DNA from: Bacteriovoracaceae bacterium
Lineage (GTDB): Bacteria; Bdellovibrionota; Bacteriovoracia; Bacteriovoracales; Bacteriovoracaceae
Assembly: GCA_019752535.1 (NCBI GenBank)
Contig: JAIEMA010000037.1
Location: forward strand, 1-55,554
Length of the DNA stretch: 55,554 bases
Direction: 5' to 3'
The notes beneath the pieces are model-generated. The model was given only the letters and a program-made list of their open reading frames with translations. It searched no databases and had not been told where the DNA came from. This document shows, piece after piece, positions 1 to 55,554 of the stretch. Position numbers and translations under genes: made by a program. How positions within the stretch are numbered: the stretch's first letter is position 1; each line of letters begins with the position of its first letter.

Positions 1-317
1 GAGAAATACAAGACTTGGTAGAAAATTGGATCGTAAATGGTCAAAGACTCATTACCCCTGATGTACTTCCAAACCATATAAAATTAAATCTAACGCAAAC
101 AAATAGCTTTATTCCTGAAGCTTACTTTGATTTCGTCGAAGAACATGGACTCACAGAATTTCTCATTTTTCTAAAAAAAGAGATAGCCGAGGCGATGATC
201 AAAAGAAATGACGGAAGTATGAGACAAGCTTGCAAGGCCATGCAAATGTCCCATTCCAATCTTTCTAACTTCTTGAAGCAAAATAAATTAAAGAATTTAC
301 ACATGGGTGCCCACTAA
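1..317 (+). CDS. C-terminal part of a sigma-54-dependent activator (Fis-type HTH), cut by window edge
   Basis: The reading frame is open to the left edge: the residues before the first possible TTG start read EIQDLVENWIVNG, the usual 'REL/EI..-LVE.-V' segment at the end of an NtrC-type AAA+ ATPase domain. It continues with ITPDVLPNHI and ends in a helix-turn-helix of the Fis/HTH_8 type (NDGSMRQACKAMQMSHSNLSNFLKQ). The protein is therefore the tail of an enhancer-binding transcription activator; the AAA+ core and sensor domain lie outside the window. Its stop codon overlaps the start of the next gene (TAATG), and a histidine-kinase-like mini protein and a hybrid kinase follow, so it is probably the response side of a signalling operon. 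Confidence 0.85.
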   Translation, partial: EIQDLVENWIVNGQRLITPDVLPNHIKLNLTQTNSFIPEAYFDFVEEHGLTEFLIFLKKEIAEAMIKRNDGSMRQACKAMQMSHSNLSNFLKQNKLKNLHMGAH

Positions 318-517
318 TGGAACAGATCCTTAACATCCAACATGATCTCAGACGCGACTTACATAATTTGTTTAATCTTTTAAAATTTTTAAAAGAAGAG
401 AATAAAGTACAAGACACTGAACTAAAAATCATGCTCGACAAGAACCTTGAAAGGGAGAAGAGTATCAATGACACCTTGGATAAATTATCCCGAATTAAAA
501 AGGTCTCAAATGAGTAA
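317..517 (+). CDS. 66-aa protein resembling an isolated histidine-kinase DHp hairpin
   Basis: Starts in TAATG overlap with the preceding activator gene and overlaps the next gene by 8 bases, so it is translated as part of the operon. The sequence is almost entirely helical and charged. Near its N-terminus it has HDLRRDLHNL, which resembles the H-box of HisKA domains (H-D/E-L/I-R-x-P/x-L), followed by a second helix after a break. No ATPase domain follows and no transmembrane segment is seen. It may be a stand-alone phosphotransfer or dimerisation module for the neighbouring activator or for the hybrid kinase downstream. The similarity is by eye only; a plain small coiled-coil protein is the alternative. 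Confidence 0.6.
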   Translation: MEQILNIQHDLRRDLHNLFNLLKFLKEENKVQDTELKIMLDKNLEREKSINDTLDKLSRIKKVSNE

Positions 518-1334
518 AACGACATATCACACGGAATCAAGCGACAGCAAATCATACTCAAACGGGTATCAAGTATTTTTAAAACGAACAGATTTTCGAG
601 GAAAAGTGCTTTCCTACTTTATTGAATCCTTCCCATTAGAACTCAAGGGCCGTAAACGCATAAAGGTTTTAGATATTGGCTGCGGTGATGGGGAGATGAC
701 TAAGCTTTATGTAGAATCAATAAAAGAAGTCTCCGAATCTCTTGAAATTGATCTATACCTCCTTGAACCGGCAGAAGACGCTTTAAAAAATGCCACCAGA
801 AAAGTCAGGATAATGGTTAGCAGTGTTACCGAGATTAATCAAAAAGCGGATGAATATTTTTTGCATCCTGATGACCATGCATATGATTTAATCTTAGCCA
901 GCTATGTCTTCTATCACATTGCTCCTACTATTATTCCAAAGATCACTCAGAGACTCACTAACAACGGTGCCATGGCGATTATGATGGGTTCCCGCAATCA
1001 TCCACTAAGAGAGCATCCCGAGTTAAGACAAGTATCAAAGCATGGGGACAGCGACATCCTACTGGCCCCTCTTGAAGAGGCCAACAAAAGTCAGGGGCTA
1101 TCTATTGCTCGCAGCATGATTAAAACGGATGTGGACTTAAAAGGTCTTTGGGATGCTGACAGTGGTTTCACTGAAGAAGGAAGCCAGTTCTTTTCATTTA
1201 TTTATAATACGGACATGAATACCTTTCCTGAGAAAAGCACTGAAGCATTGAAGTCGGTACTGGCGAAAGTATTTACCGAAGAATCTGGAATCGTTCACCC
1301 AGTTCATGAGTTTATATGGCTGGAGAAATACTGA
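510..1334 (+). CDS. class I SAM-dependent methyltransferase
   Basis: The start at 510 overlaps the stop of the preceding mini gene; a longer in-frame start at 447 would lie inside that gene and is less likely. The protein (274 aa) has the Rossmann-fold motif I VLDIGCGDGEMTK near residues 50-62, an acidic end of strand 2 (DLYLLEPAED) and a motif IV-like strand (YDLILASYVFYHI), all typical of class I methyltransferases. No signal peptide is present, so it is cytoplasmic. The substrate cannot be read from the sequence. Its place between signalling genes suggests a role in the same pathway, for example modification of a signal molecule, but that is only inference. Confidence 0.75.
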   Translation: MSKTTYHTESSDSKSYSNGYQVFLKRTDFRGKVLSYFIESFPLELKGRKRIKVLDIGCGDGEMTKLYVESIKEVSESLEIDLYLLEPAEDALKNATRKVRIMVSSVTEINQKADEYFLHPDDHAYDLILASYVFYHIAPTIIPKITQRLTNNGAMAIMMGSRNHPLREHPELRQVSKHGDSDILLAPLEEANKSQGLSIARSMIKTDVDLKGLWDADSGFTEEGSQFFSFIYNTDMNTFPEKSTEALKSVLAKVFTEESGIVHPVHEFIWLEKY

Positions 1335-1335
1335 G

Positions 1336-3798
1336 ATGAAACTCCTTCTATCAATGCTCCTATTATTAATATTAAATCCTGCTTATTCAATGGACTGGTC
1401 CTACAGAACATTTCAGTCTCTTGATGAAACGGAATCATCTCAGTGGCAATCCATTAATCCATCTAGGCCTATAGTTAAACGAGAGTATCAGGGCTTTATC
1501 GAATATAAGACTTCATTCAGGGCCGATTCAAATACTGATAAAACTGGGATCTACCTCGGAAAGATTGGTGATGTTGATAAAGTTTATGTGAACAATATTC
1601 TCATCGGACAAACTGGCGACTTTCCGCCAAACTACTCCTACAGAATGGACATTGAGAGGCAATATTTTATTCCCGAGACAGTTCTTAGAAAAAACGATGA
1701 AAATGAACTAAAAGTTATCGTCTACGTAAAATTTCTGGTTAACAAAGGCCTAGACGTTAGAAATGTCCAGATTGGCGATAATTCTAATCTCCACCATAAA
1801 AAATATGTCGCTGAGCTTACTGAGAATTTCTCAAAAATTGTAATTCCACTGCTTTGTTTAATTCTAGCCGCAATCTCTTTCCCCACTCTGGCCCCAAGAG
1901 TATTATGGGGAGATCAGATTCTTATCTCACTTATTGGCGTCTCAAGCTTTATACTGGGTTTATGCAGAAGCAGAATTTGTTATCACTTTTTTGAAATGCT
2001 TCCCGTATATAAAATAACTCTTATATCGAGTGTTATAACGATCTGGCTGGTATCTATTTACTCAATAGGAACAAGGAACAAAATACAAAAGCGCCTTAAC
2101 TATTTGGCAACACTTGCTGCCTTCTCTCTTGTCGTATTGATATCTATTCAGAACGATCTGCTTGAAACAGCTAGTGTTGGGAAACTTTGGTTTCATGTTG
2201 CTCCCATCTTCACTTTGACTTCAATATACTGCGTTTTTCAAAAGCGAGCAAAAAACATTCCTCTAAAACTAGGCTTAATTATCCTCTTTCTTACCAACCT
2301 AAATGATAATTTGAATGATCTAAGAATCATTTTTACCTTCCCCATGCTTCAAATTGGACTGGGGTCTTTTATTACTCTCTTGATTTTGAATCAAACCATA
2401 AGATTGAAAAAGTCGTGGGAATCATTCTTCAAAAAAGAAATAAGTCTTGAATCAGATGTTAAACTTGGGAGACAGTCACTTCAACTGGCACACGACATTA
2501 GATCTCCCCTTGAGGCCTTAAAATCAACCAAAGAATCCCTATCGCTCATTCCTGAATCGGAAAGATCGCTCATTTTAATGGCCATAAGCAGGATTGAAGG
2601 AATTGCACACAATCTTTTAAAAATGAGAAAAGAAGAAAGAGTAACATCTACTCTGTTGGCCCATATTAATTCAAATATTGATTGGGTTATACAAGAAAAG
2701 AAGCTGCAATACCGATCTTACCCTGATCTATTCTTGAAATTTGAAAATGGAGTTCATAATTATCAACTCTTTACTTCGATGGGTTCAACTCAATTCAAAC
2801 GAGTCGCATGTAATCTGATATCAAATGCAGCAGAGGCCATGGGGCACACGGGCGTTGTGACTATCAATGCCGTAGAAATAGAAAATGAAATCCAGATAGA
2901 GATTTCGGACACAGGACCAGGATTTGACGAAAAACTCAAAGATCATCTTTTCGAAAATGGTTTTACAACAAAATCAAATGGTAATGGACTTGGCCTTTAC
3001 AATGCGAAAAAAGAAGTGGAGGACCTAGGTGGTAGAATCATAGTTAGCAATAATAACGGAGCAATTGTCCGGTTAACTTTGCCAAAAGCTTCGCCACCAT
3101 CAAATTTCCCAATGGAAATCAATTTAAACGGAATCACTAAGATTATTGTGCTTGATGACGATGAAAGTATCCATAACCTTTGGAGTAAGCGTCTTAGCAA
3201 ATACAAAATCGAACTTGAACATTGCTATTCCGCACAAGCTCTGCTTAAAAAGTATGCTCAACTTCCACAAAACCATTTATTACTTTCTGATTATGAGATT
3301 CTGGGCGAAGAAATTAGTGGTATCGTCAGTATTTCAAGACTAAATGCTGTTAAAAATTCGATTCTCGTTACCGCCAGAGCCGATGAATACGAAATCAATA
3401 ATAGATGTTCTGAGCTGAATCTTAAGCTTCTTCCCAAGAACCTGGCCCTTTTTATTCCTATAATCGACACCTCGTCCAAGAAAGTTGTCCTCATTGATGA
3501 TGACGAATTAGTACATATGTCTTGGAAACGAGAGGGAAAGAAATCCAATATTGAAGTTTCTACTTATTACACGGTTCAAAGTTTTCTTGATAATTTTCAT
3601 CAATATGAGAGGGCAACCAAGATTTTTATTGATTCTAATCTCTCGGGAAATATCAAGGGAGAGATAGAATCAGAAAAAATCAAAAGTCTTGGATTCGATG
3701 ATCTGTTCTTGGCAACTGGATACTCCAAGGATCATATAGATAAGCCTGCATGGATTAAAGATGTTGTAGGAAAATCTCCCACTCATTTATTCACTTAG
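1336..3798 (+). CDS. 7TM hybrid histidine kinase with two C-terminal receiver domains
   Basis: The start at 1336 gives a clean signal peptide (MKLLLSMLLLLILNPAYS). A periplasmic jelly-roll-like domain follows (residues about 20-160, with GKIGDVDKVYVNNILIG), then a block of about seven hydrophobic helices (about 165-360), as in 7TMR-DISM sensors. The kinase core has the H-box LAHDIRSPLEAL (His about 386), N-box NLISNAAEAM, G1 DTGPGF and G2 GNGLGLY. Two receivers follow: REC1 starts at IIVLDDDE (about 602, phospho-Asp in LLLSDYE about 652) and REC2 at VVLIDDDE (about 716, phospho-Asp in IFIDSN about 766). Both receivers keep the acidic pocket, Asp, Thr and Lys. It probably signals to the sigma-54 activator upstream through the operon's phosphorelay parts. 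Confidence 0.88.
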   Translation: MKLLLSMLLLLILNPAYSMDWSYRTFQSLDETESSQWQSINPSRPIVKREYQGFIEYKTSFRADSNTDKTGIYLGKIGDVDKVYVNNILIGQTGDFPPNYSYRMDIERQYFIPETVLRKNDENELKVIVYVKFLVNKGLDVRNVQIGDNSNLHHKKYVAELTENFSKIVIPLLCLILAAISFPTLAPRVLWGDQILISLIGVSSFILGLCRSRICYHFFEMLPVYKITLISSVITIWLVSIYSIGTRNKIQKRLNYLATLAAFSLVVLISIQNDLLETASVGKLWFHVAPIFTLTSIYCVFQKRAKNIPLKLGLIILFLTNLNDNLNDLRIIFTFPMLQIGLGSFITLLILNQTIRLKKSWESFFKKEISLESDVKLGRQSLQLAHDIRSPLEALKSTKESLSLIPESERSLILMAISRIEGIAHNLLKMRKEERVTSTLLAHINSNIDWVIQEKKLQYRSYPDLFLKFENGVHNYQLFTSMGSTQFKRVACNLISNAAEAMGHTGVVTINAVEIENEIQIEISDTGPGFDEKLKDHLFENGFTTKSNGNGLGLYNAKKEVEDLGGRIIVSNNNGAIVRLTLPKASPPSNFPMEINLNGITKIIVLDDDESIHNLWSKRLSKYKIELEHCYSAQALLKKYAQLPQNHLLLSDYEILGEEISGIVSISRLNAVKNSILVTARADEYEINNRCSELNLKLLPKNLALFIPIIDTSSKKVVLIDDDELVHMSWKREGKKSNIEVSTYYTVQSFLDNFHQYERATKIFIDSNLSGNIKGEIESEKIKSLGFDDLFLATGYSKDHIDKPAWIKDVVGKSPTHLFT

Positions 3799-3873
3799 AA
3801 TAAAAAGAGAAAATAAACCTGACCCTAGACTTGAAAATGAATGTATCGCTGATTATGGTCAAGTCACTTCAAA

Positions 3874-4629
3874 CTAGCGTGACTCAACATCCCATCGAAG
3901 ATTTTTATAGTTAAACTCTCCATCCAGTGTCGGTTTAACTATCTCAAAATAAGGAGACAGATCAAAATCACGTGGGACAAATAAACTATGGTGCCTAATC
4001 TGAAGTATTTCCAACTCCCGAGCAAGTTGATCCACTCCGTGAGTAACTTTAGGTAGTATTGGATAACGAACAGATTGAAACGCCTGCGCTATGAGAGTGG
4101 AACAAATAGCTTTGGTTGGCTCACTACTCCCAAATGCTAAGAGACGTCTTCTCAATTTTATAGGAACGGGGGGGGTTGGAAATAAATATCGAGCAAGATC
4201 AAAGACATTTTTTAGATCATATGTATTTCCGATCCGCGAAGCTGCATACTGAACTACTTTTTGGCAGTCATCGAGCGTCAACCTCACAGGACGACAGATG
4301 CGCGTATTGAGTGAACAATACTTACTGAGTGGGACAGCAACCACACCCTTTTCTACGTCCGCTTCAATAAGCACCAGAGGATCTTCAATCTCTTGATCGT
4401 CAGTTTGATTGCCAGTATAAATAGCAGCATGTGACCATGTAGACTGGGTTAAATATTTTATTGCAGTACTCATTCGTAAATTACCTTCAACTAAGATGAC
4501 ATCCCCCGGTTTCAACACTGCTCTAAGCTGGGCCGGTGTAAAAACGGAGGTAGAGGTATATTGCGAGTTAGGTTTATTCAAAAACTTTGCAAACTGCTTA
4601 CCCAAGATGGTCAGTATTTTTTGAATCAT
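3874..4629 (-). CDS. YiiX-like permuted NlpC/P60 (papain-fold) protein
   Basis: Domain signs are GDVILVEG near the N-terminus, WSHAAIYTG with the conserved His, and AICSTLIAQAF with the Cys near the C-terminus. This His-before-Cys order marks the circularly permuted NlpC/P60 group (YiiX/YaeF, LRAT-like), which acts as cysteine peptidases, amidases or acyltransferases. No convincing signal peptide is seen. A TTG start 33 bases upstream is possible; the ATG at 4629 is preferred. It is the last gene of the minus-strand run merT-merP-merA-cyclodipeptide synthase-this gene, 111 bases after the synthase stop. In that place it might act on a peptide or acyl product, but the link is untested. A second family member lies at 11906-12514. 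Confidence 0.72.
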   Translation of the reverse strand: MIQKILTILGKQFAKFLNKPNSQYTSTSVFTPAQLRAVLKPGDVILVEGNLRMSTAIKYLTQSTWSHAAIYTGNQTDDQEIEDPLVLIEADVEKGVVAVPLSKYCSLNTRICRPVRLTLDDCQKVVQYAASRIGNTYDLKNVFDLARYLFPTPPVPIKLRRRLLAFGSSEPTKAICSTLIAQAFQSVRYPILPKVTHGVDQLARELEILQIRHHSLFVPRDFDLSPYFEIVKPTLDGEFNYKNLRWDVESR

Positions 4630-4740
4630 ATAAAACTCACTTTGCTGACTGATTCGAAACAAGGTGTGACTATGTTAGTAAAATTAGAACTATAAAAAGG
4701 CATAATATCGTCAAAATTTCCAGGCAAGGTAACAACGCAT

Positions 4741-5397
4741 CTACACATTAATTGTGGCGTAACCTTGCCCAATTTCAGGTTTGTAACACAGGTTGTTTGA
4801 ATATAGCTTTTCATGAAAACTTATGGACTGATGGTAACAAAACAAGGACGTCTCAGTGCCGACAATTTTATTCGTTGCTGCAAACATTGGTATTTCAAAA
4901 AGGAAATATTTAACAGCTTTCAATAAGGAAACTTCATTTATCATGTTTTCATCAATTTTGTTCATTAATACCCATCGAGAAGATTCTAGGCATATATTTC
5001 GAAAATTTTCGTTGGTATCAAATAGTTGAGAAACGTGGGTTAATTCTTTTCGAAAAAAATCATTGGCCGTAAGTGTCGCATGATCAAGAATGTGATTCTT
5101 CGGTGTTAGTTTTTTTGACTCTAATGCTTTGTGCATCTTATTTCTTAACCAGTTAATCTGCTTCTTCATTTTCCGCCTAGCTTCTTCTGTAGTATAGCCC
5201 ATGGCCTCCAAAGTATAAATGGTAGGTTCATCAGGGAGAAAGAAATGAAAAGATCTAAAGTTTTCTAAGCTCCAGTCTATCAATTTTTCCAAATAATCTT
5301 GAGAGAATAGTGAATTGAATGGACTGACACCAAAACAAAGATGTTCTTTTTTTTCAAAGGCATTCACGCAACTTTGGCCTAAAGGTGATATCTGCAT
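4741..5397 (-). CDS. tRNA-dependent cyclodipeptide synthase (NYH type)
   Basis: Cyclodipeptide synthases join two aminoacyl-tRNAs into a cyclic dipeptide. The protein (218 aa from the ATG, the family's usual size is near 220-250) shows GVSPFNSLF with the nucleophile Ser25 and Asn28, the helix GYTTEEARRKMKKQ, YFLFEIPMF with Tyr164 and Glu168, CYHQS with Tyr188-His189, and IGQGYATINV at the C-terminus. Compared with AlbC as I recall it (S37, N40, Y178, E182, Y202, H203) the spacings are all identical or shifted by one constant step (12 then 14), so the fold and catalytic set appear complete; N, Y, H place it in the NYH subfamily. The ATG at 5397 has a GGAG eight bases upstream, whereas the GTG at 5415 has no Shine-Dalgarno. 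It follows merA by about 50 bases on the same strand. Product identity is unknown. Confidence 0.9.
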   Translation of the reverse strand: MQISPLGQSCVNAFEKKEHLCFGVSPFNSLFSQDYLEKLIDWSLENFRSFHFFLPDEPTIYTLEAMGYTTEEARRKMKKQINWLRNKMHKALESKKLTPKNHILDHATLTANDFFRKELTHVSQLFDTNENFRNICLESSRWVLMNKIDENMINEVSLLKAVKYFLFEIPMFAATNKIVGTETSLFCYHQSISFHEKLYSNNLCYKPEIGQGYATINV

Positions 5398-5448
5398 AAA
5401 CGATGCTCCACTCACAGAGGAATATTTATGTGTTTCATAGACAGGCTT

Positions 5449-6864
5449 CTAACTCGCACAACAACTTAAAGATTTAACATCCTTATCGAATGTTTGGGCA
5501 GCAAGTTTGACCGCTTCCCCTAATGTTAAATAGGGATGAAGCGAGGAAGCGATTTCTGAGATTGGTATTTTATATTTAATCATTAAGCTCAACTCCATAA
5601 GCAACTCTGATCCCTCTGGGGCAACGATGCGAGCACCAATAAGCTGATCGGTTCCTGTTTTTCGTAAGAGCTTTAGAAATCCTCTTGTGTCCCTCGCTGC
5701 AATAGCACGGGGCACATTATCCATAGTTAAAAATGAAGTATCATATTCAATACCTTGGGCCTTCGCTTGTGTTTCGTTTAGACCAACACCTGCAATCTGG
5801 GGATCAGAAAAGATGACCCAAGGAATTACACTATAATCAACTGACCTATTATTTCCTGAAATTGCATTTTCGATGGCAAGATTGCCTTCATAGGCAGCAA
5901 CATAAACGAGGGCCATCGAATCTAAAACGTCGCCAGCGGCATAGATATGATCTTGTGATGTTTGATTAAATTCATTTACTTTAATCGTGCCATTTTGATT
6001 GAGTTCAACACCTACCGTGCTTAAATTTAAACCATTAGTATTCGCCTTCCTTCCTGTGGCAATAAGGATCTGATCTGATTTTCTCTCAATCAATTTGCCC
6101 TTTCGGACTATATTTACTCTAATGCCATTTTCAGTGCGGGAGACATTGCTAATTTCAGAATGATTTAATATCTCAATACCTTCTTCAACTAGATATTTCG
6201 AAATCCATTCAGAGACTTCATTGTCTTCATGGAACAAAATATCACTCCTCTGGATAACCGTCACCTTAGATCCTAAGCGCTGAAACATCTGAGCTATTTC
6301 TAAAGCTATATAGCCTCCACCAACAACAATAAGCCTTTCAGGTAAAGCCTCAAGTTCAAAAGCTGTTTGACTTGTTAAATAATTTACCTCTTTCAATCCT
6401 GGAATCTCAGGAATAATGGCCGTACTTCCAGTGGCGATTAAAATTTTGGCCCCTGAGATGTTTTTCCCATCAACATTAACCGTATGAGAGTCAACAAATG
6501 TAGCATTGCCATGAACTTGCGTGATGTTTTTGTTTTTTTCAAGGACAGATTTATATTTTGCTTGCCTTAAATGACTAACGAGTGAATTCTTGTCTTCCAT
6601 TAATTGATGAAAATCAATCAATGCTGTTGCAGGTGCTATCCCGCCAAAATGACTCGTTTCAATTCTATGTTTGGTTTCTGCTGCTCGGATCAGGGTTTTG
6701 GAAGGAACGCAGCCGAAATTTACGCAGGTTCCTCCTAATTGTTCTCGCTCAATCATCCCCACCGACTTTCCAAGCTCAGAAGCTTTAATGGCCGCAGCAA
6801 ATGACGCTGAACCGCTCCCTATAATTAATATGTCGTAATCATATTTGTCATTACAACAGTCCAT
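5449..6864 (-). CDS. merA: mercury(II) reductase
   Basis: Reduces Hg(II) to volatile Hg(0) in the cytoplasm with NADPH. The 471-aa protein has an FAD-binding GxGxxS/A loop (IIGSGSASFAAA), the redox-active GGTCVNFGCVPSK (Cys47, Cys52), an NAD(P)-binding VVGGGYIALE motif, the second FAD motif YAAGDVLD, and the C-terminal vicinal pair SCCAS (Cys468-Cys469), which is diagnostic for MerA because it hands Hg(II) to the active site. The N-terminal heavy-metal-associated domain of many MerA proteins is absent, as in shorter MerA forms; MDCCNDK at the very start supplies another vicinal cysteine pair. It is four bases downstream of merP in a merT-merP-merA operon. Confidence 0.95.
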   Translation of the reverse strand: MDCCNDKYDYDILIIGSGSASFAAAIKASELGKSVGMIEREQLGGTCVNFGCVPSKTLIRAAETKHRIETSHFGGIAPATALIDFHQLMEDKNSLVSHLRQAKYKSVLEKNKNITQVHGNATFVDSHTVNVDGKNISGAKILIATGSTAIIPEIPGLKEVNYLTSQTAFELEALPERLIVVGGGYIALEIAQMFQRLGSKVTVIQRSDILFHEDNEVSEWISKYLVEEGIEILNHSEISNVSRTENGIRVNIVRKGKLIERKSDQILIATGRKANTNGLNLSTVGVELNQNGTIKVNEFNQTSQDHIYAAGDVLDSMALVYVAAYEGNLAIENAISGNNRSVDYSVIPWVIFSDPQIAGVGLNETQAKAQGIEYDTSFLTMDNVPRAIAARDTRGFLKLLRKTGTDQLIGARIVAPEGSELLMELSLMIKYKIPISEIASSLHPYLTLGEAVKLAAQTFDKDVKSLSCCAS

Positions 6865-6868
6865 TCCG

Positions 6869-7162
6869 TTATCCTTTTATTTTGCACGAAGTTTCACTGG
6901 CCTCGTAGCCAACTGAATCTATCTTTGACTTTATTTCTTTAGAGCTGACGAGACTTGAATCATAGTCAACGACAGCACTTTTTTCTTCAAAAGAAACCAG
7001 TACTTCTTTTATGCCCGCGAGTTTTTTAATTGCAGCCTTGGTTGTAATCGAGCAAGTCGCGCAAGACATGCCATTAATTTTGAAACAAGCTTGCTTTCCG
7101 GCCCCAGCATAAGCAAAGTTTAGTGATATTAAAAATAAGAAGATATGAAGTATCTTTTTCAT
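6869..7162 (-). CDS. merP: periplasmic mercury-binding protein MerP
   Basis: The start at 7162 (MKKILHIFLFLISLNFAYA) gives a standard signal peptide; the longer open frame upstream runs into merT and is not needed. The mature part is a single heavy-metal-associated domain with GMSCATC (Cys34, Cys37), the Hg-binding motif, plus one cysteine before it and one near the C-terminus. It scavenges Hg(II) in the periplasm and passes it to MerT. It sits between merT (16-base gap) and merA (4-base gap). Confidence 0.93.
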   Translation of the reverse strand: MKKILHIFLFLISLNFAYAGAGKQACFKINGMSCATCSITTKAAIKKLAGIKEVLVSFEEKSAVVDYDSSLVSSKEIKSKIDSVGYEASETSCKIKG

Positions 7163-7178
7163 AACGAATCCTTTGTTA

Positions 7179-7538
7179 TTAACCAAATAGAAAAGCAACC
7201 CATTGCGGTGATGATAGGCCTACAATAGCGATAACTAGTCCTATCCAATAAGTAATGACCATTCTTTTATACTTTTTCGGATCAGCACAGATCGAACCAG
7301 GTTCGCAAATCTTGCGCTTTCTGTAGAGTACCCAACCAGCAATAGTAAAAAGTGTGACTACCATTATAATCATTGGGACTCGAAGTACATCAAGCTTTGA
7401 AAGCGTAGCCGCTCCAGAAACACCCAGCAGGGTCAATACAAGGGGGCCAACACAACATAAGGATGAAAGAATTCCCGCAAAAATCCCCCCTCCAATCAAT
7501 AGGCCCGATTTATTTTCTATATTTTTAATCTTTTCCAT
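7179..7538 (-). CDS. merT: mercuric ion transporter MerT
   Basis: A 119-aa inner-membrane protein with three hydrophobic helices. The first helix carries the vicinal pair SSLCCVGPL (Cys28-Cys29), and the loop after helix 2 has CEPGSIC (Cys78, Cys84). The pairs and their spacing match MerT, which takes Hg(II) from MerP and delivers it to MerA. It is the first gene of the operon and is read away from merR, from the promoter region at 7571-7602. Confidence 0.93.
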   Translation of the reverse strand: MEKIKNIENKSGLLIGGGIFAGILSSLCCVGPLVLTLLGVSGAATLSKLDVLRVPMIIMVVTLFTIAGWVLYRKRKICEPGSICADPKKYKRMVITYWIGLVIAIVGLSSPQWVAFLFG

Positions 7539-7570
7539 AAATATTCTCTCTGTTGGTGATCACTGGATTC

Positions 7571-7602
7571 AGTGTACACTATGTAGTATACTACCAGAGC
7601 AA
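7571..7602 (-). promoter_or_regulatory. merTPA promoter with MerR-type operator
   Basis: On the minus strand a -35-like TTGCTC (7597-7602) is followed by a 19-20 bp spacer and GTACAC/TACACT (7571-7577). A perfect 12-bp palindrome GTAGTATACTAC (7583-7594) lies in the spacer. Its centre is 8.5 bases after the -35 box, the same phase as the dyad of classical mer operators, and the overlong spacer is the hallmark of promoters untwisted by MerR. A second perfect palindrome AGTGTACACT (7571-7580) overlaps the -10 region. Confidence 0.72.
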
Positions 7603-7632
7603 GTTCTATTTCATTAGTACAAGGTGTAAAAA

Positions 7633-8031
7633 ATGAAAACGAAAGAAGTTATTGATAAAACTGGACTCGATCGAGAGACTTTACGTTTTTATGAGACAAA
7701 GGGACTGCTCCCCAAGGCCAACAGAACTGATGCAGGTCACCGAATCTATCCCCCAAATATTCTTGTCAGGATAGATTTTATTACAAAAGCAAAGCACGCA
7801 GGTTTCACTCTCAAAGAAATAAAAGACCTCATTGATCTTCAACAGGAAAAAAAGTCATGTCGAGCAGGAAGGAACGTAGCTATTTTGAAAAAAAAACAGA
7901 TTGATGAACAGATGAAAGCTCTTAAAGAGATGAATACTATTCTAGAACGGTTTATAAAGGAATGTGAGAAGAATGGTGACTCTGGACTAAACCGTCCATG
8001 TCACTTTTCATTTGATGAATGCTGTTCTTAG
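7633..8031 (+). CDS. merR: mercury-responsive MerR-family regulator
   Basis: The 132-aa protein starts with the MerR winged helix (TGLDRETLRFYETKGLLPKA) and a long dimerisation helix. Cys76, Cys111 and Cys123 sit in SCRAGR, KECEKN and RPCHF. The Cys76-Cys111 spacing of 35 matches Cys82-Cys117 of Tn501 MerR. The second interval is 12 instead of 9 residues, so the Hg loop is slightly longer, and two more cysteines end the protein (DECCS). It is divergent from merT and should repress and, with Hg(II), activate the operon. Confidence 0.9.
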   Translation: MKTKEVIDKTGLDRETLRFYETKGLLPKANRTDAGHRIYPPNILVRIDFITKAKHAGFTLKEIKDLIDLQQEKKSCRAGRNVAILKKKQIDEQMKALKEMNTILERFIKECEKNGDSGLNRPCHFSFDECCS

Positions 8032-8068
8032 CAGGCATCGAAATTGCAAAGTAAAACGAGGAGGGAAC

Positions 8069-8170
8069 ATGAATACTCATAAAAAGATTATAATACCACT
8101 TCTCACGCTTATTACTCTCGCTTTTGCTATATTTCTCTACCTTCAATTCGTCTTAATAACATCAGGATGA
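8069..8170 (+). CDS. 33-aa single-pass membrane microprotein
   Basis: A short frame starts at an ATG 5 bases after a very strong Shine-Dalgarno stretch (GAGGAGGGA) and ends at TGA 8168-8170. It encodes a basic N-terminus (MNTHKK) followed by one hydrophobic helix of about 24 residues (IIIPLLTLITLAFAIFLYLQ and on). It lies 37 bases downstream of merR on the same strand, so it is probably co-transcribed with it, and it abuts the convergent nupC stop. It does not resemble MerC, MerE or MerF closely. Function unknown; it is too short for confident family assignment. Confidence 0.6.
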   Translation: MNTHKKIIIPLLTLITLAFAIFLYLQFVLITSG

Positions 8171-9406
8171 TCAGCTATAAACTAGTCCTACAAGAAGACC
8201 AGTAATCATTGTTGCCATATTCCCAACAATTAACGATTTCACCGACAACTCCGCAACTTCTTTTTTTCTCTCGGGCAGAAGTGACGATAAACCACCAATA
8301 ATAATTCCAACACTCGCCAAGTTTGCAAACCCGCAAAGAGCATATGTTAATATTGTAATGGTTCGTGGTGACAAGCTGGCCATATGTTGAGGGAGTGTTA
8401 GATACGCGACGAATTCATTAAGAATAATTTTAATCCCCATTAATTCACCAGCGATTTGAGTTTCTCCCCAAGGAATTCCAATTAACCACATAACAGGCCG
8501 AGCAATCCAACCAACAATAATTTCCAATGAGTAGTTTCCTGGAATCAAGGAAAGCATTTCATTTACAAGATAAACTAAAGCAAAAAGCACCAGCAATGTA
8601 GCAGCAATCTGAAGAACCATTTCTAATCCGTCTTTTATCCCCGTCATAATAGCATCAAAGAAACTTGTGAAAACTTGGCCCGTTGACTCACTCACTGTAA
8701 AATCAATTTTGTCACCATGAGGAATCACCATAAATGATAAGGACAAGGCAACGGGTACACTCATTAACGAAGCGATCATTAAATGCCCAATCGCATTGGG
8801 CAACACATGCGAAAGAGTCGTCGCGTATAAGACCATCACAGAACCAGCGACAGTTGCCATTGAACAGCTGATTAGGGAAAAGAGTTCTCCCCTGCTCAGC
8901 TTACCTAAATATTGCTTTATAATTAGTGGCGACTCTATTGTTCCTAAAAATACTGAAGCCGCTGCACCGAAAGCTAATGGCGAAGAAATCCCTAAAGTTC
9001 GATGAAGGAGCTTCGAAAATAATCGGATGATGAATGGAAGAATTCGAAGATAAAACAATATATTTGATAAAACTGTTACGACTAAAATAAGTGGTAACAC
9101 ACGAAAGGCAATAACAAATAGATTTTCAGGATTTACCACAGTAAAGGGAGTGCTACCTCCGCCAAGATAACCAAAGATAAAGGATGAAGACTTCTGAGTC
9201 ACTTTATCCAAAACACCTACCCCCTTATTTAGCCATAAGAAGAAATTCGCAACTGCTGGAACAGAGGTAAGGATCAAAACCATACCAAAAGCCATCAAGA
9301 AGCCTAGGAAGACTTTTTTCCAAGGTATCAATTCTCTCCTTTCACTCATCGCAAAAGAAACGGAGATAAAAAAAAGCATTCCAATAAGTGCCTGAATAAA
9401 AAGCAT
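8171..9406 (-). CDS. NupC-type concentrative nucleoside transporter
   Basis: A 411-aa inner-membrane protein with about ten hydrophobic segments. Segments such as GSVMVLYATTL, the gate-loop text and LTYALCGFANLASVGIIIGG match the CNT/NupC family, which imports nucleosides with H+ or Na+. The start codon overlaps the stop of the upstream CDP-alcohol phosphatidyltransferase gene (TAATG), so the two are translated together. A nucleoside hydrolase is found at 16673-17656, so nucleoside use is a theme of the region. Confidence 0.88.
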   Translation of the reverse strand: MLFIQALIGMLFFISVSFAMSERRELIPWKKVFLGFLMAFGMVLILTSVPAVANFFLWLNKGVGVLDKVTQKSSSFIFGYLGGGSTPFTVVNPENLFVIAFRVLPLILVVTVLSNILFYLRILPFIIRLFSKLLHRTLGISSPLAFGAAASVFLGTIESPLIIKQYLGKLSRGELFSLISCSMATVAGSVMVLYATTLSHVLPNAIGHLMIASLMSVPVALSLSFMVIPHGDKIDFTVSESTGQVFTSFFDAIMTGIKDGLEMVLQIAATLLVLFALVYLVNEMLSLIPGNYSLEIIVGWIARPVMWLIGIPWGETQIAGELMGIKIILNEFVAYLTLPQHMASLSPRTITILTYALCGFANLASVGIIIGGLSSLLPERKKEVAELSVKSLIVGNMATMITGLLVGLVYS

Positions 9407-10011
9407 TATGAATTCCTTGAAAGTTTAAAAGCTAAAATAAATCTAAATAGAATTGTTAAGACCAAGACTAGGCACCAAGTAGGAAGGAGGACGGAAAGAT
9501 GCATTGGGAAGAGCAAGAATAATGAATAAGCGATCCCTGTTTCCCCACCTTCGGCCAACCCCGCTCCCAAGCGTAATCCCCTATTATCTTCATTTCTGAC
9601 ATTCGTTTTATCCATTAACGTACCCAAGGATAAGGCAGTGGTTATGCAACCAATGTAGAGAACCAAAATAGCGACCCACCATTTTGAGAATTGTGGAAGA
9701 TGTAGAAAAAATCCTAAGACCACAATAGAATAGGCCATCATATCTAAGGTCAAGTCAAGAAAGGCCCCAAAGGGAGAAGCCTTGTTAGTGTAGCGAGCAA
9801 GCTGCCCATCGAAAGCATCCAAAAGTCTACCGCTCCACCAAAGAACTAAGGCTACATGATAGTAACCGTAAATAATCGAGATGGCCGCAGAGGATGAAAT
9901 GAGAAAAGCGAAGATGGTGATATGATTTGGAGAAATGTTAAGCGTTGCTAAGGCCCTAACGGCAACAGGTGAAATTTTTGCAAAGGCTTTTCTAAAATGA
10001 TTATCAATCAT
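9406..10011 (-). CDS. CDP-alcohol phosphatidyltransferase family membrane enzyme
   Basis: The 201-aa protein has the family signature D-x2-DG-x2-AR-x8-G-x3-D-x3-D as DAFDGQLARYTNKASPFG, then AFLDLTLD, with several membrane helices. Such enzymes transfer a phosphoalcohol from a CDP-alcohol to an acceptor hydroxyl, as in phospholipid synthesis. AAGG lies before the ATG. It sits seven bases after a glycosyltransferase gene and is coupled to nupC. The substrate cannot be told from sequence; a head-group reaction on a sugar- or nucleoside-derived alcohol would fit the neighbours. Confidence 0.82.
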   Translation of the reverse strand: MIDNHFRKAFAKISPVAVRALATLNISPNHITIFAFLISSSAAISIIYGYYHVALVLWWSGRLLDAFDGQLARYTNKASPFGAFLDLTLDMMAYSIVVLGFFLHLPQFSKWWVAILVLYIGCITTALSLGTLMDKTNVRNEDNRGLRLGAGLAEGGETGIAYSLFLLFPMHLSVLLPTWCLVLVLTILFRFILAFKLSRNS

Positions 10012-10018
10012 ATATACC

Positions 10019-10732
10019 TTAACGGTTTAAGTTTATACTCTTCTCATATGAATCATTCATATGAGAGTCTGATTCCCCAAGCAGAAAACGAAGCTTTAAC
10101 ATTTGATTTTGAATAGCTTGATTCCAAACACCTTTAGATTTAAAGCGGATAGCGGATGTTGTGCTTTTCCAGCTTGATCTAGTCGGTTGATAAAGCTCAC
10201 CGAGTTTTAAAGAAAGAATTGTATCTTCAAATATCTCAACCGATGGGAGACCACCAACCTTCTCCAGTAGGCTTTTTCGAACGAATAGACAGTGATCTAG
10301 ATAGAAAATTTTCTTAATATCTCCACGAACAGAATTGGACCACCACGAAGTGAAAATAAGTAAAGGATGGTCAAAATCAAACTCATGTGTGAAAGCTCCC
10401 CATTTTACGGAATTATTTTGCGCAAGAAGTGAATGAAAGGCATTTTCCTGGAGGCAACTTCTAGGATGATTTAAAAGTATCCAACTATCTGAAGTACCAG
10501 TTGATACCTTAAAAGCAGCGTTATAACGTTCTGCCCGCTTGTTAGTATGGATTTCAACTAGTTTTACTCCGCTATCTACAAGTCTTGTTAATGTATCATC
10601 ATCCCCTTTGGTCACTCCTACCAATAGTTCGATATTCATTCCTCCAGATTTAAGACTTTTGACAAGATCAATTGTCTTCCAGAAATAGGGATTTGAACTT
10701 TCATTATAAGCTGAAAGAAGTACACTTATCAT
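10019..10732 (-). CDS. family 2 glycosyltransferase (rSAM/selenodomain-associated type)
   Basis: The ATG at 10732 is preferred over a TTG six bases upstream because AGAGG lies 8-9 bases before it. The protein starts MISVLLSAYNES, the GT-A nucleotide-binding strand of GT2 enzymes. RAERYNAAFKVSTG, WGAFTHEFD, VRGDIKKIFYLDHCLFVRK and VGGLPSVEIFEDT line up with the conserved blocks of the TIGR04283-like group (RA.Q.N.GA, GD..IFVRR..F..VGGFP...ED). The usual HADT is replaced by NHPRS. It leads the short operon with the phosphatidyltransferase and nupC. Confidence 0.75.
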   Translation of the reverse strand: MISVLLSAYNESSNPYFWKTIDLVKSLKSGGMNIELLVGVTKGDDDTLTRLVDSGVKLVEIHTNKRAERYNAAFKVSTGTSDSWILLNHPRSCLQENAFHSLLAQNNSVKWGAFTHEFDFDHPLLIFTSWWSNSVRGDIKKIFYLDHCLFVRKSLLEKVGGLPSVEIFEDTILSLKLGELYQPTRSSWKSTTSAIRFKSKGVWNQAIQNQMLKLRFLLGESDSHMNDSYEKSINLNR

Positions 10733-10807
10733 ATGCAATAACCTCTGATTAATTGTATTTTCTGAGAGTTTATTTGACTACTCTTGAGTTAATAGAATGA
10801 GAATATT

Positions 10808-11887
10808 ATGAAAACACTTGTTATGGTCGGCGCAGGTCACAGCAATCTCATTGCAATCAATGCTCTTGTGGGTAATCTTCAAGCTGATATTCGAATCGTT
10901 TTAGTTTCTGACGTGTTAAAAGCACCCTATTCTGGCATGCTCCCAGGCTTTATGGCAGGATACTACGAAGAAGATCAAATCGTATTTGACCTTAAGAAAA
11001 TTTCAGAAAGTTGCGGCATCAGTTTTATTCATGCCGAAGTGAAATATATTCACACTGCATCAAGCAAAATCACTCTCTCAACAGGGGAAGTTATTGGTTA
11101 TGATTGCTTATCAGTCAATACAGGAATACACCCACATAAAATCAAATGCGATCATCAAGGAGAAGAGCATTTAATTTACGTAAAGCCTTTATCTCGTCTA
11201 ATCCCTAAGTGGACACATTTTTTAAAAGAAAAATCAAATTTACAAATAGCTGTCATTGGCGCTGGAAGTGCCGGATGCGAGATTGCAGCGGCAATCTCAA
11301 TAAGGACTGGGTGCAAAATAACACTATTTACTAAAAACCAAGAGATACTTCCTGAGCTGCCAGAATCGGCAAGAAAAAAAGCTAGGACTCAACTAAGGAA
11401 GCTCGACATACAGGTACAGACGCAAACAGAAGTTGTATCTTACCTTTTAGGGAATATCATTTGTGATAAAGGCCATACCTTTAGCGCTAACTATGTTTTC
11501 GTAACAACAGGTGCAGTTCCAAACCCTATTCCAGGGAATTTAAAATGCGATCCCAAAGGTTTTTTAATAACCAATGAGAAACTTCTTGTTGAAGGAGCGG
11601 ATAATATATTTGCCACCGGTGATTGCATCTCATTTAACAATCACCCACTCCCTAAGGCAGGAGTTTACGCAGTAAGACAAGGGAAAGTCCTTGCCATAAA
11701 TATTCAAGCATACTTCTCTCGCCTACCTATGGTTAGCTATAAGCCTCAAAAGAAATTCTTAAAAATTCTTTTGATAGGAAACAAATTGGCGCTTGCAACG
11801 AGGGGCCATTTATCAATCATGAACAGACTCGCCTGGATACTTAAAGTATATTTAGATAAGAAATTTATGAAGAGATATCAACGCTAA
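10808..11887 (+). CDS. FAD-dependent pyridine nucleotide oxidoreductase (SelD-N-terminus/NDH-2-like)
   Basis: The 359-aa protein has an N-terminal FAD loop (VMVGAGHSNLIAI), APYSGMLPGFMAGYY, a second Rossmann motif VIGAGSAGCEIAAA near residue 150 and the FAD motif FATGDCISF near 275. The AGHSN and SGMLPG.-.G.Y blocks are typical of the oxidoreductase family often fused to, or next to, selenide water dikinase (TIGR03169 as I recall). No disulfide CxxxxC motif is present, so it is not a thiol reductase of the MerA type. It is a single gene, divergent from the glycosyltransferase operon. The acceptor is unknown. Confidence 0.78.
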   Translation: MKTLVMVGAGHSNLIAINALVGNLQADIRIVLVSDVLKAPYSGMLPGFMAGYYEEDQIVFDLKKISESCGISFIHAEVKYIHTASSKITLSTGEVIGYDCLSVNTGIHPHKIKCDHQGEEHLIYVKPLSRLIPKWTHFLKEKSNLQIAVIGAGSAGCEIAAAISIRTGCKITLFTKNQEILPELPESARKKARTQLRKLDIQVQTQTEVVSYLLGNIICDKGHTFSANYVFVTTGAVPNPIPGNLKCDPKGFLITNEKLLVEGADNIFATGDCISFNNHPLPKAGVYAVRQGKVLAINIQAYFSRLPMVSYKPQKKFLKILLIGNKLALATRGHLSIMNRLAWILKVYLDKKFMKRYQR

Positions 11888-11905
11888 TTAATAAGTGACT
11901 TGTTC

Positions 11906-12514
11906 TTATTGAACTTCAACAAAATCATCAGACTTCTCAAAGTCGGCGGGAGAATTACCGATCTCTCTCTCAGGCAAAGATCCATTAAAGTACCTTAACC
12001 ATTCTTTTCTGTATTTCAAATAATGCATCGATTTTGTTGGAAATTGATAGCCTATAGTCGCCATGAGAAACTTTGTAACAAACTCCGAGCAGTATAATTT
12101 TTCGTTCCCATGCTCATCCATGTTGTTCCAACGAAATTCAGAATCATAGGTCCGTCCATTATATTCTTCAAGGAAGAGTCCAAAATATCGATCTTTATTC
12201 TTGGTATAAGCATCAACAATACGATCTTCTTTAAAACGTAAAATTTTAATCGCCTGATGTTTCTCTGTTTTTGATAGAAAGTCTTTCAAACTCAAGGCCC
12301 TAACCTGCCCAAACGATTCAGCAACAACGATCTCCGTATCAGCTTTGATAACCAATCCCATATGCGAGTAAATTGACCCTTCCTCAGCTTCGATCAGGCT
12401 ACAAGTCCAGCAATTGAGAGGTTGCAATATGATGTCTCCAGGACGAAGAACAGTTAACGCTCTCAGGTTAAAACTAATTGATATCAGAAATAAAAACAAC
12501 ATCCTTAATTGCAT
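11906..12514 (-). CDS. secreted YiiX-like permuted NlpC/P60 protein
   Basis: A signal peptide (MQLRMLFLFLISISFNLRA) is followed by LRPGDIILQP, IYSHMGLVI with the conserved His, and LYCSEFVTKFL with the catalytic-type Cys. The His-before-Cys order identifies the permuted papain-fold YiiX group. An extra CWTC pair lies near the N-terminus of the mature protein. The start overlaps the end of the AhpD-like gene by 10 bases, so it is the last gene of the transglutaminase-receiver-AhpD run. It likely acts in the periplasm on a peptide or acyl substrate. Confidence 0.78.
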   Translation of the reverse strand: MQLRMLFLFLISISFNLRALTVLRPGDIILQPLNCWTCSLIEAEEGSIYSHMGLVIKADTEIVVAESFGQVRALSLKDFLSKTEKHQAIKILRFKEDRIVDAYTKNKDRYFGLFLEEYNGRTYDSEFRWNNMDEHGNEKLYCSEFVTKFLMATIGYQFPTKSMHYLKYRKEWLRYFNGSLPEREIGNSPADFEKSDDFVEVQ

Positions 12515-13026
12515 GAAATTTTAAAATCTTCTTCGATTTTTATACCCATTGCAAAAGCGCAGCGGTTGGCAAAGTTAAAATAACTAACAACCATAACAGC
12601 ATGTTGCCACTCGGCAGATGAAACTCCATTTTCTAAAAACTTATTCTCTAGAATAGATGCCTTCCATGGTGAATGACTAAGCATTTCGGCTAACTCTTTA
12701 AAAAGTATTTTCCGGATTTGAGTAATACCGTTTAAATCATGTCTCTCAAATGCTACTTCATGATGACTTATACAATAACTACATCTATTGGCCTTACTTG
12801 TCTCCAACGCAAGGAGTTCTCTTTCTGCCCTAGAAAGAGGGAGATTTTCATTCAGGAGTAGAGAGTTGTAAAAATTAAAATGTGCCTCAATACCTTCTGG
12901 AAAATCTGAGAATGAAGTATGAATATGTGCTACCTTCCCGCGATGTTTTATAATTGTGTTTAATACATTATTTAATTCAAGCACAAGAGGCCTCACTTTT
13001 AAAAATAGTCGCAATGGTTTCTTCAT
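12505..13026 (-). CDS. AhpD-like (carboxymuconolactone decarboxylase family) peroxidase
   Basis: The conserved RCSYCISHHEVAF block has the CxxC-x3-H redox centre of AhpD-like alkylhydroperoxidases. The annotated ATG lies 50 bases inside the receiver gene upstream. A GTG at about 12984, just before the receiver stop, gives a shorter protein starting with the LELNNV segment and would be an ordinary translational coupling, so the true start is uncertain. It belongs to a run of four minus-strand genes. A second AhpD-like protein is encoded at 34721-35269. Confidence 0.78.
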   Translation of the reverse strand: MKKPLRLFLKVRPLVLELNNVLNTIIKHRGKVAHIHTSFSDFPEGIEAHFNFYNSLLLNENLPLSRAERELLALETSKANRCSYCISHHEVAFERHDLNGITQIRKILFKELAEMLSHSPWKASILENKFLENGVSSAEWQHAVMVVSYFNFANRCAFAMGIKIEEDFKISCN

Positions 13027-13348
13027 AGTTAACTAAGTCGAAAGGCTTACTTATAAATTTTTCGATTCTAAGTCCCGAGAAGTTCTCATGAAGAACATCC
13101 TCCATATCAGCACTTGAAACAACTACTTTGATCGTCTCGTTTTCTTTTCTTAATATTTTTAAAAATTTCACACCATCCATTACGGGCATTGAGAAATCAG
13201 TAATAACCAAATCGTAATTTGTATTTTTAATCAGAAATAGTGCTTCGACGCCATTACTTGCAGTTGAAACCAAATATGACTCCGAAAGGACTTCACTTAA
13301 CAATCTTGTAATATCCATATCATCGTCAACAAGAAGTATTCGTTTCAT
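12977..13348 (-). CDS. single-domain response regulator
   Basis: A 123-aa CheY-like receiver: acidic pair in ILLVDDD (Asp8-Asp9), phospho-acceptor in DLVITDFSMPVMDG (Asp near 54), conserved SSA (Thr/Ser position) and the Lys in FISKPF. No output domain is attached. It starts one base after the stop of the transglutaminase-like gene, with GGAG upstream, so the two are co-translated. The kinase partner is not in the operon. Confidence 0.9.
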   Translation of the reverse strand: MKRILLVDDDMDITRLLSEVLSESYLVSTASNGVEALFLIKNTNYDLVITDFSMPVMDGVKFLKILRKENETIKVVVSSADMEDVLHENFSGLRIEKFISKPFDLVNYEETIATIFKSEASCA

Positions 13349-13349
13349 T

Positions 13350-14435
13350 TTATTTCTCCATGTCTAATTTGTTCTGAGACAAATGATACAAATCTTCCAA
13401 TGGTTTGAAATTTCCAGTGAATTCAGCTTTTTGCCGAAACCACAAAAAATCGGGGCGAATCCATGAGATCCATTCTCCTCCTATAATTTCCCCAAGGACA
13501 TTAAGCTCGAGCGTGTATTCAAGTTTAAGAGAAGAATACTGTTGTTTTGATGTGCCCAAAATGGTGCTCCACTGTGGAGCTGATTCATCGACATAGATCA
13601 ATTCTGTTTCTACTAATATCTCAACTACAGCATCTTTAGCCGCACGATGGTTTGGAAGCTTTGTCATCTTAACAAGAGAATTAAAACCTACCACTGGTTG
13701 ATTCCACACTTCTTTTAAGCGATCGACATCAGCAATGAACCCATGTTTCTCAATCCCTAACTTATTTGCTATGATAATATGAAATGCTCCTGGATTAACG
13801 TCATCTCCACAACCCCTACTTAACCCTGTAAACCCTCTTGTCAAATAACAGCGAAGACCAACTTGCGAAGTAGGTGTTTTTACCTCATAGGCATAATAAA
13901 AAGAGATTAAAGCTTTTATATCGCTGGCACCGAAAGGAATTTTAATGCCATCAGGATTAGTTGCAATAACTGGTCTAGGTTCGGGATAGTAGAGAGATGC
14001 TGGAGACCAGCCATCACATATCCCAGACCAGTCATTTGATTTTTTGTCGGCCAGAGAGTTTACTCTTTTGACTAATGGGTAGTCGTAATTACCAAGCCAA
14101 AGATCATACTTTTCAGTTGGAGCAAGTTTTCCAATCTCTTCAGCAGACATTTTTTTTATTGAGTCACGCGACGGTGACAGAAGATCAAATCCTGGTTCTC
14201 CTGCTGAATTCCACCGTCGGTTAATAAGACCTTTTTGCTTAGGCCAAAAGTCATCAGACCAACCAGTTCCGGCTAAATCATGTGACCCTGTAAGTGGTAA
14301 TTGTTCATAAATCTTAATGAAATTTTTTGAAACGAGAGCAGGATCACTATGTTTTGGCCATTTGGTTAAATTCGATCCAAATGTGGTTGTTGAGACCATA
14401 AGTAAAATTATAGCAAATAAATCTTTAGTTCTCAT
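13350..14435 (-). CDS. secreted transglutaminase-elicitor-like protein (short paralogue)
   Basis: A signal peptide (MRTKDLFAIILLMVSTTTFG) is followed by a domain resembling the bacterial and oomycete TGase-elicitor (GP42) family. WSGICDGWSPASLY holds the candidate catalytic Cys, NPGAFHIIIANKLG the His and FIADVD the Asp of a Cys-His-Asp triad. It is a paralogue of the 529-aa protein encoded just upstream (shared blocks LAPTEKYDL, DIKALISFYY, GGEWIS.-.PDF), about 170 residues shorter. A 20-bp palindrome with long arms lies directly upstream. Expected role: protein cross-linking or amide hydrolysis outside the cell. Confidence 0.7.
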   Translation of the reverse strand: MRTKDLFAIILLMVSTTTFGSNLTKWPKHSDPALVSKNFIKIYEQLPLTGSHDLAGTGWSDDFWPKQKGLINRRWNSAGEPGFDLLSPSRDSIKKMSAEEIGKLAPTEKYDLWLGNYDYPLVKRVNSLADKKSNDWSGICDGWSPASLYYPEPRPVIATNPDGIKIPFGASDIKALISFYYAYEVKTPTSQVGLRCYLTRGFTGLSRGCGDDVNPGAFHIIIANKLGIEKHGFIADVDRLKEVWNQPVVGFNSLVKMTKLPNHRAAKDAVVEILVETELIYVDESAPQWSTILGTSKQQYSSLKLEYTLELNVLGEIIGGEWISWIRPDFLWFRQKAEFTGNFKPLEDLYHLSQNKLDMEK

Positions 14436-14450
14436 GATGACTCCTGATGC

Positions 14451-14488
14451 TTGCCTGTCAATGTTGACACGTTAACATTGACAGGCAA
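14451..14488. promoter_or_regulatory. operator palindrome A (long-arm version)
   Basis: The core AATGTTGACACGTTAACATT (14460-14479) matches the repeated 20-bp palindrome of this window. Here the dyad extends outward to two 15-base perfect arms (14451-14465 and 14474-14488) around 8 bases. It lies 16 bases upstream of the short transglutaminase-like gene. No T-run follows, so a terminator role for the gene upstream is less likely. Confidence 0.72.
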
Positions 14489-14513
14489 AGTAAGTCAACT
14501 TTAGGAAATATAC

Positions 14514-16103
14514 CTATTCCTGAGACATCTTAACCAACTCCTCCACCACATTTATAAGTGGTTGTGGGGCTGGATATTTAAATTCACAGGGAACCTCTTT
14601 GCTGCCTTTTCCCTTGATTGCCAACACCGTACACTTCTCATCGAAACCAAAATCATGCGTCATATGATAGGTGAAAGCATGGGCAGAACGAGCGGGGGTC
14701 CCCCAACTTGATGGAACAGGAAGTTTTGTATTCCAAGGTTCAAGCGTTAGAGGTTTGAAATAATTTTTATAATCCTTAGGTGCAACCCAGAAGAAGTCTG
14801 GCTGCTTAATACTTGGAGCGACTCCATCTTCATCCTGGTCATATTTTTTTATTACTCTTTCGGCCCTCCACTGCCCTCCTACAATGTTGCCATTTTTATC
14901 AAGTTCTAAATCATACAAGAATGTTTGGGTTTTAAGTTTGTCATCTTCAATGCTATTGGTTAAATTATCTTTTGGCGTTACCCAGTCAACGTAGACCATG
15001 TCCATTTCAACACCAATCAGTTTGGTTGCTTCAGGGTTACGTGCTGATTGATAAGGATCTACATAATCTTTTAATTCAAGAAGAGAGTCGGCTATTTTAC
15101 CAGTCTTCCCAGTATTCGGATTAAACCACCTGAATTTATAACCGGCCATGGGGTGATTATTGACAGTTGCATTCATATCTATTTCTGTCACAAGAGCCCT
15201 TCCTTGAACTCCAATTAAATTTACGACCGAACTATGCCATACGGCAGGATGAACATCGGCACAACGTGGAAGAATTTCTTCACCCAGTTTTTGAGGCATG
15301 CTATCGACGTTCCTTCCAAATTCATCCCTTGGTGGATTTTTTTCATTACATCGATATCCCTCAACGAGTACATGACTTTGCAAAGTAGAATTTGAATACA
15401 TAAGTGAAACAAGAGCCTTGATGTCATCAGGGTAAAACAAAACACGCTTGCCGTTCGGAAGGAAAACGAAAACTGATTTTTCAGGGCGCGGATAGGTTCC
15501 AGCAGCTAAGGCCCACCCATGACAAATCCCTTCCCATAAGGCCATCAACTTGTTTGCTTTCGGGATGCGATAACCTTCAGGTATATCAATTGAACTTAGA
15601 AATCCCCATTTTTTTGTTTCTCCCCATTTCTCAGCAAAATTCCAGATTCTATTAGTTAAATCAAAGCTCTTATCCCCTAAGATAAGGTCATATTTCTCAG
15701 ATGGTGCCAATTCCGCAAGCTCCTTCTCTGTCATACTTAAAACATTTGGTAATTCTTTATCTCGACGTTTTTCCCATCTCTTAACGTTCCCCTTCCATCC
15801 TAATAATTTCCAAGGTTCACTATATGACTTTTCCTGCCAGGTATTAGCAATTTGCCCCTGGATTAAAGGCCAAAAAGATCCACCCCACGGGCGATTAACC
15901 GAATTAGACTCGGTCAGTCCCCGGCCATCCATTTCAATTACATTTATAATCGGAGAGGCTTCTTCGGTAAGATAAGACACGCGACTCTTGAAATCATTGG
16001 TTTCAATTGGTTTCCATGGGTAAATTTCTTTAAGGAGATCTCGCCCAAAAACGGGGCCAATAAGAAAAAGGCTTAGAGAAAAGAAAAATATATTTCGAAA
16101 CAT
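14514..16103 (-). CDS. secreted transglutaminase-elicitor-like protein (long paralogue)
   Basis: A 529-aa protein with a signal peptide (MFRNIFFFSLSLFLIGPVFG). Key blocks: LAPSEKYDLILG, WEGICHGWALAAGTYPRPE with the candidate nucleophile Cys followed by His, DIKALVSLMY, HPAVWHSSVVNLIG with the His, and TEIDMN with the Asp. These fit the TGase-elicitor family, enzymes that cross-link or deamidate Gln residues. The C-terminal 80 residues with two further cysteines are absent from the shorter paralogue. Operator B (16143-16162) lies 39 bases upstream of the start. Confidence 0.72.
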   Translation of the reverse strand: MFRNIFFFSLSLFLIGPVFGRDLLKEIYPWKPIETNDFKSRVSYLTEEASPIINVIEMDGRGLTESNSVNRPWGGSFWPLIQGQIANTWQEKSYSEPWKLLGWKGNVKRWEKRRDKELPNVLSMTEKELAELAPSEKYDLILGDKSFDLTNRIWNFAEKWGETKKWGFLSSIDIPEGYRIPKANKLMALWEGICHGWALAAGTYPRPEKSVFVFLPNGKRVLFYPDDIKALVSLMYSNSTLQSHVLVEGYRCNEKNPPRDEFGRNVDSMPQKLGEEILPRCADVHPAVWHSSVVNLIGVQGRALVTEIDMNATVNNHPMAGYKFRWFNPNTGKTGKIADSLLELKDYVDPYQSARNPEATKLIGVEMDMVYVDWVTPKDNLTNSIEDDKLKTQTFLYDLELDKNGNIVGGQWRAERVIKKYDQDEDGVAPSIKQPDFFWVAPKDYKNYFKPLTLEPWNTKLPVPSSWGTPARSAHAFTYHMTHDFGFDEKCTVLAIKGKGSKEVPCEFKYPAPQPLINVVEELVKMSQE

Positions 16104-16142
16104 GTAAGCTCCTTGAATGTTATCTTAATGAGTCCTACCATA

Positions 16143-16162
16143 AATGTTAATGTGTCAACATT
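16143..16162. promoter_or_regulatory. operator palindrome B
   Basis: AATGTTAATGTGTCAACATT, a 20-bp inverted repeat with perfect outer AATGTT/AACATT arms. It lies upstream of the long transglutaminase-like gene on the minus strand. Confidence 0.75.
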
Positions 16163-16270
16163 GCCAGAGTAAGAACTACACTATCCTTAAAACCTAGTAA
16201 CTATATGTTTTTATGATGAACGAATAAAAAATCTGCCGGGATAATAAATTAATACTTAATTCGAAGACGT

Positions 16271-16290
16271 AATGTTAACCTGTAAACATT
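16271..16290. promoter_or_regulatory. operator palindrome C
   Basis: AATGTTAACCTGTAAACATT, the same 20-bp dyad. It lies 49 bases upstream of the small secreted protein at 16340 and so precedes the nucleoside hydrolase/kinase genes. The remaining gene-free bases between 16104 and 16339 show nothing else clear. Confidence 0.75.
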
Positions 16291-16339
16291 ACACAGATTG
16301 TGCATGATGCAGCTGTAGGTAATATAAAAAGGAGATATC

Positions 16340-16603
16340 ATGAAATCTACCGTGTTTTTTACTCTTTTCTCAGTGATTACTGTAAATGCTTATGGCTCCG
16401 GTACTACTATGTATACGGAAGGAGAAAGATCATCCCCCGATAAAAAATGTTGCTCCCTAGAACACGGTGGATGTGACGGTGCAGATATGAGCCACTTGCC
16501 CCAGTGTGGTCTGCAAAGAGATGACTCAAAAGACAAAGGCACTTCCGGCACAAGCAAAGAATCTACAGAAGAAACGAGCAGCGCAGAGGCCCAAGCTCAA
16601 TAA
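16340..16603 (+). CDS. small secreted cysteine-containing hypothetical protein
   Basis: An 87-aa protein with a signal peptide (MKSTVFFTLFSVITVNAYG), AAAGGAG before the ATG, and a short mature domain with a CC pair and two more cysteines (DKKCCSLEHGGCDG, PQCGLQ). A Ser/Thr/Glu-rich low-complexity tail follows. The cysteine pattern could bind a metal or form disulfides; no family is recognised. It is the first gene after operator C, upstream of the nucleoside hydrolase. Confidence 0.7.
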   Translation: MKSTVFFTLFSVITVNAYGSGTTMYTEGERSSPDKKCCSLEHGGCDGADMSHLPQCGLQRDDSKDKGTSGTSKESTEETSSAEAQAQ

Positions 16604-16672
16604 ATCCAAAGGCAATGAAACTATATTTATGACTTGCAGGCGCCTTCCAAATTGCGGCAATAATTTTGTATC

Positions 16673-17656
16673 ATGAATAAAAATATTTCCCTGAAACTCC
16701 TTTTGTTTTTTTCGATCCTCGTGTCGTTCACTGTCCACTCAAAAGAGAGGGTCTGGCTGGATTATGATCTCGCCATGGGAAAAAAACTAGCGGATGTCGA
16801 TGACGGCCTTGCATTAATCTCGGCCCTAACATCTAATGAGATCGAAATTGCAGGACTCTCTTTTGGGTTTGGTAATATTAATGATCTGCAATTTATGGAA
16901 CGTGAAACAATAAAGATTCTACATAAAGTCGGACGAAGTGAATTGCCCAGTTATAGAGGTGCCGAAGACAAGTATCAACTTGGAAGATCGACAGATGCGA
17001 CAGAAGCGATAGCGAGTGCTTTACGTAAAGGACCACTAAAAATCCTCGCTCTCGGTAGAATGACTAATATCGCAAGCACCATTATCCTTCATCCAGAATT
17101 GAAAGCGAATATTCAAGAAGTCGTTGTGAATTTTGGGCGCAGACTTGAATATGAAGTAGGAGTGGGGGCAAAAAACATGATTATGCCCGACACGAATGTG
17201 GACGGAGATAAAGATGCAACGAAAGTATTAATTGATCAGAAAATTCCTCTTACATTGATCCCCACAGAACTAATGCATGATCAGCTTATGAATAAGCAGA
17301 GGATGAATGTCTTACGTAACGGAACTCCCATTGCACGGTGGATGAGAAGAGAATCATTAATATGGAAATTTGTCTGGCGCATTTACCCGGGGATGGATGG
17401 TTTTATTCCTTGGGATGTGTTCGTTATTGGCTATCTTACTGACCCTGATGACTTTTCTTGCCTTTCAAATATTCCTATCGCCATCCAAAATCTTCCAAAT
17501 AATACCATAAGGACTTTAAGAATAAGAAAGAGATCAAAGACCAAAGATTTTGTTGTTGCGTCTCCGCACCTTCAAAACGGTTCGATTGGAAAGTATTGCT
17601 ATGATGTAACTGATGACCACCTCGACAAGTGGGTATTTCGATGGAGTAACCTATGA
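16673..17656 (+). CDS. secreted nucleoside hydrolase (IUNH family)
   Basis: A signal peptide (MNKNISLKLLLFFSILVSFTVHS) is followed by VWLDYDLAMG and ADVDDGLAL, the Asp-rich Ca2+/ribose-binding motif (DxDxxxDD-like) of inosine-uridine-type nucleoside hydrolases. GRMTNIA and the later DTNVDGDKDA block also fit. These enzymes split the N-glycosidic bond of nucleosides. Export to the periplasm is unusual but known. Its stop overlaps the next gene (ATGA), a methylthioribose-kinase-like protein, so the freed sugar may be the kinase's substrate after uptake. Confidence 0.82.
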   Translation: MNKNISLKLLLFFSILVSFTVHSKERVWLDYDLAMGKKLADVDDGLALISALTSNEIEIAGLSFGFGNINDLQFMERETIKILHKVGRSELPSYRGAEDKYQLGRSTDATEAIASALRKGPLKILALGRMTNIASTIILHPELKANIQEVVVNFGRRLEYEVGVGAKNMIMPDTNVDGDKDATKVLIDQKIPLTLIPTELMHDQLMNKQRMNVLRNGTPIARWMRRESLIWKFVWRIYPGMDGFIPWDVFVIGYLTDPDDFSCLSNIPIAIQNLPNNTIRTLRIRKRSKTKDFVVASPHLQNGSIGKYCYDVTDDHLDKWVFRWSNL

Positions 17657-18633
17657 ATCAAGGTCCAGTAACGGCCTGGGGATTAGAAGACTGGAAAGAA
17701 TATCTTCTCACAATTGATTTTCTTGCCAGTGAGGAATTGCTAAGCATATCAAAAGCAGGCGAAGGCAATATGAATCTTGCCTTGAGGTTGATATTCAAAA
17801 ACCAAAGCATCATAGCTAAACACTCCCCACCCTATTGCTTCAAATTCCCACACATCCCAGCTCCTGTAGAGCGGCTAAAAAGAGAGCTTGAGTTCTATCA
17901 ACTAGCATCGGCTTCAAAGGTTAATCATCATTTCATGCCTAAGATTCTTCACTTCAATGAAACATGTAATATTGTTTTCATGGAGGATTTGGGTGTATGC
18001 CAGGACTTTGGACACCTTTACGAAGGATGGGAAAGTGAAAATCTGTCGGCCATGATTTCACTAAGCTCTTTTCTGGAGTCGTTGCACAGTTTAAATGTGG
18101 AAGAGACTCAATTTGAAAACACCAGTATGCGCGCTCTAAATCACAATTATATTTTCGGTCTACCATTCTCTGACAAAGGCCATGATCTTACGCCCTACTT
18201 TTTAGATAAAACACCTGAAGCAAAACTAATACGTAACGATCCTAGATTAATTGATAAAGTTTCTTTACTAGGAACACTCTACTTAAATGAAGGTCATTGC
18301 CTTGTTCATGGTGACTTCTATCCTCGAAGCTGGTTACAAACCACTCGAGGACCCGTGGTCATTGATCCCGAATTTGGCTTTAAAGGACTACCTGAGTTTG
18401 ATTTCGGTGTTTTCATTGCACATCTCAAAATGTCTTTGATTCCAGCACCAGAGTTAAAGTCCATTATGGAAAATTATAGGCCATCTGTAAAACTTGATTT
18501 TGCTCTTATTAATGCTTTCGCAGGTGTGGAAATCCTACGAAGACTTCTTTACGTTACACAGCTCCCATTGAAAATCGATACGACACAAAGACTACATTTG
18601 CTTGAAGATGCTCGTACAATGGTGCTTGAATAA
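17653..18633 (+). CDS. methylthioribose-kinase-like sugar kinase (APH/ChoK fold)
   Basis: Starts in ATGA overlap with the nucleoside hydrolase. GEGNMNLALRL, APVERLKRELEFY, LVHGDFYPRSWL (catalytic Asp region) and VVIDPEFGFKGLPEFDFG match, block by block, the layout of MtnK (GDGNLN, HGDLHTGSI, IDPEFAFYGPMGFD). MtnK phosphorylates C1 of 5-methylthioribose, a 5-deoxyribose with a substituent at C5. Here HTGS is replaced by YPRS, so the substrate may differ. It is cytoplasmic. Pairing with a nucleoside hydrolase gives a nucleoside-to-sugar-1-phosphate route; the specific sugar is unknown. Confidence 0.72.
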   Translation: MNQGPVTAWGLEDWKEYLLTIDFLASEELLSISKAGEGNMNLALRLIFKNQSIIAKHSPPYCFKFPHIPAPVERLKRELEFYQLASASKVNHHFMPKILHFNETCNIVFMEDLGVCQDFGHLYEGWESENLSAMISLSSFLESLHSLNVEETQFENTSMRALNHNYIFGLPFSDKGHDLTPYFLDKTPEAKLIRNDPRLIDKVSLLGTLYLNEGHCLVHGDFYPRSWLQTTRGPVVIDPEFGFKGLPEFDFGVFIAHLKMSLIPAPELKSIMENYRPSVKLDFALINAFAGVEILRRLLYVTQLPLKIDTTQRLHLLEDARTMVLE

Positions 18634-18682
18634 TACCTCACCATTTAAGCCCTTAAAAAGCCCCCCTTTACCACTTCTTTAA

Positions 18683-18702
18683 AATGTTAACGTGTATACA
18701 TT
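18683..18702. promoter_or_regulatory. operator palindrome D
   Basis: AATGTTAACGTGTATACATT, the repeated dyad, 107 bases upstream of the gene at 18810. It is followed at once by TGTGTACAC and a C-run. The rest of the 18634-18809 gap has C-runs but no clear gene. Confidence 0.72.
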
Positions 18703-18809
18703 GTGTACACCCCCCCTAGAAGTTATTACATCCCTTATGGGCAATTCCTGATTTCAGTATAAAATCAAGATAATCGACTTACACTAGAAATACCCACAAA
18801 GGGGCCACA

Positions 18810-19139
18810 ATGAAGTTTATCATGATTGGACTTTTAACTATCTTAACGACAGCAAATGCGAGTGCTGGAACAAAATTTGGTGCATGCTCACTGAACATCA
18901 ATGGAACAGAATTGAAATCTCAATGTTTTGAAAAGTCATTTTTCCCTGCCTCTTTTTACTTCGCACAGCTTGGAGTAAGAGGAAGCTATGAAGGGCTGAT
19001 TAGAGAAAAGATACAGGAACATTGTCAGACCACTTGGAAAGACACTCTTGGCCAATCTGTAAAGAAGGCTGATCTCAAATCTTTTTTAATCACTGCAAGC
19101 GTGTATGAAAGTAAAAATGAGTGCCTTAGACATAACTAG
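18810..19139 (+). CDS. small secreted four-cysteine hypothetical protein
   Basis: A 109-aa protein with a signal peptide (MKFIMIGLLTILTTANASA) and four cysteines in the mature part (GACSL, SQCFE, EHCQT, NECLR), suggesting two disulfide bonds. No known family is recognised. GGGGCC precedes the ATG. It is the first gene after operator D and is followed by cysteine synthase and a membrane protein on the same strand. Confidence 0.7.
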   Translation: MKFIMIGLLTILTTANASAGTKFGACSLNINGTELKSQCFEKSFFPASFYFAQLGVRGSYEGLIREKIQEHCQTTWKDTLGQSVKKADLKSFLITASVYESKNECLRHN

Positions 19140-19170
19140 TCAACTTCAAGGTCGTAATGCGATAATTATC

Positions 19171-19197
19171 ATGCCGACAATTAATCCCTGTCGGCAT
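19171..19197 (+). terminator. hairpin between small secreted gene and cysteine synthase gene
   Basis: ATGCCGACA (19171-19179) and TGTCGGCAT (19189-19197) form a perfect 9-bp stem with a 9-base loop. No clear T-run follows, so it may be a weak terminator or an mRNA stabilising hairpin rather than a canonical terminator. It contains the ATG of a longer, rejected start of the next gene. Confidence 0.5.
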
Positions 19198-19222
19198 GAA
19201 TCTTCCTTCTGGAGAACTAAAA

Positions 19223-20206
19223 ATGTCTATCCTCGAAGCTATTGGTAATACTCCCTTAATCGAAATACCATCCCTTTCTAAGCTCACAGGATCTAAAATT
19301 TTCCTCAAATGTGAAAATTTAAATCCCGGAGGTTCAATAAAAGACAGGGCAGCAAAACTGATGATTCTTAATGCTATCGCAGATGGGAGACTTCAAAAAG
19401 GTATGACGATCATCGAAGGAACTGCTGGGAATACGGGGATTGGATTGGCCATTGTTGGAAACTCTTTAGGGTTTGAAGTCAAAATTGTGATGCCCAACAA
19501 TCAGACGAAAGAGAAGGAGAGGTTAATCGAATTTTATGGGGCTGAATTAATATTGGTAGCTCCCTGTCCGTTTGCTGATCAAAACCATTTCTATCACACA
19601 GCTCGCCGACTATCTGAAGAGAATCCTCGTAAATATTTCTGGGTAAATCAGTTTGAAAATCTCGATAACCATCTGGCCCATTATCAACATACTGGCCCTG
19701 AAATTTGGGAGCAGACAAATGGCAAAATTGACTATCTCGTATCAACAGCAGGTTCGGGAGGTACGATAGGAGGTTGTTCAAAGTTTCTAAAAGAACAAAA
19801 ACCAGCATTGAAGGTCGTACTCGTTGATCCTGAAGGATCGGGACTGGCTCATTTCTATAAACATGGTGAATTCAAATCTTCCGGCTCATCGATAACAGAA
19901 GGCATTGGTATAATGAGACTAGTCGCTAACTTCAAAAAAGCAATTATAGACGATGCCTTTACTCTACCAGATCAGGAACTCGTTAATATCGCTTATTATG
20001 TAAAGAAACACGACAATATCGTTCTTGGCCCCTCTGCGGCACTAAATGTGGCCGCTGCCTTCAAAATTGCGAAAAGTACTGAACCCGGCCAAACGATTGT
20101 AACCTTTTGGTGCGATAGTGGAGAGAGAAGTTCTTCCAAATTATATAGTCTTGATTTCCTCAAATCAAAAAATCTTAGTGTTGATACTGACTTCATACGT
20201 TTATAG
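19223..20206 (+). CDS. cysteine synthase family PLP enzyme
   Basis: The start at 19223 has GGAG eight bases upstream; the earlier ATG at 19196 lies in a hairpin. The protein (about 327 aa) begins SILEAIGNTPLIEI and has the PLP lysine motif NPGGSIKDRAA, the substrate loop EGTAGNTGIGLA and the PLP-phosphate loop STAGSGGTIGG, all typical of O-acetylserine sulfhydrylase/cystathionine beta-synthase. It makes cysteine from an activated serine and sulfide. In this thiophilic-metal region it may raise thiol supply. EGTAGNTG instead of the common EPTSGNTG is closer to the CBS-like members. Confidence 0.88.
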   Translation: MSILEAIGNTPLIEIPSLSKLTGSKIFLKCENLNPGGSIKDRAAKLMILNAIADGRLQKGMTIIEGTAGNTGIGLAIVGNSLGFEVKIVMPNNQTKEKERLIEFYGAELILVAPCPFADQNHFYHTARRLSEENPRKYFWVNQFENLDNHLAHYQHTGPEIWEQTNGKIDYLVSTAGSGGTIGGCSKFLKEQKPALKVVLVDPEGSGLAHFYKHGEFKSSGSSITEGIGIMRLVANFKKAIIDDAFTLPDQELVNIAYYVKKHDNIVLGPSAALNVAAAFKIAKSTEPGQTIVTFWCDSGERSSSKLYSLDFLKSKNLSVDTDFIRL

Positions 20207-20245
20207 CGGGAAAAGATTTAATTTATTAAAAGGAGACTTCACAGA

Positions 20246-20647
20246 ATGGAGAAAGCACTACAGGCCCACGAACAATTCTCCCTTGGTATGGGACAACTGC
20301 ACCCCTTTTGGATTGCCTGGGTATTCCTACTTGGGATTGCGAACTTTGGAATTCCCCTACTTAACATACGTAAACATCCTGTTATGGCGGTCACACTTGC
20401 TGGAGCGATAACGGGCCTGCCAATTGGACTTATCCTAACTTCACTTTTTGGGTTTTCAAAAATATTGGGATTGATGCATTTTCCATGGATTCCTGTCATC
20501 GTCTATCAGGCAATCGTGATACGGAAGAAAGAACTAACCGGGAGAACTTTATCATTTTTGAAACTGTCTTTCACTGTTTCAGTTATTTCAATTTTTATCG
20601 ATTTCTACGATGTTTTTCAATTTCTAGTAAGTAGGCAAAGTAAATAA
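20246..20647 (+). CDS. small integral membrane protein
   Basis: A 133-aa protein with about four hydrophobic helices (HPFWIAWVFLLGIANFGIPL, the segment from VMAVTLAGAITG, the one around FPWIPVIVYQAIVI, and a last one before FDFYDVF-like residues). AAAAGGAG lies ten bases before the ATG. It follows cysteine synthase by 39 bases on the same strand. No family recognised. It might belong to the sulfur/metalloid transport functions around it. Confidence 0.68.
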   Translation: MEKALQAHEQFSLGMGQLHPFWIAWVFLLGIANFGIPLLNIRKHPVMAVTLAGAITGLPIGLILTSLFGFSKILGLMHFPWIPVIVYQAIVIRKKELTGRTLSFLKLSFTVSVISIFIDFYDVFQFLVSRQSK

Positions 20648-20697
20648 ATTATTCATCGAAGAATATAGCATCATCAAATGGTTCCCCAAACCCTAAT

Positions 20698-21834
20698 TCA
20701 CAAAAGAACAAGACGGATCAAAGCGAAACTAAAGTAACCAAGAATTGCAGCAACTGGAAGAGTGGTAATCCAGGAAGTTACAATCTTCAAGATAGATCCC
20801 CAGTGTGCCTGTTTTGTCACCATTCCAATACCAAAAAGAGAGCCACACGAAACGTGGGTTGTCGAGACTGGCATACCAAAACGAGAGGCACCAATAACAA
20901 TCAGGCTCGTAACGAGATTTGCAGAGAAACCTTGGCCATCATTCATCGTTGTAATTTGATATGACATTGTCTCGGCAATCTTTCTGGCAAAAAGAACACC
21001 ACCCAAGGCCATCACAACTGCTACGGCTCCTATAGACGAACCAGCAGTTATCGAAGTTCCAGCGAGAAGAATTGCAGCAATCTTGGGAGTGTCGTTAAGA
21101 CCTCTGGCGAAACCGACTAGCCCTGAACTTAGGAAGTGGCCTGCATCCAATACTGATTTAGCATTTATGCCCCAAACATGGCCTGTATATCTTTCTTCAC
21201 AAGTAACATTGGTACCTACCGTTATGGATGGCCCACAATCGACCTTCAGAGATCCATTAAAAGATCCTGTTGTCACCCCAACAGGGGCAAGCTGTAAAAC
21301 TTGATTTCCTATGCAGATACAGCTCTCTCGTTTAACTCCAAATCTTTTCCGGGCAAAGCTAAACAATGGATAAATCGCAAGAGTTCCAAGTATTGCCATT
21401 AGTGGGCTGGCGAGTAGAGGCATAAAGAATGTAGAAAAGAGTTTCTCAAAATTGACACCACTTGGTGACGCTAAAAGGCCTGTCCCGACCAATGCTCCCA
21501 CAATAGCATGCGTAGTAGAGATGGGAAATCCTAATTTAGTAGCAAGAAATACTGTAAGGCCTGCAGCGACCGCAACTGAGACAGAAAATGCACTTAACTG
21601 GCTTATCTCGTCCGGCACAAGTCCTTTACCAGAAAAATTAGTCATTAGCTCCTGTGCAAGAAAGAATGCTGTGATAGACCCTGCCAACGTTGTAAGAGTT
21701 GCCCACACTAAAGCAACTTTATATGAAGTGGTCTTGCTTCCTAGCAAAGTGGCGACCCCCTTAAAGTTGTCATTGGCCCCATTCGAGAAAGCTAAAAAAA
21801 GCCCCGCAATTAACGCCAGAATAATTCCGAACAT
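20698..21834 (-). CDS. PiT-family inorganic phosphate transporter
   Basis: A 378-aa inner-membrane protein with the PiT signature FSNGANDNFKGVATL in the first half and GFARGLNDTPKIAA in the second, plus GFPISTTHAIVGALVG and GMPVSTTHVSCGSLFG, the duplicated halves of the family. It takes up phosphate (and arsenate as an analogue) with H+ or Na+. It is the last gene of a minus-strand run from the TVP38-oxidoreductase through ArsM, radical SAM and a membrane protein. A PhoU-like partner is not present. Confidence 0.9.
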   Translation of the reverse strand: MFGIILALIAGLFLAFSNGANDNFKGVATLLGSKTTSYKVALVWATLTTLAGSITAFFLAQELMTNFSGKGLVPDEISQLSAFSVSVAVAAGLTVFLATKLGFPISTTHAIVGALVGTGLLASPSGVNFEKLFSTFFMPLLASPLMAILGTLAIYPLFSFARKRFGVKRESCICIGNQVLQLAPVGVTTGSFNGSLKVDCGPSITVGTNVTCEERYTGHVWGINAKSVLDAGHFLSSGLVGFARGLNDTPKIAAILLAGTSITAGSSIGAVAVVMALGGVLFARKIAETMSYQITTMNDGQGFSANLVTSLIVIGASRFGMPVSTTHVSCGSLFGIGMVTKQAHWGSILKIVTSWITTLPVAAILGYFSFALIRLVLL

Positions 21835-21846
21835 GGTTTAAGCCTT

Positions 21847-22866
21847 TTAAGTAAGTAAATTTTGAACTTCAACTTGTCTGCCGATTCTCCAGACTTTTTG
21901 ATCCAAATAAAAATGATGCCCTACTATTCCAAAATAAATGATGTAGGCAAAATTTTTCAAAGCAGAAGAATCACTATTGGGTATCCAAAAACTAAACTCT
22001 CCACGGAGAAAGAACACAGGAAAGAATACAAGAATTCCAAAGGCCCAAGCGCCGGCCCAGAACTTCGAATCAAATTGATTAATGGCATTTTTTTTTCCAT
22101 AGAGCCAACAAATTGCCAGATACTGAATATTGTGGAAGATGGAACTCAAAATAACGACCAAAATTACAGAATCTCCTGAAAAAGAGGTTGGTGAGAAATA
22201 CGGTTCTTTTTTTAATACATACAGGAACAAGAATGAATAAAAGAACCAACTGTTAAGCATATATACAAGTGATAGAAGAGATTTTTTGTAAAACTTAATG
22301 AATAAATAAATCATAAACATGGCAAACGGAACATGTAAGAGGGTCACTGATTCAGTCCATGGCATGAGACTATAAACTGAATAGTAATTATCCTTCAATT
22401 TGCTATTGAGAAAAAAATCCAACATTGGAATATAACAAGCGAGATAGATACCCCACTTAATTAAAACCTTCTCATTATCATTCAAATTTGATTTTTTGGA
22501 GTACATTGAGACGAAGCCATAGTGTTGTCTCGTGTTGTGATACAAGGACCAACTAAAAATGAAAAAGCCATAAAGAGCTTGCTGGTTCAGCCAAACTGCA
22601 ACAACTGGAAAAACAAAGAAAACAAAGCTTCCTGCTAATAGTTTGGTATTTTGACCTCTGAAAGACTTATCCCAGTAGGTACGAGCATAAGTCGCAGCAA
22701 AATGTGGGCCTTCAAAAAGAACGACCCATATCCAAAATAAAAGAAGAGCAGTTGATGGTACCCATGAAGCCATGGCAGGTAATGCCAGAACCATCAATGA
22801 CCCTCCAAAGATGAAGGTTAAATCAAAGCCTTTAGATTGTATCCAAGGACTCGTTTTAGTTGTCAT
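21847..22866 (-). CDS. polytopic membrane protein of unknown function
   Basis: The start at 22866 (MTTKTSPWIQSKGFDLTFIF) has GAGGAGAAG upstream and overlaps the end of the radical SAM gene by 11 bases. The 339-aa protein has about eight hydrophobic helices with many aromatic residues and scattered histidines (EGPHFAATYART, SWSLYHNTRQHYGFV, IVGHHFYLDQKVW). The paired His in helix-like segments could bind a metal or haem, as in fatty-acid-desaturase-like or carotenoid-modifying membrane enzymes, but no family can be named. Tight coupling to the radical SAM/ArsM genes suggests a joint task. Confidence 0.72.
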   Translation of the reverse strand: MTTKTSPWIQSKGFDLTFIFGGSLMVLALPAMASWVPSTALLLFWIWVVLFEGPHFAATYARTYWDKSFRGQNTKLLAGSFVFFVFPVVAVWLNQQALYGFFIFSWSLYHNTRQHYGFVSMYSKKSNLNDNEKVLIKWGIYLACYIPMLDFFLNSKLKDNYYSVYSLMPWTESVTLLHVPFAMFMIYLFIKFYKKSLLSLVYMLNSWFFYSFLFLYVLKKEPYFSPTSFSGDSVILVVILSSIFHNIQYLAICWLYGKKNAINQFDSKFWAGAWAFGILVFFPVFFLRGEFSFWIPNSDSSALKNFAYIIYFGIVGHHFYLDQKVWRIGRQVEVQNLLT

Positions 22867-23797
22867 GTTTCTTCTCCTCAATCTTAGGTGAGCAACTTGC
22901 GCCACCTAAAACGCAAAATTTGGCACAAAAAGGATGATTTAAATAAACTCTTTCCTTTGCGTCTTTTAGGCTATGGCCTAACTCGAACTGAGTATCATAG
23001 GCCAGTAGTGTACAAGGCATAACCACGGCCTTATCTTCACCTTTTTTCTTAATGATCATGCGTTCACTAGCACACATTTGGTCAGTCGGTTTTTTACTTA
23101 AGATGCCCCAGCAGCTCGTCGTTATCTCTGGCACATTGTGAAGAACATCCATCTCAGGAAAGATGATAAGATTATCACCAATTCTGAGTTCCATTTTGAG
23201 AAGGTTTTCATAACCAAGGACCGCTAGATCTAGTGGCTCCTTAAACAATGTTCTGCCTGCAATGGATAATGAAAAATTATGTTCTTTCAGCCAAGCAATA
23301 TTTTGCAGGGTCTCTTCAAAAGTATTCTCCCCTCTTTCCTTCTCGTGAACTTCTTTCGTGTAATGATCTAGTGAGACCCTCAGCTTAAATTTGTCCTGGT
23401 ACTCATTTTTTAAATTTAAAAGGTCCACTTGATGTTTTTTAAGAACTTTATAAGCATTCGTCAGAACGAGGACATCAAATCCTTGCATTAAAATAAGCTC
23501 AATAACTTGAATGATGTGTGGATTGGCAAAGGGCTCGCCCCCAGTCAGACCAATTAATGAAGTGGGAAGACCCTGTTCTTTAATTTCTTTAAGGAAAGGA
23601 GAGACATCATTTGGTGTAATAAAAGAAAGCCGATCATTTTTAGGACTAGATTCGATATAACAGTTCTGACAAGTTAGATTGCAGATACTACCGGTATTGA
23701 ACCATAGAGTATTTAACTCTTTAAGATCAACGTAAGCGCGTTCTTCCCCTTTCGCCGTAACGAGAGGATCACTAAACTTTAAGGATGTGTTAATCAT
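22856..23797 (-). CDS. radical SAM protein with SPASM-like cysteine-rich C-terminus
   Basis: A 313-aa protein with the [4Fe-4S] motif CNLTCQNC (Cys39, Cys43, Cys46), the SAM-binding LTGGEPFANPH, and a C-terminal set of cysteines (CWG, MCASERM, MPCTL, HPFCAKFCVLGGASC) resembling a SPASM-type auxiliary cluster domain. It starts nine bases after the stop of arsM and overlaps the membrane protein gene. It is not the canonical arsenosugar enzyme ArsS: the CxxxCxxC surroundings and C-terminus differ from what I recall of ArsS. It may add a deoxyadenosyl or other carbon unit to a methylated arsenical, or act on a peptide; undecided. Confidence 0.82.
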   Translation of the reverse strand: MINTSLKFSDPLVTAKGEERAYVDLKELNTLWFNTGSICNLTCQNCYIESSPKNDRLSFITPNDVSPFLKEIKEQGLPTSLIGLTGGEPFANPHIIQVIELILMQGFDVLVLTNAYKVLKKHQVDLLNLKNEYQDKFKLRVSLDHYTKEVHEKERGENTFEETLQNIAWLKEHNFSLSIAGRTLFKEPLDLAVLGYENLLKMELRIGDNLIIFPEMDVLHNVPEITTSCWGILSKKPTDQMCASERMIIKKKGEDKAVVMPCTLLAYDTQFELGHSLKDAKERVYLNHPFCAKFCVLGGASCSPKIEEKKHDN

Positions 23798-23806
23798 AAT
23801 CGGTTC

Positions 23807-24856
23807 CTAACAGCAGGCCATCGCCTGACTACCATTGGTGGTCGTTTCCTTAAAGGGCATATTGGTTCCACACCCTTCAAAAATCCCATAATGTTGTTCA
23901 AAATTTCCATAAAATTCAAAATAGTCTTTGTACCTAGTAGCGTTCAGCATGAGGTATGTGTTTCCACAGACTGAATACATTCTGCCTTTTTCAAAAACAT
24001 GATGATCATCCAACACAAAGATGTTTGGCATTTCTTCAACGCCACCCTTGTATTTGATGGATTGCCCATATTCTTCACAATCAGTTTCTAGATTTTGAAT
24101 TTTAAAAAGCCTATACGTTACAGAGAAAAACTTAACTGGCCCTAGTTTTCTTTGCAGCTCTTCGTTGTTAACAGTAATTTCCTTGCTCTCTACATAGCGA
24201 GGATCAGCAAATCCCGCCATCTTGGCCAATCTCAAAAAATCGTTCCAATAGAGTGCTCCACTTAAGCACTCAGACCAAAGAATCGGATCATTCATTAATT
24301 CTTGTGAAACTCTGCGGTCAGCATAGACATCACTGAAATAAAACTCTCCACCTTCATTCAGAAGATAAAAAATATCTTCTAAGACTTTCTGTTTATTGCT
24401 CGTTAGATTAAGTACGCAATTAGAGACAACCAAGTCAAATTTGTCATCTTTCTTGAGACATTCATTTAGTCTTTCAATATTACCTTCAACAAAAGAAACA
24501 TTAGATTTTTTATATCCAAATTTATCAGCTTGATAGCCCACATACTTATTGGCCACTTCAAGTTGCTCAGGAGTCATGTCTACACCAACAACCACCCCCT
24601 TCTCACCGACGAGCTTTGAGAGGATATAGCAATCTCTTCCACTCCCCGAACCAAGGTCCAGTACTTTCATTCCTTTAACCATGGAAGGGATTGTTAATCC
24701 ACAGCCATAATATTTCGCCTGAACTTCATCATGAATAAGAGAAAGCGCATTCCTGATGTGCAAAGGAGGAGGTGTGAGAGTGCAGCAGGCATTGGTCTTA
24801 AGATCTTCTGATTTTTGAAGTTCTTTGCCGTAATAGTTTTGAATCTCTTCTTTCAT
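23807..24856 (-). CDS. arsM: arsenite S-adenosylmethyltransferase
   Basis: Methylates As(III) with SAM. The ATG at 24856 lies two bases after the stop of the upstream gene with GGAGAAGGGG before it; a longer frame inside that gene is discarded. The 349-aa protein shows YYGKELQKSEDLKTNACC, AKYYGCGL, motif I LDLGSGSGRDCY, VSNCVLNL and LWSECLSGALY. Cys24/25, Cys52, Cys147 and Cys197 correspond to the four conserved ArsM cysteines that bind As(III)-thiolates. The C-terminal 90 residues (ending GSQAMACC) match the extra domain of the algal/cyanobacterial-type ArsM and add another vicinal pair. It is in an operon with the radical SAM gene. Confidence 0.92.
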   Translation of the reverse strand: MKEEIQNYYGKELQKSEDLKTNACCTLTPPPLHIRNALSLIHDEVQAKYYGCGLTIPSMVKGMKVLDLGSGSGRDCYILSKLVGEKGVVVGVDMTPEQLEVANKYVGYQADKFGYKKSNVSFVEGNIERLNECLKKDDKFDLVVSNCVLNLTSNKQKVLEDIFYLLNEGGEFYFSDVYADRRVSQELMNDPILWSECLSGALYWNDFLRLAKMAGFADPRYVESKEITVNNEELQRKLGPVKFFSVTYRLFKIQNLETDCEEYGQSIKYKGGVEEMPNIFVLDDHHVFEKGRMYSVCGNTYLMLNATRYKDYFEFYGNFEQHYGIFEGCGTNMPFKETTTNGSQAMACC

Positions 24857-24857
24857 A

Positions 24858-26987
24858 TTAGCCCCTTCTCCACGCGTGAAATTTTTTAAGGTAACGAAGT
24901 ATTTTTTCCGGCTTATGCGATCTCTTCCATTCTCCTGCCGCGTATTTAATTGCCTCAGGGAATGTAGGATAGGCATGTATAGTGCCTAAAATCTTATTAA
25001 GCCCAATTTTATATTTCATTGCGAGTGTAAATTCTCCCAAGAGTTCACTCGCTCTCGTACTTACGATGGCAGCTCCTAAAATTTGATCAGTACCTTTGGC
25101 TACAATGACTTTAATCAAACCGTAGTCTTCATCCTCGGCTATCGCTCTGTCTAAATCTGCAAGATCATAATGAACAAGCTCATACGCTATTCCTTGATCC
25201 TTTGCCTCTGTCTCAGAAATTCCCACTCTCGCAATTTCTGGCTCGGTAAATGTACACCATGGCACAACTCGATAATCCGCCTTGTAAGAAACAAGTGGTG
25301 CAAACAAGGCATTCACAGCGGCATACCAGGCCTGATGAGCTGCTGTATGAGTGAACTGAAATGGACCTGCACAGTCTCCCACCACAAAGATGTTCGGGTA
25401 TTTAGTCCGCATGTATTCATCATGTTCAAAAGTACTTGTTTTAGAAATTCCAAGAGCAAGTTTATCTAGTCCAGGAATATTTGTATTGGCCTTACGTCCT
25501 AGAGCAACGAGGCAATAATCAAATTCGATCTCGATTTCTTTTTCTGCTGATTGAGCAACGAGAACCTCTTGACCATCTCTCTTGAGAAATTTAACAGCTT
25601 TGTGATTGGTATAAATTTTAATTCCATCCTCAATGAGCTTTTCAATAACGATTTTTGAAACATCCTCGTCTTCACGAACTAGAATACGTGGAGCAGCTTC
25701 AATGACTGAAACTTCCGCTCCTAACCTCTTAAAAGACTGGGCCAACTCCACTCCAATTGGGCCCCCACCAAGTACAGCGAGTTTTCTCGGAAGCTCTTTC
25801 AAATCCCAGATGGTGTCCGACGTAAGAAATTTTGCCTCTGATAAACCTGGGATCGGTGGCAACAGGGGTCTTGCCCCTGTCGCGAGAATGATGTTTCTCG
25901 TCGAAAGAACTTTACCATTTACCCTAACTTCCCAAGGACTTAAAACTTCTGCTTCCCCACTGATACAGTGAACACCGAGGTCTGTGTATCTCTGAACTGA
26001 GTCATGAGGCTCAACTTTTTTTATAACTTTTTTAATACGTGACATGACGTTTTCAAAATTGACTCTCGAGCCTTCTACAGTGATTCCATATTTTTCAGAG
26101 TTTTTGATAATGTTGGCGATTTTGGCACTTTTAATTATGGCCTTGCTTGGTACACACCCAGTGTTGAGGCAGTCCCCCCCCATTTTATGTTTTTCAATAA
26201 GTGCTACCTTTGCATTGACGGCAGCCCCTATGTAGGAACTAACTAGACCGCCAGCACCTGCCCCAATTGCAATAATGTCATATTCAAAGGTGTCTGGTTT
26301 CTTCCATCCTTTGTAGACCTTTCTTTTTTTGAGAATATTAAGAAAAGATTTGAAAACAAGTGGAATAAGCCCCAAAAGAGCGAATGACAGAAGGAAGGAA
26401 GGTGACAAAATCCCAGAGGCTGACTCCAGACTTGCAAGCTGAGTTCCAGCATTAACATAAGCAAATGTCCCTGGAAGCATCCCAACCTGACTTACAACAA
26501 AAAATCTCCATGTCTTGTAATTAGTAAGTCCCATAAGAATGTTAATTAAAAAGAATGGAAAGATAGGTACTAAGCGCAAACCAAAAAGATAAAGGTCGCC
26601 TTCCTTTTCAACTCCATTATTAGTGCTATTAAACTTTTCTCTATACTTCGTTTTAAAAAAATCTTGAAATAAGAATCGTGCAACTAAGAAAGCGAGTGTC
26701 GCACCAATCGTACTGGCAAAAGACACAACAATCACTCCTTTGGATAGCCCGAGGAACGCCCCACCGGCCAGAGTCATAATTGAAGCACCTGGTAGTGATA
26801 AGGCCGTAATTAAGACATAAAGAGTAAAGAAGGCCGAAATGAATAGTAGAGGGTTGTGCTCGTAGTAGCCGAGAATAAGGCCCGAATTTTCTTTGATGTA
26901 ATTCAGGCTTAGGTAATCCGTTAACCCATATTTAAAACTCACAAAGCCTAGTATGCCAAGTAACAAAATCAATACCACTTTTTTCAT
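24858..26987 (-). CDS. TVP38/TMEM64 membrane domain fused to MerA-like disulfide oxidoreductase
   Basis: Residues about 1-215 form a TVP38/DedA-type (SNARE-associated) membrane domain with FARLFF-like helices and GLTNYKTWRFFVVSQVGMLP. From about 230 it is a full flavin disulfide oxidoreductase: IIAIGAGAGGLVSSY, GGDCLNTGCVPSK with the redox Cys pair, VLGGGPIGVELA and FVVGDCAG, and a C-terminal dimer domain with HAYPTFPEA. No terminal CC pair as in MerA. Such fusions are seen in other bacteria, often near rSAM/selenodomain-type genes. It leads the minus-strand operon with arsM; operator E lies 36 bases upstream. It may reduce a metalloid- or thiol-bound disulfide at the membrane. Confidence 0.85.
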   Translation of the reverse strand: MKKVVLILLLGILGFVSFKYGLTDYLSLNYIKENSGLILGYYEHNPLLFISAFFTLYVLITALSLPGASIMTLAGGAFLGLSKGVIVVSFASTIGATLAFLVARFLFQDFFKTKYREKFNSTNNGVEKEGDLYLFGLRLVPIFPFFLINILMGLTNYKTWRFFVVSQVGMLPGTFAYVNAGTQLASLESASGILSPSFLLSFALLGLIPLVFKSFLNILKKRKVYKGWKKPDTFEYDIIAIGAGAGGLVSSYIGAAVNAKVALIEKHKMGGDCLNTGCVPSKAIIKSAKIANIIKNSEKYGITVEGSRVNFENVMSRIKKVIKKVEPHDSVQRYTDLGVHCISGEAEVLSPWEVRVNGKVLSTRNIILATGARPLLPPIPGLSEAKFLTSDTIWDLKELPRKLAVLGGGPIGVELAQSFKRLGAEVSVIEAAPRILVREDEDVSKIVIEKLIEDGIKIYTNHKAVKFLKRDGQEVLVAQSAEKEIEIEFDYCLVALGRKANTNIPGLDKLALGISKTSTFEHDEYMRTKYPNIFVVGDCAGPFQFTHTAAHQAWYAAVNALFAPLVSYKADYRVVPWCTFTEPEIARVGISETEAKDQGIAYELVHYDLADLDRAIAEDEDYGLIKVIVAKGTDQILGAAIVSTRASELLGEFTLAMKYKIGLNKILGTIHAYPTFPEAIKYAAGEWKRSHKPEKILRYLKKFHAWRRG

Positions 26988-27022
26988 ATGAGCCTTAAAA
27001 AGTTAAGAGTTTCCAACTCGTT

Positions 27023-27042
27023 AATGTTAATATATCAACATT
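27023..27042. promoter_or_regulatory. operator palindrome E
   Basis: AATGTTAATATATCAACATT, the repeated dyad, between the divergent arsM operon leader (start 26987) and the DUF547 gene (start 27108). It could control both. Confidence 0.76.
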
Positions 27043-27107
27043 AGAAGCACAAATAGAAAGTCCATTTCTTATGCATAGCGCTTTACACATAAACAGGGGC
27101 CAAATTA

Positions 27108-27884
27108 ATGAATAAAAAACTACTCAGCTTAATTCACTTTATCATCGCAATTTTGGCCTTTGAAAGTGCCTATGCATTTGATCATTCTCACAGTTCGTTC
27201 CAGAAAACTTTAGACACCTTCGTCGTAACTAAAGGCGCACAAACATTGGTTAACTATCAGGGTTTGAAAAATTCGCCATCTGATCTAAATGATTACTTGG
27301 GTCAATTAACGGCCATTAAACAGAATGATTTTGAATCTTGGAGTAAAACCCAACAACTTGCCACCCTGATTAATGCTTATAACGCCTGGACTATTAAATT
27401 GATCATCGATAATTATCCTGTCAAAAGTATTAAAGACATTGGAACACTCTTTACATCTGCATGGAAAAAGAAATTTTTCAAGTGGTTAGGACAGGACTCA
27501 TATTTAGATTTTATCGAGCATGAGCAAGTAAGAAAAATCTTTAAAGAGCCACGGATTCACTTTGCTCTTGTCTGTGCTTCAATTAGTTGCCCTTCTCTAT
27601 CACCTAAGGTTTTCTTATCTGAGAAGCTTGACTCTCAATTGGAAGAAGCTAGCCATAAATTTCTTGGTGACAAAAATAAAAATCGTATAGCATTTACAAA
27701 TCCACTAAAACTTGAAATTTCCAGTATCTTTGATTGGTATGGGTCAGATTTTAAGAACCTCAATCAGTTTGTATCTGAAAGAATTACTAGTGATAGAAAT
27801 ATTGCGAATCTAATCAAACAGGGTTCTTACGACAAGGAATATTTGGATTATGATTGGAATCTCAACGATGCAAAGAATAAATAG
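27108..27884 (+). CDS. secreted DUF547 protein
   Basis: A signal peptide (MNKKLLSLIHFIIAILAFESAYA) is followed by the DUF547 hallmarks LINAYNAWTIKLIIDNYP, RIHFALVCASISCPSLSP and a terminal YDWNLN. The family is common near rSAM/selenodomain-type glycosyltransferase genes; its activity is unknown, and conserved His and Cys residues suggest an enzyme or metal site. A paralogue lies at 32938-33831. It is read away from operator E. Confidence 0.85.
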   Translation: MNKKLLSLIHFIIAILAFESAYAFDHSHSSFQKTLDTFVVTKGAQTLVNYQGLKNSPSDLNDYLGQLTAIKQNDFESWSKTQQLATLINAYNAWTIKLIIDNYPVKSIKDIGTLFTSAWKKKFFKWLGQDSYLDFIEHEQVRKIFKEPRIHFALVCASISCPSLSPKVFLSEKLDSQLEEASHKFLGDKNKNRIAFTNPLKLEISSIFDWYGSDFKNLNQFVSERITSDRNIANLIKQGSYDKEYLDYDWNLNDAKNK

Positions 27885-27894
27885 AAAATTAAAA

Positions 27895-28344
27895 CTACTT
27901 CTTTGCCCAAAGACTAAGTTCCTCTTGCAGTTTTCCTGTGAGAGGACTAACTAATGATTTTATCTGTTTAAGATGAAGTTTGAATATTTCATCAAAATAC
28001 TCTTCTCCTTTCTCGCTTAATACAAATTTAGGCCTCGTAGCAGTTGAAGACATTTTGCACGGCTCTATAAGACCATCGACCTTAAGTCGCTTCAAAAAAG
28101 CAGATATATTTCCTCTAGAAACTCTCATCTTTGCGGCAAGCTGAATGGCACTTAGGGGCCCTTTAAAATAAATGAAGAACAGCATCTCAAAGCGCGACAT
28201 ATTGCAGCCTACTTCATTTAATTTTTTATCAAATTGCTCATAAAGCTCCTCGACCGTGTTTAGAGCAATTCGCCAGCTCACCACTTTAGGGTCATCCAGC
28301 ATTTTTTCCAATTTATTTCGATTACTATAAGATTTTTGACTCAT
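27895..28344 (-). CDS. MarR-family transcriptional regulator
   Basis: The 149-aa protein has a winged helix typical of MarR: FEMLFFIYFKGPLSAIQLAAKMRVSRGNISAFLKRLKVDGLIEP, then a wing with TRPKFVLSEKGEEYF. Two cysteines (Cys48-like GCNMS and PCKMS) might sense thiol-reactive compounds. It is 35 bases downstream of a glycosyltransferase gene on the same strand. As the only MarR-type protein in the window and in the middle of the palindrome-bearing genes, it is the best candidate regulator for the eight AATGTTAA-type operators, though no operator precedes its own operon. Confidence 0.85.
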   Translation of the reverse strand: MSQKSYSNRNKLEKMLDDPKVVSWRIALNTVEELYEQFDKKLNEVGCNMSRFEMLFFIYFKGPLSAIQLAAKMRVSRGNISAFLKRLKVDGLIEPCKMSSTATRPKFVLSEKGEEYFDEIFKLHLKQIKSLVSPLTGKLQEELSLWAKK

Positions 28345-28379
28345 GGGATATTTATAACATAGTTTCAGGGCAAAGGCAG

Positions 28380-29123
28380 CTAGAAGAGGTTCCTGATCTT
28401 TTTTGTCCTGTAAAATTCTTTCAGTTTATCAATTTGGGAGTAACCTGTGAAGTATAGGACCAAGATTAATAAGTTTTGCCAAATCCTTTGAACCTCACCG
28501 TCTTTTTGATATTTCCTCGCTGAAACATACATTTTCTGAGGATGATATATGAATTCATGCCCGAGGGACTTAAATTTTTTGAATAAATATACATCCTGTA
28601 AGAAAGAAGGGAATTCATCCTCACTCAGTGTTGTGAGGAAGCTTCTGCTAAAATATAGGCCATTGGTCCACACGGCCAAAATTTTCCGATTGGATAGCAT
28701 CCTATCCTGCATGTAGGAATAAGATTTTAGAATCCAACTCTTGCTTATATATTGTTTGGCAAAAAAACCTCCTAAATACGTTTTCGAATTAGTGAGGTAA
28801 ATAACAATCGGATTTAAATCTTCAATCTGAATTCGGCAGTCAACAGGCAAAAGTAGACACCACTCGGCCAATGAAAGCTCTGCACCCAACTTAAAGGCCC
28901 CTAATACTCCATGTGAAGATTCAAGATTAACCGTTTTGAATCCGAAGTTTTGTTCTTTTATTATTTCAATTGTAGTGTCAGTGGAATGATCATTAATAAA
29001 AGAAAAGGAGACCCTTCCTTGAAAGTATTTTTGTATTTCTTTTGCATATTGAAGGAATTCGGAGATACATGTTTCTTCGTCTCTTAACGGAACAATAATT
29101 TCAAGGATACAAGTCTGGCGCAA
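28380..29123 (-). CDS. family 2 glycosyltransferase
   Basis: The start is a TTG at 29123, chosen because AAAGGA lies about ten bases upstream and no ATG is near. The 247-aa protein begins ILEIIVPLRDEETCISEFL and has INDHSTDTTIEII, the GT-A donor-binding motif, then LLLPVDCRIQIEDL and WTNGLYFSRSFL. The N-terminus shows the fold of polyprenyl-phosphate or sugar-nucleotide transferases. A C-terminal hydrophobic stretch (NLLILVLYFTGYS) may touch the membrane. It is followed by the MarR gene and is divergent from a TIGR04282-type gene, its usual partner. Confidence 0.75.
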   Translation of the reverse strand: MRQTCILEIIVPLRDEETCISEFLQYAKEIQKYFQGRVSFSFINDHSTDTTIEIIKEQNFGFKTVNLESSHGVLGAFKLGAELSLAEWCLLLPVDCRIQIEDLNPIVIYLTNSKTYLGGFFAKQYISKSWILKSYSYMQDRMLSNRKILAVWTNGLYFSRSFLTTLSEDEFPSFLQDVYLFKKFKSLGHEFIYHPQKMYVSARKYQKDGEVQRIWQNLLILVLYFTGYSQIDKLKEFYRTKKIRNLF

Positions 29124-29152
29124 TCAAAAATCCTTTTGTATATAATAGTCAC

Positions 29153-29830
29153 ATGAAAACGACGGCACTTATATGTTTTGTTAAGACTCCTGGACTCTCT
29201 CCACTTAAAACGAGACTTTCAGAGGGACTCGGGCACGAGAAATCTCTCGAATGTTACTCACAAATGATTGAGATCGTAAGAGAGACATTTTCGTCAGCCA
29301 TTTCAACACTCGGCCTAATTGAATGCTTTTGGGCCGTGGCAGAAGCTAAAGGCCTGAACAATAAAATATGGTCAACACAAAATACAATTCTTCAGTCAAC
29401 TGGCCCCCTATCGAACAGGCTTCATCATGCTCAGTTTGAGGAGAATGGAGATTTTCGACAATACATCTATATAGGCTCAGATGCTCCAGCATTAAATCTG
29501 AGCTACATACGCAGGACGATCGTCGAGCTCCAGTCCAGTGATCACGTCATTGGTCCCGCTAAAGACGGTGGATTCTATCTCTTTGCATCCAAAATTCCAC
29601 TTTCACTTGAACTATGGAATTCGATCCCTTTTAGTACTAGCACTACTTTCAAAAACCTCTGCCATGCACTTCCAGGAAAAGTAGTCACCTTGTCCGAGTT
29701 AAGTGACATTGACCAAGTTTCAGATTTATCAAGTGCTATAAAAGAACTGGAAGAATTGGAAATACGCTCAAAATCACAAGAGAAATTCATATCCTACTTA
29801 AAAGGATTGCAAGTCACTTCAATGAGCTGA
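29153..29830 (+). CDS. DUF2064 / TIGR04282-like nucleotidyl- or glycosyltransferase
   Basis: The 225-aa protein starts ALICFVKTPGLSPLKTRL, the family block F.K.P..G..KTRL, then IGSDAPALNLSYI (GSD.P) and IGPAKDGGFYLF (GPA.DGG.YL), diagnostic for the rSAM/selenodomain-associated transferase 1 family, related to CobU/GlmU-type nucleotidyltransferases. A TATAAT sequence lies only 7 bases before the ATG. It is divergent from a family 2 glycosyltransferase. Confidence 0.82.
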   Translation: MKTTALICFVKTPGLSPLKTRLSEGLGHEKSLECYSQMIEIVRETFSSAISTLGLIECFWAVAEAKGLNNKIWSTQNTILQSTGPLSNRLHHAQFEENGDFRQYIYIGSDAPALNLSYIRRTIVELQSSDHVIGPAKDGGFYLFASKIPLSLELWNSIPFSTSTTFKNLCHALPGKVVTLSELSDIDQVSDLSSAIKELEELEIRSKSQEKFISYLKGLQVTSMS

Positions 29831-29851
29831 GGTAACCTGCATATTTCCTTA

Positions 29852-30277
29852 CTATTTGGTCGTAATAACTAGCTCATGATGAAATTTAGTAGAACCTTCT
29901 TCTACTTTCAATTCACCTGATTTGGCATCATTTTTAGGAAGTACTTTCACATGAACTTCTTTTGTCGAAATCACTTGAGCACTTTGCCCAGAAATATCAC
30001 TCACGATTGCCTTAATGACAGTATCAATCGATGTTGGCGAGTAAATGGCCTTAGCTGAAATTTCGTATGTAAGTGTTTGAGCATTTGCTTGACCTTCCCA
30101 TTTTGGGACATCAATTTTGAAAACTTGCCCATCTCTCAACTTTAGGTCCTTGTTAAAAAGGACCTTAGAGTCCGCCGAAAACTTGTCTTTTGCCGTAACA
30201 TTAAAATCAAGAGTTCCACTTGCAAAAACATTTGAAAGTGAACACATCAACAAAGTTGAATAAACAATAAATTTCAT
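29852..30277 (-). CDS. secreted protein, paralogue of 39945-40370
   Basis: A 141-aa protein with a signal peptide (MKFIVYSTLLMCSLSNVFA). The mature domain looks all-beta (LDFNVTAKDKFSADSK, LRDGQVFKIDVPKWEGQANA, YEISAK) and has no cysteines. The protein at 39945 has the same length and shares T.KDK..A, L..G.......P.W.GQAN.Q.L.YEIS and P..I.T.I..I..D. Function unknown; a periplasmic binding or inhibitor domain is possible. It is coupled to the membrane transferase upstream (stop/start overlap at 30274-30277). Confidence 0.75.
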   Translation of the reverse strand: MKFIVYSTLLMCSLSNVFASGTLDFNVTAKDKFSADSKVLFNKDLKLRDGQVFKIDVPKWEGQANAQTLTYEISAKAIYSPTSIDTVIKAIVSDISGQSAQVISTKEVHVKVLPKNDAKSGELKVEEGSTKFHHELVITTK

Positions 30278-31614
30278 AAAGCCTCCTTTGGCCGAAATAT
30301 AAGTTCTGGAGCATGAGAAAATTTAAAAAATGAAATCAGACTAGGAAAGAACCAAATATGCGTACAAACAGTAAAAAGCACGCTTAGTTGAGGAGTGGAG
30401 AAATGAAGATAACCAAGGGGCAAAAACAAGCAATAAACAATTCCGAATTTGTTACCTATAATGAGAGATGGAATAGCCAACCAGACTGAATACCACGGGT
30501 TAGAAACAGGGGAAAGGAAAGTCAAAAATAAGTATGAAGTAAAGATCATCGCAATAAGCGAGAAAGCGTAGGGTCTTCTTCTGAAAAGATATAAAACAAT
30601 GCCTGAAACAGAGACTATAAGAACGATACCGCACACAATACGGGCCACCTGAGAATCAATGCCAAGACGTAATAATGGTATTAACAAACCACCATTCCAA
30701 ACCCAATGAGTGGCAAAAGCACCTATTCCATTAGTCGCCTCAAAACTGAAAAATCCAACGGCATAGAAGAGAAGTCCACAAAATAAAATCCCCAAAGAGA
30801 GCAAGGTTAATTGATACAACGGTCGTATTCCATCTGAAATGATTGATGCGACAAGTGAGGGAATGATTAACAGTGGTGTAATCTTAAACATTAAACTAGC
30901 AATGAGAAAAACAAGACCCTTATGAAACTCTTTTGCGACAAAAAACCGTATCGAAAAGAAGAAAGGAATATAACATAGAATATCTATATGGACCGACTGG
31001 ATAAATTCTTTAATAAAAAGGAGCATGACTGGAATAACAAAAGGTAAATAATCTTTTTTAATTTCAGGCAAGATGTTCTTCATTAATCCCCAAACAGAGA
31101 TTGCAGAGATTAGCTGAAGAATTGTTAAAGATAGCTTGTATTTTATTGACGAAAAAAAAGAATAGAAAAGAATTGCACCAGGAGAGTATGGAGAGGTCAA
31201 AAGATTATAGCCAACGAGATGACGAAATGAGGATACGACGTGGGTAAGTAGGTCGTTCGCTGGTGCAATTAAGTATGGATTAAACCCAGCACTGAATACC
31301 TGCCCCTCCCAGAGATACCGATAATGATCGTTTTCGAATAGGGGCTCAGTCCCAAGGATAGGCAAAATAGAAAGTAGAAATGGAAAAAGAGCAATGCGTT
31401 TAAAGTCTTTAAGCTTTAGACCCGCAAGAAATGAGCCAAGGCCAAACGTACCGTAGGCCAGCAAAAAAACTGGAACATTTGCAAAGTCGATCCCTGACGA
31501 TTGTGACTCTGCAAAAAACCTTAAACAAATTGTCCACAAAAAGAAGATCAAGTAGATGTAGGAACTACTTATTCTTTTTTCCTGTTTTCTGATCATTAGC
31601 ATTTTGTTCAGCAT
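30274..31614 (-). CDS. GT-C-type membrane glycosyltransferase (mannosyltransferase-like)
   Basis: A 446-aa protein with about eleven hydrophobic helices. After the first helices comes LFENDHYRYLWEGQVFSAGF followed by NPY, the acidic loop motif (E/D-D-x-Y-R-Y-L-W-D/E-G...NPY) of polyprenol-phosphate-sugar dependent GT-C enzymes. It probably transfers a sugar on the periplasmic side. The first ATG overlaps the preceding small gene by 50 bases; a later TTG near 31551 would avoid this, so the start is uncertain. Confidence 0.75.
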   Translation of the reverse strand: MLNKMLMIRKQEKRISSSYIYLIFFLWTICLRFFAESQSSGIDFANVPVFLLAYGTFGLGSFLAGLKLKDFKRIALFPFLLSILPILGTEPLFENDHYRYLWEGQVFSAGFNPYLIAPANDLLTHVVSSFRHLVGYNLLTSPYSPGAILFYSFFSSIKYKLSLTILQLISAISVWGLMKNILPEIKKDYLPFVIPVMLLFIKEFIQSVHIDILCYIPFFFSIRFFVAKEFHKGLVFLIASLMFKITPLLIIPSLVASIISDGIRPLYQLTLLSLGILFCGLLFYAVGFFSFEATNGIGAFATHWVWNGGLLIPLLRLGIDSQVARIVCGIVLIVSVSGIVLYLFRRRPYAFSLIAMIFTSYLFLTFLSPVSNPWYSVWLAIPSLIIGNKFGIVYCLFLPLGYLHFSTPQLSVLFTVCTHIWFFPSLISFFKFSHAPELIFRPKEAL

Positions 31615-31816
31615 CCTCTTTGGTTGATTCTTCCACTTTGTTGTTACTACTGTCCTCTGCCTCTATTTCTTCAGAAGTCTCATCCAAAAGGTCATGAAAA
31701 GCCGATGTTTTAGAGGAATCGTTGCTAGATGGGCTACTTGTAGCAGAGCCACCCCCGCCTCCAGATGCCCAGCAATTTAAAGATATTAGAACTAAAAAAA
31801 CTGTAAACTTCTTCAT
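31565..31816 (-). CDS. small secreted low-complexity acidic protein
   Basis: An 83-aa protein with a signal peptide (MKKFTVFLVLISLNCWA), then a Gly/Ser tract and a Glu/Asp/Lys-rich region. It has a GGAG-type ribosome site before the ATG and lies in a tight operon between the barrel-like protein and the GT-C gene. The sequence is unlikely to fold on its own. Function unknown. Confidence 0.65.
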   Translation of the reverse strand: MKKFTVFLVLISLNCWASGGGGGSATSSPSSNDSSKTSAFHDLLDETSEEIEAEDSSNNKVEESTKEDAEQNANDQKTGKKNK

Positions 31817-31829
31817 TGATATCTCCTTC

Positions 31830-32951
31830 TTAAATAATTTTAGTAACCATTAATGTAATCATCTGAGTTCTATAGTTGCTCATATTTCTGCCAACAGAAT
31901 CTATCTGATTACTTAATTGAACTTCACGGGCCATCATTAGATCTAATTTCAAGTTACGGATACTTTCTTTAGCAAGGGTTACGCCAAGGGTAACATTCTC
32001 GTCTTTTAGTTTCTCTGAATCACTAATGGATTGGAAGGTGCTAAGCTGATGACGGAAGTGCCTATTTAAGTAAGAAATATTAAAATCAGCCTTAACACCT
32101 AGTATTGTGCTTCCAGCAACTCCATTTATACCTATCCCATAAAACGATCGTCCACCATAGACGCGGTCTTCGGTTACAATTAAGAGAGGACCTAGTCCTA
32201 CGTAATCTGAGGTCTCAGTCTCAAATTTTTGTAAAAAACTCGTCGAGAAAACATCTAAGATATCTGGAACAAGTTTTTCACCAGGAGGAACAAATATTCC
32301 TTCTTTGGTAAGGGCCCTACGCTCACGATAGTAGCTGCGTTGAGCAGACAAATTAAATTTAAATGGTAACCGCTGCTTCCACTGCCCTTCAATATCAGTT
32401 TGGAAAAATGGCTTTAGATTATCATTTTCCTCGTTTACATAGACGGAATATGATTTTTTATAATCTTCTACCCTAACTCCAATAAAACTACTTACCTTTA
32501 ATTTATCCGAGATTCTTCGAATATGAAGAGCCTGAATCTCAAGATAAAACTGATCATTAAATAATTTCTCATGATCGTTTTTATCGACATTGAAAGCGTA
32601 TCTATATCCCCCAATAAATCCAGTCTCGGCCATAAGACCAACGAGACCTTTATCCACCGGCCGCAACAAAATGAGTGGAGCAACAACAGCTTTGTCTCTT
32701 AAATCTGTGTCTGTAAAGGAGTAGTTCACAAAAACAAACGGCGCAGATACAAAATGTAATCCTCGAATTTTACCCTTGAATTTATCTCCAAAAGAAATCT
32801 TAGTCGTATTAAGCGATCTATCCCGGGGTATAAATATTCGATCTAAATTATCATAATGACCTTGTTCAAATTTAAACTCGCTTCCCCAGGTAAAAGCACA
32901 AAACAAAAAGTTGAGGAGGAATGAAAGAATTGATCTCTTAGTGACTAGCAT
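31830..32951 (-). CDS. putative outer-membrane beta-barrel protein
   Basis: A 373-aa protein with a hydrophobic N-terminal signal segment (SILSFLLNFLFCAFTWG). The mature part has alternating polar/hydrophobic strands with many aromatic residues (FVSAPFVFVNYSFTDTD, GGYRYAFNVDKND, KVSSFIGVRVEDY, RSFYGIGINGVAG). This is consistent with a transmembrane barrel, but no family is recognised. The start overlaps the end of the DUF547 gene by 14 bases. A barrel beside a DUF547 lipoprotein may form a surface complex. Confidence 0.65.
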   Translation of the reverse strand: MLVTKRSILSFLLNFLFCAFTWGSEFKFEQGHYDNLDRIFIPRDRSLNTTKISFGDKFKGKIRGLHFVSAPFVFVNYSFTDTDLRDKAVVAPLILLRPVDKGLVGLMAETGFIGGYRYAFNVDKNDHEKLFNDQFYLEIQALHIRRISDKLKVSSFIGVRVEDYKKSYSVYVNEENDNLKPFFQTDIEGQWKQRLPFKFNLSAQRSYYRERRALTKEGIFVPPGEKLVPDILDVFSTSFLQKFETETSDYVGLGPLLIVTEDRVYGGRSFYGIGINGVAGSTILGVKADFNISYLNRHFRHQLSTFQSISDSEKLKDENVTLGVTLAKESIRNLKLDLMMAREVQLSNQIDSVGRNMSNYRTQMITLMVTKII

Positions 32952-33831
32952 TTAAAGACCAGTCATATTCTATATAGTCAAAGTTACCTGGAATCAGTGG
33001 AGCTTCTTTTGGCAAGTATTTCTGCAAGAAAGCTGTGACACTTCCCTCATCATTTGTGAAATCATCGGAGAACCAGTTGAAAATCTGGCCAAGGAGTAAT
33101 GAATTACCTTTAAAGTTCGCAATTCTATCAAGAAGCAGTCCTTTTTTCGTTGCAAAATCCAATTGATCTTCAATGATAAGACTTCTATATGATTTTTTTT
33201 GTAAGATGGGACAACCGTTAGAGGCACATATAAGTGCAAAATGAATTCTAGCATCAGCAAAGTTTACTAACGGCCTAACGACCTCATTTTCTATTTGATC
33301 CAGACTAATACTTTTTCCTGATATCTCATGGAAAATCTTTGTAAACGCACTAAAGCTTCCCTCTCCTCCAATGTCAGAGATAGAGCGAAGCTTTCCATCA
33401 TTGTAATTAAGCAAGACTGTCTCTAAGGTAAAAAAGTTGTAAGCGTTTATATAAAATGCCAACTTTTCATTAGTGGTAACAAACGAGTCTGGATCAATCG
33501 TTTTATAGTATTTGTAGAGAGATTTCCTGGCCTTTAAAAAATCAGGATCTCCTGACTTTGTAAGTTGAAAATATAGTTTGTAATCAACCAAGGTATCGAA
33601 TCGGCTTTCTCCATAAGCGAGACCTGTTCCAATAGGAACAACAATTGTCTCCAATATAACATCAAAATAATCTGAATCAAGAAGGCCGGGAGTTAGAGTC
33701 GTCTCTTCAAGTTCTGCTTGGGTAAAAGCTCTTACAAATGAAAGTGAGCCCCCCTGTCGAATGACGTCCTCTTGATAGCGACAACCAAATGCCGAAATAA
33801 GCAATACGAAAATGAGCAGTAATGGTTTCAT
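32938..33831 (-). CDS. DUF547 lipoprotein
   Basis: The N-terminus MKPLLLIFVLLISAFGCRYQ ends in a lipobox-like SAFGC, so this is likely a lipoprotein. The DUF547 blocks are FYINAYNFFTLETVLLNY, ARIHFALICASNGCPILQ and YDWSLN at the end. Operator F sits only ten bases upstream of the start codon, with AAGGAG directly abutting it. It leads an operon with the barrel-like protein, the acidic mini protein, the GT-C enzyme and the 141-aa protein. It is a paralogue of 27108-27884. Confidence 0.85.
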   Translation of the reverse strand: MKPLLLIFVLLISAFGCRYQEDVIRQGGSLSFVRAFTQAELEETTLTPGLLDSDYFDVILETIVVPIGTGLAYGESRFDTLVDYKLYFQLTKSGDPDFLKARKSLYKYYKTIDPDSFVTTNEKLAFYINAYNFFTLETVLLNYNDGKLRSISDIGGEGSFSAFTKIFHEISGKSISLDQIENEVVRPLVNFADARIHFALICASNGCPILQKKSYRSLIIEDQLDFATKKGLLLDRIANFKGNSLLLGQIFNWFSDDFTNDEGSVTAFLQKYLPKEAPLIPGNFDYIEYDWSLNASH

Positions 33832-33841
33832 GGGGCTCCTT

Positions 33842-33861
33842 AATGTTAACAGGTTAACATT
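33842..33861. promoter_or_regulatory. operator palindrome F
   Basis: AATGTTAACAGGTTAACATT, an almost perfect dyad. It ends ten bases before the start codon of the DUF547 lipoprotein gene, and its arm runs directly into the AAGGAG ribosome-binding site. Confidence 0.78.
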
Positions 33862-33940
33862 AAGGAGCTAGTTGGTCTAGCTTATCCTAAAAAACTTACA
33901 GGTTGATGCTGAAGCAGCGAATAAAGAATAGACACTGCAA

Positions 33941-34501
33941 CTACCGAGATTTCAAGCCGTTACGAAATTTACGCGATTTCATAACGTTTCCACACCCACT
34001 CATACTGCACCAAGTTCTAGTTGCAGATTTGCTCTTATCATAAAACAAATGAGAACAATTTGGATTTTCACATTTTTTTAATCGGTGGGGTTGAGATTTC
34101 AAAAGAAAATCCTGCAATTGAATTTGTAACCAGGCAATACCTTGATTAGAAAACTGACCTGGCACAAAAGAGAAAGTAAGCTCTTCTGAAAACTCAACAT
34201 GGGTAGTTATAGGGTGATTGTGAAAAATCGTGTTGAGCTTTTTTAACGATGTTGTTGAGCTTTTTGCTAAAATAGCAGATTCAAATAAACTTCTTAATAA
34301 TGTTCGCAACTGTGAGGCGACTTCTACCGATAAATCAAGATGGGTGAAATCTATCTTGTGCTGTAAGGAAAGATCCTTACTCCATCTCTCTATATCGGCC
34401 TTTGATTCAAAGAGATCAAGCATAGAATTTGAATGGATAAATATAGTATTACAAAAATCCAGAATAGGATGCCCACCAACAAAAGCAAAATTTCGCTTCA
34501 T
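33941..34501 (-). CDS. CGNR zinc-finger regulator (ABATE domain)
   Basis: The 186-aa protein begins FAFVGGHPILDFCNTI, typical of the ABATE domain. It ends with a CGNR-type zinc finger: CENPNCSHLFYD, TRTWCSMSGCGNVMKSRKF. Such proteins are stand-alone transcription factors. It is divergent from the AhpD-like/glutaredoxin pair, and the 219-base region between them holds repeats (see 34631-34710) that it may bind. Confidence 0.82.
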   Translation of the reverse strand: MKRNFAFVGGHPILDFCNTIFIHSNSMLDLFESKADIERWSKDLSLQHKIDFTHLDLSVEVASQLRTLLRSLFESAILAKSSTTSLKKLNTIFHNHPITTHVEFSEELTFSFVPGQFSNQGIAWLQIQLQDFLLKSQPHRLKKCENPNCSHLFYDKSKSATRTWCSMSGCGNVMKSRKFRNGLKSR

Positions 34502-34630
34502 TTATTTACCTCATACGTAACCTTCATTATAAGCTTAGATAGACAAGAATCAAAGCTCCATTAATAAATAAGAACCTCCTTTAATCAAATTAACGAAGCG
34601 TAACAGCCTGCAATTACAAGTATTCCCTCA

Positions 34631-34710
34631 TAACCACCAAAAACAACTTTGACGGTTACTGAAACAGTGTTAACCTCCATAACAAGAAACAACGGTTACC
34701 AAAAATAAAG
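34631..34710 (+). promoter_or_regulatory. repeat-rich control region before AhpD-like/glutaredoxin genes
   Basis: ACGGTTAC occurs twice exactly 40 bases apart (34652-34659, 34692-34699), each followed by an A-rich stretch; inverted forms TAACCACC (34631) and TTAACCTCC (34670) lie around them. AGTGTTAACCTCCATAACAA (34666-34685) is also a weak copy of the region-wide 20-bp palindrome. An AAAGGAG site precedes the ATG at 34721. The rest of 34502-34720 shows no gene. Confidence 0.5.
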
Positions 34711-34720
34711 GAGATTTATT

Positions 34721-35269
34721 ATGTCGAAATTCAAAGTCAATACATTAGAGACGGCCCCAGCTGATACAAGGGCAACATTAGAACAAGTACAAAAAGGTAT
34801 GGGGTTTATTCCAAATCTTTTTGGCGTCTTTTCAAATAATCCTGAAATATTGAAAAGCTACTTGAATTTAAGTGATTCTTTTTCAAAATCGGGTTTCTCG
34901 CCTCTGGAGCAACAAGTTGTCCTCCTTACTGTCAGTAGAGAGAATGGCTGCCAATACTGCATGGCTGCCCACACAGCGATTTCATTAATGTCAAAGCTAG
35001 ATGAGAGTGTCATTGGTCAACTTAGAGCAGGAGAGAAGCTTAATGATTCAAAACTAGAATCATTAAGAAATTTTACAGCGAGAGTAACATCTTCTCGAGG
35101 GTGGATTGATCCATCTGATCTGGAAAAATTTCTAACTACAGGTTATAGTGAATCTCAGGCCATGGCTGTCGTTCTTGGTGTCACGATGAAAACTCTCTCT
35201 AATTACATTAACCACCTTGCAAAAACACCTTTAGATGATGCCTTCAAGCCACAGGCCTGGACTAGATAA
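34721..35269 (+). CDS. AhpD-like peroxidase (carboxymuconolactone decarboxylase family)
   Basis: The 182-aa cytoplasmic protein has KGMGFIPNLFGVFSNNPEIL and NGCQYCMAAHTAISL, the CxxC-x3-H redox site of AhpD/peroxidase-related CMD proteins. Length and layout fit this subfamily. The next gene, 17 bases on, is a glutaredoxin that could reduce it. It is divergent from the CGNR regulator. Confidence 0.87.
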   Translation: MSKFKVNTLETAPADTRATLEQVQKGMGFIPNLFGVFSNNPEILKSYLNLSDSFSKSGFSPLEQQVVLLTVSRENGCQYCMAAHTAISLMSKLDESVIGQLRAGEKLNDSKLESLRNFTARVTSSRGWIDPSDLEKFLTTGYSESQAMAVVLGVTMKTLSNYINHLAKTPLDDAFKPQAWTR

Positions 35270-35286
35270 AACTAAAAGGAGTAAGT

Positions 35287-35526
35287 ATGCCTGATATTAT
35301 TATCTACTCGAAAGATCATTGTCCTTATTGTACGAATGCAAAAAACCTTCTAACGAAACTGGGTCTGCCATTTAAAGAAATTGACCTGACGAATGACGTT
35401 GAAAAGCTCAAAGAACTGGTTGAAAAGACGAAGCATAGAACAGTTCCACAAATTTTCATAAATTCAAAATTCATTGGTGGTTTTGATAGTTTGGTGAAAA
35501 TTCATGAGGCGGGAGAACTTAAGTAA
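35287..35526 (+). CDS. glutaredoxin (GrxC type)
   Basis: A 79-aa dithiol glutaredoxin with CPYC at the end of strand 1 (IIYSKDHCPYCTNAKNLL), the cis-Pro site HRTVPQIFI and the GSH-binding IGGFDSL. GGAG precedes the start. It is paired with an AhpD-like peroxidase and so likely part of a peroxide or metalloid defence unit. Its C-terminus ends just before a hairpin terminator. Confidence 0.92.
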   Translation: MPDIIIYSKDHCPYCTNAKNLLTKLGLPFKEIDLTNDVEKLKELVEKTKHRTVPQIFINSKFIGGFDSLVKIHEAGELK

Positions 35527-35530
35527 TCAA

Positions 35531-35563
35531 AGATGGGCCATCTGCTCAAAAGGTGGCCTATCT
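35531..35563 (+). terminator. bidirectional terminator between glutaredoxin and adenylate cyclase genes
   Basis: AGATGGGCCA (35531-35540) pairs with TGGCCTATCT (35554-35563), one G-T wobble, 13-base loop, followed by an AT-rich stretch with a T6 run at about 35573. It sits between two convergent genes and overlaps the last base of the cyclase. Confidence 0.7.
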
Positions 35564-36765
35564 TATAAATTATTTTTTAATCCAACAAGTGAGACCTCAT
35601 GCGGAATGCCTGAAATCGTTTCTCGAGGAAAATCAGTCCGTTTAAATCTGGGAACAAAATTTTGTGATACTGCTAGATCATAATTTTGAGTTGTCGTTAG
35701 GATTCGTGATTGAAGCTCTTTCGTGTGCTTCTCAAGTTTGGCCGCAAGATTTACAGATTCGCCGAGGGTAGTAATTTCCATTCTCTCTTCATGACCTATA
35801 ACCCCAAAAATAACGGGACCATTGGTAATTGAAATACCGAACCCCAATTCGATGCCTTCTTTACCCCATTGATCGACCCAAAGGGATAGCTTCTCGTCTA
35901 GTGCCTCGGCAGTTTTTAGCGCTTGAGCCGAATAACCAGGAAGATCATTGATCACACCGAAATGAGCTAAGATTCCATCTCCCAGATATTTGTCAATGCT
36001 ACCGCCATTCTTGAAAATTGCCTCCGCTGCTATTGTTTGATACTCGCCTAGAATCTTTATAATTTTTTCTGGAGAAATAGTGTAAGACAGGCGACTAAAT
36101 CCACGCAAGTCAATCATCATCGTGGATGCATTCCTCACCTTCCCAAAACCAGGAACCAGCTCCTTAGACATTATATCAAAAGAGGCTAAAGAGTTTTTTC
36201 CAACCAATTTCTCAAGCGCTGATTCTTTTATCAGTTTTATCACAAATTTGTTTAAAAGCCTCTTTTTACGAATAACCGATAGAACTAAAAATCCCCCTAC
36301 GATGAGAACAGCTATCATTTTATCAATTTCAACACCAATGATGATAGTATTGGGATTTAAGTACTCGGCAAATTTCTTTGTTAAAGTAATACCTTCAGAA
36401 CGTAGAGCTGCAAAAACGACTGTGCCCCAAGCAAAGACAAATGACATCATCACAAAAATTATTTGTTTATATTGAAAAGTTAAACTCCTAACGGACAAGA
36501 AAACAAAAAAATACAAAAAAGTCGGTGCCCTAAGTGACAATGTGGCCGGTGATTCGTACTGAAGATGAAAAAGCCAAATTAAAACAGCAAGGACAATAAC
36601 ATCGATGGCAAGAAAGCTATACAGCTTGATACCATGTAAGACCTTTTTATGAGCGAACCAAACTCTCAGAATTAGAATGGGGAAATAGCCCAAGAACATC
36701 AAATTAACGGGTTCAAAGGAGGTTTTCGAAAATCCTTTTGGACTAACTTGATAAACCAAGAACAT
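35563..36765 (-). CDS. membrane-bound class III adenylate/guanylate cyclase
   Basis: An N-terminal membrane part (about six helices) is followed by a linker and a C-terminal cyclase catalytic domain: STMMIDLRGFSRL with the first metal Asp, DKYLGDGILAHFG with the second, and TTLGESVNLAAKLE, the substrate-contact block. Most catalytic residues are in place, but the usual Arg in AARLE is Lys (AAKLE). The open frame begins at an ATG with no Shine-Dalgarno and in mid-helix; a 28-residue frame at 36771-36857 supplies a better N-terminus and is separated by one missing T in a T5 run, so the true gene is probably 35563-36857 with a frameshift. Confidence 0.8.
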   Translation of the reverse strand: MFLVYQVSPKGFSKTSFEPVNLMFLGYFPILILRVWFAHKKVLHGIKLYSFLAIDVIVLAVLIWLFHLQYESPATLSLRAPTFLYFFVFLSVRSLTFQYKQIIFVMMSFVFAWGTVVFAALRSEGITLTKKFAEYLNPNTIIIGVEIDKMIAVLIVGGFLVLSVIRKKRLLNKFVIKLIKESALEKLVGKNSLASFDIMSKELVPGFGKVRNASTMMIDLRGFSRLSYTISPEKIIKILGEYQTIAAEAIFKNGGSIDKYLGDGILAHFGVINDLPGYSAQALKTAEALDEKLSLWVDQWGKEGIELGFGISITNGPVIFGVIGHEERMEITTLGESVNLAAKLEKHTKELQSRILTTTQNYDLAVSQNFVPRFKRTDFPRETISGIPHEVSLVGLKNNL

Positions 36766-36770
36766 GAAAA

Positions 36771-36857
36771 CTAAAAAGAGAAGCTGAGAATATGAAGCAA
36801 TTTTTCTGCTTTCTCTTGCTCGGTACGGATATGACTATTAAAGAATGAATGATTCAT
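36771..36857 (-). other. likely true N-terminus of the cyclase, split off by a one-base frameshift
   Basis: ATG at 36857 begins MNHSFFNSHIRTEQEKAEKL then LHILSFSF and TAG. If the T5 run (A5 on the plus strand, 36773-36777) had six bases the frame would continue SFSFLVFMFLVYQ into the cyclase, giving an intact first transmembrane helix. The start is 13 bases after the stop of the small secreted gene upstream, as expected in an operon. It could be a sequencing error, a real mutation, or slippage on a homopolymer. Confidence 0.6.
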
Positions 36858-36870
36858 TGGCCTCGAATTG

Positions 36871-37263
36871 TTAACACCATGTATTTTGAACACTAAGCTC
36901 GAAATCATAATTTGTGATTCCTGCAAAGGACGATTGGCGCAGTTTCAGATCAGTTTTCCCCCTCTCACATCCCCCCTCGCCTCCCAGGATGCCTTCTACA
37001 AAGGTATTAAACTTGTTCTTATCACTAAAGCTGCCTGTGATTAAAAAAGTATCTCCAGTACTGGAAACTTTGTGAATCGAAACACCTTGATGAGGTATCG
37101 CTAAGATATATTTCTCTATTTCTTCAGGAGTTCTCTTGAAAGGTAGCGCGGGGGTACTTTTCGTGGTCGACAAGGATTTTGTGTAGGACGAATTCCTCAT
37201 TGTGTTTGAGGAACTACTCGCAAAGACAGATATTTGTAAAAGCAGTATGAAAAAAGTTTGCAT
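36871..37263 (-). CDS. small secreted hypothetical protein
   Basis: A 130-aa protein with a signal peptide (MQTFFILLLQISVFASSSS), a Ser/Thr-rich linker, then a compact domain (EEIEKYILAIPHQGVSIHKV, STGDTFLITGSF, EGILGGEGGCERG) ending QNTWC with two cysteines that may pair. No family recognised. Operator G lies eight bases upstream of its start. The cyclase follows. Confidence 0.65.
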   Translation of the reverse strand: MQTFFILLLQISVFASSSSNTMRNSSYTKSLSTTKSTPALPFKRTPEEIEKYILAIPHQGVSIHKVSSTGDTFLITGSFSDKNKFNTFVEGILGGEGGCERGKTDLKLRQSSFAGITNYDFELSVQNTWC

Positions 37264-37271
37264 ATTAACGT

Positions 37272-37291
37272 AATGTTAACTTGTATACAAA
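37272..37291. promoter_or_regulatory. operator palindrome G
   Basis: AATGTTAACTTGTATACAAA, one degenerate half-site, between the divergent small secreted gene (start 37263) and the alpha/beta hydrolase (start 37422). Confidence 0.65.
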
Positions 37292-37421
37292 AGATGTCAA
37301 CAACCGAGTTAGGTGACCATTTTTTAGACAGTATTGAGCAAAAATGAGTCTCGAAAGCCAACTTCTTTGGCACGAACATTGCTTATAGAATTGTAATCAA
37401 CGCTACAAGGACCATATAATC

Positions 37422-38345
37422 ATGAAGAATCTATTTAGTATCCTTTTACTGGGCCTATCTCTATCTGCTTTTGGGGACTATAAAGATGTGGATACTTACG
37501 AAGAACATAAGCAAAATTTTAAGTATCAACTTATAGATCAATACAAGTTTGCCTATATTGACGAGGGAGCGGGACCTGTAATTGTCCTCCTCCATGGCAT
37601 TCCGACAAACTCATGGATGTATCGTAAAATGATTGAACCACTTGTAGCAAAAGGTTACAGGGTCATTGCCCCAGATCTTCTCGGAATGGGGGGAAGTAGC
37701 CGAAGTAGTGACCCCATGGAGCTTTCAGTTAAATCCCAGGCGCGTCTGTTGCTCATTCTTCTCAAAGACAAACTTAAACTAAAAGACTGGACTCATGTTG
37801 TTCATGATTTTGCCGGTCCAATAACGTGGGAAATGGCCGAACTGGATGGATTTAATATCAACAAACTAATCGTCCTTGACACTTTTGCTTTCGAGAAAGG
37901 CTGGAATCCCGGCCTAAACATATTCACAAAAGTATTTATGAATTTAGTGACGACGAAACCGTTACGAAAGATTTTTTTTACAAACGCCATCAAGAGCATG
38001 ATGAAAGAGACAGATACAATGTCAAAAGCAGAATTGAGGCAACTCACAGAAGGCTATGTCTTACCATTGCAGCAAGGGGCTTCAGATACTTATAAGAGCT
38101 TGTATTTCTCGGCAAACAAATTAAAAAAAGAATTACCTCGATACCAGAGGACACTTAATAAATTATCTACCATTCCCTCAAAAATAATCTGGGGAAGAAG
38201 TGATAAGTTCTTGTCCAGCACAGATCAGTTAGAACAAATAAAAGCAGCTTTAAAGACTGAAGACAAGGACATATTAGTTTTACAAAATGCAAAACATCTT
38301 ATTACAGAAGAGGCGCCAATTGAAATCGTTAACTTCATTGATTAA
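37422..38345 (+). CDS. secreted alpha/beta hydrolase (haloalkane dehalogenase-like)
   Basis: A signal peptide (MKNLFSILLLGLSLSAFG) is followed by the alpha/beta hydrolase oxyanion strand VLLHGIPTNSWMY, APDLLGMGGSS, and the nucleophile elbow VVHDFAGP with Asp instead of Ser, as in haloalkane dehalogenases and epoxide hydrolases. The catalytic acid lies in IWGRSDKFL and the His in NAKHLITEEAP. It likely hydrolyses a small hydrophobic ester, epoxide or halide in the periplasm. It overlaps the metalloprotease-like gene downstream. Confidence 0.83.
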   Translation: MKNLFSILLLGLSLSAFGDYKDVDTYEEHKQNFKYQLIDQYKFAYIDEGAGPVIVLLHGIPTNSWMYRKMIEPLVAKGYRVIAPDLLGMGGSSRSSDPMELSVKSQARLLLILLKDKLKLKDWTHVVHDFAGPITWEMAELDGFNINKLIVLDTFAFEKGWNPGLNIFTKVFMNLVTTKPLRKIFFTNAIKSMMKETDTMSKAELRQLTEGYVLPLQQGASDTYKSLYFSANKLKKELPRYQRTLNKLSTIPSKIIWGRSDKFLSSTDQLEQIKAALKTEDKDILVLQNAKHLITEEAPIEIVNFID

Positions 38346-38925
38346 AATCTTTCACATTCTAATATTTCTGGCTCCTTTTGCTCTTCACGCAAGAACAGAG
38401 GGTGTCACCTGTTATCCGTCAATAACTGATAAAGAATTTGATAATTTGGTAACAGAGACTAAAATATCTTATTTTCCACAATTATTAAATCTAAGCATTT
38501 CAATAAAAAAGTTCAATTCGGATGCTTACTATCTTCAGGCAAGCCCTGACTATAAAAGTCTTGTTAAAAAGAAGGCTTCTAGAAAGTATTTTATTGAAAT
38601 AAATACAAAGTTACTGAACTGCCCTCCAAGCATGGAATCTCTTGAAGCCATTCTGGTACATGAATTCGAACATCTTAATGACTACAATAAAATGTCATCG
38701 GTCACGATTGCCGATTTAGGCATTAAGTATGCGACTAATAAAAAATTTCGAACTCGGTACGAAAGAAAAACTGACGAGAAAGCGCTCAAAAAAGGTATCG
38801 GCCATGGTTTAATTGGTTATAGGAATTGGATTTATTCAAGACTCACCCCTAAGCAGCTGGCCACCAAGAAAAGATATTATTTTACACCTGAAGAAATAGA
38901 AGAATGGATGGACCACCACGAATAA
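38338..38925 (+). CDS. secreted HExxH metalloprotease-like protein
   Basis: The frame can start at an ATG 59 bases inside the hydrolase gene, but a TTG at 38338 gives a clean signal peptide (MIKIFHILIFLAPFALHA) and only 8 bases of overlap; neither has a good Shine-Dalgarno. The mature protein has LVHEFEHLNDY, a zincin HExxH helix, and a downstream DEKALKKG with an acidic residue that could be the third zinc ligand. It resembles small bacterial M48- or SprT-like predicted proteases. Part of an operon with the hydrolase and rhodanese. Confidence 0.7.
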   Translation: MIKIFHILIFLAPFALHARTEGVTCYPSITDKEFDNLVTETKISYFPQLLNLSISIKKFNSDAYYLQASPDYKSLVKKKASRKYFIEINTKLLNCPPSMESLEAILVHEFEHLNDYNKMSSVTIADLGIKYATNKKFRTRYERKTDEKALKKGIGHGLIGYRNWIYSRLTPKQLATKKRYYFTPEEIEEWMDHHE

Positions 38926-38935
38926 ATTTCTAAAT

Positions 38936-39814
38936 ATGAATATCTTTGTATTAAATCTTCTTTTAATCATAGTCTCCTTTGATGTTAATGCACGTGTGAT
39001 TATTATCACCCCCTCAGAGCTAATCAGAAAAATTGATAACTTTATTATCCTTGATGCGCGAGAATCTTCGTTCCAAGATGGTCACATACCAAATAGTATT
39101 AACTTTGACTGGAAGAATTATACAGAGGAGAGACCAGGAGGAATTAATACCATTTTTGGAAATCCTTCTAACTGGGGCAAAGTCAGTACAAAAAAACCCG
39201 AGATAGAAATGGCACTCTCAAGGATGGGCATTTCCAACGAATCAAAAGTAGTTATTATAGGCCAACCAAATTTATGGGGAACCGAAGGCAGAGTCGCTTG
39301 GAATTTATTATATTGGGGACTTCAGGACGTGTACCTGCTGGATGGAGGATTTCCTGCTTGGAAAGATTTAAAATACCCTATTGTCCAAGGCAATGAAAAC
39401 CTCAGTAACAAAAAACAGGGTAAGTTCATAGTGACATTTGATGAGACAAGACGAATCACGACGTCAGCGCTTGAAAATAAACACAAGGAACTCAAGCTAA
39501 TCGACAATCGGTCTCTTAACGAATTTAAAGGAGAAAAATATTTTGGACAAAAAAGAGCGGGTCATATTCCTAACGCGCTTAACATACCACTTCAAACACT
39601 CTACACAGGGAAGGGCTCATTTATCTCACGAGAACAATTTCAAAAAATTTCTCCCTCCACTAAATTAACTCAAGTGTCATATTGCATTGGCGGAGTGAGA
39701 TCTGCCCTGTATGCATTATTGTACGAAGCCTACTTTGAAAAAAAAGTTTTAAATTATGATGCATCCATCTGGGCATGGTCTTCAGATATTACCCTTCCCA
39801 TGCAACTGAAATAG
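38936..39814 (+). CDS. secreted tandem-rhodanese sulfurtransferase
   Basis: A signal peptide (MNIFVLNLLLIIVSFDVNA) is followed by two rhodanese domains. The first has ILDARESSFQDGHIPNSINF and no catalytic Cys. The second has LIDNRSLNEFKG, RAGHIPNALNIP and the active-site VSYCIGGVRSAL with Cys as nucleophile and the CxxGxR loop. It moves sulfane sulfur from thiosulfate or mercaptopyruvate to an acceptor such as a thiol or cyanide. Third gene of the hydrolase-protease operon. Confidence 0.88.
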   Translation: MNIFVLNLLLIIVSFDVNARVIIITPSELIRKIDNFIILDARESSFQDGHIPNSINFDWKNYTEERPGGINTIFGNPSNWGKVSTKKPEIEMALSRMGISNESKVVIIGQPNLWGTEGRVAWNLLYWGLQDVYLLDGGFPAWKDLKYPIVQGNENLSNKKQGKFIVTFDETRRITTSALENKHKELKLIDNRSLNEFKGEKYFGQKRAGHIPNALNIPLQTLYTGKGSFISREQFQKISPSTKLTQVSYCIGGVRSALYALLYEAYFEKKVLNYDASIWAWSSDITLPMQLK

Positions 39815-39912
39815 TTTCTGACGCATCTTCTCATTTTAAGTTTGTCTTTAGTCTACTGATTAGATTACGTTGAATTCTCATTTGAAATATGAAACAACCT
39901 CCACAGTTGGGA

Positions 39913-39932
39913 AATGTTTACATGTTACCATT
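39913..39932. promoter_or_regulatory. operator palindrome H
   Basis: AATGTTTACATGTTACCATT, slightly degenerate, upstream of the 141-aa protein gene at 39945. As at operator F, the right arm runs directly into AAGGAG and the start codon is 13 bases away. Confidence 0.68.
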
Positions 39933-39944
39933 AAGGAGATTTAA

Positions 39945-40370
39945 ATGATAATCACTCTTTTGAAATTCGCCTTCCTAGTCATTTTAACAAACTCTGCTTT
40001 TGCTAGTGAAACAATTTTTCTATCGGTGACTTCAAAAGATAAACTGACAGCTCAAATGACGACACTTTATCATGATGATCTTTTCTTGAGACCTGGGCAG
40101 AAAGTAAGAACACAAATACCATCATGGGTAGGTCAGGCCAATTCTCAAAAGCTATTCTATGAAATTTCGTTTGTAAAAAGAACGCCCCCTTCAGCAATTG
40201 AAACAATTATATCAACCATCATTACGGATAACGCGGGTTCAAACCCCAGGGTAATAGCTAACAGGAGTCTTAAATTTATTTTAAGGCCAAGAGAGATGAA
40301 GAGGGGCCGAATCACAATAAACCAAGGTGGAGTCAGGTTAGATAATGAATTTTCAATTGAGAATAAATAA
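39945..40370 (+). CDS. secreted protein, paralogue of 29852-30277
   Basis: A 141-aa protein with a signal peptide (IITLLKFAFLVILTNSAFA) and a cysteine-free, beta-rich mature domain (LSVTSKDKLTAQMTTLYHDD, LRPGQKVRTQIPSWVGQANS, FYEIS). Same length and blocks as the protein at 29852. It is preceded by operator H and followed 42 bases on by a peroxiredoxin-like gene. Confidence 0.72.
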   Translation: MIITLLKFAFLVILTNSAFASETIFLSVTSKDKLTAQMTTLYHDDLFLRPGQKVRTQIPSWVGQANSQKLFYEISFVKRTPPSAIETIISTIITDNAGSNPRVIANRSLKFILRPREMKRGRITINQGGVRLDNEFSIENK

Positions 40371-40412
40371 GATAAAAATGATAAATAATCTTTTGTAACA
40401 TAAGGTCTCATC

Positions 40413-41057
40413 ATGAACGCACTTACACTCACTACCCTTCTCTTTTTTTCTGTAAGCACTTTTGCCAGTCGTACGGCAGAAGAACGTAAAACCATATTCC
40501 AGAATGCGACCGAGAGGTTAAAAGAATCAGGGATCGAGAATAAAATCCCCAAGACCGGCGATACATTCCCCGATCTCAAACTAGGAGAGAAGAAAGTTTC
40601 AGAATGGATTTCTTCTGGTCCACTTGTGGTCACTTTTTATAGAGGGGGATGGTGTCCATATTGTGTAAAACAACTCAAAGAGATTAATCAATCAATTTCT
40701 AGTCTGAAAAGCTTAAAGGCAAACCTCATCGCGATCTCTCCTGAAAAAGAAAATGAAGTGAGAAAAACCAAAAATAAAAACAATCTAGACTTTCTTCTAC
40801 TCTCAGACAACAAAAACCAGCTTGCAAGGCGCCTTCATCTTGTGTTCAAGGTAAACAATGATGTCGTTACTGAGTACAAGGCACTAGGAATTGACCTTGA
40901 AGAAAGCCAAGGGAATAAGGCCTACGAATTACCCATCCCTGCAACTTTCGTCATCAGTAAAAACCGTAAAATCATCTATGCTTTTGCTGACGCGGATTAT
41001 ACTAAGAGAGCCGTTGTAAATGACATCATCGATGCGATAAAGAAAGATCATCATTAA
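40413..41057 (+). CDS. secreted peroxiredoxin-like (AhpC/TSA family) protein
   Basis: A signal peptide (MNALTLTTLLFFSVSTFA) is followed by a thioredoxin-fold domain: PKTGDTFPDLKLG, VVTFYRGGWCPYCVKQLKEI with the CxxC, LIAISPEKENEV and the cis-Pro LPIPATFVI. GWCPYC with two cysteines is typical of the thioredoxin-like peroxiredoxin group that reduces peroxides at the membrane or periplasm. It lies right of the operator-H operon and is convergent with the bufferin genes. Confidence 0.86.
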   Translation: MNALTLTTLLFFSVSTFASRTAEERKTIFQNATERLKESGIENKIPKTGDTFPDLKLGEKKVSEWISSGPLVVTFYRGGWCPYCVKQLKEINQSISSLKSLKANLIAISPEKENEVRKTKNKNNLDFLLLSDNKNQLARRLHLVFKVNNDVVTEYKALGIDLEESQGNKAYELPIPATFVISKNRKIIYAFADADYTKRAVVNDIIDAIKKDHH

Positions 41058-41071
41058 GAATTAATTGATTA

Positions 41072-41794
41072 TTATTTTACGACAAGTTTACTGAACATTA
41101 AGACTGACAAGGCTTCCGCCCACTCGTTTGGATCATACTCCCCAGCTGAAAGCTCCAGAACTCTACCAACTTCCTTTAACCCCTCCAATAGTTGATACGC
41201 CTTCTTCGAGAGCTTTTTAACTTCTACCTTTTCGCCTGCCTTAAACATGGCAAGATAACATATTTCATAAAGATCAAACTCTCCCAGAGACTCACTTCCA
41301 AGTTCACGATTCTGCCATATAATATCAAGCCTCATTTCCGTTTCAAAAAATATGATTCCCGACAAATCAAAATATGCGTTTCCAAGTACCTCTTGGGTCA
41401 ATTCAATTGGTGGTGATTGATTAGCATGGAAAAACCTCCAAAACTCTCTTTCAAAAACTGCCATTTGGTAAACCTCGTGTGCAACTTCTTTTGAGGTTAG
41501 TAAATTAGGAAAGTGGTCTCCATAGGATGTTAAATTTGTGAGATCAGACGGATAGAGTGAAATATATTCTTCAGCGTACGTAAGGAACTCATCGTCACCT
41601 AACACCAGCCAAGTTGCCTCATAGTTTTTCCCCAAGGCTTCTTGCATTCTCGCTTTGTAGTCCATCGCGTAGACCTTCAAGGCTCCTTCGGCCGTAAGAC
41701 TGCCACCAGGATCAATAATTCCCACCAGCTCTACAGATGAAACTCGAGACGTCACAGTATCAACAAAGAGTTGTTGGATTTTTTTAAGTTGCAT
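41072..41794 (-). CDS. DUF2063 protein, partner of the MNIO enzyme (BufC/HvfC-like)
   Basis: The start at 41794 (MQLKKIQQLFVDTV) overlaps the MNIO gene stop by 11 bases; the longer frame lies inside that gene. The 240-aa protein has the N-terminal helical DUF2063 domain (LKVYAMDYKARMQEALGKNY), which serves as precursor-binding partner of DUF692/MNIO enzymes in bufferin and related RiPP systems. It follows bufB in the same operon. Confidence 0.82.
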   Translation of the reverse strand: MQLKKIQQLFVDTVTSRVSSVELVGIIDPGGSLTAEGALKVYAMDYKARMQEALGKNYEATWLVLGDDEFLTYAEEYISLYPSDLTNLTSYGDHFPNLLTSKEVAHEVYQMAVFEREFWRFFHANQSPPIELTQEVLGNAYFDLSGIIFFETEMRLDIIWQNRELGSESLGEFDLYEICYLAMFKAGEKVEVKKLSKKAYQLLEGLKEVGRVLELSAGEYDPNEWAEALSVLMFSKLVVK

Positions 41795-42593
41795 AGACCC
41801 TGGCCTTTTGAACTTCAGAGAGAACCACGTCGAGGGCCGGAATCTCTTCATCCCATTCGATCAGTGTCACTGCCTCTGGAAAATCACCTTTAAACTTTTG
41901 ATAGAGATCCCAAACAGGCTGCCAGACAGGGCAAGAGTGAGTATCAAAGTAATAGGTCCCCATATCGCTAAAACCGGCCAGATGAATCTCCTTGACGGCC
42001 TTAGGGGGAATTTCCCTGATCCACTCAGCAGGACTAAACTTTTGATTATGTGAATTGACGTACACATTATTAATATCCAGGAGAATTTGGCATCCCGATC
42101 TCGTATGTAATTCTCTTAGGAACTGAGCTTCAGATAAGTCCGACTCTTTAAAACTTAAATAGGCAGAGAGATTCTCCAACATTAAAGGTCGACCAAGAAA
42201 TTCCTGAACTTTTTGAATTCTAGGGACAAGAAACCTTAGAGTTTCTTCCGTATAGGGGAAAGGAAGAAGATTATGAAGATTATTTTTTTTCAATCCTGTC
42301 CAACAGAGGTGATCTGAAATGAGGAGAGGGTCGATTCTTAACGCAAGGTCTTTAACTTTTTGAAGATAATCAAGATTTAGATCTTCATGTGAAGCAATGG
42401 AAAGGGACACTCCATGAAAACTGATTGGCAAATCCTCACGGATTTTTTCTAGCACCTTTAGTGGTCTACCATTGGTCTGAAAAAAATTCTCCGTAATTAT
42501 CTCAAAGAAATCTAAATCCAGGCCAGAGGGATTAACCTCCAGCCGAGATAAAATTTCAGGAAAATGAGTATGTCTCAATCCCATTCCAAACAT
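41784..42593 (-). CDS. MNIO (DUF692) RiPP-modifying oxidase (BufB-like)
   Basis: The start at 42593 is two bases after the precursor stop (TAATATG). The 269-aa protein is a TIM-barrel iron oxidase of the MbnB/HvfB/BufB family. Metal-ligand segments are visible: SFHGVSLSIASHED, LLISDHLCW, MLENLSAYL, LLDINNVYVNSHN, IHLAGFSD, FDTHSCPVW and LIEWDEE. It modifies cysteine residues in the precursor peptide to make a metal-chelating product. It uses the DUF2063 protein as partner. Confidence 0.88.
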   Translation of the reverse strand: MFGMGLRHTHFPEILSRLEVNPSGLDLDFFEIITENFFQTNGRPLKVLEKIREDLPISFHGVSLSIASHEDLNLDYLQKVKDLALRIDPLLISDHLCWTGLKKNNLHNLLPFPYTEETLRFLVPRIQKVQEFLGRPLMLENLSAYLSFKESDLSEAQFLRELHTRSGCQILLDINNVYVNSHNQKFSPAEWIREIPPKAVKEIHLAGFSDMGTYYFDTHSCPVWQPVWDLYQKFKGDFPEAVTLIEWDEEIPALDVVLSEVQKARVYAT

Positions 42594-42594
42594 A

Positions 42595-42891
42595 TTATTT
42601 GCTCGCGATTTTTCCGCCTTGATCCAAGCATTCTTTTTTAGATAGCTTGATAAGCCCTTTACCTTTACATGAATTCTGGCCAGCACAAGTCACCTCAGCG
42701 TTGCAAGCATTCTTCCCGCTACAGGCATCAATCTTTCCAGCGCATGCGCCTTGACCCTTACAAGAATTAACCCCATAGCACATAACTTGATCAGAAGTTT
42801 CTGCAGTCTTGCTGCCCATTGCTGAACATCCACCAAGAAGCATTAGGCCTGAAAGGGCACCCAGAATAAGTGCATTTTTATTCGTTTTCAT
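42595..42891 (-). CDS. bufferin-type RiPP precursor (BufA-like), copy 1, with lipobox
   Basis: The start at 42891 (MKTNKNALILGALSGLMLLG) has AAGGATATT before it. After the signal region is GGCSA, a lipobox-like site, so this copy may be lipid-anchored. The mature part has eight cysteines in the pattern MCYGVNSCKGQGACAG, DACSGKNAC, VTCAGQNSCKGKG and KKEC, typical of BufA2-type precursors that are modified by MNIO enzymes and bind copper. It heads the operon with the MNIO and DUF2063 genes under an ECF-type promoter. The second copy is at 43655-43957. Confidence 0.83.
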   Translation of the reverse strand: MKTNKNALILGALSGLMLLGGCSAMGSKTAETSDQVMCYGVNSCKGQGACAGKIDACSGKNACNAEVTCAGQNSCKGKGLIKLSKKECLDQGGKIASK

Positions 42892-42941
42892 AATATCCTT
42901 CAATTCACTCACTATAATTAATGAGTTGTATTTTATACTTA

Positions 42942-42967
42942 TTCGCTAAGAAAACCTAAAATGTTAC
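42942..42967 (-). promoter_or_regulatory. ECF sigma promoter of bufA copy 1
   Basis: Minus strand: GTAACA (with TGTAAC at 42962-42967), then exactly 16 bases, then CGAA (42942-42945). It equals the element before the other precursor gene and fits what I recall of SigF promoters of bufferin genes in Caulobacter (GTAACC-N16-CGAA). Confidence 0.75.
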
Positions 42968-43009
42968 AGGTACTTCAAATAAATCTGCAAACGACTTGCC
43001 CTCTGCGTA

Positions 43010-43043
43010 AAAGCTTTGGGCCCCTGTCAAGGCCCAAAGCTTT
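43010..43043 (-). terminator. terminator hairpin after the YceI gene
   Basis: AAAGCTTTGGGCC (43010-43022) and GGCCCAAAGCTTT (43031-43043) form a perfect 13-bp stem with an 8-base loop, 10 bases beyond the YceI stop. Only a short T-run follows on the minus strand, so termination strength is uncertain. It separates the YceI operon from the bufA copy 1 promoter. Confidence 0.7.
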
Positions 43044-43053
43044 AAATCAGAGT

Positions 43054-43653
43054 CTATTTTTTGGCGACAAGTTCAATTGAAAGAGTAAATTCGTTATCAA
43101 TTGCTTTATCACCAAGACTTTTAAAGAAGTCAGCAGACCCATATTTAAGATCCCATTTTGTACGATCAAGAACAACTTTCGTCTTGGCCGTAATTGCTCC
43201 AATCGGTTTTGATATAATAGCATCAAACTCAATTGGATTAGTTTTGCCAACAAAAGTCAGATCACCTTTCATTCTGAGACCTTTTTCTATTTTTTCAGAA
43301 CTTGTAATAACTAATTTTGCCTCTGGATTTTTATCTACGTTAAAAAAATCAGGAGATTTTAGATGACCCACTAATTTAGCATTATACTCATCAGTTTTCG
43401 GCATATCAGCATCAGTGATTGATTTCATATCAACGATGATTTCGCCTGAAGTGATAATGTCCCCAGTAAATGTTAAATATCCTTCTTTAGTTGATACGTT
43501 CCCATTGTGACCGCCTCCAATGACTTTTTTTGCTGCCCATTGAACTGACGTAGCAGTGTTATCAATTTTGTAAGTTTCAGTTATTGGCTTATCCTGAGCG
43601 AAAGCCGTTAGAGTTGTAATCAGAGCAAGCATCATTAAGATTAGTATATTCAT
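43054..43653 (-). CDS. YceI-family periplasmic lipid-binding-like protein
   Basis: A signal peptide (MNILILMMLALITTLTAFA) is followed by the YceI lipocalin-like fold: ETYKIDNTATSVQWAAKKVI, GYLTFTGDII, MKSITDADMPK, SPDFFNVDKNPEAKL, and GDLTFVGKTNPIEF. The family binds isoprenoid-like lipids or has redox roles in the periplasm. It is two bases after the second bufA-like precursor, in the place where an MNIO gene stands after the first copy. Confidence 0.88.
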   Translation of the reverse strand: MNILILMMLALITTLTAFAQDKPITETYKIDNTATSVQWAAKKVIGGGHNGNVSTKEGYLTFTGDIITSGEIIVDMKSITDADMPKTDEYNAKLVGHLKSPDFFNVDKNPEAKLVITSSEKIEKGLRMKGDLTFVGKTNPIEFDAIISKPIGAITAKTKVVLDRTKWDLKYGSADFFKSLGDKAIDNEFTLSIELVAKK

Positions 43654-43654
43654 A

Positions 43655-43957
43655 TTATTTGCTCGCGATTTTTCCGCCTTTAGCTAAGCAGTCTTTTTTC
43701 GGTAATTTTGTTAATCCCTTACCTTTGCACGAATTCTTACCAGAACAGCTAATTTCTGAATTACACCCATTTTTACCACTGCAAGAATCAACCTTCCCAG
43801 AACAGGTCCCCTGCCCTTTGCAAGAATTTACCCCATAACACATGACTTCTTCTGATCCTTCAGATTTTTTGTGGCTATCTGCATGTGCAGAATATCCTCC
43901 AAGAAGTATTAGGCCAGAAAGAGCACCAAGTAACAGAGCATTTTTATCCGCTTTCAT
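43655..43957 (-). CDS. bufferin-type RiPP precursor (BufA-like), copy 2, soluble form
   Basis: The start at 43957 (MKADKNALLLGALSGLILLG) is like copy 1 but the lipobox Cys is replaced by Tyr (LGGYSAHAD), giving an ordinary signal-peptidase site instead. The mature part keeps all eight cysteines (MCYGVNSCKGQGTCSG, DSCSGKNGC, ISCSGKNSCKGKG, KKDC). It is followed by YceI, not by its own MNIO, so the enzyme at 41784 probably serves both precursors. Its promoter equals that of copy 1. Confidence 0.82.
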   Translation of the reverse strand: MKADKNALLLGALSGLILLGGYSAHADSHKKSEGSEEVMCYGVNSCKGQGTCSGKVDSCSGKNGCNSEISCSGKNSCKGKGLTKLPKKDCLAKGGKIASK

Positions 43958-44007
43958 AAAAACCTTTCTTTCACTCACTTAAATTAGTGAAGTGTAACTT
44001 GAAGTAT

Positions 44008-44033
44008 TTCGCTACAAAGAACTAGAATGTTAC
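44008..44033 (-). promoter_or_regulatory. ECF sigma promoter of bufA copy 2
   Basis: Minus strand: GTAACA (TGTAAC at 44028-44033), 16 bases, CGAA (44008-44011). The -35 box overlaps the first codons of the divergent sigma factor gene. Confidence 0.75.
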
Positions 44034-44536
44034 ATATGCCTCAAAATAAACTTTCCGCTCTTTTACAGGCCGCACAAACGGGAAATGTAGAGGCCTATAA
44101 CCAGTTTCTAAATTCCTGCTCAGTCCTTCTTCGAGGAAGACTTAGCCGCTGGATAAAACGGACTGAAGTTCGGGAAGAAATTGCACAAGAAGTGCTAATC
44201 GGAATTCATCGCAACCTCCACACATTTTTGCCAGATCGTAGTGCCGAAGCCTGGGTAATAGGAATAGCCAAATATAAAATTGCTGATTACTACCGAAAGA
44301 ATCCTCATCAATTTGAAGAGTTATCTCATGATGTAACAATTCAGGACGAATCAACGAATGATCTATTGGATACCCTAGAAGAGTTACCCTCAAACCTAAG
44401 AGAAGCTCTTTATATGACAAAGGTAGAAGGTTTAAGTACCAAAGCTGCTGCGGGAAAACTGGGCATTAAAGAGAATGCTTTCAGAACGAGAATTTCGAGA
44501 GCGTTAGCTAAGTTGAGAGAGGATATTCTAACATGA
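44027..44536 (+). CDS. ECF sigma factor (SigF-like)
   Basis: The 169-aa protein has sigma region 2 (RGRLSRWIKRTEVREEIAQE, AWVIGIAKYKIADYYR) and region 4 (LPSNLREALYMTKVEGLSTK followed by AAAGKLGIKENAF) of small RNA polymerase sigma factors. ATG 44027 or 44036 are both possible; no clear Shine-Dalgarno. It overlaps the next gene (ATGA), an NrsF-type anti-sigma, and is divergent from a bufferin precursor. It should recognise the GTAACA-N16-CGAA promoters of both bufA copies and respond to metal stress. Confidence 0.88.
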   Translation: MLHMPQNKLSALLQAAQTGNVEAYNQFLNSCSVLLRGRLSRWIKRTEVREEIAQEVLIGIHRNLHTFLPDRSAEAWVIGIAKYKIADYYRKNPHQFEELSHDVTIQDESTNDLLDTLEELPSNLREALYMTKVEGLSTKAAAGKLGIKENAFRTRISRALAKLREDILT

Positions 44537-45147
44537 AATCAACAGAAGACCTTATTAAGGAACTAAGCCATTCGCATACTTCTGTTTCACGAGATTATTC
44601 GCCGTTTGTCAGGTCGGTACTTTTTCTCTATCTTTTATCAGCTTTAATCGCTGCAGTTTTATATTTTATCAGACCGTTCACATTTCATATTCAAAATATA
44701 AGTCATGGGATGGAATTAATTAGTTTATTTCTTTTTCTCAATGCACTTACTTATTTTGGATTCAAGTCATTTGTCCCAGGCGAAAGAAAGAAGGCCAGCT
44801 TTTATGCTGTTCTTATTTCATTTTCCTTGCTCCTACTCTCTTTGATTCCCCGTTACTTTGTAGGCCAGTCCTACAATGTCATCCGTCCAAATTGCGAATT
44901 TGAAGCAATGGGGGTTTCCTTGATTACAACATTACTGGGACATATTCTCTTGAGAAGAAATGAATATGCGTTAAGAAGCACTTTGAGCAAAGGGATTTTC
45001 TTGTCGATGCCCATGACAGCAATCGTATTTCTCCATGGAGTATGTAGTTTAGAACTATACCATGTATTTATGTGCCATATTGCGGCCTCACTTTTCATAC
45101 CATCGGTTTATTTAATTGCAATAAATCGAATGAGAAATAAGATCTAA
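44533..45147 (+). CDS. NrsF-type (DUF1109) membrane anti-sigma factor
   Basis: Starts in ATGA overlap with the sigma gene. A cytoplasmic N-terminus (MKSTEDLIKELSHSHTSVSR) is followed by six hydrophobic helices. Cysteines lie at RPNCEFEAM, VCSLELYH and FMCHIAA, in positions comparable to the periplasmic-side cysteines that NrsF proteins use to sense metals. It should hold the ECF sigma inactive at the membrane until metal or oxidative stress. Confidence 0.83.
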   Translation: MKSTEDLIKELSHSHTSVSRDYSPFVRSVLFLYLLSALIAAVLYFIRPFTFHIQNISHGMELISLFLFLNALTYFGFKSFVPGERKKASFYAVLISFSLLLLSLIPRYFVGQSYNVIRPNCEFEAMGVSLITTLLGHILLRRNEYALRSTLSKGIFLSMPMTAIVFLHGVCSLELYHVFMCHIAASLFIPSVYLIAINRMRNKI

Positions 45148-45161
45148 TTCGTTTTAATTTT

Positions 45162-45590
45162 TTAAAGGTAATTATTTAAATTTTTGATAGCCTCATGAAT
45201 TTCGTCCCGTACTTTTCGATAAACGGCCATAATCTCTTCTTCATTACTCATGTTCTTGGCCAGTGCGGGTGGATCTTGAAATCCAAGATGAATAACTTTG
45301 CTTCCGGGAAAATATGGGCACAGCTCTTTGGCAGAGTCACAAACGGTAATCACATAGTCAAAGTTCACCTTAGGTAATTCTTCAACCGTTTTCGAAAATT
45401 GAGTCGACAGGTCAATGCCTTCTTCCTTCATAACCTCAATTGCTCGATCATTCATTCCGTGTTTTTTTGTACCTGCAGAATAAACATTAAAATCATTTCC
45501 CCAATACTTACGACACCACCCCTCGGCCATTTGGGAGCGACATGAGTTACCAGAACATAAGAACATGATGTTTTTCTTTTTCGATAGCAT
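45162..45590 (-). CDS. arsC: thioredoxin-coupled arsenate reductase (LMW-PTP type)
   Basis: The 142-aa protein has the phosphatase-like P-loop LCSGNSCRSQ (Cys12, Arg18) and the relay cysteines in ITVCDSAKELCP (Cys84, Cys91). The spacing equals that of the S. aureus pI258 ArsC triad (Cys10, 82, 89). DPPALAK carries the general acid Asp. It reduces As(V) to As(III), the substrate of ArsM. No arsenite efflux pump gene is near it in the window. Confidence 0.92.
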   Translation of the reverse strand: MLSKKKNIMFLCSGNSCRSQMAEGWCRKYWGNDFNVYSAGTKKHGMNDRAIEVMKEEGIDLSTQFSKTVEELPKVNFDYVITVCDSAKELCPYFPGSKVIHLGFQDPPALAKNMSNEEEIMAVYRKVRDEIHEAIKNLNNYL

Positions 45591-45698
45591 TGGATTATAT
45601 TATCTAAAAACTTCAAAAAGTATGCCAATCAATTCAAGAATTTAATTCGACGGTCCAAGGAAAATTCTTTTCAATTTTCCCTGGATCATTCGTGTGAC

Positions 45699-46049
45699 TT
45701 AAAAACTCTGTAAAATCGTCTTGACCGTCTTTAGTTTTGCTGGCTCAAGCCTTTTAAGAATCCCTATGCAATCAAACAGTATATTCTCAGGCAATTCTAC
45801 CTTTCCATCAAAGAATGCTTTAAATTCGACAAGAGAATACCCATATCCATTTAAGAACTTAAGAATAAGATGAGGGGTTAAATCTTTTCTCCCGTTCTCT
45901 GTATGATTTACAGTGGCCTCAGACACCCCTATTACTCGTGCAGCTTGCCGCATTGATAACTTCCTAGACTCCCTAAAAAATTTGAGGATCTTCCCCTCTT
46001 TAGTAATCACCTTCATGTCGGAACGACGGTTCTTCTTTTTTAATTTCAT
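45699..46049 (-). CDS. XRE-family regulator
   Basis: The 116-aa protein has a Cro/C1-type helix-turn-helix (ILKFFRESRKLSMRQAARVI then GVSEATVNHTENGRKDLTP). AAGGAG lies eight bases before the ATG at 46049. The C-terminal half (GYSLVEFKAFFDGKVELPE) is a short extra domain. It is the last gene before ssrA, upstream of which are phased direct repeats it may bind. Confidence 0.85.
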   Translation of the reverse strand: MKLKKKNRRSDMKVITKEGKILKFFRESRKLSMRQAARVIGVSEATVNHTENGRKDLTPHLILKFLNGYGYSLVEFKAFFDGKVELPENILFDCIGILKRLEPAKLKTVKTILQSF

Positions 46050-46145
46050 GGCGCTTCTCCTTAAATAAAGTTGAACGCTCTTTGATTTTAATACGCAAGT
46101 AGTCCCATTTAATTCATGAACATAAGTCCAGTTTTAGATGGCAAA

Positions 46146-46160
46146 ACTACGCTGCGTAGT
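46146..46160. repeat. perfect 15-bp palindrome
   Basis: ACTACGC-T-GCGTAGT is a perfect inverted repeat with one central base, in the gene-free stretch upstream of the XRE gene. A near copy with one base less in the centre lies in the tmRNA body (46405-46418). Confidence 0.6.
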
Positions 46161-46186
46161 CCGAAATTTGGGTGGATTTTTTAAAA

Positions 46187-46248
46187 GTAGCACAGGTGTA
46201 GCACATAAGTAGCATAACTCATGTGATGTCCGGTGATTTTAAGTGATG
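46187..46248 (+). repeat. two sets of phased direct repeats
   Basis: GTAGCA occurs at 46187, 46198 and 46209, exactly 11 bases apart. GTGAT occurs at 46223, 46233 and 46243, exactly 10 bases apart. Both sets fall on helical turns and lie between the XRE gene and the ssrA terminator. They look like regulator or recombinase arm binding sites. The rest of the 46050-46310 gap holds nothing else that I can name. Confidence 0.6.
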
Positions 46249-46310
46249 AAGGAGGAGTGTGAGCAAAATCGCTGTTGGCGCTGGGAAACTAAGTTATTAA
46301 AAGTAGTTAT

Positions 46311-46342
46311 AAAAAAAGCCAACTCGATGGTTGGCTTTTTTT
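46311..46342 (-). terminator. ssrA terminator
   Basis: AGCCAAC and GTTGGCT form a stem around CATCGA, flanked by A7 and T7, so it can act on both strands. It lies nine bases downstream of the tmRNA 3' end. Confidence 0.88.
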
Positions 46343-46350
46343 GAATCCGA

Positions 46351-46714
46351 TGGTGGAGGTGAAGGGAATCGAACCCTTGTCCGAAGGACCTTCCGAGAGA
46401 GAGTACTACGTGCGTAGTTTATGAGTAAGCATAAACACTTTTTTCAGTTTTTGTAGAACTGACAAACACTCGGTGCTTTAGAGTTTCCCGACTGATCTCT
46501 TGTCAGTTTTGATTTCGGAGCTCCCAACGCGAGCTCTTTACTAGCTTTTTGTTATCGGTGCTAGCCCCTCAGGTACCAATTAGTTAAAAACTAATTAAGC
46601 AGCCATTGCATATTCGTTGCCGAATAAAATTTGATCGACTTTTATAGTGGCCGGCCGATCAACCACTGCACGCACTCAATTCTTCTAGTCCCCCGTCGAA
46701 ACCAGGGCACCCCC
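46351..46714 (-). ncRNA. ssrA: tmRNA
   Basis: The minus strand begins GGGGGTGCCCTGGTTTCGAC, the hallmark 5' end, and finishes TTCGATTCCCTTCACCTCC followed by ACCA, with a T-loop GGTTCGATTCC and a seven-pair acceptor stem. The tag frame 46595-46636 reads DQILFGNEYAMAA then TAA, resuming at GAT after AAAGTC. With its encoded CCA the RNA is 364 nt. It rescues stalled ribosomes and tags the peptide for degradation (YAMAA instead of the usual YALAA end). Confidence 0.95.
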
Positions 46715-46731
46715 GAATCAGTGACACTCTA

Positions 46732-46760
46732 AAGATAGTCATTCCTTGCATCCGTGGCAA
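46732..46760 (-). promoter_or_regulatory. ssrA promoter
   Basis: Minus strand: TTGCCA (46755-46760), 17-base spacer, TATCTT (46732-46737), 17 bases before the mature tmRNA 5' end, leaving a short leader for RNase P. Confidence 0.65.
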
Positions 46761-46887
46761 GGGTGGACAGCGAAATTCAGGGTGTTAGAGAGGGAATTTC
46801 TTCTCTTTGGGTGCGTTAGAGGGTCTTAAATCAGAGGAGTTATCTCTTCTTGGATTCACCCTACTTATTGCAACAATTTGTAGGAAT

Positions 46888-46915
46888 TGAAAAGTTCGTC
46901 AAATTGACGTATCCT
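46888..46915 (+). promoter_or_regulatory. higBA promoter with overlapping operator
   Basis: TTGAAA (46888-46893), 16-base spacer, TATCCT (46910-46915). The dyad CGTCA-AAT-TGACG (46897-46909) fills the spacer, a fitting site for autorepression by the HigA-type antitoxin. The rest of 46715-46887 holds the ssrA promoter and an AT/GA-rich stretch with no other feature. Confidence 0.6.
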
Positions 46916-46928
46916 AAGGAGCACCCTG

Positions 46929-47204
46929 ATGTGGGTTGTGGATTTAACAAGAATTGAGAAGAAGATTTGGAAGTTACCCAAACCGATAAGGTCCAAAATT
47001 GATGATTGGATTTGGGATGTTAAATTCAAGGGGCTACATGCAGTCAGGAAAATTCCAGGTTATCACGATGAACCTTTACAAGGAGATCGCTTCGGTCAGC
47101 GTTCAATACGTCTGAATCGAAGTTGGAGATTGATTTATGAAGAAAAAAAAGACGGTCAAATCAAAATCATCCAAGTCCAAGAGGTCTCAAAACATGAATA
47201 TTAA
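46929..47204 (+). CDS. HigB/RelE-like toxin
   Basis: The 91-aa protein matches the HigB/RelE fold: basic N-terminus (TRIEKKIWKLPKPIRSKIDD), KIPGYHDEPLQG and RSIRLNRSWRLIY near the end with conserved Arg and Tyr. Such toxins cut mRNA on the ribosome. It precedes the antitoxin, the usual HigBA order, with an 11-base overlap. AAGGAG precedes the ATG. Confidence 0.87.
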   Translation: MWVVDLTRIEKKIWKLPKPIRSKIDDWIWDVKFKGLHAVRKIPGYHDEPLQGDRFGQRSIRLNRSWRLIYEEKKDGQIKIIQVQEVSKHEY

Positions 47205-47517
47205 TGAAATCCACGAATCGACCAAAAGAATTCAAGAACGTATTGCAATTGAGTTAGGCCGTCGGACATTTGCACGCTCACTTAAAACTTGGCGAGAATG
47301 CGAAGAGCTCTCTCAGCGCGAACTCGCAAAAAAACTCAAGATCACTCCCTCCACTCTCGCGGACCTTGAAAGTGGACGTCGCATCCCAAGTCCCAAGCGT
47401 GCGGCCAAAATCGCCAATGTTTTGGGTGCCATGCCAGAGAGTTGGATCGAACTCGCGCTTCAAGACATGATCCGTCGGGATGGATTCAATTTTAAAATCT
47501 CACTTACCGCTTCGTAA
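47194..47517 (+). CDS. HigA-like antitoxin (XRE HTH)
   Basis: The ATG at 47194 overlaps the toxin gene by 11 bases; a longer start is in the toxin frame and improbable. The 107-aa protein has a Cro/C1 helix-turn-helix LSQRELAKKLKITPSTLADLESGRR (split to LSQRELAKKLKI and TPSTLADLESGRR). It binds HigB and represses the operon through the dyad at 46897-46909. Its end overlaps the convergent hypothetical gene by 18 bases. Confidence 0.86.
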   Translation: MNINEIHESTKRIQERIAIELGRRTFARSLKTWRECEELSQRELAKKLKITPSTLADLESGRRIPSPKRAAKIANVLGAMPESWIELALQDMIRRDGFNFKISLTAS

Positions 47518-47733
47518 GCTTAAAAGCGCCGTGACTCCATCACTATGAAATCCCGTGCGCTTAAAGCGCGCGTCAGTTAGGGGATCACACTTTGGATCAG
47601 ATTCGAGCATCACTTTAAGCGTTTCAGCTTCTGCGAGATCACTCGCCACAATCAGATAGAGACGTGTCTTATCCACAGGTGTGGGATAGACAAAAATACC
47701 TTTAGGGGAATGGGCGATCTTGAAATGGAGCAT
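47500..47733 (-). CDS. small hypothetical protein
   Basis: A 77-aa protein (MLHFKIAHSPKGIFVYPTPV at the start) of no recognised family. It reads like a complete small cytoplasmic domain with strands and one helix (AEAETLKVMLESDPK). It is two bases downstream of the Spx/YffB-like gene and therefore in its operon. Confidence 0.55.
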   Translation of the reverse strand: MLHFKIAHSPKGIFVYPTPVDKTRLYLIVASDLAEAETLKVMLESDPKCDPLTDARFKRTGFHSDGVTALLSLRSGK

Positions 47734-47735
47734 GT

Positions 47736-48074
47736 CTATTTTGAGAGCTTCTTATAAGCCTCTTCATCAAAACCAAACACTAAAACTTTCCCGTCACGCT
47801 CGAGGATAGGACGCTTTATCATCGAGCTATTAGCAATAATAAAAGCGGGGATTTTGGCTTCAGAGAGTTTCTCGAACTCTTCTTGATTTTTTCTAAACGT
47901 GGGGCCTCTCTTATTTAGAGGCCACTCTCCAAAAGCCTTCTTCCATCTCTCGATGTCACTGGCCGTCGGTGGCGTCTTCTTGAAATCCACAAATTCATAA
48001 GCGATCTTCTTTTTTTCTAAAAAAGTGCGCGCTTTCTTCACGGTGTCGCAATTGGGAATCCCATACATTTTCAT
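47736..48074 (-). CDS. Spx/YffB (ArsC-like) thioredoxin-fold protein
   Basis: A 112-aa protein with the family start MKMYGIPNCDTVKKARTFL. It has one Cys in NCDT, where ArsC has its catalytic Cys, and later NSSMIKRPILERDGK, matching YffB/ArsC-Spx family proteins. The lack of the RxxR-like arsenate motif and the housekeeping surroundings argue for YffB rather than arsenate reductase. It overlaps the subtilase gene (ATGA). Confidence 0.85.
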   Translation of the reverse strand: MKMYGIPNCDTVKKARTFLEKKKIAYEFVDFKKTPPTASDIERWKKAFGEWPLNKRGPTFRKNQEEFEKLSEAKIPAFIIANSSMIKRPILERDGKVLVFGFDEEAYKKLSK

Positions 48075-50872
48075 ATCAGATCCACCACTCCAAGCTTAAT
48101 TCTCTGACCCGCGACTGGATGTTTAACCCACACTTCGTACTCGCCAGCAGCAGACTCTTTAAAATCTAAATTCTTTGATGAGCGCATCGGCATTGAGAGA
48201 TTCAAGGTATCCACAGGCTCCACTGATTCTTTGAGACCCATCATCCAAGAAAGTTTATGGGCCGCCTCGATGCCTTGATCAAACGTCATGCATCTAAAGA
48301 CAACTGTCTTCTCTTTCTCATCTGTCGACTCAAATGAATCTCCAATCAACTTCACCTTCCCTTCACTATCCGTCACGCGACCTGAACAATTCGCATAAAC
48401 ATAAGAGATATCCGCTTGATTGACGGGAGAGAGATTCACTTTCAATTTTGTTTTTGTGTTCACCACTTGTGTGATCTCTAGGGCCTTGACTTCCCCGCCC
48501 ACATCACTGATCAAAGTTTGAAGCGCCTCTTTCACAGGCACAAGTTCTGCTTTGGCGTAAAGAGCATTCGAAGATTTTGATTCCAACACAACTGTCGGCT
48601 TCTTAGCACTTGTGGCTTTCGTTTTGATATTCAAATCCAGTGGCTCCACTTCAATCTCAACCACCGCTTCTCTTCCCGTGCCGCCATTCATGGCAATCGC
48701 CACTTGATGATGACCAGCTCTCTCAATCGGCAACCAAATTTCATCAGTAAGAGAGATCTGCTGAGTGCGCACACGATTCGAGTCAAAAGTTGAAAGCGAA
48801 ACTCCAGAGCCATCGCCTTCAAGAAGTCGAGCCTTAATTTTTAACCCTTCAAGGCCTTCTGGAACATTAACGTGCAAGCGCGCGCTGCCTTGAGAGCCCA
48901 CTGAAAGACGCGCTCTTCTTGGCTTCAGGGCACTGCGATCATCCAGAACCGTGATCGGCACGATCGCCATCAATTCACTGGTCTCAGAATTGAGAATTTT
49001 AATTTCTCCAAAGCCCTCACCTTGCGTGCCTGCGAGAACTTCAGCAGGATCGATTTCCACATACACACGTGAAGTTGAGTTTGATATCCACAGATCACTT
49101 GATCCCTTTATCCCTTTTGAATATTCAAGTTTCACTAATTTTAAAAGATTCATGCGCGTCTCAACTGGAGCGATCGGAGAGATCACACCCGTGAGATCAA
49201 TGCGCACACTTTCTGTCTCGCCAATTTGAGACGTGAGGAGAAGAACACCTCGGGCCCCGATGCCATCGACTGAGCCGCGATTGGCGCGAATGTTCACGTT
49301 CATGAAATCAGAACCTGCAATCAATTTTTTATAAATCTCGAGCGCGCGCGGAATTTGTGGAAGACCGTACCCTTGAGCGACAAACGGCTCAGCCTTCAGA
49401 CGTTTACCCGAAAGTCTCATCGCCTGTACCACGGTAGCGGCATCAACCTTTAAGCCCTCAAGCTTAATCGCGGAAATTAAAATCGTCGCCGCACCTGCAA
49501 GTGCTGGAGACGCAGAGCTTGTGCCATTGAACGCTCTATAACCTTCAGTTGGAGATGAATGCGTGAGGGATGAGAGAGGAGAAATAAGCGTCGGGCCTTG
49601 ATCACCTAGAGGACCTGGGCCTCGACTTGAGTAATAAATCACGCGCCCCTCGTCTGGAAGACCGGTGACTCCCCAAACACTTGCGTCTAATTCTTTAGAC
49701 ACAAAAGCTCCGGCCACTAAAACTGAATCTGGATAAATCACTTTACGATTGAGAGATCCAAGACCTGGGCCATTGTTGCCTGCCGAAAAGCTTAAAACAA
49801 TATTATATTTTTTAACTAAACTCGCGACGGCCTTAGACATAAAGTCTTGTGAGTCGACCGAACTAAAAAAGAGTGAGTAGCTGATGTTCGCGACTTCGGC
49901 TCCATTTTTAGCGAGCCACTCAAGGCCCATCAAAATATTGCCCATCGTGTAGTCGGCTTCTGAGGCGATATCGGACTTCTCTGAGAGATCATAATCGACA
50001 ATCTTCGCTCCAGGGGCGACTCCATCAAGCCCTGAGATTCCGCCTTCATTATGCGCGGCCATCACAGAGGCGACACCCTCACCGTGGGAGTCACCAGAGA
50101 CTTCAGGTTGAGAGAGTTTTAATTTTTTTGTTTGAGAATCATATTCGACCACAATCGCTAGCGTGGTGTTCGGAAGAATGAAATAGTCTCCTGTCGCGGA
50201 GAAGCTTCCCTTACACTCGTCATCACTAAATGAATCATCCCCATTGAGATCAAGGCAGATTTTTTCATTCACAAGAGCTTTAAAGCTTGAAATTTTCCCA
50301 TCACCATTCAGATCCACTTGGCCGTCATAAGAAGGTTTATCTTCCAGGATAGTCGCTGTTCCATCTTCGTTAACTGTGAATGTTGAATAGCTCGAATTCG
50401 AGCCGCGCTTTAAAAGTTTTCTCTCCCCTGTGGTCGTGAGTTTAAAGCCTGATTGATGAGGAGAGATACCATCATCAAAAACGCCAACCACCACACCACG
50501 GCCATCGGCTTTTGGATTTGTTTTCCAAAGATCTAAAATACCAAAATCTTTTTTAGCTAAATACTGTGAGCCGGGGGCCGGCTTGAATGGATCTTCACTT
50601 GATTTTAAAACCACTTCATCTTGAGCGCTGAATGCTTCTTCGTTCACCACCAGTGAGCCAATCAGTTCTGCGTCGCCTTCGATTTTTAAGATCACATCAC
50701 CGGAGACACTTAATCCTAAATCCTGGGCTTGAGATTTGAGTTTTTCCGTATCTGAGACTCCGGCCACCACCACCGAAGTGGGACCTTGGCCGTTCACCTT
50801 TAGGTTTTTGGTGCCCGAGGTATTTCCACAAGCGGTTAAAAACGCAAGAGTGGCGAGGACTGCAAGTCTCAT
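48071..50872 (-). CDS. subtilisin-like (S8) lipoprotein protease
   Basis: A 933-aa protein with a lipobox (LAFLTACGNT), so it is probably an outer- or inner-membrane lipoprotein. The catalytic triad is Asp133 (VVVGVFDDGI), His263 (SHGEGVASV) and Ser452 (NGTSSASPALAG), with the oxyanion Asn in SAGNNG. Between Asp and His are two EF-hand-like loops (DLNGDGKIS, DLNGDDSFSDDE). After residue 500 there are beta-rich domains of unknown type. It is the first gene of a three-gene operon. Confidence 0.9.
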   Translation of the reverse strand: MRLAVLATLAFLTACGNTSGTKNLKVNGQGPTSVVVAGVSDTEKLKSQAQDLGLSVSGDVILKIEGDAELIGSLVVNEEAFSAQDEVVLKSSEDPFKPAPGSQYLAKKDFGILDLWKTNPKADGRGVVVGVFDDGISPHQSGFKLTTTGERKLLKRGSNSSYSTFTVNEDGTATILEDKPSYDGQVDLNGDGKISSFKALVNEKICLDLNGDDSFSDDECKGSFSATGDYFILPNTTLAIVVEYDSQTKKLKLSQPEVSGDSHGEGVASVMAAHNEGGISGLDGVAPGAKIVDYDLSEKSDIASEADYTMGNILMGLEWLAKNGAEVANISYSLFFSSVDSQDFMSKAVASLVKKYNIVLSFSAGNNGPGLGSLNRKVIYPDSVLVAGAFVSKELDASVWGVTGLPDEGRVIYYSSRGPGPLGDQGPTLISPLSSLTHSSPTEGYRAFNGTSSASPALAGAATILISAIKLEGLKVDAATVVQAMRLSGKRLKAEPFVAQGYGLPQIPRALEIYKKLIAGSDFMNVNIRANRGSVDGIGARGVLLLTSQIGETESVRIDLTGVISPIAPVETRMNLLKLVKLEYSKGIKGSSDLWISNSTSRVYVEIDPAEVLAGTQGEGFGEIKILNSETSELMAIVPITVLDDRSALKPRRARLSVGSQGSARLHVNVPEGLEGLKIKARLLEGDGSGVSLSTFDSNRVRTQQISLTDEIWLPIERAGHHQVAIAMNGGTGREAVVEIEVEPLDLNIKTKATSAKKPTVVLESKSSNALYAKAELVPVKEALQTLISDVGGEVKALEITQVVNTKTKLKVNLSPVNQADISYVYANCSGRVTDSEGKVKLIGDSFESTDEKEKTVVFRCMTFDQGIEAAHKLSWMMGLKESVEPVDTLNLSMPMRSSKNLDFKESAAGEYEVWVKHPVAGQRIKLGVVDLI

Positions 50873-50968
50873 AAAAGCTCTCCTTAAGGGTGACGCTAGA
50901 TTCTAGCCTCTCGCCTCATTTAGTGATGAAACCCTGTATTTTTTACGTCCAAAGTCTTATGATGGGCC

Positions 50969-51931
50969 ATGCGAATTCTGCTACTTATCTTCATGCTCGC
51001 GGCCTGTAACGCTCAACCTAAGTTTAAAAACTTAGTAGACACGCCTTTGACAACTGGGGGCGCGGGATTTTGGCGAGCGAGCTGGGCTTTCTTTTTTGAA
51101 AATGATCCACGCACAAAGCCCGATAAAGAATTGCCAGTGAAAGCTTTTAGTTTCTCTCAGACTCATGAGGATTATGCCGCGATCTGGTTAGGACACGCGA
51201 GTGTGCTCATCAAAATGAACAAGCTTTGGATCATGACAGATCCTATGCTTAAAGAGCGTCTCTCCCATTGGACCGGAGTGTGGCCCAAGCGTTTTCATCC
51301 GCTGCCCTTTAGTGAAAGTGAGATGCCGCAAATTGAAGCTGTGCTCATTTCCCATGATCATCAAGATCATCTGGATGAATACACCATTCGCGATATTCAC
51401 AAAAAAGTGAATCATTTTATTGTGCCTCGTGAAGTCGGGCAATATCTCATTGGCTGGGGTGTTGATCCTAAAAAAATCCATGAACTCGATTGGTGGGAAT
51501 CCATTGTGATCAATGAGGTGAGCTACACTTGCACGCCCGCCAGACACGGCTCGGGTCGCATGCCGTTTGATTGGGACCACACGCTTTGGAGTGGATGGTC
51601 GATAAAAGATCAGAAGAAAAATATTTTCTTTGCCGGTGATACTGGATTTTTTCCTCAGTTTAAAGACATCGGCTCACGCTTGGGCCCTTTTGATCTGACT
51701 CTCTTTCCTATTGGCGCTTATGATGTTTATTGGTCCGCGATTCATTTAAACCCCGAAGAAGCGATCGAAGCGCATAAGCTTGTGGGTGGAAAGAAAATGC
51801 TTCCCATTCATTGGGCGACTTTTGATCTCTCACGCCACGCTTGGGATGAGCCGGGCCTACGTTTTCAAAAAGCGGCCACAGGAATCAAGTACTCTCTGCC
51901 CATTCCCGGTGAAATTGTCTTATTGGATTGA
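50969..51931 (+). CDS. MBL-fold metallohydrolase lipoprotein (NAPE-PLD/UlaG-like)
   Basis: A short signal with lipobox (MRILLLIFMLAACNAQ) precedes a metallo-beta-lactamase domain: IWLGHASVLIKM, ISHDHQDHLD (HxHxDH zinc site), ARHGSGR, FFAGDTGFF and PIHWATFDL with further ligands. The layout fits the N-acyl-phosphatidylethanolamine phospholipase D-like/UlaG-like group. It ends 12 bases into the convergent Gre-like gene. Confidence 0.9.
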   Translation: MRILLLIFMLAACNAQPKFKNLVDTPLTTGGAGFWRASWAFFFENDPRTKPDKELPVKAFSFSQTHEDYAAIWLGHASVLIKMNKLWIMTDPMLKERLSHWTGVWPKRFHPLPFSESEMPQIEAVLISHDHQDHLDEYTIRDIHKKVNHFIVPREVGQYLIGWGVDPKKIHELDWWESIVINEVSYTCTPARHGSGRMPFDWDHTLWSGWSIKDQKKNIFFAGDTGFFPQFKDIGSRLGPFDLTLFPIGAYDVYWSAIHLNPEEAIEAHKLVGGKKMLPIHWATFDLSRHAWDEPGLRFQKAATGIKYSLPIPGEIVLLD

Positions 51932-52396
51932 TACGACTTTGTAGTGACGAGTTTCTTGAGGCGCTTCAAGTTCAAACTCCTCACCGACCTTTAATCCCAT
52001 GACTGCATCGCCAACCGGAGAGAAAACAGAGATGACTAGAATAGTCTGATTTTCCACTGTGACCATTGTCCCACCAGCGGTAGATGAGACGAAATAGAGA
52101 CGCTTCATACCTTTAAATTCGATTCCCACAACTGCTCCTAGAGCGACTTCTTCATCTTGTAGAAAATCTTTAACAGGTAGCTCTTCTAGCATCTGCAACT
52201 CAAGCTTTAATTCTTCCACTCTTTTTTGCTGAGCACTGGCCAAATAGCCTGCCTCAATTCCGCGGGTATCATACTTTCCATCACTCTTCACATCACCGTC
52301 TTGTGCATAGGCCGTCGAAGTTTTACTCGCAAGCTCAATAGCCGACAATTCAGTTTGGAATATGTGAATTAGTTGCCCTATAATCTTATTTTTCAT
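51920..52396 (-). CDS. GreA/GreB-like transcription factor
   Basis: The 158-aa protein has an N-terminal helical hairpin (IQGEAG-like YLASAQQKRVEELKLELQ) and the GreA/GreB C-terminal domain (VVGIEFKGMKRLYFVSS, SPVGDAVMGLKVGEEFEL). The hairpin tip differs from canonical GreA, so it may be a Gre-like regulator of RNA polymerase rather than true GreA. It is convergent with the MBL gene. Confidence 0.8.
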   Translation of the reverse strand: MKNKIIGQLIHIFQTELSAIELASKTSTAYAQDGDVKSDGKYDTRGIEAGYLASAQQKRVEELKLELQMLEELPVKDFLQDEEVALGAVVGIEFKGMKRLYFVSSTAGGTMVTVENQTILVISVFSPVGDAVMGLKVGEEFELEAPQETRHYKVVSIQ

Positions 52397-52418
52397 GAAA
52401 AAAGGTTAACATAAATCC

Positions 52419-53729
52419 ATGCCATTAAGTGAAATATACTTCTCCTTCTTTAACTATATCTCTGCGCCCCGAAGACGTGCTCAGGATATGGAAGTGCGCT
52501 TTATTCATAACCACCTCTTTACCGTTATCACTACCGGTGCGCTCATGTGGGCCTATGCAATCTTAGCGATACTGACTATTGCCAGTCCTATTCCCGGTAT
52601 CGTGGGTGTGACGGCTTCTATTGTTCACAATCTCTCCCCCTTTATTTATCGCTTCACCAATAAAAGATTATTGGGCGCAAGTGTCCTTCTCACGGCCGGC
52701 ATTGTTCACCAAGGCACCTTTGCCTATTTTACTGGTGGATTTATGGGCAACATTGTCATCTGGTTCGGAGTTCTGCCGTTTCTAGGGGCCTTGATTGCAG
52801 GTAAAGCAGGTGCCATCCTTTGGAGTTTTCTCTCCACCATGGCCTCAGCCGTTTTTCTTCTCTTACATCTTAAGGGACATCAGTTTCCAATGCTCATCAC
52901 GCCAACGGGCGAGATCTATGCGCAGGCCTATATCGCTTTCGGTTGGATTTTTTTAAGTGGAGTGATGAGTTATGTGTATTTAGTCAATGAAGAGAAGCTT
53001 GCAAGTGAGAGAAGTGAGAAGAAACAACATCTCGAAAATCTCTTTCGCATTCTCTGCCATGACATTGGAAATCCCCTCGCCCTATTACAGATGAGTCTTG
53101 AAAATTATAACAATTCTCCAGATGAACAGAAAAAGGCTCGGGCGATGGACATCGCTAAACGCGCCATTCACTCCATTGTCGACCTCACTCAAAACGTGAG
53201 ACAGATGTATGTTTTAAAAGAAGGGAAAAAAGACATTCAAGTGTCACCCACAGACTTAAATCCCATTATTGATCAGTTGCAATTTCTCTTCCAAGGCCCG
53301 CTTCAACATAAAAACATCTCTATTATTTATGATGATAAGTCTCACGCCACTGCCGTCGTGATGGTTGAGCCGATCAGCTTTTTGCATCAAGTTTTGGGTA
53401 ACATTATTTCAAACTCTATTAAATTCTCTAATCCCAATAGCACGATCAATATATTCACCAATCAAAGTGAACCCGGTTTTGTGAAGATCTCTATTCAAGA
53501 CCAAGGGATAGGAATTCCCAATGAGATTTTACAAGACATGTTTAAAATTGATTCAAAATCTAATCGACCTGGAACCTCTGGAGAGAAAGGAACAGGCTTT
53601 GGAATGAGTTTGATGAAAACATTTGTTGAAAAATATGATGGCGAGGTGGAAGTCATCTCAAAAGAGAAATCCAATCTCCATCCAAGTGGAACAACATTTA
53701 TTCTGACCTTGAAAGGTAGCCTCCAGTGA
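52419..53729 (+). CDS. membrane sensor histidine kinase
   Basis: Six hydrophobic helices at the N-terminus (residues about 30-200) and no obvious periplasmic or PAS domain are followed by a complete kinase core: H-box ILCHDIGNPLALL, N-box NIISNSIKFS, G1 DQGIGIP, G2 GTGFGMSLMK. It overlaps the next gene by four bases (GTGA), so it is translationally coupled to the lipoxygenase-like protein. No response regulator is adjacent, so its partner lies elsewhere. Confidence 0.88.
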   Translation: MPLSEIYFSFFNYISAPRRRAQDMEVRFIHNHLFTVITTGALMWAYAILAILTIASPIPGIVGVTASIVHNLSPFIYRFTNKRLLGASVLLTAGIVHQGTFAYFTGGFMGNIVIWFGVLPFLGALIAGKAGAILWSFLSTMASAVFLLLHLKGHQFPMLITPTGEIYAQAYIAFGWIFLSGVMSYVYLVNEEKLASERSEKKQHLENLFRILCHDIGNPLALLQMSLENYNNSPDEQKKARAMDIAKRAIHSIVDLTQNVRQMYVLKEGKKDIQVSPTDLNPIIDQLQFLFQGPLQHKNISIIYDDKSHATAVVMVEPISFLHQVLGNIISNSIKFSNPNSTINIFTNQSEPGFVKISIQDQGIGIPNEILQDMFKIDSKSNRPGTSGEKGTGFGMSLMKTFVEKYDGEVEVISKEKSNLHPSGTTFILTLKGSLQ

Positions 53730-55147
53730 GTCAAAATCCATCGATCGATGAGTTGTCGGAAGAAGATTTTCTTTATGGCCGAAAAGGTCCATGGCCTCAA
53801 CCTCAACCGGCGCACCCTTTGGGTGAAGCTCCCGGTGTTGTTCATGTCCCGATCAATGAGTGGGCCGATTGGTGGCTGCATGTGGGATCCCGCTATTTAC
53901 TTACTTTAAGTCGAGTGCCGTGGGAGTATTTAAAATCCTTTATGGAGCCGGGTCTTGAAAGCGTGAGTGATGTTGAATTTAACAACTATCTTTCACGCTC
54001 TATGATTACAAAATTCATCACTCCCGACTTCGACTCTAAGGATATTGAAATATTTAAAAGTTTTGAGCTCAAAGGAAAATTCCTAATCGATCTTGAAGCC
54101 ATTAAGTGTGTTCATACTTTTAAAGGTCTTTATGTTTCAGGTACAAAAGTTCTCCTGAATCCTCAATCTTCTCACTACATCGCAGAAGCCATCTGGGTAG
54201 ATGAGACGAAGTCACTCATTCGACCTCCGGATGCGGGATGGGAGCTCGCCAAATATTTTGTTCTTCAAGGAGCGGCCATTGCCTCTACTCTAGTCGTCCA
54301 TCCCCTTATTCACTTCCCGCTTGATAGTGTGAATGCAGTCACCAAGACGGCCCTTCCTAAAAATCATCCACTCTTTAAACTCTTTGAGCCGCACTTGCGC
54401 TTCACGCTGCCCTTAGAGAATGCGGTGCTAAATTTTAAAAGTTCACTATTGCAATCCAAATGGTGGATGCCTTATGCACCCTATCCTGGCTTTGCAAATG
54501 GTTTAAGGGATCTATTGGTTGAAGGCTTTAAAGGTATTAAAGGCAATCTCTCTTATCCGGCATACAAATTTCCCCTCTCGCCTCAAAAAGTTTATTCAAG
54601 CTATGGTGATTTTCAAGACGCCTATTGGCCGGTGTTTTTGAATTTTGCGACCGAGATGCTCAAAGATGTAAAGAGAGATGATCATCTCGTTAAAAACTGG
54701 GCTCAACATCTCTCACATATGCTACCAGGATTTCCCAACGCCCATGAGATTTCACAGTCCAACACACTGGAGCAAGTCGCTGCAAGCTACCTCTGGCAAG
54801 TCTCAGTCGGGCACACTGTGGATCATTACGATTATGGCCATATGGATGTGAGAAAAGTTCCCCTGAGATTGCGCCAAGCTCCTCCCTCAAAAAACGATGA
54901 AGTGAAAAATCGAAAAAAGTTAGTGACCTTCTGGGATACCGGCAAATACAGAATGGCGCAGATTTTATTTTTTAGAAATTCGACAGTCACGAAACTCATC
55001 GATTGCCAGTATCGCTTTGAAGAGTCTTCCAAACGAGCGGCGATACAAAATTTCAAAGAAGGACTTAAGCGAGTTGACCGCGAAGTAAAAGCCCAGAATA
55101 TCTGCTTCATCCCCCTAGAAGAAATCGCGGCCAGTATCCAGTTCTAG
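53726..55147 (+). CDS. lipoxygenase-like protein with altered iron-ligand set
   Basis: GTG start overlapping the kinase stop. The 473-aa protein has the lipoxygenase block STLVVHPLIHFPLD...NHPLFKLFEPHLRFTLPLE, which lines up with H-x4-H...HP.YKLL.PH of LOX. The first ligand His is Ser here (STLVVH); the second His is kept. In ASYLWQVSVGHTVDHYDYG the third ligand His is present and the Asn is a His, as in some animal LOX. The terminal Ile is replaced by IQF. It is shorter than bacterial LOX (about 600-700) and lacks an N-terminal domain. It might be inactive or have a different metal chemistry. Confidence 0.75.
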   Translation: MSQNPSIDELSEEDFLYGRKGPWPQPQPAHPLGEAPGVVHVPINEWADWWLHVGSRYLLTLSRVPWEYLKSFMEPGLESVSDVEFNNYLSRSMITKFITPDFDSKDIEIFKSFELKGKFLIDLEAIKCVHTFKGLYVSGTKVLLNPQSSHYIAEAIWVDETKSLIRPPDAGWELAKYFVLQGAAIASTLVVHPLIHFPLDSVNAVTKTALPKNHPLFKLFEPHLRFTLPLENAVLNFKSSLLQSKWWMPYAPYPGFANGLRDLLVEGFKGIKGNLSYPAYKFPLSPQKVYSSYGDFQDAYWPVFLNFATEMLKDVKRDDHLVKNWAQHLSHMLPGFPNAHEISQSNTLEQVAASYLWQVSVGHTVDHYDYGHMDVRKVPLRLRQAPPSKNDEVKNRKKLVTFWDTGKYRMAQILFFRNSTVTKLIDCQYRFEESSKRAAIQNFKEGLKRVDREVKAQNICFIPLEEIAASIQF

Positions 55148-55259
55148 AGGCAGTGAAAAAAGATTCAAAGCTTTTAACCTCTTGAAATCTGAGCATTTCG
55201 ATAGACTCTTCATTTCCTCCGTATAATACCGAAAAGACATTGATATTTTAGGGGATTGA

Positions 55260-55554
55260 ATGCGTTTACTCGTCTTTTTAATTTTGTCATTCTTGGCGAT
55301 ATCTTGCGGTAAAGAGCAAGGGGCCACTTCACTTGAAGTCACGCTGGCGGCTTTAAATGCCAATGCCTCTGGTGAAATATTTCTGATCGCCAAAAATCAA
55401 ACGACAGGTGTGATTCGTAGAGAAAAACTGATCTCTGATCCGCAAACGTTAGAGATTCCGAACGGTGTGTGGGAATTTCATGTGGTCTTTTTTGATGGTG
55501 GCATCACTGGAACACCCAAATGTGGAATGGATGTTCAAACACTCACTGGAGCGG
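55260..55554 (+). CDS. lipoprotein of unknown function, cut by window edge
   Basis: ATG at 55260 after a GGGG site begins MRLLVFLILSFLAISCGKEQ, a clear lipobox with Cys17. The frame stays open to the window end (98 codons visible). The mature part looks beta-rich (SLEVTLAALNANASGEIFLI, NGVWEFHVVFFDGGI). No family can be named from this part. Confidence 0.75.
   Translation, partial: MRLLVFLILSFLAISCGKEQGATSLEVTLAALNANASGEIFLIAKNQTTGVIRREKLISDPQTLEIPNGVWEFHVVFFDGGITGTPKCGMDVQTLTGA

Follow-up and report, generated by a model that had tools for sequence, protein, structure and literature searches.

A cyclodipeptide synthase in a mercury-resistance operon of a Bacteriovoracaceae bacterium and the recurrent linkage of its clade to metal-resistance genes

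Cyclodipeptide synthases (CDPSs) are commonly regarded as enzymes that begin the synthesis of antibiotic-like secondary metabolites, and mer operons are taken to have a fixed repertoire: transporters, reductase, lyase, and regulators. In the stretch of DNA considered here (55,554 nucleotides of contig JAIEMA010000037.1 from a Bacteriovoracaceae bacterium, hereinafter the window), a CDPS gene lies behind merA on the same strand. What could a cyclodipeptide do among mercury-resistance genes, and does the same neighborhood occur elsewhere?

The gene occupies positions 4741..5397 of the minus strand and encodes a CDPS of the NYH subfamily, 218 aa long. It starts with the ATG at 5397, located 8 nt after a likely ribosome-binding site, GGAG (5406..5409, minus strand); a longer variant starting with the GTG at 5415 is possible. 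The original prediction of a CDPS with the full catalytic set holds both for family profiles and for structure prediction: the protein scores 201.6 bits against Pfam CDPS PF16715 (E 1.8e-59, cut-off 27) and 220 bits against TIGR04539 (cut-off 45), and its AlphaFold (AF2) model, based on 22 aligned sequences, has a mean pLDDT of 96.3, a class-I aaRS-like fold and, according to Foldseek, a TM of 0.91 to YvmC. In the PDB sequence set, only solved CDPSs match the protein (YvmC, 1e-29; AlbC, 1e-14). In the 22-sequence alignment, Ser25, Asn28, Tyr164, Glu168, and Tyr188 do not vary, and His189 hardly does; these residues correspond, respectively, to S37, N40, Y178, E182, Y202, and H203 of AlbC, and N28, Y188, and H189 carry the N40/Y202/H203 signature of the NYH subfamily. 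The dN/dS ratio is 0.22–0.39 in eight out of nine CDPS pairs compared, the remaining pair, whose members are almost identical, giving 0.52; this indicates purifying selection on the CDPSs of these pairs. The residues and profiles confirm the window gene as coding for a catalytically intact NYH-type CDPS with predicted activity.

The genes of the window are ordered merT–merP–merA–CDPS–C92, with merR divergent. The product of merA (5449..6864, minus strand) is a true mercury(II) reductase, exceeding the cut-off of the TIGR02053 equivalog (562.9 vs. 454.45 bits) and carrying the GTCVNFGCVPSK motif and the C-terminal SLSCCAS. Upstream of it, on the same strand, are genes for a merP-like periplasmic HMA protein with GMSCATC (6869..7162; PF00403, 47.7 bits; TIGR02052, below the cut-off) and for a merT-like mercuric transport protein (7179..7538; PF02411, 76.7 bits). 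Facing merT is a MerR-type operator/promoter (7571..7602, minus strand), TTGCTC-20 nt-TACACT, with the GTAGTATACTAC dyad inside the spacer; MerR-family promoters typically have such an over-long spacer, with a dyad at its center. The divergent merR-like gene (7633..8031, plus strand) encodes a PF13411 protein whose best curated family is TIGR02051 MerR (96.3 bits, under the cut-off of 150.85) and whose best solved relative is 4ua1, with two Cys aligned. Hence, the locus has the MerR-controlled merT, merP, and merA of a mer operon, and, as the regulator scores under the curated MerR cut-off, it is mainly the gene content of the operon that points to mercury as the signal.

The location of the CDPS gene inside a mer operon, claimed in the original prediction, is borne out by MerA, MerT, MerP, the operator, and the gap of 51 nt between the merA stop and the CDPS ATG. 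Given this gap and the lack of terminator-like sites on the operon strand in the scanned region 3700–8200, merA and the CDPS gene likely share one transcript, and the CDPS gene is likely co-transcribed with merTPA; Hg(II) would then induce the entire operon, including the CDPS gene. Promoter-like sites are found at the chance level, which speaks neither for nor against a separate promoter for the CDPS gene. The tailoring enzymes usual for CDPSs are indeed missing, as had been noted earlier: no P450, cyclodipeptide oxidase, or methyltransferase adjoins the window CDPS gene, and no CDPS-associated cytochrome P450 was found in the stretch searched around the locus.

The C92 gene (3874..4632, minus strand; PF05708, 45.5 bits), encoding a permuted papain-like (YaeF/YiiX) protein, starts 108 nt after the CDPS gene and may share its transcript; as a general functional partner it was rejected, being absent near every other CDPS locus. 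The window also encodes a second C92 (YaeF/YiiX-like) papain-fold protein (11906–12514) and a protein with the low-molecular-weight phosphatase fold (45162–45590; PF01451), possibly an arsenate reductase.

Within Bdellovibrionota, CDPSs are present in four out of 369 genomes, and in two of these four the CDPS gene adjoins merA on the same strand: in the window and in KLAP46, which belongs to a different family of the phylum and where the end of the CDPS gene (L006:7973–8692) overlaps the start of merA (6285–7976) by 4 nt. The KLAP46 pair adjoins a phage-type integrase gene. In the third genome (L007), the CDPS gene lies behind that of a Cupredoxin_1 protein (PF13473), and in the fourth (L005), the CDPS, to which the window enzyme is most closely related, is encoded among shikimate genes, with no metal genes. 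True MerA was found in five out of 125 searched genomes of the window's family. Four sibling operons (L179–L182) have the order merR / merT–(merB)–(merP)–merA with no CDPS gene adjacent to merA, the contig ending soon after merA in two of them; thus, the CDPS gene is an addition to the mer operon.

To survey other bacteria, we searched genome contigs with a single sequence, which gave no matches, and GTDB genomes with an alignment query, which yielded 74 loci (labeled here by L-numbers); further genome searches added loci from Alphaproteobacteria and Actinomycetota. Metal-marker genes within 7 kb of the CDPS gene were then counted, with Pfam checks. The counts should be read with the following in mind: the search pattern favored the 56-row clade described below, the marker list was made after the first matches, contig ends cut some loci, and near-identical loci inflate the numbers. 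The merA–CDPS pair does recur outside the window, in differing arrangements and regulatory settings, and the best plasmid relatives of the window CDPS are Streptomyces genes in metal-resistance clusters.

In closely related sphingomonad loci (Sphingobium, Sphingomonas, and Erythrobacter; L150, L050, and L051, counted as one case), co-directional genes are ordered ECF sigma–NrsF–CDPS–232-aa protein–merB–merT/HMA–merA, with merR set apart. TGTAACC-N16-CGAAC is found just upstream of the CDPS gene and of the 232-aa protein gene in all three loci; L150 and L050 also carry it before their merT unit, where it was not detected in the partly masked L051. The three copies in L150 compare with a shuffled mean of 0.005. 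Judging by its letters, the motif upstream of the CDPS gene is the published sigma-F site of Caulobacter, GTAACC-N16-CGAA (PMC3511200). The SigF–NrsF regulon of Caulobacter is turned on by Cu, Cd, and chromate, and Cu tolerance depends on it (PMC8224329). In L150, 108-nt repeats (7057–7164, 8007–8114, and 10318–10425), each with a sigma-F-like promoter, precede successive genes of the mer region. The 232-aa protein between the CDPS and merB (L051:8020–8718) has an apparent signal peptide and no Pfam or NCBIfam match.

In Parvularculaceae (L047, L146, and L149), the CDPS gene converges with merB at a distance of at most 101 nt, with merA, merP, and merT nearby, and is preceded by a gene for a 125-aa Cys/His protein. 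Short Cys/His-rich proteins encoded directly upstream of Parvularculaceae CDPSs (L047:6500–6877, L046:1442–1801, and L039:6520–6900) appear to have a membrane or signal stretch at the N-terminus and match no family. The 232-aa and 125-aa neighbors were rejected as candidate tailoring enzymes of the mer loci, since neither matches a Pfam or NCBIfam family, and L046 was left out of the mer count, its neighbor being glutathione-reductase-like rather than MerA.

Among Actinomycetota, Nocardia L034 has the order P1B ATPase–CDPS–merB–merR, and Streptomyces and relatives have a MerR-family gene next to a CDPS–P1B ATPase unit. The operator TTGACC-20-TAxCGT (x is any base), with a dyad of 9–10 bp, precedes the CDPS gene in thirteen actinobacterial loci, two of which have TACGGT as the second box, and in one more locus (L152) the match is looser; the Streptomyces form of the MerR-family promoter is TTGACC..ACCTTGCCCTAAGGGCAAGGT. 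Where the start is clear, about 13 nt separate the −10 element from the CDPS ATG, so that CDPS is the first gene of the unit. The regulator has its best score with CueR or CadR/PbrR, under the cut-offs, and the ATPase exceeds the cut-off of the copper subfamily; hence, these units probably respond to copper or similar ions, not to mercury. In yet another setting, the CDPS gene is found with those of a BlaI-family regulator and an M56 peptidase and, in one case, CopC.

CDPS genes of Bacillus, Photorhabdus, Bartonella, and most other Streptomyces are located beside P450s or other genes. Three more arrangements were observed. Actinomycetota have a conserved unit of LysR and CDPS–cytosine/purine-type permease whose CDPS shows the same pocket type (L015, L018, L026–L028, L033, L037, L040, L164, and L166), and its permease may carry the cyclodipeptide. 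Single open reading frames fuse a CDPS with PAS and histidine-kinase domains, the CDPS being first in L058:6962–9202 and L060:6932–9067 and last in L062:5795–7621 and L072:5804–7633 (Ca. Megaira), possibly forming a self-contained make-and-sense protein. In Legionella, the pairing is unfused, a hybrid histidine kinase directly following the CDPS (L009:5980–8734, with the domains PAS–HisKA–HATPase–REC–Hpt; also L056, L068, and L073).

On a tree of 91 CDPS sequences, all 30 metal-linked CDPSs (nine mer-linked, 18 other metal-linked, and three BlaI-linked) fall into one clade of 56 rows (SH-aLRT 93), compared to none out of 35 outside it by the same rules (Fisher 7e-9, a rough guide, uncorrected for relatedness). 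A single clade of mer-linked CDPSs is rejected (AU p 1e-34), as is a single clade of all metal-linked CDPSs (AU p 5e-6), implying repeated recruitment, or gain and loss. The genomic association is well supported; on our best reading, metal-resistance and metal-stress regulons recruited members of this clade on several occasions. Also in the clade are enzymes that have similar pockets and are linked to LysR and a permease or to histidine kinases, as well as CDPS102 of Algicola sagamiensis (L059), which lies beside the alphaproteobacterial mer-linked enzymes and shares the clade with the window enzyme without being its nearest relative.

The likely product was addressed through the substrate pockets, whose letters were read at the published P1 and P2 positions. 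This reading exactly recovers the published letters of two assayed enzymes, CDPS102 (VGYPSIFF/SAIKDPT) and CDPS100 from Nocardia concava (CGHPWLLY/TDVHRIP), and is thereby validated. The pockets of the window CDPS read CGFPHMFF (P1) and SWVNQIS (P2), sharing four out of eight P1 letters with CDPS102; the His at position 119 is unusual. P1 of some alphaproteobacterial mer-linked enzymes (L047 and L146), VGYPSLFF, is one position out of eight off CDPS102. The 56-row clade is the only large NYH group in the tree matching no other named pocket group, and thus we infer that it largely corresponds to the cCC group, for which the primary paper is reportedly that of Jacques from 2015. According to published assays, CDPS102 in E. 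coli yields 73% cyclo(Cys-Gly), or cCG, and 27% cyclo(Cys-Cys), or cCC, and CDPS100 makes cPP; Gondry et al. place CDPS102 in the cCC group of 60 sequences (PMC5816076). As an enzyme making cCG and cCC lies in the same clade, the earlier suggestion of Cys gains support, and Cys in the product of the window enzyme is likely, though not certain. The actinobacterial P1, CGFPWLFF, is letterwise nearer to the Leu-accepting LGFPWLVF (table in PMC5816076), so Cys is not the unique reading of these pockets. A His-containing product, the other option in the original prediction, finds no support: none of the characterized NYH enzymes was seen to use His (PMC5816076).

Taking all this into account, we propose, with a probability of about one half, that the intact CDPS of this MerR-controlled operon makes a metal-induced, Cys-containing cyclodipeptide serving to bind soft metals or to deliver them. 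Hg(II) would switch on the merT–merP–merA–CDPS operon; the CDPS would take Cys-tRNA, with P1 accommodating Cys and P2 either a further Cys or a small residue, and would release cyclo(Cys-Cys) or cyclo(Cys-X). The ring would remain unmodified, since no tailoring enzyme is recognized in metal-linked loci, and its thiol or thiols may serve as ligands of soft metal ions, so that Hg(II) would be buffered inside the cell or passed on to MerA. Actinobacterial rings would act likewise beside the metal-exporting ATPase. The wider statement, that a tRNA-dependent, Cys-containing cyclodipeptide is an inducible ligand of mercury and other soft metals repeatedly recruited to MerR and SigF–NrsF loci, falls somewhat short of even odds. 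Just as tentatively, this ligand would span Bdellovibrionota, Alphaproteobacteria, and Actinomycetota and represent a new kind of metal-resistance metabolite.

If the ring of a metal-regulated CDPS were free of Cys (consisting, e.g., of Leu or Pro), it would be a signal, or a membrane-active or stress-protective molecule, rather than a ligand. The P1 pattern xGxPWxxF does occur in characterized Leu and Pro enzymes as well, and a sister group fused to, or located beside, PAS-histidine kinases suggests signaling by related rings. We consider such a ring unlikely, as the assayed enzyme from within the clade makes cCG and cCC, and no sensor kinase is encoded beside the metal-linked members, save an oppositely oriented one 1 kb from the window gene.

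Less probable still is that the CDPS merely rides mobile metal-resistance islands and takes no part in metal handling. The mobility of mer genes, the integrase beside the KLAP46 pair, the sister of the window enzyme with no metal link, and the G+C content of the window CDPS gene, 34.7% vs. 39.5% for the whole window, conform to such hitch-hiking. Yet, in three phyla and in one clade only, CDPS genes are placed repeatedly either in tight coupling, as in the 51-nt gap and the 4-nt overlap, or immediately after MerR-family operators or a promoter of the sigma-F type, and the enzymes evolve under purifying selection. A drain of charged tRNA (e.g., Cys-tRNA) that would slow translation or spare thiols, the ring being a by-product, accords with the consumption of aminoacyl-tRNAs by CDPSs and with the attack of Hg(II) on thiols, but it has no sequence evidence behind it, no CDPS is known to us to work so, and we regard it as very improbable.

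Returning to the metal-binding ring, we found in the literature outside subscription papers no earlier description of a link between CDPSs or diketopiperazines and mercury, heavy metals, or P-type ATPases, and a word search of two CDPS family surveys gave no mention of metals. We also know of no mer operon with a CDPS and of no physiological role for cyclo(Cys-Cys)-type products. A CDPS clade wired into metal regulons joins secondary metabolism and mercury resistance; if the proposal is true, it would provide such a role and a new component of mercury resistance, as well as a soft-metal ligand that is genetically encoded and could be used in remediation or sensing.

Classical mer operons consist of merRTPA, with merB, C, D, E, F, and G; the window operon has the same core, divergent merR and merT–merP–merA, and adds the CDPS gene. 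With AlbC, Rv2275, and YvmC, all of them NYH CDPSs, the window enzyme has in common the fold, the catalytic residues, and N40/Y202/H203, whereas its pocket letters differ, and its gene lies in a mer operon with no adjacent tailoring enzymes. CDPS102 of Algicola belongs to the same clade, but the identity is only about 33%, and its locus, unlike the window, has no metal markers within 7 kb. A CDPS-derived metal ligand is already represented by the pulcherriminic acid pathway (YvmC–CypX), which serves iron; however, it needs a P450, deals with iron(III) rather than with soft-metal detoxification, and its YvmC belongs to a different clade of the tree. Similarly, bufferins are small Cys-derived copper ligands induced by metal stress under SigF–NrsF control (PMC12452194, PMC8224329), and the sphingomonad CDPS genes lie behind a sigma/anti-sigma pair and a promoter of this kind; the likeness is functional only, since bufferins are modified ribosomal peptides, whereas the CDPS ring is tRNA-dependent, and the chemistry is unrelated. 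Thus, compared to these systems, a known enzyme family appears in a new, recurrent, metal-regulated role, whose genomic part is supported and whose chemical part is plausible.
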